39,485 nucleotides of DNA, taken from NCBI GenBank assembly GCA_945918795.1, contig CAMEIT010000018.1, positions 1 through 39,485 of the forward strand. Reading direction: 5' to 3'. Position numbers and translations under genes: made by a program. A model generated the notes under the pieces. The model had not been told where the DNA came from. It saw only the letters and a program-made list of their open reading frames with translations, and did no database searches. How positions within the stretch are numbered: position 1 is the first letter of the stretch; each line of letters starts with the position of its first letter. Below, piece after piece: positions 1 to 39,485 of this stretch. The stretch is from an uncultured Clostridia bacterium (lineage in GTDB: Bacteria; Bacillota; Clostridia; HGM11327).

Positions 1-66
1 CAAAGTAGTTTAAAGTTTCGGTCAAGCCTTTTCAAAGGCTTGCGGAGTGTGAGGCAGAGCCTCACG
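1..66. repeat. Double-hairpin palindromic repeat at left edge
   Basis: Two perfect hairpins lie close together: CAAGCCTTT (23-31) with AAAGGCTTG (34-42), and GTGAGGC (49-55) with GCCTCAC (59-65), followed by an A-rich run. They sit just beyond the 3' end of the minus-strand gene that stops at 74. The double-hairpin form is typical of dispersed REP-like elements in Clostridia, and could also end transcription. The element is cut by the window edge, so its full length is unknown. Confidence 0.5.
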
Positions 67-73
67 AAAAAAA

Positions 74-895
74 CTATGTCATAAAACCGCTGCAAAAGTC
101 TTCATATTCAAAGCTTGCATGGGGAGAGTTGAGGATGAAGAGTTTATCATTATCGACGAAGAACTTAAAGGTTGCGTTACAGGAAGCTGTTTCTGTAATG
201 GTTCTGGACATTGAGCTGTTTTGCGGTGCTTTTAATATATTACCACTGCCATTATTTATTGTGACAAGGAGTTTATAGCGGTCTTGTTTTATGAGCAATT
301 CATGAGGGGTACATTTAATGATTTTTGCGCCCAAATATGTTGCAAGTCGGTATTCCTTTGAACATAGATTAACAATACAAATACAGCCTTTGAAGCGGAA
401 GCCGAAGAAAGGTATACTTGCGGCGGAGACCATTATCGAGGCATTGTTGATATTTGTGAAATCATTTGCCTGAATCCATATATACGATTCGGGAAACGAA
501 TAGCCGCTGTCCTTTTCTATATATCCGATTCCGCCGTTGAAATCGAGCAATCTGCCGTTGAGCGTTACACTGCCGTGAAGCGTATGATACATACTTATTA
601 TGCCGTGCTTGCATTCCATAGGAAAGAACTTGAACGGCCCCATAATGTCATATTTGATAGGGGATAAATCATGGTATGCAATTTCACCGGCAAGCGTCAA
701 TTCATCTGTTTTAATATTGAGCTTTATGCCTTCGGGTGTAAAGGAATTTCCTTTAATGTACGGAACATACCATGAGTTGTCATTGGTTATGACCTGTATA
801 AATTCATTTGCGCCTGCTTTGCCGACTATGATGCAAAGCGTATTTTCACCCTTTTGATGCTTGAAATAGAAGCCCTCAAAATAATTATTTTTCAA
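74..895 (-). CDS. Tocopherol-cyclase-like family protein
   Basis: This 273-residue soluble protein resembles the tocopherol cyclase-like family (Pfam Tocopherol_cycl). The recognisable part is residues 121-142, with GGIGYIEKDSGYSFP followed by YIWIQ, which matches the conserved 'GYIEKDWG..FP..yiWlQ' core of that family. In plants and cyanobacteria the family closes the chromanol ring. Anaerobic Firmicutes are not known to make tocopherol, so the substrate here is unknown, perhaps another prenyl lipid. There is no signal peptide or membrane segment. The start is TTG at 895, supported by a strong GGGAGG eight bases upstream that lies inside the last codons of the preceding oxidoreductase gene. 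The two genes overlap by 11 bases and are very likely co-translated. Confidence 0.7.
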   Translation of the reverse strand: MKNNYFEGFYFKHQKGENTLCIIVGKAGANEFIQVITNDNSWYVPYIKGNSFTPEGIKLNIKTDELTLAGEIAYHDLSPIKYDIMGPFKFFPMECKHGIISMYHTLHGSVTLNGRLLDFNGGIGYIEKDSGYSFPESYIWIQANDFTNINNASIMVSAASIPFFGFRFKGCICIVNLCSKEYRLATYLGAKIIKCTPHELLIKQDRYKLLVTINNGSGNILKAPQNSSMSRTITETASCNATFKFFVDNDKLFILNSPHASFEYEDFCSGFMT

Positions 896-2192
896 TACTT
901 ATACCTCCCGTTGCCGGATTGTCTATAAGTTCTCCGTTTTCGGTAAAGCGTGAACCGTGGCAAGGACAATCCCATGTATGTTCAAATTTATTCCATTTTA
1001 ACGCGCAACCGAGATGCGGACAGCGTTTTGTTGTGGGAATAATAAAATTTGCTATTGTTTCGGCACCGTTAATGAAAAGCTGAGGCGTAAAAACGGATCT
1101 GCTCGGTGAGAACAGAGCTTCAAGCGGACTTTTTATGCCGCGAACCATATCACATAGCATAGATGCCGCAACCATAGAGGACGACATACCCCATTTGTTG
1201 AAGCCCGAAGCGACGTATAGATATGGCGTGTTTTTCGAATAATGACCTATATACGGAATCGAATCGAGGCTCATGCAGTCCTGCGTTGCCCACGCGGCGA
1301 TTTCTTTTGCGCGTGGGTAATATTTTGCGGCAAAATTGCGAAGCTCGCCCCAACCGCCCGAGTTTTTGCCTGTGCGGTGATCGCCTCCGCCAATAAAAAG
1401 CAAATTTTTATAATTTCTGAACGACATTCCGTTTTGCTTTTCATCTACATACATTCCGCTTATCTGAGGCGCGTTTTCGAGAGCAATTACGTATGAACGG
1501 CTCTGATACATCTTTATAAAATATGCGCCGTGGGTATTTATAAACGGAAAATGCGTGGCAACTATTATTTTGTCCGCAGTGATCTTTGCATTGTCGCTGA
1601 TGGCTACATGAGCGGATATATCTCTTATAAAAGTGTGCTCGTAAATATTGAGACCGCCTGATATTTGTGCTATGAATTTCAACGGATTGAATTGCGCCTG
1701 ATTTTTGAATCTTATTGCTCCCTTGATTTTGAACGGCAACGGTAGCTCGTCAAAAAAATCGGCTTCAAACCCGAGCACTTTAAGAGCGCTAATTTCATCT
1801 TCGATTTTTGTAACGTCGGATAGGGAATAGGTGTACGCATCTTTGAACTCAAAGTCACAATCGATGCTTTGAGCAATGCGTTGATACTCTTTGACGGCGT
1901 TTTCGTTCGCGGCAAGATAAAGTCTTGCTTTTTCGACGCCGAGCGATTTTATAAGCTTGTTGTATATGAGCCCATGCTGAGATGTTATTTTTGCTGTCGT
2001 GTTTGACGTTATGCCGGTGGCTATCCTGTTTGCTTCAACAAGCGTATAATCAACGCCGTGAAGTCCGAGATAGTATGCGCACAGTATGCCGCACATACCG
2101 CCTCCTATTATAAGTACATCTGTTTTGATATCGCCTTCAAGCTTGGGGAACTTGGGCATGTCAACGCTTTTCGACCATACGGATTCATTCAT
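885..2192 (-). CDS. FAD-dependent oxidoreductase with C-terminal Rieske [2Fe-2S] domain
   Basis: This 435-residue protein has two domains. Residues 22-385 form a DAO/glycine-oxidase-type FAD domain, opening with a dinucleotide-binding beta-alpha-beta unit (DVLIIGGGMCG, residues 25-35). Residues 388-435 form a Rieske domain whose cluster ligands are all present: C391 and H393 (CPH), and C409 and H412 (CPCH). The Cys pair C396/C411 matches the disulfide of classic Rieske proteins. This architecture is common in Firmicutes and Actinobacteria, but its substrate is unknown. Electrons would pass between FAD and the 2Fe-2S centre. It is the upstream partner of the tocopherol-cyclase-like gene, with overlapping ends, so a joint role in redox chemistry of a lipid or quinone-like molecule is an inference. 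Confidence 0.85.
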   Translation of the reverse strand: MNESVWSKSVDMPKFPKLEGDIKTDVLIIGGGMCGILCAYYLGLHGVDYTLVEANRIATGITSNTTAKITSQHGLIYNKLIKSLGVEKARLYLAANENAVKEYQRIAQSIDCDFEFKDAYTYSLSDVTKIEDEISALKVLGFEADFFDELPLPFKIKGAIRFKNQAQFNPLKFIAQISGGLNIYEHTFIRDISAHVAISDNAKITADKIIVATHFPFINTHGAYFIKMYQSRSYVIALENAPQISGMYVDEKQNGMSFRNYKNLLFIGGGDHRTGKNSGGWGELRNFAAKYYPRAKEIAAWATQDCMSLDSIPYIGHYSKNTPYLYVASGFNKWGMSSSMVAASMLCDMVRGIKSPLEALFSPSRSVFTPQLFINGAETIANFIIPTTKRCPHLGCALKWNKFEHTWDCPCHGSRFTENGELIDNPATGGISIEK

Positions 2193-2553
2193 TTGTATAA
2201 ATTTCCTTTTAGTGAATTTGTTCTCCTTTTATTATTCCCGAAATTGAATAAATAATACTCAATACTGCTTGCAGAATAATATTAACCGTATTCGTTATGT
2301 TTCACGTTGAAGCATGAATTGACATATCGACATATTATCCACTTTTCGACGGAGTTTTCAACAAGTTTTCGACGCATATGTTGAAAACTTTTCACACCGT
2401 GAAACAAATTCATACCACTTAATAATTATGCAACGCGATAAAATTGTTTCACAATGTGCAAGAATACTTGCAAAAATGCGGATTGCATAGAAAAAACGCG
2501 GGCGTATGTAAAAATACTGTCCGCGTTTTGCATATTATAATAAAATTCTTCTG
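2193..2553. other. Gene-free, dyad-rich intergenic region
   Basis: There is no credible gene in these 361 bases. They hold a DnaA-box-like TTATCCACT (2335-2343), a 10-bp perfect inverted repeat GTTTTCAACA (2354-2363) / TGTTGAAAAC (2379-2388), a TTTCAC-ACC-GTGAAA dyad (2390-2404), and two other sites sharing TGTTTCAC (2298-2305 and 2445-2452). The TGTTTCAC/GTGAAACA halves resemble halves of the parS site for ParB/Spo0J, but none forms an intact 16-bp parS. The promoter of the FAD oxidoreductase must lie here, but I cannot place it confidently. Confidence 0.5.
2491..2529 (-). terminator. Rho-independent terminator of cysteine-desulfurase-family gene
   Basis: The arms AAAACGCGG (2493-2501) and CCGCGTTTT (2521-2529) pair. 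Read on the minus strand the hairpin is followed by six T. It lies just after the stop codon of the gene ending at 2554. Confidence 0.75.
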
Positions 2554-3696
2554 CTAAAAATTTGAAGCTATTTCTCTGACGGCTCTTATTGCGTATTCGA
2601 CCTGCTTTTCATCGTTGTAATATCCAAACGAAAATCTCACGGCTCCCGTGTCATATGTACCTATGGATTTATGCGCAAGAGGTGCGCAATGGAATCCGCT
2701 CCTGACGGCTATGTTGTATTTTTTGTCGAGAATGCTTTCTATTGTACCCGGGTCGGCGTTTCCTATATTGAGCGTGACTATTCCGCAGCGTTTTGACATA
2801 TCGTCACTGCCGTAAAGACGAATGTTATCTATCTTTTTAAGCTCGCTGTAAAAATGAGAAGCTAAACTGTTTTCATGCTCAAAAACACGTCTGACATTTT
2901 TTGAGGAAAGAAAATCGAGCGCTTCGGAAAGTGCGGCAATTCCGGGCGTGTTCTGTGTTCCCGCTTCAAATTTGTCGGGCATTATATCGGGCTGTGCCAA
3001 AAGCTTGCTTTCGCTGCCCGTACCGCCTTCAATTATGGTTGATACGGGAGTACCGTTTTTGATATACAGGACACCCGTTCCTTGAAGTCCGTACAAGCCT
3101 TTATGCCCGGGCATGGCTACCATATCGGCTCCAAGCTTTGAAATGTCAATACCGACAGCACCTGCGCTTTGAGCGGCGTCAATGAGCACGAGAGTGCCGT
3201 TCTTGTGTGCTATATGAATTATTTCTTCTATTGGTTGAATTGTCCCCACAACGTTTGAAGCGTGGCTTATTATGAGCAGCTGGGTATTGTGCTTGAGAGA
3301 GGCGGCTATATGCGATGGATTGATTATTCCCTTGCTGTCGGCATTTACTATATCTACTTCCACGGAATTTGATTTAAGTGCAAAGAGAGGGCGCAAAACG
3401 GAATTGTGTTCCAAAGACGTTGCAACTGCGTGCATACCGGGTTTTAGCACGCCTTTAATGGCAAAATTCAGCGCCTCTGTTGTGTTATGCGTAAATATGT
3501 ATTCAAATGGGTCCGATGTATTGAAAAAAGCGCACAGCCTTTTTCTGCATACGAGAACGATGTGTCCGGCTTCTCTTGCCATTGAATATCCGCCCCTGTT
3601 CGGATTAGAACCGTATTTCAGTATGCAGTTTGCTGCCTCGGCTATGACTGAGTTCGGCTTTGGCCATGATGTTGCGGCATTATCAAAATAATACAT
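2554..3696 (-). CDS. Cysteine desulfurase family protein (aminotransferase class V)
   Basis: This 380-residue PLP enzyme belongs to the NifS/SufS-related 'cysteine desulfurase family'. Its N-terminus (MYYFDNAATSWPKP) is typical of the group. The Schiff-base lysine is K199 in MPGHKG. The catalytic cysteine is C337 in the motif RSGFHCAP. The expected role is to release sulfur or selenium from cysteine or selenocysteine as an enzyme-bound persulfide or perselenide. The frame is open back to 3798, but the ATG at 3696 has AAAGGA at a good distance and gives the family's usual N-terminus, so I chose it. It is divergent from a DUF3343 gene, a family often found beside such enzymes and proposed to carry Se or S. 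No IscU or SufU scaffold is next to it. Confidence 0.9.
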   Translation of the reverse strand: MYYFDNAATSWPKPNSVIAEAANCILKYGSNPNRGGYSMAREAGHIVLVCRKRLCAFFNTSDPFEYIFTHNTTEALNFAIKGVLKPGMHAVATSLEHNSVLRPLFALKSNSVEVDIVNADSKGIINPSHIAASLKHNTQLLIISHASNVVGTIQPIEEIIHIAHKNGTLVLIDAAQSAGAVGIDISKLGADMVAMPGHKGLYGLQGTGVLYIKNGTPVSTIIEGGTGSESKLLAQPDIMPDKFEAGTQNTPGIAALSEALDFLSSKNVRRVFEHENSLASHFYSELKKIDNIRLYGSDDMSKRCGIVTLNIGNADPGTIESILDKKYNIAVRSGFHCAPLAHKSIGTYDTGAVRFSFGYYNDEKQVEYAIRAVREIASNF

Positions 3697-3721
3697 TGAT
3701 ATTATCCTTTCGTTTATTTTG

Positions 3722-3750
3722 TTGCAGGTTATTGCTTTATAAAATATACT
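3722..3750 (+). promoter_or_regulatory. Sigma-A-type promoter for DUF3343 gene
   Basis: TTGCAG (3722-3727), a 17-base spacer and TATACT (3745-3750) lie 41 bases before the GTG start at 3792. The same short gap must also hold the promoter of the divergent desulfurase gene. Confidence 0.6.
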
Positions 3751-3791
3751 GTATAGGACGAAAAAATATGATAATGAGGGGAGGAGTATTT

Positions 3792-4061
3792 GTGGCAAAC
3801 AAAAGTTATGTTATTATGGTGTTTCGTTCACGTCAGCACGCCCTCAATTTTCTTGATATTATGAAAGAAAACAATATAAGGGGTGCGCTTATACCCACAC
3901 CCAAGGAGCTGTCATTGGGGTGCGGCTTTTCGATAAAATTCGAAAACGGGTTTTTGAATGAAGTGCGCTCATTAAACGGAAAATATGATTCGCATTCAAA
4001 CGGAATGTACAGCATAACGGTAAAAAACGACGTTTTGAATTATGTGAAAATAGACGACTGA
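3792..4061 (+). CDS. DUF3343 family protein (putative Se/S carrier)
   Basis: This small soluble protein of 89 residues matches DUF3343, described as putative selenium/sulfur carrier proteins. Family hallmarks are the N-terminal beta strand with YVIMVFRSRQHAL, the middle IPTPKEL, and a cysteine in LGCGFSIKF that would be the acceptor residue. The start is GTG at 3792, five bases after GGGGAGGAG. An in-frame ATG at 3768 has no good ribosome-binding site. Its divergent placement next to the desulfurase-family enzyme suggests that it accepts sulfur or selenium from that enzyme. This rests on family context and has not been shown here. Confidence 0.75.
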   Translation: MANKSYVIMVFRSRQHALNFLDIMKENNIRGALIPTPKELSLGCGFSIKFENGFLNEVRSLNGKYDSHSNGMYSITVKNDVLNYVKIDD

Positions 4062-4070
4062 AGCATTTTA

Positions 4071-4109
4071 CGGCGGAGCCTGAGCAGATAATTACTGCAA
4101 GCTCCGCCG
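4071..4109. terminator. GC-rich stem-loop between convergent genes
   Basis: CGGCGGAGC (4071-4079) pairs perfectly with GCTCCGCCG (4101-4109). It sits between the 3' ends of the DUF3343 gene (stop 4061) and spoVAE (stop at 4125), so it may serve both. There is no clear T-run on either strand, so efficiency is uncertain. Confidence 0.55.
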
Positions 4110-4124
4110 CAAAAACGCTTTTTG

Positions 4125-4496
4125 TCATGATTGCTTCATTTTTGGGGTGAATATTATGGAAAACAGATATCCGAAGAATATGGCTGAAGTGATTCCCGCC
4201 GCGGTACCCGTTATTCCGCCCGTAATAATTCCTATGAAGCCTTGCTCGTCTATTGCTTTGAATACTCCTTTTGCAAGCGAATATCCGAAGCCCGTGAGGG
4301 GCACTGTTGCGCCCGCTTTGCCGAATTCAACAATAGGCTCATATATTCCCAACGCTGTAAGTATTACTCCGGCGACTACATACCCGACGAGTATTCTTGC
4401 CGGAGTAAGGCTTGTTTTGTCCATCAATATCTGAGCTATAACGCAAAGTATTCCGCCCGTAAGAAACACCTTCAAATAAGTTATTACAATATCCAT
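4125..4496 (-). CDS. spoVAE: Stage V sporulation protein AE
   Basis: SpoVAE is a 123-residue integral membrane subunit of the SpoVA channel, which moves dipicolinic acid (and Ca2+) into the developing spore and releases it at germination. The sequence shows three or four hydrophobic segments and the family's conserved stretches, such as TPARILVGYVVAGVIL and PLTGFGYSLAKGV, and the GIITGGITGTAAGITSAI repeat-like glycines. Length is normal. ATG 4496 is preceded by AAAGG. It lies 15 bases after spoVAD, almost certainly in one transcript. The usual third partner spoVAC is not next to them. Confidence 0.92.
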   Translation of the reverse strand: MDIVITYLKVFLTGGILCVIAQILMDKTSLTPARILVGYVVAGVILTALGIYEPIVEFGKAGATVPLTGFGYSLAKGVFKAIDEQGFIGIITGGITGTAAGITSAIFFGYLFSIIFTPKMKQS

Positions 4497-4511
4497 TTTA
4501 TCAAACCTTTC

Positions 4512-5528
4512 TTAAATCATTTCGATTGCCGCCGAATGTGCAATGCAGGGAATGCTTTCGTTCTGGAACAATATCGTCGGATTGTGCAGTGCGCCGGTAG
4601 ATGTGAAAAGAACTCTTTTCAATACGCCGCTTTTCATGTCGGAGAGCACCTTTGACATATAAAGCGCCGAGCATCCGCATCCGCTTGCTCCTGCCTTTAC
4701 CGATTTGTCGTTGCCGTAAAGCTCGCACCCGCAGTCCTTGTAGTTCTCGCACAAGTGCGGATATTCGTCACGCAAAAGCTTTATTACTATTTCTCGCCCG
4801 TACATACCAAGATCGCCCGTGAGAATAAGATCGTAATAATTCGGCATACGTCCCGTCTCGAGAAAATGAGTCCTTAGCGTGTTTGCGGCGGCAGGCGCCA
4901 TTGCGGCACCCATATTGTTTACGTCCTCTATCTGATAGTCTGTTACTCTGCCCGTCGTGAGGCAGGTTACAGAGGGCGTGTTTGCAACATGAGTTCCCAC
5001 AAGTACGGCTCCGGCGCCCGTTGCCGTCCATTGCGATGACGCCATACGCTGAACTCCCATTTCAAGAGGGTATCTGTATTGACGCTCCGCCGTACAGAAA
5101 TGACTGCAAGTTGCCGCTATTGTTTTGTCGGCAAAGCCTCCGTCTATGAGCATCGATGATATACTTACGGAGAGAGCCATTGTCGAGCAGGCTCCGTAAA
5201 GCCCTATGAACGGTATAGCCATGTCCCTTGCCGTGTATGAGGCTGATATTATCTGATTGAGAAGATCGCCCATGAGAATATAATTTACGTCTCTTTCGAG
5301 CGTGTTCGTTTTTTTGAGAACCGTGTTGACAGCCGTTTCGAGCATATTTCTTTCTTCAAGCTCCCACGAATTGCTTCCCTCGAGAGAATCATTCATTGCA
5401 ACATCAAAGTATATGCCCAACGGTCCTTCGGATTCTTTTTTACCGGCAACTGTTCCTATTCCGAGCAGAGACGGCAGAGTGTTGAGCTGAACTGTCTGCG
5501 TGCCCAATCTTTTGTCTGAATTATTCAT
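4512..5528 (-). CDS. spoVAD: Stage V sporulation protein AD
   Basis: SpoVAD is a 338-residue thiolase-fold protein without thiolase catalysis. It binds dipicolinic acid on the inner spore membrane as part of the SpoVA complex. The N-terminus carries the family motif TVQLNTLPSLLGIGTVAGKK and EGPLGIYFD. Further conserved blocks are LLNQIISASYTARDMAIPFIGLYGACSTM (5'-central) and GDLGMYGREI. Length matches the family. ATG 5528 follows AAAGGA. A sigma-G-like promoter lies directly upstream, in keeping with forespore expression. The gene is followed by spoVAE. spoVAC would normally precede it, but here the upstream gene is a phage-like regulator, so spoVAC must be elsewhere or missing. Confidence 0.95.
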   Translation of the reverse strand: MNNSDKRLGTQTVQLNTLPSLLGIGTVAGKKESEGPLGIYFDVAMNDSLEGSNSWELEERNMLETAVNTVLKKTNTLERDVNYILMGDLLNQIISASYTARDMAIPFIGLYGACSTMALSVSISSMLIDGGFADKTIAATCSHFCTAERQYRYPLEMGVQRMASSQWTATGAGAVLVGTHVANTPSVTCLTTGRVTDYQIEDVNNMGAAMAPAAANTLRTHFLETGRMPNYYDLILTGDLGMYGREIVIKLLRDEYPHLCENYKDCGCELYGNDKSVKAGASGCGCSALYMSKVLSDMKSGVLKRVLFTSTGALHNPTILFQNESIPCIAHSAAIEMI

Positions 5529-5560
5529 ATCACTGTGAATCCTTTCTCTTTTTCGGGAAT

Positions 5561-5591
5561 ATTATTTGTTGAAACCGGTGTTTTTATTCAC
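5561..5591 (-). promoter_or_regulatory. Candidate sigma-G promoter for spoVAD-spoVAE
   Basis: On the minus strand TGAATA (5591-5586) matches the sigma-G/F -35 consensus. After an 18-base spacer, AATAATA (5567-5561) matches 5 of 7 positions of CATACTA. It lies about 30 bases before the spoVAD start. The match is by eye and needs a matrix scan. Confidence 0.45.
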
Positions 5592-5605
5592 TCTCGGCTA
5601 ATCGA

Positions 5606-6013
5606 TTAATTCAAAAAATAGTTTTTCCTGTTTGAATTCAATATGTAAGACCGCGAGCTGTCATCGAGCATTATGTTAAATAGTATTTCATCGAGTATTT
5701 CCGTTCCCAAGGCGAAAATCGTACTGCGCTTTTTGTTCATAAGTCCGCATATCACGTCGTATGTGCATTTGTTTTTATAACGCAGCTCTATATATTCCGC
5801 TTTTTCTCCCGTGTAGTTTTTGACAGTGGAATTTATGTTTTCATATATGCTTTCAAGCTCTGCAAACGGAATCGGTCTGTACATCTTGTTTATCGTGACG
5901 GCTTTTGTTGTCTCGAGCTTTTGCCTTCTGTATTCAAGCTCTCTTTTTATCAAGAGCATATTGCCGAGATAAAATTCAATGATTTTAATTACGCTTTCTT
6001 TGTCTTTATACAT
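5606..6013 (-). CDS. Small ArpU/sigma-region-4-like regulator (uncertain)
   Basis: I do not recognise a firm family for this 135-residue soluble protein. The N-terminal half is helical and charged. Residues around 95-125 (YIELRYKNKCTYDVICGLMN, then KKRSTIF) resemble the helix-turn-helix of sigma-70 region 4 and of phage late-gene activators of the ArpU/RinA type. Size and layout also fit those proteins. It lies 27 bases after the minus-strand XRE gene and is probably transcribed with it from the promoter at 6325-6353. With the terminase-like gene across the switch region, this suggests a phage origin. Confidence in a regulatory role is moderate, and in the exact family low. Confidence 0.45.
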   Translation of the reverse strand: MYKDKESVIKIIEFYLGNMLLIKRELEYRRQKLETTKAVTINKMYRPIPFAELESIYENINSTVKNYTGEKAEYIELRYKNKCTYDVICGLMNKKRSTIFALGTEILDEILFNIMLDDSSRSYILNSNRKNYFLN

Positions 6014-6040
6014 ATCTTTTTTTCCTTTCCCGGACGATAT

Positions 6041-6262
6041 TCAGTTTTTTGTTTCGGAGCATCTGAATATGTTTTCGATTGATATCGAGTAGCACGCGGC
6101 AAGACGTTTTGCAATCTTATAGTTGATACCTCTGTTGTTGTTTTCGATGTTGCTGTAATGTGACGTTGAGATACCGACAATATTTGCCACCATTTGCTGT
6201 GTCAGTCCTTTTTGTACTCTGTAATCTTTTAGTGTGGATTTTTTCCTTAATTGAGAATTCAT
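6041..6262 (-). CDS. XRE-family helix-turn-helix regulator (Cro-like)
   Basis: This 73-residue protein is essentially one HTH_3 domain: LKDYRVQKGLTQQMVANIVG, then ISTSHYSNIENNNRGINYKIAKRLA, so helices 2 and 3 of the DNA-reading unit are clear. The open frame extends to a TTG at 6277, but that codon overlaps the GGAGG that serves the ATG at 6262, so 6262 is the start. The protein is the size of phage Cro-type repressors. Its promoter is a perfect TTGACA-17-TATAAT on the minus strand. A 15-bp palindrome at 6302-6316 lies at the expected transcription start, so the gene is probably repressed there by itself or by the divergent regulator. Confidence 0.85.
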   Translation of the reverse strand: MNSQLRKKSTLKDYRVQKGLTQQMVANIVGISTSHYSNIENNNRGINYKIAKRLAACYSISIENIFRCSETKN

Positions 6263-6301
6263 ATAAATTTCCTCCAAAATATAAAAAAATAATGTAAAAC
6301 A

Positions 6302-6316
6302 TTAACATGATGTTAA
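6302..6316. promoter_or_regulatory. Palindromic operator candidate at the leftward transcription start
   Basis: TTAACAT-G-ATGTTAA is a perfect palindrome with a single central base. It starts 9 bases downstream of the leftward -10 box (6325-6330), a position where a bound repressor would block initiation. Confidence 0.6.
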
Positions 6317-6324
6317 CTAAAAAG

Positions 6325-6353
6325 ATTATACAATAAGTATCAAAATGTGTCAA
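6325..6353 (-). promoter_or_regulatory. Consensus sigma-A promoter of the small XRE gene
   Basis: On the minus strand TTGACA (6353-6348), a 17-base spacer and TATAAT (6330-6325) match the full consensus at every position. This should be a strong promoter unless repressed. Confidence 0.85.
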
Positions 6354-6437
6354 TAAAAATTTTTTTGCTCAAAACATTTCTTTTTACGACAAATTTCGCT
6401 AAAAAAAGACTTTTTTTATTTTTTTGTAAAAAAATAT

Positions 6438-6466
6438 TTGCAAAAACTATTCAAATTGAATATAAT
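6438..6466 (+). promoter_or_regulatory. Promoter of the rightward XRE/S24-like regulator, with embedded palindrome
   Basis: TTGCAA (6438-6443), a 17-base spacer and TATAAT (6461-6466). The spacer contains the perfect palindrome TTCAA-A-TTGAA (6450-6460), a candidate operator. The next gene starts at 6548, leaving a leader of about 75 bases. Confidence 0.75.
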
Positions 6467-6547
6467 ATATAGTGCAGGATAAGTTTTACAAGCGTAATGT
6501 GATTTTTGGTACTGCGATGATACATAATATACGGGAGGTAAATTTTA

Positions 6548-7111
6548 ATGGAAGTATTAAGTATCGGAGAAAAGTTGAAAGCATTGAGAAAGGAGAAGCG
6601 TCTTACACAGGAATATGTTGCAGGGGAAATAAAGACAACAAAAAGCCTTATCAGTATGTACGAATCGGACAAACGTCTTCCGAGCAGAAACACGCTGTTG
6701 AGACTTGCAGATCTTTATGAGGTGACGGTAGATTATCTTATGGGGAGACCTACCGAGGAAAGCGGGGGATATTCATTACGAGAGGATGTTCATGACGAGA
6801 ATTATAAGGCTATTCCTGCTGTGCCTTTGTATGAAAACATTAATGACTATTCTGTCCAAAAGCCGACAAGGTACGCAACCTATGACGATTTGCTTATCGA
6901 TTATGATAACGACAATCTGTTTTATATAAACATTGACAAGGGCAAAAAGAATTTATGGGTGCTTGCCGAGCAGGTCAAGGATGTATCGCCTGACGAGACG
7001 TATCTTGTCAAGACGGGCAAAACGATTAAAATGATAAAGGGCGACAGCCTTTCCAAAAAGAATAAGAAGAATATTATGGGAGTCGTAAAAAGCGTAACCG
7101 TATTATATTAA
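6548..7111 (+). CDS. XRE-family repressor with C-terminal S24/LexA-like domain
   Basis: This 187-residue protein has an N-terminal HTH_3 domain (residues 6-62, with KRLTQEYVAGEIKTTKSLIS and the trailing LYEVTVDYLMGR typical of phage CI-type repressors). The C-terminal part, from about residue 110, resembles the beta-rich S24/LexA-like domain (DNLFYINIDKGKKNLWVLAE, ETYLVKTGKTIKMIKGD). I do not see a clear Ser-Lys autocleavage pair, so it may not be a self-cleaving repressor. ATG 6548 follows GGGAGG at 8 bases. It faces the small XRE gene across the switch region, in the manner of a CI/Cro pair. Confidence 0.8.
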   Translation: MEVLSIGEKLKALRKEKRLTQEYVAGEIKTTKSLISMYESDKRLPSRNTLLRLADLYEVTVDYLMGRPTEESGGYSLREDVHDENYKAIPAVPLYENINDYSVQKPTRYATYDDLLIDYDNDNLFYINIDKGKKNLWVLAEQVKDVSPDETYLVKTGKTIKMIKGDSLSKKNKKNIMGVVKSVTVLY

Positions 7112-7160
7112 ATTTTTATTGTGCTTTTCCGAAAATATTCGCCTTGCCGCGATATATAAT

Positions 7161-7181
7161 CCGAATAAGGATCCCTATCGG
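7161..7181. repeat. Imperfect palindrome between regulator and terminase-like gene
   Basis: A 21-base imperfect palindrome centred on GGATCC lies between the regulator stop (7111) and the next start. It could be a hairpin or an operator. Nothing else is recognisable in this 144-bp gap. Confidence 0.25.
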
Positions 7182-7255
7182 ATCATATAAGCAAAATCAT
7201 TGTATTCGATGAATGTACGGTTTACGGGTGCAATGAGAATTATGACGGGGAAGAA

Positions 7256-7900
7256 GTGATATTTGTGAATAATGCAGAAAAGCACGGGAAAGCGCTGAAC
7301 GCATATTTAAGCGGAGGCGGCAGAATATCAAAGGCTCAGATTGCAAAATCCTTTGATATACCTATTTCCACTCTCAGGAGTTGGGTGAAGAAAGAAGGCT
7401 GGGACGATATTTTATCTGCGCTTACATATCCTGATGAGGGCGGCAACAAAAGCATCAGCTCTGTGTCAGACCTGCTGCCCGAGGCGACTGCCGAGATAAT
7501 CAAGGTAATACAAGATTCGTCGGGAGAAGAAATTCTATGGCAGAATATACTTCTCCAATATGCCGCGATAATCAGAGCACAGCAGTTAATGGATGTGGAA
7601 AATAAAAACATACTGCGAATGGAAAAGCGTGAGGTCGATGAAGCAAATGTAACCGCAAGAGAGTGGGAGAATCATACTCCGTGGGAACGGTACAAGATTT
7701 TTTTGGAGACGCAGAGCAAGGCAATGAATTCATTGACTTCTATGCTCAAAAAATTCGAAGAGTATAAACGTAACGGACTTGTAAATGAGGAGCTTTGCGC
7801 AAAAATAGCTCTGATAAGGCACAAAGCCGAAGAATTATCCGATAACGACGGCGTAATCAATGTGATTTGCAATGTCCCGGAAAAAACAGGTGCCGAATAA
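7256..7900 (+). CDS. Phage terminase small-subunit-like protein
   Basis: This 214-residue protein begins with a helix-turn-helix like that of PBSX/phBC6A51-type terminase small subunits: KAQIAKSFDIPISTLRSWVK, then KEGWDDI, residues about 26-51. The rest is charged and helical, with a likely coiled coil around residues 105-135, which fits an oligomerising small subunit. The expected job in a phage is to recognise packaging DNA. No large terminase, portal or capsid gene follows, so it is a remnant or has been reused as a DNA-binding protein. Two GTG codons are possible starts, 7256 and 7265; GGGGAAGAAG fits the second better. An imperfect terminator lies just downstream. Confidence 0.65.
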   Translation: MIFVNNAEKHGKALNAYLSGGGRISKAQIAKSFDIPISTLRSWVKKEGWDDILSALTYPDEGGNKSISSVSDLLPEATAEIIKVIQDSSGEEILWQNILLQYAAIIRAQQLMDVENKNILRMEKREVDEANVTAREWENHTPWERYKIFLETQSKAMNSLTSMLKKFEEYKRNGLVNEELCAKIALIRHKAEELSDNDGVINVICNVPEKTGAE

Positions 7901-7920
7901 GCACAAAACGAAAAACATCA

Positions 7921-7966
7921 AAAACAATGTCACCCGATTTTCAAAAGAAAGGGTGGCTTTGTTTTT
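7921..7966 (+). terminator. Imperfect terminator after the terminase-like gene
   Basis: CACCC (7931-7935) pairs with GGGTG (7951-7955), and the flanks (AAAACA with TGTTTT) extend the stem with a few mismatches. A T-run follows. Confidence 0.6.
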
Positions 7967-8097
7967 ATTCGATGAATTTTGTGTCTGTTTTTATGTAAAT
8001 ATGGCATTTTTTTGATTAAATTCGGGATATTGCGTCATATGAGCATAATTTTGTTGTATTTTAAGGTGACAATTCACCTGCAAAGATTTTTTATGGC

Positions 8098-8126
8098 TTG
8101 TAATTTAAGCGATAATGTGGTAAAAT
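8098..8126 (+). promoter_or_regulatory. Promoter of the yybS-rplI-dnaB operon
   Basis: TTGTAA (8098-8103), 17-base spacer, TAAAAT (8121-8126). It leaves a leader of about 125 bases before the first gene. Confidence 0.55.
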
Positions 8127-8258
8127 AAACTATAATTGGAAGTTTATATATAAATGTGTATTTAATAAATAAGATTTTATTCGCCAAAAGGCTTCAACCG
8201 GGTAGTTATTGCTTTGGTATTATCCTTTTTTACGGATAAAATAAGAAACGGTGATTTG

Positions 8259-9359
8259 ATGGAAGCATTTTTGCTTTCCGCTCTCGGCGGAATAATAATA
8301 TTTATAGGATTCGTTTTGCTTATTGCAATTCCGTCTGTTATAATAACTGTCGGCTACAAAAAGGGAGTTTACTTGCTCGCGGGATTAAATGTGATAATAG
8401 CGTGTGCTGTTGCGCTTGCGGGAGGAATTTTGGCAGGACTTTGTACACTTCTTGTTTTGTTGCCGTTTACGTATGTTATCATGTACTGTATTACGCAGAA
8501 GATAGGCTTTGCGCGCACTATTGCGGCTTCTATGTTTGCGCTTATGGCATCGCTTGTAGTCGTTTATTTTATCATAGAAAAGAACACTCAGACGCCTATA
8601 ATTGAAATACTGAGGCAGTATATAGATAACATAGCACCCGAGCTTAAGGAATATATGGCACAGCTTTCGTTAGAGGCTGAATTGAATGAGATTGCAGATA
8701 TGGCACTTGAATATTTGCTCATTTCAATACCGACTTTAATGGTATCTTCATCGCTCATTGTAAGCATAGCAACGTATTCATTTACGGTGTCGTATCTCAA
8801 CAACAAGGAGAACGCCTGCATTCCGTATGTTAAATTCGAATTGTGGGATTATCCTCAGCAGCTCGGCTGTTCCATACTCATAGCGTTTTTGATAGTATCT
8901 GTATTCTGGAATTTTGATTTTGCATGGGCGGAATCCTTGGTCGTGCTTATAGTAAGTCTGTACGTGCTTTTACTTGCAATACAGGGTGTCAGCTGTGCTT
9001 ACTTCTTTGAAAAGCATCATAAAATACCGACAATACCTGCATTTGCGATTATTTCCGTGGTTCTGGCAGTATTCCCGATGCTATTTGTTATACTCGGATT
9101 CGCGGACAAATTTTTCAGACTCAGATTTTCGTATATGGTGCGCCACGGAATGATAAAAGTAAAGAAAATTCGCACGGATTCCATATTTCAGGACGGCTTT
9201 GGCATCAATAACAACGCTTCAAATCAAGATGAGAAGGACGAGGAGTCGGATGAGAGCGATGAAGAAGATGCGGAGGATTCCGAAAATAGCGATGAATCGG
9301 ATAATGATGAAAATAACGATGATAAAGACAACAACGATGATAACAATAAAGAACAGTGA
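8259..9359 (+). CDS. yybS: DUF2232 (YybS-like) membrane protein
   Basis: This 366-residue polytopic membrane protein has about eight hydrophobic segments and belongs by sequence style and position to DUF2232/YybS. YybS genes typically precede gdpP (yybT), rplI and dnaB in Firmicutes. Its function is unknown; the fold recalls ECF-type transporter S components. The last 45 or so residues are a highly acidic, Asn-rich tail (DEEDAEDSENSDESDNDEN is part of it), likely disordered in the cytoplasm. The frame is open from a TTG at 8214, but the ATG at 8259 begins the first membrane segment and is the better start. gdpP, usually next, is absent here and rplI follows after 12 bases. Confidence 0.75.
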   Translation: MEAFLLSALGGIIIFIGFVLLIAIPSVIITVGYKKGVYLLAGLNVIIACAVALAGGILAGLCTLLVLLPFTYVIMYCITQKIGFARTIAASMFALMASLVVVYFIIEKNTQTPIIEILRQYIDNIAPELKEYMAQLSLEAELNEIADMALEYLLISIPTLMVSSSLIVSIATYSFTVSYLNNKENACIPYVKFELWDYPQQLGCSILIAFLIVSVFWNFDFAWAESLVVLIVSLYVLLLAIQGVSCAYFFEKHHKIPTIPAFAIISVVLAVFPMLFVILGFADKFFRLRFSYMVRHGMIKVKKIRTDSIFQDGFGINNNASNQDEKDEESDESDEEDAEDSENSDESDNDENNDDKDNNDDNNKEQ

Positions 9360-9371
9360 GGTACAAGAATT

Positions 9372-9821
9372 ATGAAGGTTATTTTATTACAGGACGTAAA
9401 ATCTCAGGGCAAAAAAGACGACGTTATTGAAGTAAACGACGGATATGCGCGCAATTTTCTTTTCCCGAGAAAGCTTGCTATTGAAGCAAACAAATCAAAC
9501 GTAAACGAGCTTGAAAATCGCAAGGCAGCCGAGAACTACAGAGCGGCTCAGGAGCTTAAGAAAGCACAGGAGCAGGGCGAAGCTCTCAAGGGTAAGACGA
9601 TTACAATATATCAGAAGACAGGAGCAGGCGATAAGCTTTTCGGTTCCGTAACGGCAAAGGAAATCGCGGAAGCAATAAAGAGCCTTACAAATATTGAGGT
9701 AGACAAGAAAAAGATAAGCCTTGACGAGCCTATAAAGTCTTTGGGTGAGTACACAGCCGAAATAAAGCTCCACGCGAACGTACATATAAAAATAAACGTA
9801 GTTATAGCTCAGAAAGAGTAA
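9372..9821 (+). CDS. rplI: 50S ribosomal protein L9
   Basis: bL9 binds 23S rRNA domain V near the L1 stalk and helps to keep the reading frame. The 149-residue length is normal. The N-terminal signature [17 protein letters not shown] and [13 protein letters not shown] is diagnostic. The long central helix ([20 protein letters not shown]) and the C-terminal domain are complete ([15 protein letters not shown]). It lies between yybS and dnaB, the conserved Firmicute order. Confidence 0.98.
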
Positions 9822-9858
9822 TTTTGATATACCGCATTGCGGTTGAAAGGGTGATATT

Positions 9859-11178
9859 GTGGCACAATCATTGCCAAACAATCAGGAAGCGGAACAGGCT
9901 GTTCTCGGAGCAATGCTTTCAAATCCTAAGTATGCGGCAAAAGCTCTTGAAGAACTGAAGCCTGAGGATTTCTTTTGGGAAAACAATAAGGAAATTTTTT
10001 CTGCGCTCGCATCTTTGAACGATAATCTTATCCCTATGGATATGGTTACACTTATAAATGAGCTCAACAGACGCGGAACGCTTGCCGCTGTCGGCGGACT
10101 TGAATATGTTTCATTTATAATCGATATTGTTCCCGTACAGGCAAATTTAGATAATTATATAGATATATTGCGCGAAAAGAGCACAATGCGCCAGCTTATT
10201 ACAATGTCGCAGGACATAATAAGCAAAACGTATGAAGGCTCACAGTCGCCGCAGAATCTTATAGACGCCGCCGAGAAGAACATATTCAATATAGCCATGA
10301 ACCGTTCCTCAAAGGACTTCAGGGACTTTACCGATGTAATGTTTGACGCATACATGGATATTGAACGTATAGCGCTGAATAAGGGGCAGATAATCGGCGT
10401 TCCGTCGGGTTTTTTTGACCTTGACGCTGTTACGGCAGGCTTTCAGAAAACAGATCTTATAATAATTGCGGCGCGTCCTGCAATGGGAAAAACAAGTCTT
10501 GCTCTCAGCATGATGTATAACATTGCGGCAAGAAGCAAAATGCCTGTCGGAATGTTCAGCCTTGAAATGTCCTCAAGTCAGCTTGTACAGCGTATAATCA
10601 GTATGGAGGCAAACATACCTCTGCAAAAAATAAGAAGCGGTTCGATGAATGACGAGGAATGGATAAGACTTCAGGATGCTGTCCGCGCGCTGACCGATAT
10701 TCCGATATATATTGACGACTCGAGCCTTATTACGACGGCTGAAATACGTTCAAAAGCACGCAAAATGAAAATAGAGCATAACGTACAGGCTATTTTCATC
10801 GATTATCTCCAATTTATTACGGGCAACAGCAAGCTCGGAAGCAAACAGCTTGAGGTTGCGGAAATATCAAGGGATCTGAAATCGCTTGCAAAGGAGCTTG
10901 AAATACCCATAATCACTCTCGCACAGCTCGGCAGAGGTCCGGATGCAAGACCGGACCACAGACCTGTATTGAGCGACCTGAGAGATTCGGGTGCTATCGA
11001 GCAGGATGCAGACCTTGTTTGCTTCATATACAGAGATGAATATTATAATAAGGACAAATCGGAAAAACCGGGCATAGGCGAGCTTATAATCGCAAAGCAC
11101 AGAAACGGTGCGACAACAAACGTTGAGGTTGCATGGCTTGCCGAATACACGCGATATGATAATAAAAAACACGACTGA
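9859..11178 (+). CDS. dnaB: Replicative DNA helicase DnaB
   Basis: This is the hexameric 5'-3' helicase of the replication fork (DnaC in Bacillus naming), 439 residues. The N-terminal DnaB domain starts LPNNQEAEQAVLGAML, a standard family opening. The RecA-like C-terminal domain has Walker A RPAMGKTS (residues 206-213), Walker B AIFIDYLQ, and the conserved SDLRDSGAIEQDADLV block. No intein is present. The start is GTG 9859, preceded by AAAGGGTG. Position after rplI is the conserved one. The two glycosyltransferase genes that follow are only 38 bases away and may be transcribed with it. Confidence 0.97.
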   Translation: MAQSLPNNQEAEQAVLGAMLSNPKYAAKALEELKPEDFFWENNKEIFSALASLNDNLIPMDMVTLINELNRRGTLAAVGGLEYVSFIIDIVPVQANLDNYIDILREKSTMRQLITMSQDIISKTYEGSQSPQNLIDAAEKNIFNIAMNRSSKDFRDFTDVMFDAYMDIERIALNKGQIIGVPSGFFDLDAVTAGFQKTDLIIIAARPAMGKTSLALSMMYNIAARSKMPVGMFSLEMSSSQLVQRIISMEANIPLQKIRSGSMNDEEWIRLQDAVRALTDIPIYIDDSSLITTAEIRSKARKMKIEHNVQAIFIDYLQFITGNSKLGSKQLEVAEISRDLKSLAKELEIPIITLAQLGRGPDARPDHRPVLSDLRDSGAIEQDADLVCFIYRDEYYNKDKSEKPGIGELIIAKHRNGATTNVEVAWLAEYTRYDNKKHD

Positions 11179-11216
11179 TCGTTATCAGTATACAATAATA
11201 CAGTATGGAGTTTTGT

Positions 11217-13304
11217 ATGTCTTTTATTGGTAAAAAGAGAAAGTTGATTACGTTGCTTGTTGTGGCGGCTATTACGGCTTGCTTTCTGACGACTGCGGCA
11301 TATGCGGATACGTCTGAAACAAACATAACAAAAAATATTATAATAGGCGGCGATTTTGAGAGCGGACTCGATTATTGGTCTGAATATTCATGGTACGAGG
11401 ATGTTTCGCAGTTCAAGGTGGACAAAGAGGTATTCAGAAGCGGAAGTGCCTCATTCCTGATTTCAAGCAAGTCTGAAAATGACGCAAGAATTATTCAGGA
11501 AATTCAGGTTGCGCCATCTGCTTATTATACCGTTACGGCGTATATTAAGACCGAAAACGTTCCTGCCTCCGATGCCGACAATTATCGTGTCGGAGCAACA
11601 ATTTCAATTATAAACACAACATTCCGTTCGTCATCCGTATGCGGAGATACAGATTGGACAAAGGTTGAATTTTCATTCTACACGGCAAAAGATATGAATT
11701 CTGTTCAGCTGTGCTTTACTCTCGGCGGATACGGCTCTTTAAACAGCGGAAAAGCTTGGTTTGACGATATATCCGTAAAGCGTGTTTATTCAAAGCCGTC
11801 GCAATGCTTTGTGCTCGAATCCACAAAAACAGATACATCATCCGGCTCCGGGCATTGGGCAGGTTATCCGCTTTCGGAAGAGCCGGACAGCATAAAATGG
11901 ATAGCTTTTGCGTTTGCGTGGTTTATTGTTCTGGCGGCGCTTGCGATTGCATTTGCCGAGACAGGCGACATATCGGGCAATGGCAAGAAAACAAGACGCA
12001 CGTTCATATTTGCGCTTGTGGGTGCATTTTTGTTCAGGTGCGTGGTGGCAATGTTTACCCCGTCATTCGGACCTGACATAGGACTTTTCAAATATTGGGG
12101 TTGGTATGCTTCTACGGATCTTTTCAATATGTATTCCGGTGAACTCTCATTTTTGGATTATCCGCCGCTTTATATGTATGCGCTTGCACCGATAGGAGCT
12201 ATTGCAAACGCTCTGCAGGATGTAATGGGCGGTGCAATTACAACTCTGATTCTGAAAATGCCGTCTATTTTGGCGGATATTATTACATCGATACTTCTTT
12301 ATAAATTTGCAAAGCGTTATCTTGACAGCAAGTGGGCGATGGTAATCGGATTGATTTATGCGGCAAATCCTGCAACATGGATCAATTCTGCGGCATGGGG
12401 ACAGGTCGATTCGTTCTTTACAATGCTCATTGTTATCGAAGTGATGTGCCTTACAAACAAGAAATGGGCAGGTGCGGGAATATTCTTTGCGCTCATGGTG
12501 CTCATGAAGCCTCACGGAATAATTTTTACCCCTGCAATAGGTCTTATTCTTCTTATCGAGCTTATCAGAAATAAGAATTGGAAGCCTATTGTGATTTCCG
12601 TATCGAGCGGAATCCTGACTTTGGCGGCACTTCTTTTGCCGTTCTATATAAGAACAAACTTTGAAAATCCGACGTGGATAGTTGAATTGTATGCCGGAAC
12701 TATCGGACAGTACAATTATGCTACAATGAATGGATTCAATTTCTGGGCAATGCTCGGATTTAATATTACAAGCGCCGAAACAGTATGGCACGGATTAACA
12801 TTTGCTCAATGGGGAATGATAGGAATAGGATTTTCCATTGTGCTTGCAATAGTATTTGCCGTTTTCGGCTCAAGAAAAAATTCAAAGGTAAAAGACGCTT
12901 TGCCTTCGATTCTTTCGCTTGTGCTCATAGTATCTGTATTTACATTTGCACATAAAATGCACGAGAGATATATGTTTGCGGCAATGGCGCTCGCACTTAT
13001 GGCATTTATTCAGTGCAAGGACAGGTGGTACTTGTATTTGTCCATGATATTCGCGGCTGTTGTATTTGCCAACACATACATGATTTATAATCTTTACATT
13101 ATGTGGACATATTGTTATCCTGCATCGGGAGACATTGCAGTGACTATCATCAGCACGATTGAGGTTATATCCTTTGTACTTTTGGTTATTACAACCGTAA
13201 AGGTTCTGATTATGAACAAAATTTCGTCCCCGAAATCGGTACTTGAATTGAACACAAATAAAACAAAAGGAGAAGCTGATTATGACGACGCAAAAAACAG
13301 TTAA
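11217..13304 (+). CDS. Gpi18-like mannosyltransferase with extracytoplasmic carbohydrate-binding-like domain
   Basis: This 695-residue protein starts with a signal-anchor (residues about 9-31, ending AAYA), followed by a roughly 170-residue beta-sandwich resembling CBM4/9-type modules: IIIGGDFESGLDYWSEYS near its start and KAWFDDISVKR at its end are typical of that fold. From about residue 225 it is polytopic, with ten or more membrane segments, and resembles the Gpi18-related mannosyltransferases (COG5542) of the GT-C type: FKYWGWYASTDLFNMYSG, DYPPLYMYALAPIG, and AANPATWINSAAWGQVDSF, which contain the expected acidic and aromatic residues. It would use a lipid-linked sugar on the outer face of the membrane. 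ATG 11217, 6 bases after GGAG, is preferred to ATG 11205. The next gene overlaps its end by 23 bases. Confidence 0.75.
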   Translation: MSFIGKKRKLITLLVVAAITACFLTTAAYADTSETNITKNIIIGGDFESGLDYWSEYSWYEDVSQFKVDKEVFRSGSASFLISSKSENDARIIQEIQVAPSAYYTVTAYIKTENVPASDADNYRVGATISIINTTFRSSSVCGDTDWTKVEFSFYTAKDMNSVQLCFTLGGYGSLNSGKAWFDDISVKRVYSKPSQCFVLESTKTDTSSGSGHWAGYPLSEEPDSIKWIAFAFAWFIVLAALAIAFAETGDISGNGKKTRRTFIFALVGAFLFRCVVAMFTPSFGPDIGLFKYWGWYASTDLFNMYSGELSFLDYPPLYMYALAPIGAIANALQDVMGGAITTLILKMPSILADIITSILLYKFAKRYLDSKWAMVIGLIYAANPATWINSAAWGQVDSFFTMLIVIEVMCLTNKKWAGAGIFFALMVLMKPHGIIFTPAIGLILLIELIRNKNWKPIVISVSSGILTLAALLLPFYIRTNFENPTWIVELYAGTIGQYNYATMNGFNFWAMLGFNITSAETVWHGLTFAQWGMIGIGFSIVLAIVFAVFGSRKNSKVKDALPSILSLVLIVSVFTFAHKMHERYMFAAMALALMAFIQCKDRWYLYLSMIFAAVVFANTYMIYNLYIMWTYCYPASGDIAVTIISTIEVISFVLLVITTVKVLIMNKISSPKSVLELNTNKTKGEADYDDAKNS

Positions 13305-15108
13305 GCAAGATCCTGCATTAAGCCATGCAAAAGACACGTCTTATTATAAAATGAAAATGAGCAAAAAGGATTGGATTATCGTTATCATAATGATGATAGT
13401 ATACAGTGTCGTTGCATTTATCAATCTCGGTTCTTTTGATACGCCTCAGACATATTGGACGACTTCAAAAACGGGAGAGTATATTGTAGTTGACCTCGGA
13501 GAAGAGTACGATATATCGAGAATCAATATTTACAGCGGTGTTAAGCCTAACGGAAAAGTTACATTTTACTATTACAACAAGGACATAATGGACTATTCCC
13601 GTGCCGTATCGACGGATTCAATAGACGTATTCAAGATATATTCTTACGATATAAGTGCGAAAAATCCGATTAAAACACGCTATCTGAAAATCGTTACCAT
13701 AAAAACGGGGTTGTCAATAGGTGAGATCGGCATATTTGTCGGAGACAGCAAGGAGCCGCTCAGAAACGTCAAGATAATAGAGAGCACGGCAGTTGAGGCA
13801 GGAGGCGAAGTTGCGGCGCTTTTTGATGAGCCTGACTGTATTCCGTATTCGCGCGATTTCATGAACAGCACGTATTTTGACGAGTTATACCACGGAAGAA
13901 CGGGATATGAGTACCTTGAGGGAATAAGACCGTACGAATGGACGCACCCGCCGCTCGGCAAGCTTCTTATTGCGGCAGGAATGGCGATATTCGGAAAAAA
14001 TATGTTCGGTATGCGTGCAATGGGAACGATATTCGGCGTTCTTATGATACTTTTGATGTATATGTTCGGCAAGAAGGTTACAAAGTCAAGCTTTGGCGGA
14101 TTTGCGGCGGCATTCCTTATGATGTTTGATTTTATGCACTTCACACATTCGAGAATTTCGTCAATAGACGTTTATGCCGTTACATTCGTAATACTCATGT
14201 TCTATTTCATGTATGATTATTACGTGAGCCGCCCGCAGAATCTCGTCTTGAAAAAGAGTATGTGGTACCTGCTGTTCTCGGGCTTATTCATGGGCTGTGC
14301 AATATCGGTAAAATGGAATACGGCGTACGGAGTAGTCGGTCTTGCGCTCTTGTTTTTAATTACAATACTCGGACAATACAGAGACTGCTGTGTGCTTGAG
14401 AACAACAACCTTTCCGATGAATACCCCTGGACGAAGAAATTTGGCTCTGATTATGTTGTGAAGATAGGTATTTTATGTGTATTTGCATTTATTGTTCTTC
14501 CGATATCGATTTACATGGCTACATTTATTCCGAATATGACTGTTACAGACGGAACGGCGTATACATTTAAGGATATTTTGAGCCTGCAGGAATCGATGTA
14601 CAGCTATCACAGCGGACTTGATGCAACGCACAGCTATCAGTCGGCGTGGTATACTTGGCCTGTAATAGGCAGACCGCTTTATATGTATGCTTCATCGGAT
14701 AACCCGGAGGGAATAAGAGGCACAATAGTAACAATGGGCAACCCTGCTGTATGGTGGGGCGGCGTTGTTGCGGTTATAATGTCAATAGCCATTGCATTCC
14801 GCAAGAAAGACAGACGCATGGTGCCTGTATTTATTGCAATCGCATCGCTTTATCTGCCTTGGGTGTTTGTTTCGAGATGTACGTTTATATATCACTATTT
14901 CCCGGTACTCCCGTTTGTGATACTTTGCAGTGCGTACGCACTCAACTACATCAAAAACAATATAAAACACGGGAAGTATTTCATAATTGCGTACTTCGCG
15001 GTGACGGCAATACTTTTTGTAATATTCTATCCTGTTTTAACGGGAATACCTGTTGAGAATTCTTACATTATGAATTTTACACGTTGGTTCCCGTCATGGT
15101 CGTTCTGA
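13282..15108 (+). CDS. PMT/GT39 family protein O-mannosyltransferase-like, with discoidin-like insert
   Basis: This 608-residue polytopic GT-C glycosyltransferase is of the protein O-mannosyltransferase (GT39) type. After one membrane segment (residues 32-50) comes an extracytoplasmic beta-sandwich of about 110 residues resembling an F5/8 type C (discoidin) fold: TGEYIVVDLGEEYDISRINI and TRYLKIVTIKTGLSIGEIGI. The PMT catalytic loop follows: NSTYFDELYHGRTGYEYLEG, with the essential Asp-Glu pair, then YEWTHPPLGKLL. The later loop WPVIGRPLYMY and membrane segments also fit. It likely transfers mannose from polyprenyl-phosphate-mannose to exported proteins. It overlaps the Gpi18-like gene, so the two are translationally linked and probably act in one pathway. 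Confidence 0.85.
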   Translation: MTTQKTVKQDPALSHAKDTSYYKMKMSKKDWIIVIIMMIVYSVVAFINLGSFDTPQTYWTTSKTGEYIVVDLGEEYDISRINIYSGVKPNGKVTFYYYNKDIMDYSRAVSTDSIDVFKIYSYDISAKNPIKTRYLKIVTIKTGLSIGEIGIFVGDSKEPLRNVKIIESTAVEAGGEVAALFDEPDCIPYSRDFMNSTYFDELYHGRTGYEYLEGIRPYEWTHPPLGKLLIAAGMAIFGKNMFGMRAMGTIFGVLMILLMYMFGKKVTKSSFGGFAAAFLMMFDFMHFTHSRISSIDVYAVTFVILMFYFMYDYYVSRPQNLVLKKSMWYLLFSGLFMGCAISVKWNTAYGVVGLALLFLITILGQYRDCCVLENNNLSDEYPWTKKFGSDYVVKIGILCVFAFIVLPISIYMATFIPNMTVTDGTAYTFKDILSLQESMYSYHSGLDATHSYQSAWYTWPVIGRPLYMYASSDNPEGIRGTIVTMGNPAVWWGGVVAVIMSIAIAFRKKDRRMVPVFIAIASLYLPWVFVSRCTFIYHYFPVLPFVILCSAYALNYIKNNIKHGKYFIIAYFAVTAILFVIFYPVLTGIPVENSYIMNFTRWFPSWSF

Positions 15109-15143
15109 GCTGTGAAAGACACGGTCTGAATTAACAAAATAAT

Positions 15144-15189
15144 CGGCTGATACCGAGAAAATAAAGGGTGTCAGCCGACTTTGATTTTT
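15144..15189 (+). terminator. Terminator of the yybS-to-PMT operon
   Basis: CGGCTGA (15144-15150) plus T-ACC pairs with GGT-G-TCAGCCG (right arm ending 15177). A T-rich stretch follows. It lies 35 bases after the PMT stop. Confidence 0.75.
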
Positions 15190-15298
15190 AAATGGTAAAA
15201 AATGGAATTTAAAAGAGATTTTTGTGTCGTTTTACATGGAAAAACAATGTTTTTTACGGATTTTTTTGAATTTTTTTTGATTTTTTTGCAATAAATGC

Positions 15299-15327
15299 TT
15301 GAAAATAATTTGTAATGGTGTTATAAT
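15299..15327 (+). promoter_or_regulatory. Strong promoter of the agr-like operon
   Basis: TTGAAA (15299-15304), a 17-base spacer, and a perfect TATAAT (15322-15327). The first gene starts at 15389. No AgrA-type direct repeats (such as ACAGTTAAG-like boxes) are obvious upstream; the region before it is a T-rich run. Confidence 0.75.
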
Positions 15328-15388
15328 AATAATTGTGTAGGGTTAATTTGTCTTTTATGTAGTTATTTGGCTTGCAAAGGAATCGGAT

Positions 15389-15964
15389 ATGTTATTATTT
15401 TTTATAATACCAATAGTGCTTGCGGGCGTAAGAAAATACAGCCCTAAATATGCGTTTACATCGTGGGAGCTTTATCCGTTGTATGCGGTTGAGCTGGTTC
15501 ACATTTTCTTTCAGGTAAACGCTTATTTCGGGAATTATCAGTTCGTGCAATATTCGTCGTACATTCAGACGGCGATGAATATTTCACTGTTGCTGCCGAT
15601 AATTTCCAAAAAGCTTTATGTGACTGCTTTGGTCGGCTCAGGCTCTGTGCTTGCAGGCTCTGCGCTTAATGCGATTGTAATTAATGCCAACGACGGACAT
15701 ATGCCTGTGTATGCAACATTGAGCAAATTGACGGGATTTTTTCACGAGACAGCGCTCGGCTCGACAGTGGACGAGCTTCATATCATAATGAGCGATGCTA
15801 CGAGACTTAATTTTCTCGGTGATTATATTGATTTGGGCTTTTGCATAATGAGCCCGGGAGACATATTGATCCACTTTTTTGTGTCAGCCGTTATTTACTG
15901 CACTGTTAAATCGGCTGCAATTAATGAAAAGAAAGTTATAACGGAAGGCAAACAGAATGGATAG
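15389..15964 (+). CDS. DUF5317-like membrane protein
   Basis: This 191-residue membrane protein has five or so hydrophobic segments. It resembles DUF5317 proteins, small membrane proteins of unknown role that sit beside Agr-type genes or sensor kinases in Clostridia. Recognisable stretches are SALNAIVINANDGHMPVYA, a pattern (N-x-x-V-I-x-x-N-x-G-x-M-P) typical of the family, and LNFLGDYIDLGFCIMSPGDI near the C-terminal end. ATG 15389 follows AAAGGA at 7 bases. The gene overlaps the next one by 8 bases and is the first of the operon that includes agrB and agrD. Confidence 0.65.
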   Translation: MLLFFIIPIVLAGVRKYSPKYAFTSWELYPLYAVELVHIFFQVNAYFGNYQFVQYSSYIQTAMNISLLLPIISKKLYVTALVGSGSVLAGSALNAIVINANDGHMPVYATLSKLTGFFHETALGSTVDELHIIMSDATRLNFLGDYIDLGFCIMSPGDILIHFFVSAVIYCTVKSAAINEKKVITEGKQNG

Positions 15965-16499
15965 TAGAATTGTTTTGTTTTTGGTAGACAGCATTTTAGG
16001 CTATTTTCTTCAGAGCATGGGAGCGGTTGTAAGCATACATATTGCTTCAAAACGCCATATAAAAGCAAGAGATTTGCTTTTGATGTCCATTGTATTCGGC
16101 ACTGTGGCGTATTTGTGCAGATGTATTTCGGAGTACATAGGTTTTGGCTTGCATACGATATTGATGATAGCGGCATTTGTTCTTATTGCATACGCTTGGC
16201 TTAAAACAAATATCATCAATAATATATTTGCGGTTGTAAGCTCATTGATAGTCATCGCGTTGTATGAAGGACTGAATTATGTAACATTAAGCGCGATACT
16301 CGGTGAAGAATCGTTGAAGATTATTCTTGAGGGCGCCGATGTAAGAAATCAGATATTGAAGTCGTTGCTCGGCTGTCCTACAAATATAATGTTATTGATA
16401 ACGGCATTTATTGTATATAAAGTTGTAATGCTGCGCATAAGCGCAAAGGAGCTTGACGGTGGAAAATCTGGCACGGTCGATAGCGAACAAAATAAGTAA
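15957..16499 (+). CDS. AgrC-like sensor membrane domain without a kinase
   Basis: This 180-residue membrane protein has five or six hydrophobic segments. It resembles the N-terminal sensor part of AgrC-type GHKL histidine kinases of Clostridia: the order KARDLLLMSIVFGTVAYLCR, GFGLHTILMI, and VSSLIVIALYEGLNYV, followed by a short loop and LGCPTNIMLL. No DHp or ATPase domain follows; the frame ends after a short charged tail (ELDGGKSGTVDSEQNK), and agrB begins within its last codons, so this is not a simple frameshift remnant. It could bind the autoinducer as a decoy or immunity protein, help AgrB, or signal through a separate kinase. These options are inference. Confidence 0.6.
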   Translation: MDSRIVLFLVDSILGYFLQSMGAVVSIHIASKRHIKARDLLLMSIVFGTVAYLCRCISEYIGFGLHTILMIAAFVLIAYAWLKTNIINNIFAVVSSLIVIALYEGLNYVTLSAILGEESLKIILEGADVRNQILKSLLGCPTNIMLLITAFIVYKVVMLRISAKELDGGKSGTVDSEQNK

Positions 16500-17097
16500 A
16501 AAGCTTGGTTATGATGATGAAAAAACCGCTGTCATTGCATACGGCTTGATAGGGCTTTTTCAGTTCATTATAATATTGTGTGCCTGTGCGTTAATAGGTC
16601 TTGTTTTCGGTTTCTTCTGGGAGGCAATGATTATATTTTGGGGCGCGGGACTGTTAAGGCGCGTTATGGGCGGCGCACATTCAAGCGGTTTTTACAGCTG
16701 CCTTTTCATAAGCGTTGTTTGCATTTGCATTTTGGCGTATATTTGCTCTTTGATTAAGGTTTATTCGGATAGCTTCTATTTTCTTTTGGCGTATTTGGTT
16801 ATATATGCAGCGGCTTTTGTTATAGTGTACAAGCTTGCTCCTGTTGAATCTCCAAACAAACCGATAAAAGAAAGTAAACGTGTGCGTTTGCGCAAGAAGG
16901 CGCTGATGACGCTCGGTATATTTGCAATTCTTACAGTTGCACAATGGATCATTAATAATTTATGTGATTTTAAGTTTTACATATCCTGTGCGCTGACTGT
17001 AAGCGTTATGTGGCAGACGTTTTTGCTTCTTCCTGCGGGCAAAGCGTTTGTATCTGCCGCAGACCGTATTTTCAATGCAGGAAAGCATACTAAATAA
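16459..17097 (+). CDS. agrB: AgrB, accessory gene regulator membrane protease
   Basis: AgrB is the membrane cysteine endopeptidase that removes the C-terminal tail of AgrD and forms the thiolactone ring. The 212-residue length is right. The catalytic pair is visible in RRVMGGAHSSGFYSC: His74 and Cys81, seven residues apart as in S. aureus AgrB (H77 and C84). Four to six membrane segments follow. GTG 16459, seven bases after AAAGGAG, is preferred to TTG 16453, which is too close to that site. It overlaps the preceding AgrC-like gene by 41 bases and lies 64 bases before agrD. A kinase and response regulator are not in the operon. Confidence 0.93.
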   Translation: MENLARSIANKISKKLGYDDEKTAVIAYGLIGLFQFIIILCACALIGLVFGFFWEAMIIFWGAGLLRRVMGGAHSSGFYSCLFISVVCICILAYICSLIKVYSDSFYFLLAYLVIYAAAFVIVYKLAPVESPNKPIKESKRVRLRKKALMTLGIFAILTVAQWIINNLCDFKFYISCALTVSVMWQTFLLLPAGKAFVSAADRIFNAGKHTK

Positions 17098-17161
17098 GAA
17101 ATATTTTCACATATCCAAGTGATGTGCTGATTATATTAATAAAGCGAAAGGAGCTCATGAA

Positions 17162-17287
17162 ATGAAGACGAAGTTATTAGCTGTAGTATCAGTAATAGCA
17201 ACATTGTTTGCAACATTAGCGGCAACATCTGCTTGTTTCTGGTGGCTGTATCAGCCTGAAGAGCCCTCCTCTTTGCAGGACAGATAA
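17162..17287 (+). CDS. agrD: AgrD, cyclic lactone autoinducer peptide precursor
   Basis: This 41-residue gene is easy to miss. It has the three-part structure of AgrD: an amphipathic or hydrophobic leader (MKTKLLAVVSVIATLFATLA), the signal core beginning at Cys25 (residues 24-31 ACFWWLYQ), and an acidic tail starting PEEPSSLQ. The 'Cys - aromatic residues - YQPEEP' pattern is that of the clostridial cyclic lactone autoinducer family. The mature peptide would be a thiolactone from Cys25 to Leu29 or Tyr30; the exact ring end cannot be read from sequence. Start ATG 17162 follows AAAGGAG at 10 bases; the nearer ATG at 17157 runs into a stop after two codons. The stop lies within the left arm of a hairpin. 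Confidence 0.9.
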   Translation: MKTKLLAVVSVIATLFATLAATSACFWWLYQPEEPSSLQDR

Positions 17288-17306
17288 TTAAATAATTAAT
17301 TATCTG
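17281..17306 (+). repeat. AT-rich hairpin overlapping the agrD stop codon
   Basis: CAGATAATTA (17281-17290) pairs perfectly with TAATTATCTG (17297-17306), with a 6-base loop. The agrD stop TAA (17285-17287) is inside the left arm. It may protect the 3' end or assist the terminator that follows. Confidence 0.55.
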
Positions 17307-17319
17307 AAGCCATCCCGGG

Positions 17320-17345
17320 AAAGCCGACATTTTGTCGGCTTTCTT
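17320..17345 (+). terminator. Terminator after agrD
   Basis: AAAGCCGACA (17320-17329) pairs perfectly with TGTCGGCTTT (17333-17342), with a 3-base loop and a short T-containing tail. It separates agrD from the c-di-GMP gene starting at 17389, although readthrough is possible. Confidence 0.75.
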
Positions 17346-17388
17346 GGCGAAACACAAGTTTTTGACAATAAATATAGGGGAGATATTT

Positions 17389-19041
17389 ATGCAAAAATGG
17401 AAAAATGACGAAAAAAATAAGATAACTACAAAATTCTTTGCACTTAAAATTCTTGTTCTGTTTCTTTGTTTGATACCTTTGTTTCAGAAGTACTTTTCTC
17501 AATCGGCAAACGCCGTATTGGGTAACCTCGATATAAAGGCAATCGCAATGTACCTCGGAATCATATTAATGGTAACATTTCTATGGTGGGTATTCAACAG
17601 CCGCTTCAAAGATATTACGTTCATAAAATGGTTGGAAATATTCGTAATGTACGGAATGTGCCTGATGAATGTTTTGGTAAGCGGCGCTCATATGAGCTAC
17701 TCAAAATTCGTATTCGGGTTCATAATCATTGTTTACACAATGGATTTCGGCATGATTTACGGTTATGTAACGGCGGCTGTCTCCGCGGTCACTATTCTCA
17801 TTATAGATATTGCTTATTATAACGGCGGCGGAATAAACCCGTATCTTCAGAACGACATTGCTTTGACTGCCATGTTTTTTGCAATGGCATGGATTTTGGG
17901 ATATTACGTTAAAACTGAGAGCGAACACATTGAAGATATGTGGAAGCTGGCAAATCTTGACGGCTTGACCAATACGTATAATCACAGATGCTTTTACGAG
18001 ATAATGACAGAGCTTTTCGATGAGGACAAAAACGCCGAAAAGCCGTTATCGTTTCTCATGATCGATATTGATTATTTTAAGAATTACAACGATACATTCG
18101 GACATCAAAAGGGCGACGAAATACTTGTTAAGATTACGAGCATAATAAAAAATACGCTCACCGACAAAGATTATCTTTGCAGGTATGGCGGAGATGAGTT
18201 TGCCGTCATATACTGTGATACGAATAAAGAAACGGCTGTAAAGCGAGCAAACGATCTGCGCGATATTGTAAAGCAATATAACTTTTACGGCGAGGAAATG
18301 CTCCCGTCGGGCAATCTTACAATATCGGTAGGTGTGTGCTCACGCCAGGGCACTGATGACACGGTCAGAGCGCTTATCGAAAGAGCTGACATGGCGCTTT
18401 ATAAAGCAAAGTGTTTCCGCAAAAACAGAGTTGAGGTGTACTCATCGATATTTGACAGATTTACGCATCTTGACGCAAAAAGTGATGAAAGCATGATTTC
18501 CATAAAGTCGCTTATCACTATAATCAACTCAAGAGACAGATATACATATAATCACACCGAAAGAGTTGTGTTTTATTGCGAGGCATATGCGGATTATTAC
18601 AATCTCTCCGAAGAGGACAGAAGAAAGCTTGTATACAGCGCATATCTGCATGATATAGGTAAAATAAACATTTCAAAGCAGACGCTCATATCAGAGGGTA
18701 AGCTCAGTGATGCCGAATGGGAGGAAATCAAAAGGCATTCGGCTGACGGCGCGGATATAATAAGGCATATGAATAATCTTGATGATGTTGCTCAGATAGT
18801 TTTACAGCATCATGAGCATTATGACGGGAGTGGTTATCCGAACGGCCTCAAGGGAGACGAGATTGAGCCGCTTGCGAGAATTTTGTCGGTTGCTGACAGC
18901 TTTGACGCTATGACTTCAAAAAGACCGTATCAGGATAAAAAGGCAATTAATGATGCCTTTGCCGAAATAAGGCGTTGTGAGGGTGTTCAGTTTGATCCCG
19001 TGTATGCAGAAAAGTTCATAGAAGTCATGTGCAATATTTAA
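17389..19041 (+). CDS. Membrane-anchored GGDEF and HD-GYP c-di-GMP enzyme
   Basis: This 550-residue protein has five or six N-terminal membrane segments (residues about 18-175), a GGDEF domain (about 185-355) and an HD-GYP domain (about 365-550). The diguanylate cyclase signature is intact: RYGGDEF, with GGDEF at 267-271. The inhibitory I-site RxxD is missing (TDKD in its place). The HD-GYP domain has HDIGK (421-425), an HH pair (474-475) and DGSGYP (479-484), so it should hydrolyse c-di-GMP. Both activities are thus predicted in one protein. ATG 17389 follows GGGGAG; the frame is open upstream into the agrD terminator. Its place directly after agrD, beyond a terminator, suggests but does not prove a link to quorum sensing. 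Confidence 0.9.
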   Translation: MQKWKNDEKNKITTKFFALKILVLFLCLIPLFQKYFSQSANAVLGNLDIKAIAMYLGIILMVTFLWWVFNSRFKDITFIKWLEIFVMYGMCLMNVLVSGAHMSYSKFVFGFIIIVYTMDFGMIYGYVTAAVSAVTILIIDIAYYNGGGINPYLQNDIALTAMFFAMAWILGYYVKTESEHIEDMWKLANLDGLTNTYNHRCFYEIMTELFDEDKNAEKPLSFLMIDIDYFKNYNDTFGHQKGDEILVKITSIIKNTLTDKDYLCRYGGDEFAVIYCDTNKETAVKRANDLRDIVKQYNFYGEEMLPSGNLTISVGVCSRQGTDDTVRALIERADMALYKAKCFRKNRVEVYSSIFDRFTHLDAKSDESMISIKSLITIINSRDRYTYNHTERVVFYCEAYADYYNLSEEDRRKLVYSAYLHDIGKINISKQTLISEGKLSDAEWEEIKRHSADGADIIRHMNNLDDVAQIVLQHHEHYDGSGYPNGLKGDEIEPLARILSVADSFDAMTSKRPYQDKKAINDAFAEIRRCEGVQFDPVYAEKFIEVMCNI

Positions 19042-19045
19042 AATT

Positions 19046-19073
19046 CAAAGTGTAAATCGAAATATACACTTTG
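19046..19073. repeat. Hairpin after the c-di-GMP gene
   Basis: CAAAGTGTA (19046-19054) pairs perfectly with TACACTTTG (19065-19073). It starts 5 bases after the stop codon. There is no T-run, so it may be an RNA-stability hairpin. Confidence 0.5.
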
Positions 19074-19127
19074 TGCTTAAAAGACTCTTTTATAAAAATA
19101 ATTTAATACTCAGGAGAAAATGTTAAG

Positions 19128-19160
19128 AAGCAGGGAATAATATCCTTGCTTTTTATTTTT
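19128..19160 (+). terminator. Terminator between the c-di-GMP gene and glmM
   Basis: AAGCAGGGA (19128-19136) pairs with TCCTTGCTT (19143-19151), with one G-T pair and a 6-base loop. A T-rich tail runs to 19160. Confidence 0.75.
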
Positions 19161-19236
19161 CTGTATTTGCTGCGCCGGATGCAAAAAATAAAGGTGCATT
19201 CAAATAAATATAAATCGTGAGGAGATTTTTTGATAT

Positions 19237-20622
19237 ATGGGAAAATATTTTGGAACAGACGGCTTCAGAGGCGAAGCGAATATAGGACTTACTGCGGAAC
19301 ACGCATTTAAGATTGGACGCTTTCTCGGCTGGTACTATGGAAATGCACTGTCAGGTAATACTGACGGGCATAAGGCGGGAATTGTAATAGGTAAGGATAC
19401 GAGACGTTCAAGCTATATGTTTGAATATGCGATTGCGGCAGGCCTTTGTTCATCCGGAGCTAATGCGTATATATTGCATGTTACCACAACGCCGAGCGTA
19501 TCTTATGTGACCGGAAATGACGGGTTTGATTGCGGTGTCATGATATCCGCTTCACACAATGTATTCTCAGACAACGGCATAAAGCTTGTTAACGGAAAAG
19601 GCGAGAAAATGGACAATGATACCATTGAGCTTATCGAAGCGTATATTGACGGAAATCTCGGTATGCTCGGTATTGCCGAGAGAGATATTCCTTTGGCAAC
19701 GGGTGAAAACATAGGCAAAATAGTAGATTATGTTGCAGGCCGCAACAGATACATAGGGTATCTCATATCGCTTGCGGCAAACTCGTACAGAAATTTCAGA
19801 ATAGGACTTGACTGTGCCAACGGAAGCTCATGGATGATTGCAAAATCGGTATTTGAGGCACTCGGAGCCAAAACATATCTTATAGGCGCTGAACCGGACG
19901 GTACAAACATAAATAAGAATGTAGGCTCTACTCACATAGAAATGTTGGCTGAATTCGTAAAAGAAAATGGCCTTGATGTCGGTTTTGCATATGACGGAGA
20001 CGCTGACAGATGTCTTGCAGTCGATGAGAACGGTGAAATTGTAACGGGCGACCATATACTTTATATTTTTGCAAATCGCCTTAAGAGAAAGGGCGAGCTG
20101 ACGGGAAATACAGTTGTAACTACGGTAATGTCAAATACAGGTCTTTATAAAGCACTGGACGATATAGGAATCGATTACGTAAAAACATCTGTCGGTGATA
20201 AATATGTATATGAAAATATGCTTCAAAATGATTTTTGTGTAGGCGGAGAACAGTCGGGACATATCATTTTGAAAAAATACGCGACAACAGGCGACGGAAT
20301 ACTGACTTCGATAAATGTAATGGAGGAAATGATAGACAGAAAGCTTCCGTTGAGTAAACTCAAAGAAAACGTTGTAATATATCCGCAGGTACTCAAAAAC
20401 ATACGTGTGAGCAATAAAAAAGCAGTTATAAATGATGCGGCTGTAAAAGAAAGAATAAATGAAATTTCATCTTATTTCAACGGAAACGGACGCATATTGC
20501 TTAGGGAGAGCGGAACGGAGCCTGTAATAAGAATAATGGTTGAGGGCGAATGTGAAAGTGTGTGCGAAAGACTCGCTGAAAGCGTGGCAGAGCTTATTAA
20601 AAGCAGAGGTCTTGCTGATTAA
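19237..20622 (+). CDS. glmM: Phosphoglucosamine mutase
   Basis: GlmM interconverts glucosamine-6-phosphate and glucosamine-1-phosphate on the way to UDP-GlcNAc for peptidoglycan. Length (461) is near the family norm. The N-terminus MGKYFGTDGFRGEAN is diagnostic. The phosphorylated serine is S106 in ISASHN; the following residue is Val where most homologues have Pro. The metal-binding loop DGDADRC and the C-terminal phosphate-binding loop RESGTEPVIRIM are intact. GAGGAG lies 12 bases upstream, a long spacing, but the start is fixed by the conserved N-terminus. The hexapeptide-repeat gene follows after 26 bases. Confidence 0.95.
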   Translation: MGKYFGTDGFRGEANIGLTAEHAFKIGRFLGWYYGNALSGNTDGHKAGIVIGKDTRRSSYMFEYAIAAGLCSSGANAYILHVTTTPSVSYVTGNDGFDCGVMISASHNVFSDNGIKLVNGKGEKMDNDTIELIEAYIDGNLGMLGIAERDIPLATGENIGKIVDYVAGRNRYIGYLISLAANSYRNFRIGLDCANGSSWMIAKSVFEALGAKTYLIGAEPDGTNINKNVGSTHIEMLAEFVKENGLDVGFAYDGDADRCLAVDENGEIVTGDHILYIFANRLKRKGELTGNTVVTTVMSNTGLYKALDDIGIDYVKTSVGDKYVYENMLQNDFCVGGEQSGHIILKKYATTGDGILTSINVMEEMIDRKLPLSKLKENVVIYPQVLKNIRVSNKKAVINDAAVKERINEISSYFNGNGRILLRESGTEPVIRIMVEGECESVCERLAESVAELIKSRGLAD

Positions 20623-20648
20623 GCTTCAAAATCGGAAAGGAATAATAT

Positions 20649-21326
20649 ATGGACGAAATAAAAACATCAATGCTTTACAGTCTCGAGCATACGATTGCGG
20701 CTGAATTGCTTGCCGAGACTATTTATCCGTGGGAAGCATTGGGTAAGATCGGCGAATTTATTGTAAAAATGGGCAATACTCTTTCAAAAGAGGAATATTA
20801 CAGTCCAAAAGAGAATGTATGGATATCAAACGACGCCAATGTTGCACAAAGCGCAAATATAAACGAACCATGCATAATTTGTAAGGGCGCCGATATAAGG
20901 CATTGCGCTTTTATAAGAGGAAATGCTATTGTCGGGCGTTCGTGCGTTGTCGGAAACTCGTCGGAGCTTAAGAACTGCATATTATTCGATAATGTACAGG
21001 TGCCGCATTTTAATTATGTTGGCGATTCGATTCTCGGGTGGTATGCACATATGGGTGCAGGTGCTGTCATATCAAACTTAAAAAACGATAAAACTTTGGT
21101 CAAGGTCAAGCTACATGATTCTGAAATAGAAACAGGCTTGAAGAAATTAGGTGCGATGATAGGCGACAAAAGCGAGATTGGCTGCAACAGCGTATTAAAT
21201 CCCGGTACTGTAATCGGAAAAAATGCGTCCGTTTATCCGCTGTCGCGTGTAAGAGGCTATGTGCCGTCCGAAAGTATTTATAAAAGTTCTGAGGACATTG
21301 TAAAAAAGCTACGACAGAATAATTAA
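20649..21326 (+). CDS. Left-handed beta-helix (GlmU C-domain-like) acyltransferase-family protein
   Basis: This 225-residue protein is composed mainly of hexapeptide repeats from residue 55 on (NVWISNDANVAQSANINEPC, then IIGKGA-like turns), forming a left-handed beta-helix. The stretch HFNYVGDSILGWYAHMGAG is like the acetyltransferase half of GlmU-related sugar nucleotidylyltransferases, including the conserved Asn-Tyr and Gly residues near the acetyl-CoA site. It lacks the N-terminal pyrophosphorylase domain; instead it has a short helical N-terminus. Its place after glmM suggests that it acetylates glucosamine-1-phosphate or a related amino sugar. Start ATG 20649 follows GGAAAGGAA. Confidence 0.75.
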   Translation: MDEIKTSMLYSLEHTIAAELLAETIYPWEALGKIGEFIVKMGNTLSKEEYYSPKENVWISNDANVAQSANINEPCIICKGADIRHCAFIRGNAIVGRSCVVGNSSELKNCILFDNVQVPHFNYVGDSILGWYAHMGAGAVISNLKNDKTLVKVKLHDSEIETGLKKLGAMIGDKSEIGCNSVLNPGTVIGKNASVYPLSRVRGYVPSESIYKSSEDIVKKLRQNN

Positions 21327-21353
21327 GAGAAACAGAAAAAGAATATACAGTAA

Positions 21354-21395
21354 AAAATACCGTGTACATAGATTTTGAACACGGTATTTTCAATA
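21354..21395. terminator. Bidirectional terminator after glmM operon
   Basis: AAAATACCGTGT (21354-21365) pairs perfectly with ACACGGTATTTT (21379-21390). A and T runs on either side make it usable from both directions, between the plus-strand glmM operon and the minus-strand gene ending at 21469. Confidence 0.8.
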
Positions 21396-21468
21396 TCAAA
21401 GGTAATAAAAAACTGTAATGCCAAAAGTATAAGCCTTATTGACATTACAGGGGATTGTGCTGATTTAA

Positions 21469-21861
21469 TTATTTGCTGTTGGGGTCGGTTGTCGGAACAT
21501 TATCATATGTAGAGTCATATGTGTGACGTTTGCATGATACAGTACACGTTCCGTCGCTGATTTTAACAAGCTCTATTGTACTGTCATACGGGCACTTGGG
21601 GAATTCCTTGCCGTATCTTGCTCTCAATTCCTCAACCGGGATTCTTGAAAACTGTCCTGCTCCCGTTTCTTCTTTCCAATCGTTAATGCACTGCTGTAAT
21701 TCATTCTGTAGGTTTACGCATTCGTAAAATTGGCGGGTAGTTTCATTAAGTCTCCAAAAAATAGGGAAAGCGATTGCTATGATAATCAAAATAACCGAAA
21801 TAAAAAGACCTTTTTCAAGCCATGAAGGCGGATTGCGCGTTATATCTTTTTTCTTAGCCAT
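21469..21861 (-). CDS. Small single-pass membrane protein with cysteine-rich C-terminal part
   Basis: I do not recognise a named family for this 130-residue protein. Residues 1-15 are basic and cytoplasmic, 18-36 form one hydrophobic segment (LFISVILIIIAIAFPIFW), and the rest is outside the cell. The outer part has four cysteines, including a KCPYDST...CTVSC pattern, reminiscent of the C-terminal end of type IV pseudopilins. However, the canonical prepilin cleavage motif (G before F-x-x-x-E) is missing, so pilin identity is doubtful. The gene stands alone with its own strong promoter. Confidence 0.6.
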   Translation of the reverse strand: MAKKKDITRNPPSWLEKGLFISVILIIIAIAFPIFWRLNETTRQFYECVNLQNELQQCINDWKEETGAGQFSRIPVEELRARYGKEFPKCPYDSTIELVKISDGTCTVSCKRHTYDSTYDNVPTTDPNSK

Positions 21862-21897
21862 AGTATATTAATCTCCTATACTTTATCGAATACGTAT

Positions 21898-21926
21898 ATT
21901 ATACATTAGTCTCTATATTTTTTCAA
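21898..21926 (-). promoter_or_regulatory. Promoter of the small membrane protein gene
   Basis: On the minus strand TTGAAA (21926-21921), a 17-base spacer, and a perfect TATAAT (21903-21898). The start codon is 37 bases downstream. Confidence 0.75.
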
Positions 21927-22030
21927 TAGCTTTTTTGTAATTTTTACAAAAAGTTTATACCAATATGCTCCATACTCAAAAAGGCAAAAATCACTTCATT
22001 CAAATCAAAAAAGCCTGTAAGATTTTGTGC

Positions 22031-22561
22031 TTATTGCTTGTCTTCCAGAAGCTTGTTTACGATTGCCGCGTAAATGTCATTTGAGCACTCGGCCCAATTT
22101 TTTGATGCCTGAACCGCAAAGTCCTCATCGTCGATTATCATTCTGATCTCCATAAGCGGCTTGGCGTTATTAAGAAGCGTAAGCGACAGATCAAACGTTC
22201 CGTCTGCTGTTTGTTTGCAGGTCGTTATCACGTTATTTATGTTTTTTATTTTACTTTTATTTTCTTTGCAGTAATCCTGAATGAGCGCTCTTGATGTTTC
22301 CGTGAGACCGCTTTCAAGGCTTTCAAGTGCATCCTTACCCTTTTCGGTGATAGTATAATATGTTCTGCTGAAAACATTTTCGGTTTTTATAAAATCAAGC
22401 TCGGCAAGCTCGGCGAGTATTGTGTGCAGCTCAGCTGTCTCGATGAGTACGTTATCGACAAAGTAATCTTCGATCTGATACCCGAGCAACGGAGTGTTCA
22501 TACTGTTTATAAAGAACATAACCAAGAGCTTATTTTTTACATTATTGTTATATACAGCCAT
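22031..22561 (-). CDS. DUF4364 family winged-helix protein
   Basis: This 176-residue protein matches DUF4364, a Clostridia-specific family. The N-terminal half is a winged helix of the PadR/MarR style: ELHTILAELAELDFIKTENV, then SRTYYTITEKGKDALESL. The C-terminal part (about 100-176) is an alpha/beta unit of unknown role. The frame is open to 22645, but ATG 22561 follows GGAG at 9 bases and gives the family's start (MAVYNNNVKNKLLVMFFIN). It is divergent from the sigma factor gene, with a 287-bp gap. The DNA target is unknown. Confidence 0.8.
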   Translation of the reverse strand: MAVYNNNVKNKLLVMFFINSMNTPLLGYQIEDYFVDNVLIETAELHTILAELAELDFIKTENVFSRTYYTITEKGKDALESLESGLTETSRALIQDYCKENKSKIKNINNVITTCKQTADGTFDLSLTLLNNAKPLMEIRMIIDDEDFAVQASKNWAECSNDIYAAIVNKLLEDKQ

Positions 22562-22635
22562 TTGCCAAAACTCCTTTACATTTTGTTTTGCAGTGCGGTG
22601 AACCACATCATTATCAACTGTTAACTTCTGTTTAT

Positions 22636-22664
22636 ATTTTACCACAATAATCTGTTTTTTTCAA
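22636..22664 (-). promoter_or_regulatory. Promoter of the DUF4364 gene
   Basis: On the minus strand TTGAAA (22664-22659), 17-base spacer, TAAAAT (22641-22636). Confidence 0.7.
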
Positions 22665-22753
22665 TAAGAACCGGGAATTGTAAAAAAGAAAAATGATTTG
22701 TATGTCAATATAAAAAATAATAATACATTTTGTGAACTGATTTAATAATATTA

Positions 22754-22762
22754 TGATATAAT
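22754..22762 (+). promoter_or_regulatory. Extended -10 promoter element upstream of the sigma factor gene
   Basis: TGA-TATAAT is an extended -10 element with no good -35 box at the usual distance. It lies 86 bases before the start. An autoregulated ECF-type promoter (AAC-like -35) was looked for but not clearly found. Confidence 0.4.
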
Positions 22763-22848
22763 TTTATATATAATACCTATCCTGTCTTATTTTTGCGACA
22801 CTATAACAGTGTAATCATGATTGCAGTATTGAGAAATGAGGAGAGAAA

Positions 22849-24450
22849 ATGGCCGAGTACAAAATCATCCCGTATATAGAACCGATATTCCGTTTTTGCT
22901 GTAAACGTTTATCAAATCGCTGTGACGCCGAGGATCTTGCAAGTGAAATCATTTGTCATGTCATTGAAGGAATGAACAAATATCAAATCGAATCGCTTGA
23001 TGCCTGGGTTTGGCGAATTGCTCATAACAGATATGCGCGGTTTATTGACAACAAAAACAGAAATCAAATCATACTGTCCGGGGATGATGAATTGTTTGAG
23101 CTTGCCGATTATACCGAGTTTGACAAAGAATATGACGAACAGGAATATGAAACCGTATTTCGATATTTGCATACGCTTTCTTCCGAATACAAAAATATTT
23201 TTGTTGATTATTACGTAGGCGAATTAAGTATAAAAGATCTTGCAACAAAATATTCTCTCCCCGAAACCACTGTCAAATGGCGATTAAATACAGGTCGTCA
23301 AAAAATCAGAGAAAGGATAGGAGAACATAAAATGGACAAAATCTATAAAAGAATCAATTGGGATACAACAACCTGTAACGGACGCATGGATCCGGATAAA
23401 TATCTCCACTCACAGGTAGCGCGAGCAATTTGCCTTGCGGCATATGAAAAACCTTTAACGATTGAAGAGATAAGCATAAGCACGGGGATTCCGACTATGT
23501 ACATTGAGGACGAGCTGTCGCGCCTTGAATACGGTGACGCCGTTCGTAAGATAAAAAACAAATATGCGACAGATTTTATTATATTTCGTCTTTGCGACAA
23601 AAAACAAACCGAAAATGTGTCGTTGCCGCTTGTGAAATTGATTGCCGATAAAATTGAGGAGACAATATCTGCCGCGAGCGAAAAGATAAAAGATATGGAT
23701 TTTTACGGCAATGATTTCGGCGTTGAAAGGCTTGGTTATTTTATTGCCCCGTATCTGCTTCGCAAGAAAGTAAGAAATATTCAGTATGACCGCCTTGGCT
23801 TGAAGAGAGAAGAATATCCTCCGCGAAAGGACGGCGGATATGGGTGGTATATAGTCGAAGAAACAGACGACGAAAATGAAAGGTATCCCGATTTAATGTC
23901 AGGATGCAATATTGCATGGAATACTTCAATAAAAACCGGAAAAAAGATTTATATATATTACTATTGGATAAACAAATATTTTGACAACGGCATTTATAAT
24001 AACACGGGAACACGTTGGCTGTGCGATAACTTGATTCCGCAAAGCAGTAAAGATACAACAATATCGAAGGACAGACTGTCCGATGAAGCAGCCGCCGAGC
24101 TTATAAGATCAAATCTTATCGTAAAAAATAACGATGACTACAAAATCAATTTCGCGTGCTTTACAGATGAACAGTTCAGAGCTTTTGCCGCATTGTTTGA
24201 CATAAGCGATAATAAAATCGACAACATGATTGCAGATTGGATTATTGCCGTTCGCAATCAATTTGAAAAGTTTGTTCCCGCAAGACTTCACGATCAAATT
24301 AATCAATGGATAACGGGATACACAAATCAGATTACGGGATATGTTGTTGATGAGCTTATAGAGCGAGGCTTTTTGCGAAAGCCGGACGAATACAAGCCTT
24401 TGACAGACGATGTGTTTTATATTGAGGGAAATGACGATATTGAAGGATAA
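22849..24450 (+). CDS. ECF-type sigma factor with a 370-residue C-terminal extension
   Basis: This 533-residue protein begins as an ECF sigma-70 factor. Region 2 spans about residues 8-75, with the -10-binding stretch DAEDLASEIICHVIEGM and SLDAWVWRIAHNRYARFID. Region 4 spans about 108-158, with ELSIKDLATKYSLPETTVKW. ECF factors usually end near residue 190. Here the frame continues with a probable winged helix (about 187-235: KPLTIEEISISTGIPTMYIE) and a further 300 residues of unrecognised alpha/beta character. The extension is cytoplasmic in composition, with no membrane segment, and no anti-sigma gene is adjacent. A built-in sensory or regulatory domain is likely. ATG 22849 follows GAGGAG. 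A strong terminator follows. Confidence 0.75.
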   Translation: MAEYKIIPYIEPIFRFCCKRLSNRCDAEDLASEIICHVIEGMNKYQIESLDAWVWRIAHNRYARFIDNKNRNQIILSGDDELFELADYTEFDKEYDEQEYETVFRYLHTLSSEYKNIFVDYYVGELSIKDLATKYSLPETTVKWRLNTGRQKIRERIGEHKMDKIYKRINWDTTTCNGRMDPDKYLHSQVARAICLAAYEKPLTIEEISISTGIPTMYIEDELSRLEYGDAVRKIKNKYATDFIIFRLCDKKQTENVSLPLVKLIADKIEETISAASEKIKDMDFYGNDFGVERLGYFIAPYLLRKKVRNIQYDRLGLKREEYPPRKDGGYGWYIVEETDDENERYPDLMSGCNIAWNTSIKTGKKIYIYYYWINKYFDNGIYNNTGTRWLCDNLIPQSSKDTTISKDRLSDEAAAELIRSNLIVKNNDDYKINFACFTDEQFRAFAALFDISDNKIDNMIADWIIAVRNQFEKFVPARLHDQINQWITGYTNQITGYVVDELIERGFLRKPDEYKPLTDDVFYIEGNDDIEG

Positions 24451-24460
24451 ATAATTATGT

Positions 24461-24505
24461 GCCGCCCGAAGCAGGTTTTTCAAGCCTTGCCGGGGCGGCT
24501 TTTTT
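24461..24505 (+). terminator. Terminator after the sigma factor gene
   Basis: GCCGCCC (24461-24467) pairs with GGGCGGC (24493-24499), followed by six T. The loop can pair further (GCAGG with CCTTGC). Confidence 0.85.
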
Positions 24506-24521
24506 GCGTTGTAAGTATTTA

Positions 24522-24550
24522 TTGCTTTTTTGCGTATGATATGATATAAT
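24522..24550 (+). promoter_or_regulatory. Promoter of the nudF gene cluster
   Basis: TTGCTT (24522-24527), 17-base spacer, TATAAT (24545-24550) with an upstream TG making an extended -10. It lies just past the sigma factor terminator. Confidence 0.65.
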
Positions 24551-24633
24551 TAAATTGTAATTATTGATTTTCAAGGAAGATTTGAGTTAAAATCAATTTG
24601 GAATTGCTGCTTCAAGGAAAGGATTGATGATTT

Positions 24634-25164
24634 ATGGAGCTTATTGAAAAAACTGTTACGAAAGAGACTATTTACTCGGGCAAGATTATAGATGTCGAGC
24701 TGCAGAATGTGCTTCTTCCTGACGGCAGAAAATCAAAAAGAGAAATTGTGCGCCATTCACAGGCTGTGGCGGTGCTGGCTGTTGACGAAAATGAAAACGT
24801 GTATCTTGTTGAGCAGTTCAGAAAGCCTATTGATTCCCTGATTCTCGAGATACCGGCAGGGCATATCGAGGAGGGAGAAGACCCCGAGTATACTGCTGTG
24901 AGGGAATTGAGAGAAGAAACGGGCATGGTAGCAGGCGAGATGCGTCTTTTGAATAAATACTATACCTCTCCCGGCTTTACGGATGAAATGATATATTTCT
25001 TCCTTGCAGGGAAATTGACGCAGTCGTCTCAGTCTCTTGACAGAGATGAATTTATAAACGTAAAAAAGATTCCGTTTGATGATTTCCTTAAAATGGTAAA
25101 GGATAACACCATAACGGACGGCAAAGCGGTTTTGGCGGCATATTTTTACGCTTCTGCAAGATAA
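24634..25164 (+). CDS. nudF: Nudix hydrolase, ADP-ribose pyrophosphatase type
   Basis: This 176-residue protein carries a perfect Nudix box: G76, E82, R90-E91, E94-E95, G97 in GHIEEGEDPEYTAVREL then REETG. The surrounding sequence (VYLVEQFRKPIDSLILEIPAG) is that of ADP-ribose pyrophosphatases, which split ADP-ribose to AMP and ribose-5-phosphate with Mg2+. Its location before a membrane protein and deoB mirrors the nudF-spoIIM-xerD-deoB order seen in Firmicutes, and deoB also handles ribose phosphates. Confidence 0.9.
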   Translation: MELIEKTVTKETIYSGKIIDVELQNVLLPDGRKSKREIVRHSQAVAVLAVDENENVYLVEQFRKPIDSLILEIPAGHIEEGEDPEYTAVRELREETGMVAGEMRLLNKYYTSPGFTDEMIYFFLAGKLTQSSQSLDRDEFINVKKIPFDDFLKMVKDNTITDGKAVLAAYFYASAR

Positions 25165-25231
25165 TATCTGCGGCACATAAAAATAAAAACTTCGGCATAT
25201 TGTTTAATACAAACATATTGCGGAGTTTTTG

Positions 25232-25792
25232 ATGAAAGCTGTTTTACTGTACAGATATTTTTATAAAAGCAGGTACTATTATGCGGCGGTGCTGTTTATT
25301 TATATAGCCGCGCTGTCGTGCGGAATATCCTGTGCCGGGGCGCTCGCCGACAAAGCGCAGATTTATTCGTATACGGCATGGAGTCTTGTGCTTAAAACTG
25401 CCGTACCTCTTGTTGCAATAGGCTTTGGCGGCTTGTTTTTTGCAGGGAGCGTACTGATAGTATCGGCAGTGTGTTATTCGGCTTATACGTGCGGATTTAT
25501 AATCGGCACGCAGTTTGCGGTATCGTTTTGGAGCGGCATTGCGTATGTGTTTTTCTCGGCATTGCCTTTGGGAATAGTATATATGTGCCTGACGTCTTTT
25601 GCTTCGGTAACAGCACTGCAATGCAATGCGGCAAGGTACAAAATACGCAGAAAGGGACTTCAGCGTCCCATGACGAACTACGAAATAAGGCAGTACATAG
25701 GCAAAATAATGATAACATTCGGTGCGGATATTGTAATGATTCTGCTTGAATACTATGTTTTTGCCGCGGCGTATGTCAATCTGCTTGTGTGA
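25232..25792 (+). CDS. Polytopic membrane protein in the spoIIM position (divergent SpoIIM candidate)
   Basis: This 186-residue membrane protein has four to five hydrophobic segments. Between nudF and deoB, Firmicutes usually carry spoIIM, whose product helps forespore engulfment as part of the SpoIIDMP complex. Size, membrane content and position agree with SpoIIM, and glycines in GFGGLFFAGSVLI and CGFIIGTQFAVSFWSG recall that family. However, I cannot identify a firm SpoIIM motif, so this is a positional guess. ATG 25232 is 6 bases after CGGAG; the preceding TTG at 25229 is less likely. xerD, often between spoIIM and deoB, is absent. Confidence 0.5.
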   Translation: MKAVLLYRYFYKSRYYYAAVLFIYIAALSCGISCAGALADKAQIYSYTAWSLVLKTAVPLVAIGFGGLFFAGSVLIVSAVCYSAYTCGFIIGTQFAVSFWSGIAYVFFSALPLGIVYMCLTSFASVTALQCNAARYKIRRKGLQRPMTNYEIRQYIGKIMITFGADIVMILLEYYVFAAAYVNLLV

Positions 25793-25852
25793 TATTTGGC
25801 GCATAAATTACAGCCCGAAAATAATTTTACAAACAAAAGGCATAATAAATAT

Positions 25853-27016
25853 ATGTTTAAGAGCGTTTACATTTTGGTTATGGACAGCGTTGGTGTGGGA
25901 GCACAGCCCGACGCATACAAATTCGGTGATGAAGGAGCCGACACTTTCGGTCATGTTACATACGGGGAAGATTTGCGGAAAATAGATCTGCTTTTGAAGC
26001 TCGGTATGTGCAAATTCACACAAAACGGAAAATCATGCTCTCCGATAGGCGCATGGGGACGGATGAAAGAGCTTTCGGCAGGCAAAGATACTGTTACGGG
26101 GCACTGGGAGCTTATGGGTGTTGTTACGAAAAAGCCTATGCCTGTGTATCCGAACGGATTCCCGGAACACATAATAAAAAGGCTTGAACAGGAAACGGGC
26201 AGAGGCGTAATAGGCAACAAGCCTGCTTCCGGCACTCAAATTATAGCCGAGCTCGGCGAGGAACACTGCAAAACGGGAAGTCTTATAGTTTACACTTCTC
26301 AGGACAGCGTGCTTCAGATTGCCGCTCACGAAGAAGTTGTGCCGCTTGATGAATTATACCGTTCGTGCGAAATAGCAAGAAAGATAATGTCGGGAGACGA
26401 CGCTTGCGGACGAATTATAGCACGTCCTTTTGTGGGACAGGCGCCGAATTTTACGAGAACATCGAACAGAAGAGATTTTTCTCTGAAACCACCGCAAAAA
26501 ACGCTTCTTGATATGCTTTTTGAAAACGGCATCAAAACTACCGCCGTCGGAAAAATAGATGACATCTTTTGCTCTCAGGGAATTTCGGATGCAATACATT
26601 CGCACGGAAATGCGGAATGCCTCGATACCGTGATGTCGCTTTTGAAGCAAAAGCGCGAGGGACTTGTATTTGTCAATCTCGTTGATTTTGATATGCTTTA
26701 CGGGCACAGAAACGATAAAGAGGGATATTTTCAGGCACTTGCATATTTTAACGATCGTTTGAAAGAAATCATCGCAAATACAGACGATGAAACCTGCCTG
26801 ATTATAACGGCGGATCATGGTTGCGACCCGACAGATGCAAGCACAGATCATTCAAGGGAATATGTGCCTGTGCTTGTTTATGCAAATAATATTAAGCCTG
26901 CAAGGCTCTGCACACGAAACGGCTTTTCGGATCTGGCGGCAACTGTGGCGGATTTACTCGGCGTTAAGTGCGATATACGGGGCAAAAGCTTTGCGGAGCG
27001 CATAAAAACGAATTAA
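25853..27016 (+). CDS. deoB: Phosphopentomutase
   Basis: DeoB interconverts (deoxy)ribose-1-phosphate and -5-phosphate in nucleoside breakdown and salvage. The 387-residue length is standard. The alkaline-phosphatase fold motifs are present: the metal-binding MDSVGVG (residues 10-16, D11), the phosphothreonine loop KDTVTGHWELMG, the later HGNAE and DFDMLYGHRNDK, and the metal-binding ITADHGCDPT. The frame is open back to 25796, but ATG 25853 matches the family N-terminus (MFKSVYILVMD). The ribosome-binding site is weak (AAAAGG, 12 bases away). Confidence 0.95.
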   Translation: MFKSVYILVMDSVGVGAQPDAYKFGDEGADTFGHVTYGEDLRKIDLLLKLGMCKFTQNGKSCSPIGAWGRMKELSAGKDTVTGHWELMGVVTKKPMPVYPNGFPEHIIKRLEQETGRGVIGNKPASGTQIIAELGEEHCKTGSLIVYTSQDSVLQIAAHEEVVPLDELYRSCEIARKIMSGDDACGRIIARPFVGQAPNFTRTSNRRDFSLKPPQKTLLDMLFENGIKTTAVGKIDDIFCSQGISDAIHSHGNAECLDTVMSLLKQKREGLVFVNLVDFDMLYGHRNDKEGYFQALAYFNDRLKEIIANTDDETCLIITADHGCDPTDASTDHSREYVPVLVYANNIKPARLCTRNGFSDLAATVADLLGVKCDIRGKSFAERIKTN

Positions 27017-27072
27017 TTTGCTTGAAATTAAAACAAATTTAATATTGGGCATATAATAATAGCAAAAACATC

Positions 27073-27101
27073 TTGAAATATTTTTGATTATGTAATAAAA
27101 T
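27073..27101 (+). promoter_or_regulatory. Promoter of the small membrane protein gene after deoB
   Basis: TTGAAA (27073-27078), 17-base spacer, TAAAAT (27096-27101), 29 bases before the TTG start. Confidence 0.65.
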
Positions 27102-27130
27102 ATAGTAAAACACAATCAAGGAGAATTATA

Positions 27131-27646
27131 TTGGCTGTTGTAAGACTGTTGAAGTTTTTTCTTAAATATTTATATATAATACTGATAGTGGGAGCGATTT
27201 GTATATTTGCCGGTTTTTTCGCATATGATAACGCTTATATCAATATCGTCGTAAGAGACGGAATGAGCGCGAGAGCGGAATGTATACTCGGCGATTACGA
27301 CGAGGAAACGACAATATATAAATTGAATTCTCTATTCAGTACAAATTATGTCTACAATGTCTACGAAAATGATGCTGAGGCATTTGAAAATTATAAGTCT
27401 CTCAATTACCGTTACAGCATCAAGGTCGGAATAGCGTGGGTGTGGCCGTGGAGTAAGGAGTGCGATATAGTAGTCGAAGAAAGAGTTGTTGACCTTACGC
27501 TTAAATATATAGGCACCGAGGACGAGGATAAGGACAATATTCCCGAGTGGACAGACGGCAAATACAAAATAAGCTGCGTGAAGAAAAACGGCGTTTGGAA
27601 GATAGACGGAATCGAGTATGACGGACCTCTTGACCCGTTGGAATAA
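27131..27646 (+). CDS. Membrane-anchored protein of unknown function
   Basis: This 171-residue protein has one N-terminal membrane segment (residues 9-30, FLKYLYIILIVGAICIFAGF) and an extracytoplasmic domain rich in acidic and aromatic residues. The domain contains AWVWPWSKECDIVVEERVVD, and ends with KYKISCVKKNGVWKIDGIEY, which resembles the last strands of an NTF2-like or DUF4878-type fold. I do not assign a family. The start is TTG 27131, 7 bases after AAGGAG. The metallophosphatase-like gene follows after 89 bases. Confidence 0.6.
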   Translation: MAVVRLLKFFLKYLYIILIVGAICIFAGFFAYDNAYINIVVRDGMSARAECILGDYDEETTIYKLNSLFSTNYVYNVYENDAEAFENYKSLNYRYSIKVGIAWVWPWSKECDIVVEERVVDLTLKYIGTEDEDKDNIPEWTDGKYKISCVKKNGVWKIDGIEYDGPLDPLE

Positions 27647-27735
27647 ATATTCGGGGGACTTTACTTAGCAATATTAAGCATCATTTGCATGATATTTGCT
27701 TTGTCGCGCGGCAATCGGAAAGGAAGTTAATAAAT

Positions 27736-28443
27736 ATGGTATACGCAATCGGCAATTTGCATGGTTGTTATGATAAATGGCAGCATATGCTCAAGGAAAT
27801 TAAATTTTCCGACAGCGATGATATGTATGTTCTGGGAGATACGGTCGATTATTCGGATGAATCTATGCCGCTTCTTTTTGATATGATGGAAAGGCATAAT
27901 GTTTACCCGATAATGGGCGAACGCGAATACAAATTCTTATCTTTCGTAAAGAATTTTCCTACCAAAAAAGGATTGGAGGAATTTGCAAAGTCGCTTTCTC
28001 CGGAGAATGTACCGGAATTTACAAAATGGATAAAGGACGGAGGACGCACGACCTTTGAAGGCTACATGAAGCTTTCGGCGGACGACAAGAATGCCGTTCT
28101 CGATTATCTTGATGAATTTATGCTGTATGACAGCTGCTTTGCGGGTGATAACGAATTCGTATTCACTCACAGCGGAATAAAAAATTTCAACCCCGATAAA
28201 TCTCTTGACGATTACGAGATAGACGATTTTCTCGATGTTGATATTTCTGCCGATACGGCTTATTATAACAATAAATACATGGTGGTGGGGCATAAGCCTA
28301 CGTTTTCAATATCTGCGGAATATGCGGGTAAAATATACAAAAACAAAAAGTTTATCGATATTGATTGCGGATGTTACTATCATACTGCGGGTGGCAGGCT
28401 CGGATGTCTGAGGCTTGATGATTTCAAAGAGTTTTATGTGTAA
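27736..28443 (+). CDS. Calcineurin-like phosphoesterase with altered active-site motifs
   Basis: This 235-residue protein has the layout of the serine/threonine (PPP/ApaH-like) phosphatase family. The three signatures are recognisable but changed: GNLHG (residues 6-10) where GDxHG is usual, so the first metal Asp is Asn; GDTVDYS (34-40) for GDxVDRG, losing the Arg; and GERE (61-64) for GNHE. The later metal histidines appear to be kept: THSGI and VVGHKPTF. Metal binding and catalysis may be weakened, altered or lost. ATG 27736 follows GGAAG and matches the conserved first strand, rather than the upstream in-frame ATG at 27685. Confidence 0.75.
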   Translation: MVYAIGNLHGCYDKWQHMLKEIKFSDSDDMYVLGDTVDYSDESMPLLFDMMERHNVYPIMGEREYKFLSFVKNFPTKKGLEEFAKSLSPENVPEFTKWIKDGGRTTFEGYMKLSADDKNAVLDYLDEFMLYDSCFAGDNEFVFTHSGIKNFNPDKSLDDYEIDDFLDVDISADTAYYNNKYMVVGHKPTFSISAEYAGKIYKNKKFIDIDCGCYYHTAGGRLGCLRLDDFKEFYV

Positions 28444-28494
28444 AAAAATTTACAATTAAAATTCACTGAAATATCTGCAAAAATATTACAGATG

Positions 28495-28503
28495 TGATAT
28501 AAT
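28495..28503 (+). promoter_or_regulatory. Extended -10 promoter of the YegP-family gene
   Basis: TGA-TATAAT is a clear extended -10 element (-10 box 28498-28503). The -35 region (CTGCAA at 28475-28480) is poor. It lies 86 bases before the start. Confidence 0.5.
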
Positions 28504-28589
28504 ATTGGAGAATCCGACTTAAACACTGTTAAAAAATCAAACTATCGCCTGTAACACGGGTGAAAACATAACGAAAGGAATTGAATAAA

Positions 28590-28976
28590 ATGGGAAAGTT
28601 TGTTATTAAGCAGACAAAGACAGGCTACACGTTTAGCCTTAAGGCAGGCAACGGAGAAGTTATTGCAACGGGCGGAGAAGTATTCAATACTCTTACAAGC
28701 TGCAAGAACAGCATTGAGAGCGTTATAAAGAACGCACAGATCGCAAATTTTGAGGATCAGACTGTTGAGGGCTATGCTGAAGAAAAGAATCCTAAGTTTG
28801 AAATGTATGTAGACAAGAAAGGCGAATACCGCTTCCGTCTCAAGGCAAGAAACGGCGAGCAGATAGCTGCAAGCGAAGGCTATACAGCAAAAGCTGGTTG
28901 CAAGAACGGAATTGAAAGCGTTCGTAAGAACGTTGTTGATGCCGTAATCGTTGAACCGGAAGTAGTAGAAGAGTAA
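28590..28976 (+). CDS. YegP/DUF1508 family protein with two repeats
   Basis: This 128-residue protein consists of two tandem DUF1508 units (about residues 1-48 and 61-112). Each has a three-stranded sheet with the motif 'Y-x-F-x-L-K-A-x-N-G-E' (YTFSLKAGNGEVIATGG; YRFRLKARNGEQIAASEGY), followed by a helix with CKNSIESV or CKNGIESV. The family's function is unknown; members are small and abundant. The C-terminal tail is acidic. ATG 28590 follows AAAGGA at 11 bases. It appears monocistronic, with its own promoter and a following stem-loop. Confidence 0.88.
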   Translation: MGKFVIKQTKTGYTFSLKAGNGEVIATGGEVFNTLTSCKNSIESVIKNAQIANFEDQTVEGYAEEKNPKFEMYVDKKGEYRFRLKARNGEQIAASEGYTAKAGCKNGIESVRKNVVDAVIVEPEVVEE

Positions 28977-28997
28977 TTTAACAGTGAAACGAATATT

Positions 28998-29034
28998 GCC
29001 GTACCGTAAAATGCGTGTTTTTTTACGGTGCGGC
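28998..29034 (+). terminator. Stem-loop after the YegP-family gene
   Basis: GCCG-T-ACCGTAAAA (28998-29011) pairs with TTTTACGGT-G-CGGC (29021-29034). The stem is long, but no T-run follows. Confidence 0.6.
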
Positions 29035-29058
29035 TGTATGAAAATTTGTGTTTGAGGA

Positions 29059-29091
29059 GGATATATATTTTTGTATATATCCCTTTTTTTT
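29059..29091 (+). terminator. Second terminator or attenuator upstream of the lipoprotein array
   Basis: GGATATATA (29059-29067) pairs perfectly with TATATATCC (29074-29082), followed by eight T. The lipoprotein start at 29200 is 109 bases further on. The leader between holds a CCGCA-TTC-TGCGG hairpin (29119-29131) and weak AT-rich promoter candidates (TTGTTT at 29132-29137; TATTTA at 29155-29160). Confidence 0.6.
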
Positions 29092-29199
29092 CAATTAAAT
29101 CGGATTTTTAGGTATTTTCCGCATTCTGCGGTTGTTTTTCGAAATATAATTTTATATTTAATATATTTTATTAACCTTATTCAAAGGAGAAACTCAAAA

Positions 29200-30897
29200 A
29201 TGAAAAAATTTTTGCCGATATTTCTGACGTTAATGTTTACACCGCTTTTGGTATCATGTACATCAGCGGTAAATCCTTCTCCTGAAGCGACGCCTGAACC
29301 GATTTTGACATCCGATCTGACTGAATACACAATCGTATATCCTTCAACATATACTCAGTTCAGAATGGATATTGTAACAGAGCTTCAGGACACAATAGAG
29401 CATATAACAGGAAAGAAAATAAATGCAGTTCCGGATTCTCAGCCCAAGGCGGAGCATGAGATAATACTTGCAAGCTCAAAAAGAAAAACGTCGTATGACA
29501 GCGACATAGATGCCTTTGCAAGCAGAATGGATTACATAATAGCCGTTGACGGAGATGATATTGTCCTCGGAGGGCAGAATTATTATTCCGATTTAAGAGC
29601 TGTATACGATTTTATAAACAATTATATCGGCTATGACGATATTAAAGACGCATATTCCGAGCCGACAAAGGCAATCTCCGGAACATACGTGAACATATAT
29701 AAAAAGCCGGACTTTATAATAGAGGCGGCGTGCTGGGCAACGACTTTTGATAAAGCGGAGCATATTAAAGATATAGCCGAGGCAAACTTCAATATGCTGA
29801 TGATACTCCAGAATTTTTACAACATGGAGCAATTCCATGACCTTACAAAATGGTGCGCGAGATACGAAATTGAATTGCTTGTAAACGTTGTGCCTACGAA
29901 TAACGAAATGCGTTGGTGCGAAATGTACAGTGACTGCCCTATAATATACGGCGGTTACGTCTGGGATGAGCCGAGCCTTGAACAGCTTGAATACGTGCAG
30001 GAGCTGTGTGACCAATATGCCGAAGCATATTCACAGTACGGTTGGAAACCGTATATGAATTACGGCGGAATGGTGCCGTATGCTCAGGCAATAAAGGAAT
30101 CTCCATATCTGAAAAATCTGGAGGTGCTGTCGTTTGACTGGTATATTTTCGTAAATAATTCGGAAAATTGGAGCAACGGCAACATTAACGGCGGCGAGGG
30201 AAGCTATTTCCTCGAGGTTTTGCAAACTTATATGGAGACTGCTAAGGAAAATGACATGGAGCTTTGGCAGTACATTCAGGCGTACAGACGTTCGGGAGGT
30301 GCTTTTAATGCAAGCAAGGCTTACAGATGGCAGATGTATATGAGCCTTTGCTTTGACGTAAAAGCGATTCTTTATTTTGAATACGCCAATCAGTTTGAAA
30401 CATTGTCATGGGCTGATAATAACTCGTGGGTTCTCAATAAAGATTTTTCCAAAGGCGACAATTATTATTATGCAAAGGATGCAAATGAGGAAATACTGAA
30501 AATATACGATGTGCTTAAGAATTATGACAATGTAGGAGCATACACATATTATAAGCGTGAGGATCAGTATTATGCCGAGTTTGATGAATATAAGGATTTC
30601 AACGTAATTGAAGATATCAAGGATTTAAATTACGATACGTTTGGCAATTCATCATACCTTGTAGGTTGTTTTGATGAAAAAGAGGGCGACGGTAAAGCAT
30701 TCATATTTATGAACCTTGAAATACCGAATTCGGTTGACTATGAAAAGGATTGGTGTTTCCCTGTAAGCCTGAAAATCAACGGCGATAATGTGACTTTCTA
30801 TAAGGGCGGAGAGCCCATTGAGCTTGAGCCTGACGAAGAAGGATATTATACAATTAAAGTGCCGAACGGCGAGTGTCTGTTTGTGACGGTAGAATGA
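29200..30897 (+). CDS. Lipoprotein, glycoside-hydrolase-like, paralog A1
   Basis: This 565-residue exported lipoprotein has a type II signal peptide with lipobox LLVSC (Cys20). Residues 41-160 form a small domain (YTIVYPSTYTQFRMDIVTEL, SRMDYIIAVDGDDIVLGG, AVYDFINNYIGY) that resembles the N-terminal alpha/beta domain preceding many glycoside-hydrolase barrels. Residues about 170-460 look like a TIM barrel: the motif VWDEPS (255-260) contains a candidate acid, followed by EVLSFDWYIF. A C-terminal beta-sandwich ends in NGECLFVTVE. I cannot assign a GH family. The frame is open back to 29071, but ATG 29200 follows AAAGGAG and starts the signal peptide. It is first of five tandem paralogs and closest to the fifth. 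Confidence 0.75.
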   Translation: MKKFLPIFLTLMFTPLLVSCTSAVNPSPEATPEPILTSDLTEYTIVYPSTYTQFRMDIVTELQDTIEHITGKKINAVPDSQPKAEHEIILASSKRKTSYDSDIDAFASRMDYIIAVDGDDIVLGGQNYYSDLRAVYDFINNYIGYDDIKDAYSEPTKAISGTYVNIYKKPDFIIEAACWATTFDKAEHIKDIAEANFNMLMILQNFYNMEQFHDLTKWCARYEIELLVNVVPTNNEMRWCEMYSDCPIIYGGYVWDEPSLEQLEYVQELCDQYAEAYSQYGWKPYMNYGGMVPYAQAIKESPYLKNLEVLSFDWYIFVNNSENWSNGNINGGEGSYFLEVLQTYMETAKENDMELWQYIQAYRRSGGAFNASKAYRWQMYMSLCFDVKAILYFEYANQFETLSWADNNSWVLNKDFSKGDNYYYAKDANEEILKIYDVLKNYDNVGAYTYYKREDQYYAEFDEYKDFNVIEDIKDLNYDTFGNSSYLVGCFDEKEGDGKAFIFMNLEIPNSVDYEKDWCFPVSLKINGDNVTFYKGGEPIELEPDEEGYYTIKVPNGECLFVTVE

Positions 30898-30933
30898 TTT
30901 AACGGGCGTTAAAAATCTAAAAGGAGCATGGGA

Positions 30934-32637
30934 ATGAAGAGATGTTTAAGCGCAATTTTGGCGGCGGTACTTTTGTGCTCAATGACGGCATGTAGCCCGA
31001 GCACAAAGTCAAAAACAGTTTCAGTCGATGAATTGTCATCGTATACGATAGTATATCCGCAAAGCTATAAGGATTGGCAAATGACGGAAGTAGAGCTTCT
31101 TCGTGACATAATCGAGCACATAACGGGAACGAGAATAAACGCAGTACCGGATTCAGAGCCGGAAGTAAAGAATGAAATAATATTTGCAAGCTCTGCAAGA
31201 GAAACGTCTTATGATAACACTGTGGACACTTTTGAAAGCAGAATGGATTACATAATAGCTGTTGACGGAGACGATATCGTTCTGGGCGGACAGAATTATT
31301 ATTCCGATATGCGCGCGGCATATGACTTTATAAACAATTATATAGGCTATGACGACATAAAAGATGAATATTTAGAGCCCCAAAAGCAGATAACCGGCTC
31401 AAACAGCACGATATGGAAAAAACCGGAGCTTTATGTAATGGGTTCAAATTTAACCGCAGAGCCTTTTACAGAGGTGTGGCACGTAAAAGACTTTGTTGAC
31501 TGCAATTTCAATTTACTGCAAATAATGAGCATGAAATATACGGATACGGGAGTTCGTGACGTTGCAACATGGTGCGCAAGGTTCGGTATAGAGCTGTTTT
31601 ATTATCCTGCTACGGACAGAGAAGCAAAACAGGTAATAATTCCGTGTGAAGAGGACTTGATTGAAAATCCTGCAGTGTGGGGACTTTATATATATGATGA
31701 GCCTGCAACGATTGAGCAAAATATTCTTTGGAGCACTGTTGTTGCAAATGCGAAGGAAAGGTTTGAAAAGTACGGCTGGACTATATATATAAATGTTGCC
31801 TTCAATACGTATGATTATAACGATGTTGACGGGTGGAACACCTCAAGCATATGGAGAGAATATTATTCAGACCTTGATATATTGTCGTTTGACGCATATC
31901 CGTATCAGAATAAATTGGGTGTGAGAGACCGTTATCTGTGCATGACGTGGGAGTTCGCGGCGAATCTTGCCAAAGAGCTCGGACAGGAGCTATTCATTTA
32001 CATTGATGCGTATAATCTGGCTAACAGAGGCTACTGCGACAAGATGTTCAGAACGCACGCATATTTGTGCTTGTGCTTCGGTGCAGACGGAATAGAGTAT
32101 TTCCAATACGGAGATGCGTCCCCATATCATCACACCGAGGGCGACTGGACAAAGGGAAGTCTTGTAAATTACGATTTCTCCAAAAACGAGTATTATTATG
32201 ATGCACAAAAGGTAAACGGCGAGCTGAAAAAAATCATGCCGATTTACTCTCAGTATGAAAACGTCGGTGCATACGTTATAAATCCTAAAGAGGATGACCT
32301 GCTTGTCTGCCTGAAAAATCCTTGTGATGATTTCGGAGTTATTGAAGACGTAAATGACGAGCTCAACATGATGACGTTCGGAGATACATCGACATTCCTT
32401 GTAGGATGCTTTGAGAAAAAAGAAGGCGACGGCAAAGCGTTCATAATAATGAATTTTGACGCACTGACAGACATAAGCTACGGCACTGAGATTATATTAC
32501 CCACAAAGCTTAAAATAAACGGTGAAAAGGTAACGTGTTACAGAGGCGGTGAGCCTACGGTATTGGAGCCTGATGAGGACGGTTATTATTCATTCAGAAT
32601 ACCGAACGGTGAGTGCCTGTTTGTGACGGTAGACTGA
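30934..32637 (+). CDS. Lipoprotein, glycoside-hydrolase-like, paralog B1
   Basis: This 567-residue lipoprotein has lipobox SMTAC (Cys20), with the same three-part architecture as paralog A1. The B-type differs in the barrel: YIYDEPATIEQ (DEP at 255-257), then LSFDAYPYQNKLGVRDRY, YIDAYNLANRGYCDKMFRTH and GIEYFQYGDASPYH. The last of these is a likely sugar-binding strand with a Glu that paralog A1 lacks in that form. The start is ATG 30934, 7 bases after AAGGAG, rather than ATG 30928, which is too close to it. A palindrome TTAACGGGCGTTAA lies between A1 and B1. Its last 138 bases are almost identical to those of B2. Confidence 0.75.
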   Translation: MKRCLSAILAAVLLCSMTACSPSTKSKTVSVDELSSYTIVYPQSYKDWQMTEVELLRDIIEHITGTRINAVPDSEPEVKNEIIFASSARETSYDNTVDTFESRMDYIIAVDGDDIVLGGQNYYSDMRAAYDFINNYIGYDDIKDEYLEPQKQITGSNSTIWKKPELYVMGSNLTAEPFTEVWHVKDFVDCNFNLLQIMSMKYTDTGVRDVATWCARFGIELFYYPATDREAKQVIIPCEEDLIENPAVWGLYIYDEPATIEQNILWSTVVANAKERFEKYGWTIYINVAFNTYDYNDVDGWNTSSIWREYYSDLDILSFDAYPYQNKLGVRDRYLCMTWEFAANLAKELGQELFIYIDAYNLANRGYCDKMFRTHAYLCLCFGADGIEYFQYGDASPYHHTEGDWTKGSLVNYDFSKNEYYYDAQKVNGELKKIMPIYSQYENVGAYVINPKEDDLLVCLKNPCDDFGVIEDVNDELNMMTFGDTSTFLVGCFEKKEGDGKAFIIMNFDALTDISYGTEIILPTKLKINGEKVTCYRGGEPTVLEPDEDGYYSFRIPNGECLFVTVD

Positions 32638-32676
32638 TTTAACAATTGTTAGATATACTCAAAAGGGAGACTAAAA

Positions 32677-34386
32677 ATGAAGAAATATTTAAGCGCAATT
32701 CTTGCGGCGGTGCTTTTGTGCTCAATGACGGCGTGCAGTCCGAGTGCGAAGTCAAAAACAGTTTCGGTCGATGAATTGTCATCGTATACGATAGTATATC
32801 CGCAAAGCTATAAGGAATGGCAAATGACAGAGGTGGAGCTACTGCGTGATACAATCGAGCATATAACCGGAACGAGAATAAATGCCGTGCCCGATTCAGA
32901 ACCGGAGGCAAAGCATGAAATAATATTTGCAAGCTCAAACAGAAAAACGTCTTATGATAACACAGTGGATGCTTTTGCAAGCAGAATGGACTACATAATA
33001 GCCGTTGACGGAGATGATATTGTTCTCGGTGGGCAGAATTATTATTCCGATATGCGTGCGGCATACGACTTTATAAACAATTATATAGGCTATGATGATA
33101 TTGAAGATAAATATAGTGAGCCTGAAAAGCAGATAACGGGCTTAAACACTACGATATGGAAAAAGCCCGAGCTTTACATAATGGGAACAAACTTTGCTTG
33201 CGGACCGTTTACCGAGAAATGGCAGGTAAAGGATTTCGTTGACTGCAATTTCAATTTATTGGAGGTGTCACAGCCTAAAAACACCGATGAAGGAGTGCGC
33301 GATGTTGCAACATGGTGCGCAAGATTCGGTATAGAATTCTTCTATTATCCGGCAACGAACAAGGAAACTAAGCAGGTTGCAATACCTTATGAAGAGGACT
33401 TGATCGAAAATCCTGCCGTATGGGGACTTTATATTGTTGACGAGCCGTCATCAACGGAGCAAAATATATTCTGGAGCACTGTTGCGGCAAACGCAAAGGA
33501 AAGATTTGACAAATACGGCTGGACTATATATGTAAATACGGCGCTTAATTCGTACGATTTGAATTATGATGAGGGCTGGAATGCCGATACTGTCGGCGCA
33601 TGGAAAAAGTATTACTCAAACCTCAGCGTATTTTCATTTGACGCATATCCTTATCAGAACAAATTTGATGTAAGAGAGCGTTATACCTGCATTACGTGGG
33701 AGCACGCGGCAAATCTTGCCAAAGAGCTCGGACAGGATTTATTCATTTACATTGATTCGTATAACCTGGCAAACAGAGGCTACTGCGACAAGATGTTCAG
33801 AACGCACGCATATTTCAGCTTGTGCTTCGGAGCAGACGGAATAGAGTATTTCCAATACGGAGATGCGTCGCCGTACTATGACAGAGAGGGAGATTGGACA
33901 AAAGGAAGCCTTATTAATTACGACTTCTCAAAAAACGAGTATTATTATGATGCGCAAAAGGTAAACGGCGAGCTTAAAAAGCTTATGCCGATTTACGATC
34001 AATATGAAAACGTAGGCGTATACGTCATAAATCCGAAAGAGGGAGACAATATGGTTTGTCTGAATGACCCTTGCGACGATTTCGGCGTTATAAAAGACGT
34101 AAATGACGAGCTTAACCTGATGACGTTCGGAGATACATCGACATTACTTGTAGGATGTTTTGAGAAAAAAGAGGGCGACGGCAAAGCGTTTATATTAATG
34201 AATTTTGATCCACTGACGGAAATAGGTTACGGTACTGAGCTTATATTGCCCACAAAGCTTAAAATAAACGGCGAAAAGGTAACGTGTTACAGAGGTGGCG
34301 AGCCTACGGTATTGGAGCCTGATGAGGACGGTTATTATTCATTCAGAATACCGAACGGCGAGTGCCTGTTTGTGACGGTAGATTGA
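32677..34386 (+). CDS. Lipoprotein, glycoside-hydrolase-like, paralog B2
   Basis: This 569-residue lipoprotein has lipobox SMTAC (Cys20). Candidate catalytic segment VDEPSST (DEP 255-257), FSFDAYPYQNKFDVRERY, YIDSYNLANRGYCDKMF and IEYFQYGDASPYY. The gene is a mosaic: bases 32968-33123 are identical to paralog B3 at all but one position, whereas bases 34249-34386 differ from B1 at only five silent positions. This points to gene conversion or recent recombination. ATG 32677 follows AGGGAG. Between the shared ends, the loops around residues 170-200 and 265-290 vary, which is where substrate contacts would be expected. Confidence 0.75.
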   Translation: MKKYLSAILAAVLLCSMTACSPSAKSKTVSVDELSSYTIVYPQSYKEWQMTEVELLRDTIEHITGTRINAVPDSEPEAKHEIIFASSNRKTSYDNTVDAFASRMDYIIAVDGDDIVLGGQNYYSDMRAAYDFINNYIGYDDIEDKYSEPEKQITGLNTTIWKKPELYIMGTNFACGPFTEKWQVKDFVDCNFNLLEVSQPKNTDEGVRDVATWCARFGIEFFYYPATNKETKQVAIPYEEDLIENPAVWGLYIVDEPSSTEQNIFWSTVAANAKERFDKYGWTIYVNTALNSYDLNYDEGWNADTVGAWKKYYSNLSVFSFDAYPYQNKFDVRERYTCITWEHAANLAKELGQDLFIYIDSYNLANRGYCDKMFRTHAYFSLCFGADGIEYFQYGDASPYYDREGDWTKGSLINYDFSKNEYYYDAQKVNGELKKLMPIYDQYENVGVYVINPKEGDNMVCLNDPCDDFGVIKDVNDELNLMTFGDTSTLLVGCFEKKEGDGKAFILMNFDPLTEIGYGTELILPTKLKINGEKVTCYRGGEPTVLEPDEDGYYSFRIPNGECLFVTVD

Positions 34387-34425
34387 TTTTAACAAATGTT
34401 AGACAAACAAAAAAGGAGAGTAAAA

Positions 34426-36144
34426 ATGAAAAAATACGTAGGTGCAGTTTTGACGGCAGCGCTTTTGTGCTCAATGACGGCGTGTAGCTCGAGCACAAAA
34501 TCAAAAACAGTTTCGGTCGATGAATTGTCATCGTACACGATAGTATATCCGCAAAGCTATAAGGAATGGCAAATGACGGAGGTAGAGCTTCTGCGCGACA
34601 CAATCGAGCACATAACGGGAACAAGAATAAATGCCGTGCCCGATTCCGAGCCCGAGGCAAAGCATGAAATAATATTTGCAAGCTCGACAAGAAAAACATC
34701 TTATGAGAGCGAAATCGATGCTTTTGCAAGCAGAATGGACTACATAATAGCCGTTGACGGAGATGATATTGTTCTCGGTGGGCAGAATTATTATTCCGAT
34801 ATGCGTGCGGCATACGACTTTATAAACAATTATATAGGCTATGACGATATTGAAGATAAATATAGTGAGCCTCAAAAGCAGATAACGGGCGTCACCAGCA
34901 CGATATGGAAAAAGCCCGAGCTTTATTTAATGGGTTCAAACTTATCATGCGGACCGTTCAGCGAGGTTTGGCACGTAAAGGATTTTGCGGATTGCAATTT
35001 CAATCTGCTTCAAATATCACAGCAAATGTATACTGATACGGGAGTGCGTGACGTTGCAACATGGTGCGCCAGATTCGGCATAGAGCTGTTTTATTATCCT
35101 GCTACGGACAGAGAATCAAAACAGGTAATAATCCCGTGCGAAGAGGACTTGATCGAAAATCCTGCTGTATGGGGGCTTTATATTGTTGACGAGCCGTCAT
35201 CAACGGAGCAAAATATATTCTGGAGCACTGTTGTCGCAAATGCAAAAGAGCGTTTTGACAAGTACGGCTGGACTGTTTATGTAAACACATTTTTCAGCAC
35301 TGTAAATACGGTTAACGGAATAGACCCCGAAACGGGCGAATGGAATGACGGAAAAACGTGGGAGAAATATTATTCAGACCTTTCCGTGCTTTCATTTGAC
35401 GCATATCCGTATCAGAGTAAATTCCAATGGCGTGACCGCTACACCTGCCTTGTATGGGAGCAGGCATCAAAGCTTGCCAAAAAACTCGACCAGGAATTGT
35501 TTATATACATTGATGCTTACAATTTGACAAACAGAGGCTACTGTGATAAAATGTTCAGGACGCACGCATATTTGTGTATGTGCTTCGGTGCAGACGGAAT
35601 AGAGTATTTCCAATACGGAGATGCGTCTCCGTACTATGACAGAGAGGGCGATTGGACAAAGGGAAGCCTTGTGAATTACGATTATTCAAAGAATGAGTAT
35701 TATTATGATGCGCAAAAGGTAAACGGCGAGCTTAAAAAGCTTATGCCCATTTACGCTCAGTATGAAAATGTTGGCGCGTACGCAATAAATCCCAAGGAAG
35801 AGGATAACTCATCATATTTGGCAGATCCGTACTATGAATTCGGCGTTATAGAAGACGTTAATGACGACCTCAATGAGCAGACATTCGGCGAACCTGTAAC
35901 GTATTTGGTTGGATGTTTTGAGAAAAAAGAGGGCGACGGTAAGGCATTTATTTTGATGAATTTCGAACCGCTGACTGATTATGTTTACGGTATGGATTTT
36001 ACATTCCCGCTTAAGCTTAAAATCAACGGTGAAAAGGTAACGTGCTATAAGGGCGGTGAGCCTGTTGTAATGGAGCCTGATGAGGACGGATATTATTCGT
36101 TTAAGATGTTTAACGGAGAATGCGTATTTGTCACTGTTGATTAA
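34426..36144 (+). CDS. Lipoprotein, glycoside-hydrolase-like, paralog B3
   Basis: This 572-residue lipoprotein has lipobox SMTAC (Cys20). The frame is open from 34396, but ATG 34426 follows AAAAGGAG and matches the signal peptides of B1 and B2. The barrel has VDEPSST (255-257), LSFDAYPYQSKFQWRDRY, YIDAYNLTNRGYCDKMF and the shared IEYFQYGDASPYY. An insertion near residue 285 (VNTVNGIDPETGEWNDG) makes one loop longer than in B1 and B2. The C-terminal part has diverged (ADPYYEFGVIEDVNDDLNEQ; ends NGECVFVTVD). It ends 21 bases before paralog A2. Confidence 0.75.
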   Translation: MKKYVGAVLTAALLCSMTACSSSTKSKTVSVDELSSYTIVYPQSYKEWQMTEVELLRDTIEHITGTRINAVPDSEPEAKHEIIFASSTRKTSYESEIDAFASRMDYIIAVDGDDIVLGGQNYYSDMRAAYDFINNYIGYDDIEDKYSEPQKQITGVTSTIWKKPELYLMGSNLSCGPFSEVWHVKDFADCNFNLLQISQQMYTDTGVRDVATWCARFGIELFYYPATDRESKQVIIPCEEDLIENPAVWGLYIVDEPSSTEQNIFWSTVVANAKERFDKYGWTVYVNTFFSTVNTVNGIDPETGEWNDGKTWEKYYSDLSVLSFDAYPYQSKFQWRDRYTCLVWEQASKLAKKLDQELFIYIDAYNLTNRGYCDKMFRTHAYLCMCFGADGIEYFQYGDASPYYDREGDWTKGSLVNYDYSKNEYYYDAQKVNGELKKLMPIYAQYENVGAYAINPKEEDNSSYLADPYYEFGVIEDVNDDLNEQTFGEPVTYLVGCFEKKEGDGKAFILMNFEPLTDYVYGMDFTFPLKLKINGEKVTCYKGGEPVVMEPDEDGYYSFKMFNGECVFVTVD

Positions 36145-36165
36145 CATAAATCAAGGAGATTTAAC

Positions 36166-37830
36166 GTGAAAAAAACATTTAAAATTTTAATGGCGTCGGC
36201 AGGCGTGCTGTCTGTAATGACGTCATGTACGCCTCAACCGAGCCCGACTGAAAAAGGTGTTCAGGTATCTGAATTGGCAGATTACACAATAGTGTATCCA
36301 AGCGAGTATACAGAATTCAGAATGGATATTGTAAGCGAGCTTCAAGACGTAATCGAGCATTTAACAAACGTTAGAATAAACGCAATACCGGATACAGAAC
36401 CCGAAGCCGAAAAGGAAATAATACTTGCAAGCTCAAAGAGAACCACTTCTTTTGATGCCGAGATCGATGATTTTGCAAGCCGCATGGACTATATCGTTGC
36501 AAAGGACAATGACAATATTGTTCTCGGCGGACAGAATTATTATTCCGATATGCGCGCAGTGTATGATTTTATGAGCAATTATCTCGGCTATGACAGCCTT
36601 GAAGGCACATATTCGGAGCCGACAAAAAACATTGCGGGAACCTACGTCAATATATACAAGGAACCTGAATTTATAATTCAGGCTGCGTGCTGGGCGACAC
36701 TTTTTGACAAGGAATCGTATATAAAGGATATTCGCGATGCAAGCTTTAATATGCTCATGATAGATTTTTCTATGTCGCCTGAGAATACGCACAAGCTTGC
36801 AAAGTGGTGCGCAAAATATGACGTCAGCATTATGGTCAACACGTGCGGCAGTGCGGTTATGCCCAATGTTGATATTTACAGTGATTGCCCGATTGTATGG
36901 GGCGGCTATGTATATGATGAACCGAGCGAGGATCAATTTCAGATGGTGCATGACCTGTGCGATAAGTTCAACGCAGATTATTCGAAGTACGGATTTAAGC
37001 CGTTTGTGAATTTTGCGGGAGAAAGAGCTGATTTTGTCAAGGAAACGGATCTATTCGGCAATATCGATGTTATGTCATACGACTGGTATATTTTCGTAAA
37101 CAATAATCCCGAAGGCTGGTGCGGCACTCAAGGCGAGGGCAGCTATTATCTCAAGCGTATGCAGACATATATGCAGGTAGCAAAAGAGCGCGGCATGGAA
37201 TTCTGGACGTATATCCAGGCATATCGCCGCAGTGGCGGAATATTTGTGGCCGAAAAGGCTTACAAATGGCAGATGTACATGAATCTTTGCTTCGGCTCAA
37301 AGGCAATGCTCTATTTTATATACGCAAATCAAAGCGAGAATGAGCCGAATTGGGGCGATTTCAGTACGCTTGTAGTCAACCGTGATATGTCAAAGGGCGA
37401 TAACTATTATTATGCCAAAGAGGCAAACGAGGAAATTCTCAAGGTATACGACATATTGAAGGATTACGACAATGTAGGCGCATACACGTATTTTACTCGC
37501 GAGTCTCAGCTGTATACGGAGTTTGATGAATATAAGGATTTCGGAGTTATTGAAGACATAGTGGATATGAACAGCACTTTGTTCTCAAATTCGTCATATC
37601 TTGTAGGCTGCTTTGAAAAGAAAGACGGCAACGGAAAAGCATTTATATTCATGAATCTCGAAATTATAAACGATGCTGATCTTTTCAGCTCCCCTGTAAA
37701 GCTTAAAATAAACGGTGAGAATATAAAGTGCTATATAGACGGCGAGATTGTCGACGTTTCACCTGATGAGAACGGATACTATACTGTGAAAGCAGGAAAC
37801 GGACAATGTATGCTGTTTACCGTAGGATAA
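36166..37830 (+). CDS. Lipoprotein, glycoside-hydrolase-like, paralog A2
   Basis: This 554-residue lipoprotein has lipobox VMTSC (Cys21). It is A-type, sharing with A1 FRMDIVSELQDVIEH, FIIQAACWATLFDKE, VYDEPSE (DEP at 251-253), VMSYDWYIFVNN, YIQAYRRSGGIFVAEKAYKW and GAYTYFTRESQ. The start is GTG 36166, 8 bases after AAGGAG. It is the last of the array; no binding-protein, transporter or regulator gene is present within it. A DNA glycosylase gene follows after 13 bases and may be read through from this transcript. Confidence 0.75.
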   Translation: MKKTFKILMASAGVLSVMTSCTPQPSPTEKGVQVSELADYTIVYPSEYTEFRMDIVSELQDVIEHLTNVRINAIPDTEPEAEKEIILASSKRTTSFDAEIDDFASRMDYIVAKDNDNIVLGGQNYYSDMRAVYDFMSNYLGYDSLEGTYSEPTKNIAGTYVNIYKEPEFIIQAACWATLFDKESYIKDIRDASFNMLMIDFSMSPENTHKLAKWCAKYDVSIMVNTCGSAVMPNVDIYSDCPIVWGGYVYDEPSEDQFQMVHDLCDKFNADYSKYGFKPFVNFAGERADFVKETDLFGNIDVMSYDWYIFVNNNPEGWCGTQGEGSYYLKRMQTYMQVAKERGMEFWTYIQAYRRSGGIFVAEKAYKWQMYMNLCFGSKAMLYFIYANQSENEPNWGDFSTLVVNRDMSKGDNYYYAKEANEEILKVYDILKDYDNVGAYTYFTRESQLYTEFDEYKDFGVIEDIVDMNSTLFSNSSYLVGCFEKKDGNGKAFIFMNLEIINDADLFSSPVKLKINGENIKCYIDGEIVDVSPDENGYYTVKAGNGQCMLFTVG

Positions 37831-37843
37831 CAAAAGAATAATC

Positions 37844-38344
37844 ATGGATTTTACACATCAGATTCATTTGATACCGCCTGTTTTTGACGAAAATTCGCGT
37901 ATTCTGATACTCGGTAGTTTTCCGTCGATGAAATCAAGAGAAGTAAATTTTTTCTACGGACATCCTCAGAACAGATTCTGGCGCGTTATATCGTATCTAC
38001 TGAATGAGAAATGCCCTGAAACTACATCTGAAAAGAAGCATATGCTTCTTAAGCACGGAATAGCTTTGTGGGATGTTATTGCCTCATGTGATATAAAGGG
38101 TTCATCCGACAGCAGTATCACAAACGTTGTTCCGAATGACATAGGGAAGGTACTTGAGCAGACGAAAATAAAAAATATTTTTGTAAACGGCAAAACAGCC
38201 GACAGGCTCTATATTAAATATATCGAACCTGATATTAATATTAAAGCCGTGTGCCTGCCGTCTACAAGCCCTGCAAACGCATTGTGGTCCTTGGAAAAGC
38301 TTATTGACGAATGGCGTATCATTACAGAGTTTTGTGAAGCATAA
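37844..38344 (+). CDS. DNA-deoxyinosine (hypoxanthine) glycosylase, uracil-DNA glycosylase superfamily
   Basis: This 166-residue enzyme matches the family-6 UDG-superfamily hypoxanthine-DNA glycosylases, which excise deaminated adenine. Motifs: GSFPSMKSREVNFFYGHPQN (residues 24-43), with the NFFYGHPQNRFW core, and the C-terminal LPSTSPAN loop that grips the strand. The middle GIALWDVIASCDIKGSSDSS is also typical. Length is normal. Ribosome-binding sequence is weak (AAAAGAA), and the ATG follows paralog A2 by 13 bases, so coupled expression is possible. Confidence 0.88.
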   Translation: MDFTHQIHLIPPVFDENSRILILGSFPSMKSREVNFFYGHPQNRFWRVISYLLNEKCPETTSEKKHMLLKHGIALWDVIASCDIKGSSDSSITNVVPNDIGKVLEQTKIKNIFVNGKTADRLYIKYIEPDINIKAVCLPSTSPANALWSLEKLIDEWRIITEFCEA

Positions 38345-38447
38345 TGCAATTACGGCTATTTATTTGCTTTCGGGCAAAAACGAAAATCCGACTTGAAATG
38401 CTTCGGGTTCTTAAGGACAGTTTTAGCCTTGAAATAATATAACTTGT

Positions 38448-38483
38448 GGTCTTGGCACATCGTGCCCAGACCATTCTCTTTTT
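38448..38483 (+). terminator. Terminator after the DNA glycosylase gene
   Basis: GGTCT (38448-38452) and GGCAC (38454-38458) pair with GTGCC (38462-38466) and AGACC (38468-38472), with one mismatch. A T-rich tail runs to 38483. Confidence 0.75.
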
Positions 38484-38521
38484 ACTATCGCAAAATAATT
38501 ATAGTATTTTTTAAAATTCTC

Positions 38522-38550
38522 TTGACATTCTCTAAAATTTGTGATAGAAT
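38522..38550 (+). promoter_or_regulatory. Consensus promoter of the three-gene mini-operon
   Basis: TTGACA (38522-38527), 17-base spacer, TAGAAT (38545-38550). TAGAATT occurs twice here (38545-38551 and 38556-38562), giving a candidate repeat operator. Confidence 0.75.
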
Positions 38551-38584
38551 TCTAATAGAATTTATAAATTAAAGGAGAATTTTT

Positions 38585-38932
38585 ATGAATTACGAAAAGA
38601 TTATAGTTGAATTATTAGGAAGAATTCAACTATTGGAAGAACAAGTGGCAATGTTGATGCAAGAGAAGAACCAAGCATCTAAGCAGGAAACAAATAGAAT
38701 CACTACTGACGACATTCGTCAGCATATTCTTGAATTAAAGAAAGCCGCAAAAAATGCGGGAAAAGCGTTTATCATCTTGAAATCCGGTGACATTCACAAG
38801 GAACTTAAGCTTAAGAGTGCGATGCCGCAAGTTTGTAATGCTATGAGGCAATCTATAAATGAAGGCGATATTGTACTACACACTACCCCGAGCGGCAATT
38901 CGTCCACTATTGAAATTCAATATAACGTTTGA
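38585..38932 (+). CDS. Small protein with N-terminal coiled coil, function unknown
   Basis: This 115-residue protein starts with a coiled coil (residues about 5-35, IIVELLGRIQLLEEQVAMLM) and continues with a compact domain: IRQHILELKKAAKNAGKAFI, then SGDIHKELKLKSAMPQVCNAM and GDIVLHTTPSGNSSTIEIQY. The second half resembles a winged-helix unit seen in small conserved proteins of Firmicutes and their mobile elements. I do not know its role; DNA binding as a dimer is plausible. ATG 38585 follows AAAGGAG. First gene of a mini-operon with its own promoter. Confidence 0.7.
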   Translation: MNYEKIIVELLGRIQLLEEQVAMLMQEKNQASKQETNRITTDDIRQHILELKKAAKNAGKAFIILKSGDIHKELKLKSAMPQVCNAMRQSINEGDIVLHTTPSGNSSTIEIQYNV

Positions 38933-38944
38933 TGGAGGTTTATT

Positions 38945-39046
38945 ATGGCAAAGAGATATTCTAAACCCGGTAGACGCGCAGGACTGTTTATCGGCGGAGT
39001 TATGTTCGGTCTTATAAGAGGAATTTTCTTTAAAAACAAGTATTGA
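38945..39046 (+). CDS. 33-residue basic hydrophobic peptide
   Basis: A short gene with a strong GGAGG site 6 bases upstream of ATG 38945. The peptide starts with a basic stretch (MAKRYSKPGRRAG), has one hydrophobic segment (LFIGGVMFGLIRGIFF) and ends basic (KNKY). It fits a small membrane-active peptide or type I-toxin-like product, though this is inference. It sits between two genes of the mini-operon, 12 bases after the first and 10 before the third. Confidence 0.6.
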   Translation: MAKRYSKPGRRAGLFIGGVMFGLIRGIFFKNKY

Positions 39047-39056
39047 GGTGGAAATT

Positions 39057-39332
39057 ATGAGTTTATGGAAATCAAATAATATTGATAAAGTTTGGGCGAA
39101 TATTTGCAAACATGAGGGTGATGTATTTCACACAGTTACAAATAAAGGATACACATATGTAGTCAAAGATAATTACATACTTATCAACAACGATTCTCGA
39201 AGAAAAATTACGAGAACAAATCTCTCAAAAGCGTTGGAAATTCAAAATCCAACTTGTTCTAAAATTGGAAATGCAGGAATATGGGGTCCGTCATATGTTT
39301 ACGGTGTTATAACCGATGATAGAATAAAATAA
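39057..39332 (+). CDS. Small protein of unknown function
   Basis: This 91-residue soluble protein has the pattern VWANICKHEGDVFHTVTNKG, then YTYVV, RRKITRTNLSKALEI and WGPSYVYGVITDDRI. Similar small proteins recur in bacteria, often near mobile or defence genes, but no function is known to me. ATG 39057 lies 6 bases after GAGGTG. The frame also opens at GTG 39048, within that site. Third gene of the mini-operon. Confidence 0.6.
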   Translation: MSLWKSNNIDKVWANICKHEGDVFHTVTNKGYTYVVKDNYILINNDSRRKITRTNLSKALEIQNPTCSKIGNAGIWGPSYVYGVITDDRIK

Positions 39333-39368
39333 ATTTATCAATGTAACAAATCTATAGCATAAGTACCG

Positions 39369-39453
39369 CAAAAGCACTTTTGACACTGTTGTTTTAAAAG
39401 TTCGTTGCTTACCTTCCGGGAGGTAGAAAAAGCCTCCCTTGTGTAAAGGGAGG
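39369..39453. repeat. Multi-hairpin palindromic repeat at right edge
   Basis: Three dyads follow the mini-operon: CAAAAG-CA-CTTTTG (39369-39382), the imperfect ACCTTCCGGGAGGT (39411-39424), and CCTCCCTT (39433-39440) / AAGGGAGG (39446-39453). The CCTCCC...GGGAGG hairpin is of the kind dispersed through Oscillospiraceae-like genomes as REP/MITE-type elements. No gene is seen from 39333 to the end. Confidence 0.5.
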
Positions 39454-39485
39454 TGGATAGGTTATCATATGAAGTGCAACACTTA

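Follow-up and report, generated by a model that had tools for sequence, protein, structure and literature searches.

A five-gene locus in the window (the whole 39,485-nt stretch of DNA analysed, from an uncultured Clostridia bacterium) probably encodes an Agr-type peptide module with c-di-GMP as its output instead of a phosphorelay. In this module a kinase-less AgrC-type protein, here called X, would read the peptide together with, or through, the membrane domain of a GGDEF-HD-GYP enzyme; we give this reading a probability of about 0.66. Judged by sequence, its basis is the gene set and gene order, the homology of X to AgrC-type sensors, the catalytic motifs, an agr-specific membrane domain and a swap of the enzyme for a kinase. 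The module is not peculiar to this genome but occurs in many clostridia. The features of the locus (15389-19041) and of the region directly upstream are as follows.

15299..15327, plus strand: promoter-like site TTGAAA-17-TATAAT, a consensus match only (11/12, TG before the -10)
15389..15964, plus strand: DUF5317 membrane protein, 191 aa (PF17248, E 5.5e-20)
15957..16499, plus strand: X, 180 aa, putative kinase-less AgrC-type sensor domain (profiles A1/A4)
16459..17097, plus strand: AgrB, membrane peptidase maturing AgrD (PF04647, E 2.5e-35)
17162..17287, plus strand: AgrD, 41-aa precursor (TIGR04223, E 6.8e-13)
17315..17347, plus strand: stable RNA hairpin in the spacer from agrD to the c-di-GMP gene (fold z-score -4.26)
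17389..19041, plus strand: membrane GGDEF-HD-GYP enzyme, 550 aa (PF00990, 4e-41; PF13487, 4.4e-39)

All gene parts lie where the original prediction had put them, and the overlaps it reported between DUF5317 and X (8 nt) and between X and agrB (41 nt) are correct. Neither an AgrC kinase nor AgrA is present at 15389-19041, as had also been stated. The promoter-like site lies about 60 nt upstream of the DUF5317 gene, the first of the locus; the region does not contain more such sites than expected by chance. The agrB gene starts with GTG 7 nt downstream of AAAGGAG, and its product contains the His/Cys pair in the motif GGAHSSGFYSC. In AgrD, SACFWWL is followed by YQPEEP, which gives Cys-Phe-Trp-Trp-Leu as the predicted ring, and the pattern C-x4-[YHN]-QPxEP is common to the other modules. 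As a thiolactone, the CFWWL ring has a calculated [M+H]+ of about 736.33. A hairpin is found at the equivalent place in nearly all other modules; the one in the window has no strong U-run. An Rfam search of nine module loci returned no riboswitch and no other RNA family.

Further loci were collected from genome contigs with a DUF5317 alignment as query, while a single-protein AgrB scan of genome contigs gave no matches. All five genes, with order and strand unchanged, were present in 41 of the 53 loci from named genomes, with DUF5317 in the same module position in 41/53, and variants made up the rest. Two lineages are reordered and retain the same partners, either with the enzyme gene leading (L074/L146, L075/L145) or with DUF5317 at the end (L116, L124). 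The non-pathogenic species Acetobacterium bakii is among the carriers. The comparison set comprised 47 non-redundant complete modules. Within a 391-genome class sample the module was found in six genomes; in order- and family-level surveys, which covered only four genomes, three relatives (78-84% complete) were without the locus. Because dozens of species share these five genes in this arrangement, a chance neighbourhood of the c-di-GMP gene was rejected. The link between agr and GGDEF/HD-GYP genes is borne out by conservation, and the description of the enzyme gene as "adjacent" to agr, true as to position, proved too weak for a member of the module that is conserved across many genera, reordered loci included.

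X is predicted to contain five long membrane helices and has no Pfam or NCBIfam match above cut-off. An X-family profile built from 62 sequences and searched against 590 membrane-type ORFs matched nothing but X proteins and GHKL/AgrC-type kinases, the latter at their N-termini; several of these kinases adjoin AgrB. Scores of 66-69 bits were obtained on GHKL kinases without a neighbouring AgrB; on AgrB-adjacent AgrC kinases they were modest (16-27 bits, with a composition bias of 14-31). AgrB-adjacent AgrC matches at 4e-8 and 5e-8 were also obtained in L232/L233. None of the unrelated membrane ORFs exceeded 8 bits. The AF2 model of X is confident (pLDDT 93.6, pTM 0.85); a PDB fold search with it gave no significant match, and a sequence search for solved AgrC structures returned only the kinase module. 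The X of the window is the most divergent member of its family and is without the PE motif that most others carry. The profile matches identify X, at the level of sequence, as a stand-alone AgrC-type sensor domain, in line with the proposed resemblance to AgrC sensors. X proteins form a kinase-less length class of 145-192 aa, and because this class recurs in dozens of species, X was rejected as a decayed AgrC; the earlier argument that the kinase was not lost recently is supported by the same conservation.

The enzyme consists of a membrane domain (residues ~1-190), a GGDEF domain (188-347) and an HD-GYP domain (374-537), and its motifs GGDEF, HDIGK and HHEHYDGSGYP are intact; GG[DE]EF and HD-GYP motifs are likewise intact in nearly all complete module enzymes. 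The six-helix membrane domain was modelled at a pLDDT of 88.5. In profile searches this domain of about 190 residues was found only in agr-linked proteins: 11 kinase matches scored 99-144 bits, no matches fell between 10 and 50 bits, and ordinary DUF5317-linked HD-GYP proteins scored below 0. The matched kinases represent a swap of the output, as one tree branch carries PAS-HisKA-HATPase behind the same X-AgrB-AgrD genes. They have 608-629 aa, are arranged as membrane domain-PAS-HisKA-HATPase and form a single branch within the GGDEF-HD-GYP tree (support 92/91). A PDB fold search with the membrane domain of the enzyme gave no significant match; the membrane diguanylate cyclase ImcA appeared at E 0.48 and was not used as evidence. 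X and the membrane domain are not homologous. Elsewhere, DUF5317 lies directly downstream of HD-GYP genes in 21 of its 30 best matches, and it is therefore assigned, by sequence context, as an HD-GYP partner.

From these components the following course of events can be proposed. AgrB would cut and cyclise AgrD and help to export the product, with CFWWL as the predicted ring, and the peptide would accumulate outside the cell. X would then read the peptide, either jointly with the enzyme's six-helix membrane domain or by way of it, and binding would alter how far this one protein makes c-di-GMP (GGDEF) or degrades it (HD-GYP). DUF5317 may assist the enzyme as an accessory membrane subunit, and neither a histidine kinase nor a response regulator would take part in converting the signal into c-di-GMP turnover. 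We infer binding of the peptide by X, a complex of X, DUF5317 and the enzyme, an activity favoured by the peptide, and control of the enzyme.

Alternatively, the membrane domain of the enzyme, or of the kinase that replaces it, could itself sense the peptide, and X could be a partner of AgrB in maturation or export, or an immunity or decoy receptor. We consider this division of roles unlikely, albeit the best of the alternatives. It would agree with the position of the X gene directly upstream of agrB, usually overlapping it (median -14 nt), with the retention of X beside either output, and with a membrane domain that is common to both outputs and almost matches X in variability (median identity 34% vs 32%), X varying most of all module proteins. 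However, X resembles AgrC-type sensor domains and not AgrB or known export factors, and some loci (L129, L192, L195) have two X genes with one agrB. Moreover, once the HD-GYP domain is corrected for, X is the only module protein whose distances follow the AgrD ring (partial r 0.14, p 0.008), a weak correlation at a nominal level in one of five tests; those of AgrB do not. The decoy or immunity receptor suggested in the original prediction is less favoured; because X accompanies a conserved membrane effector, the role of a receptor subunit fits it better.

An unlinked two-component pair as the route of the peptide, with the c-di-GMP gene merely co-transcribed, is rather improbable. The host genome does encode one AgrA-like LytTR response regulator, an unlinked orphan on contig C23, which might act with an unseen kinase, and orphan agrBD genes with unlinked receptors are known, for example VirS of C. 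perfringens (PMC7492741). The host assembly is also a draft (122 contigs, 94.8% complete) that could hide a kinase. Against this, no AgrC-type kinase was found in this draft, and its five HATPase_c_5 matches lie beside OmpR-type regulators and are without an X-like sensor. The draft encodes a single AgrB. A second full agr system in it was rejected, and the premise that no AgrC/AgrA pair lies elsewhere in the genome holds up. The enzyme is, in addition, kept in the module where the gene order differs, and its membrane domain is confined to agr-linked proteins. Very improbable is an antagonist or antimicrobial peptide with X as its immunity protein: a small cyclic peptide with a hydrophobic ring, matured by a protein of its own and encoded beside a small membrane protein, would suit it, but X belongs to the sensor-type domains, a signalling enzyme always adjoins, and AgrD has the standard leader, ring Cys and acidic Pro tail (PEEP).

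A quorum signal is converted into c-di-GMP breakdown or synthesis in DSF sensing by RpfC/RpfG or RpfR, which occurs in Gram-negative bacteria and uses a fatty-acid signal. The module would share this connection, whereas the sensor proteins are unrelated. With agrBDCA of S. aureus and the clostridial agr systems it has in common the AgrB and AgrD families, a Cys-ring precursor with an acidic Pro-rich tail and the AgrC-type sensor domain; it differs in that the sensor has no kinase, AgrA is absent, DUF5317 is added and a c-di-GMP enzyme that has a membrane domain of its own serves as output. In C. botulinum, which has the agr-1 system, the genes CBO0336 and CBO0340 presumably adjoin agrBD1. Their products are orphan kinases of 615 and 617 aa with a 5TM-PAS-HisKA-HATPase layout (PMC11210211). 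Size and layout are like those of the kinase-output version of the module, while as kinases they serve Spo0A-type phosphorylation and not c-di-GMP turnover. Agr1 (agrB1D1) of C. difficile likewise has agrBD without agrC and agrA, but only two genes are described; the receptor for AgrD1 is an open question there, and it was concluded that there must be a transmembrane sensor still to be identified, or else that the system works without a histidine kinase (PMC10602386, PMC8534292). In C. difficile 027, agrACDB affects c-di-GMP genes through AgrA-dependent transcription of EAL/GGDEF genes (PMC3754575), an indirect effect compared with the built-in enzyme of the module. In a literature search, no paper was found that describes the module, in agreement with the impression that the arrangement was not a described one, or that links DUF5317 with agr; papers naming agrBD with HD-GYP or a diguanylate cyclase concern other things.

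In clostridia, agr loci often lack agrC and agrA, and peptide perception in such loci is an open question, which the combination of agrBD, a kinase-less sensor and a dedicated membrane effector (c-di-GMP enzyme or orphan kinase) makes directly testable. If the proposed module is real, it would connect a Gram-positive peptide signal directly to c-di-GMP by built-in means and link crowding to c-di-GMP levels, and DUF5317, a family of unknown function, gains a working hypothesis as HD-GYP partner. More tentatively, the kinase-less receptor might, in one membrane complex, gate the sole diguanylate cyclase and HD-GYP phosphodiesterase detected in the cell, so that cell density would set the whole c-di-GMP state; the cassette might also fit an orphan, possibly Spo0A-type kinase and offer a class of candidates for the clostridial Agr receptors that are still missing. 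In a search of the host genome that covered GGDEF and HD-GYP, the enzyme of the window was the sole HD_5/HD-GYP protein, and no other protein had an intact GGDEF motif. The genome also contains one c-di-GMP-I riboswitch.

The original prediction had placed five genes at 15389-19041 of the window, and re-reading confirmed both their existence and their placement. Overlaps among the first three genes are 8 nt and 41 nt.

Features of the agr-type module in the window
15299-15327, sigma-70-like site upstream of the five-gene module
15389-15964, DUF5317 gene
15957-16499, X, 180-residue membrane protein
16459-17097, AgrB
17162-17287, AgrD
17315-17347, stable hairpin between agrD and the enzyme gene (z -4.26)
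17389-19041, membrane-anchored GGDEF-HD-GYP protein

A hairpin between agrD and the c-di-GMP gene is found in nearly all modules; it lacks a strong U-run and may determine how much enzyme mRNA there is relative to agrD mRNA. Elsewhere in the window, two adjacent glycosyltransferases of the PMT type, which bear carbohydrate-binding domains (CBM_4_9; F5/8 type C), lie just upstream of the module (11205-15108), and four related lipoprotein-like genes (554-582 aa) form a tandem at 30928-37830.

X matched no family in a database search. A six-member X profile detected X directly upstream of AgrB, including in genomes that lack DUF5317, and further matched the N-termini of ~450-residue frames. These frames belong to the GHKL kinases; they carry an N-box as well as an AgrC-type H-box (ERHDFYNHL) and match the S. 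aureus AgrC kinase module (phmmer E 1.7e-6). When a second profile of 62 sequences was run on 590 membrane-type ORFs, every non-X match above 8 bits was the N-terminus of a GHKL/AgrC-type kinase (best 66-69 bits; six adjoining AgrB, 16-27 bits), and no further membrane protein scored. Two more AgrB-AgrC pairs match X at 4e-8 and 5e-8. Since the matches are confined to AgrC-type kinase N-termini, X is, judged by its sequence, an AgrC-type sensor domain that stops short of the kinase part, as had been proposed. X is modelled with high confidence by AlphaFold2 (pLDDT 93.6, pTM 0.85), and the model had no significant match among solved structures; in a sequence search of solved structures, AgrC was represented by its kinase part only. 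At three loci (L229:3394-4254, L230:3556-4437, L231:3395-4282) an AgrD gene without AgrB has as its neighbour an X-like protein of 286-295 aa, which is extended by a helical tail at the C-terminus but has no kinase. Nearly identical 452-residue X-type GHKL kinases occur in genomes of three families (f53, f25, f86; loci L197-L200), which suggests recent transfer.

In the host draft genome (2.40 Mb, 122 contigs, 94.8% complete), one AgrB and no AgrC-type kinase were found; each of the five HATPase_c_5 matches neighbours an OmpR-type regulator and lacks an X-like sensor. Its only LytTR response regulator, an orphan AgrA-like protein unlinked to the module, adjoins a Spo0A-like response regulator gene (L008:1072-2610, contig C23). 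The search for c-di-GMP proteins covered GGDEF and HD_5. One HD_5 protein and two GGDEF matches were obtained, with the motif present only in the window's protein; the second GGDEF-like protein carries a degenerate YEEDC (L207:1434-2492, contig C13). As far as detected, c-di-GMP synthesis of the host runs through the agr module. Downstream of the single c-di-GMP-I riboswitch (57.1 bits; L206, contig C39:5979-6064) a 133-residue protein is encoded, which has a membrane helix at its C-terminus.

The five-gene module is conserved. Comparison of DUF5317 and AgrB positions in 391 genomes of the same class placed DUF5317 ~0.5-0.7 kb upstream of AgrB in several families; the full order DUF5317-X-AgrB-AgrD-GGDEF/HD-GYP was read in three genomes (G267, G248, G090), and two others (G013, G050) have the same partners but the enzyme gene first. 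When named genomes were scanned with DUF5317 of the module, 53 loci with the whole module or part of it were obtained, two of them on the same contigs as in G013 and G050. Carriers include Clostridium tertium, C. paraputrificum, C. frigoris, C. akagii, Eubacterium multiforme, Acetobacterium bakii, Bittarella, Neobittarella and many MAGs. The exact five genes in identical order and strand were present at 41 of the 53 loci; at most of the others there is a further X gene, the contig ends or the order is rearranged. Because the scan was seeded with DUF5317, its presence is no independent evidence; the co-occurrence of the other four genes is.

Nearly every complete module enzyme has its catalytic motifs intact. 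The N-terminal domain of the enzyme (~190 residues; model pLDDT 88.5) has six helices, the last continuing into GGDEF, and is unrelated to X. In other clostridia, the same domain occurs downstream of X-AgrB-AgrD in 608-629-residue proteins with PAS-HisKA-HATPase output. A profile built from GGDEF-HD-GYP members only scored these at 99-144 bits, with an empty gap at 10-50 bits, and gave negative scores for ordinary HD-GYP proteins paired with DUF5317 near secA. In the membrane-domain tree the kinases form a single branch within the GGDEF-HD-GYP versions (support 92/91), and kinases plus DUF5317-less enzymes form a group (97/91). Two outputs have therefore been attached to one signal cassette, an argument that this cassette feeds the effector.

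The signal end of the module is like that of agrBDCA. However, the AgrC kinase and AgrA, which define the response end of agrBDCA, are both missing from it, and we therefore regard the module as a variant of agr-type quorum sensing outside agrBDCA proper. In C. botulinum, the orphan kinases CBO0336 and CBO0340 presumably adjoin agrBD. Their size and layout match the kinase-output version of the module, and they are listed as possible Spo0A activators (PMC11210211). In C. difficile 027, agr affects c-di-GMP via transcription (PMC3754575), whereas the window module has a built-in c-di-GMP enzyme. A literature search, mostly outside subscription journals, returned no paper linking DUF5317 with agr and none describing an agr locus that contains its own c-di-GMP enzyme; an earlier description in the subscription literature is possible.

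X is the most variable module protein (median identity 32%), and its distances follow the AgrD ring after correction for the HD-GYP domain (partial r 0.14, p 0.008), whereas AgrB, DUF5317, the enzyme membrane domain and GGDEF did not reach p 0.05 in this comparison. Because only X follows the ring, X may tentatively be seen as the peptide-contacting part. Beyond the HD-GYP baseline, X, DUF5317 and the membrane domain correlate mutually (partial r 0.42-0.50) and slightly less with AgrB (0.33-0.43), as would be expected of a membrane complex; rate effects could give the same. AgrB and AgrD would yield a cyclic peptide with the predicted ring CFWWL, its size being assumed by analogy with clostridial AgrD peptides. 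Based on the covariation, the peptide probably acts on X, X on the enzyme membrane domain, and the latter on the balance of GGDEF and HD-GYP, toward more or less c-di-GMP.

Outside agr loci, DUF5317 usually follows an HD-GYP gene immediately (21 of the 30 best matches) and overlaps it, often with secA downstream (L011-L040, L079-L083, L085, L151-L155). DUF5317 is therefore likely an HD-GYP partner that was recruited here to an agr locus. No agr genes were found in L151-L155, which have distant DUF5317 similarity only. DUF5317 is missing from five agr loci with GGDEF-HD-GYP output (L188, L191, L193, L194, L196) and thus not essential. In some families DUF5317 lies within 540-920-residue proteins adjoining hpf/secA. 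At two loci (L076:6620-9289, L078:6497-9209) an AgrB-DUF5317 pair without adjoining HD-GYP faces an XRE regulator and an X-like membrane protein of 265-270 aa; L078 additionally has an adjoining 330-aa gene that may encode a recombinase.
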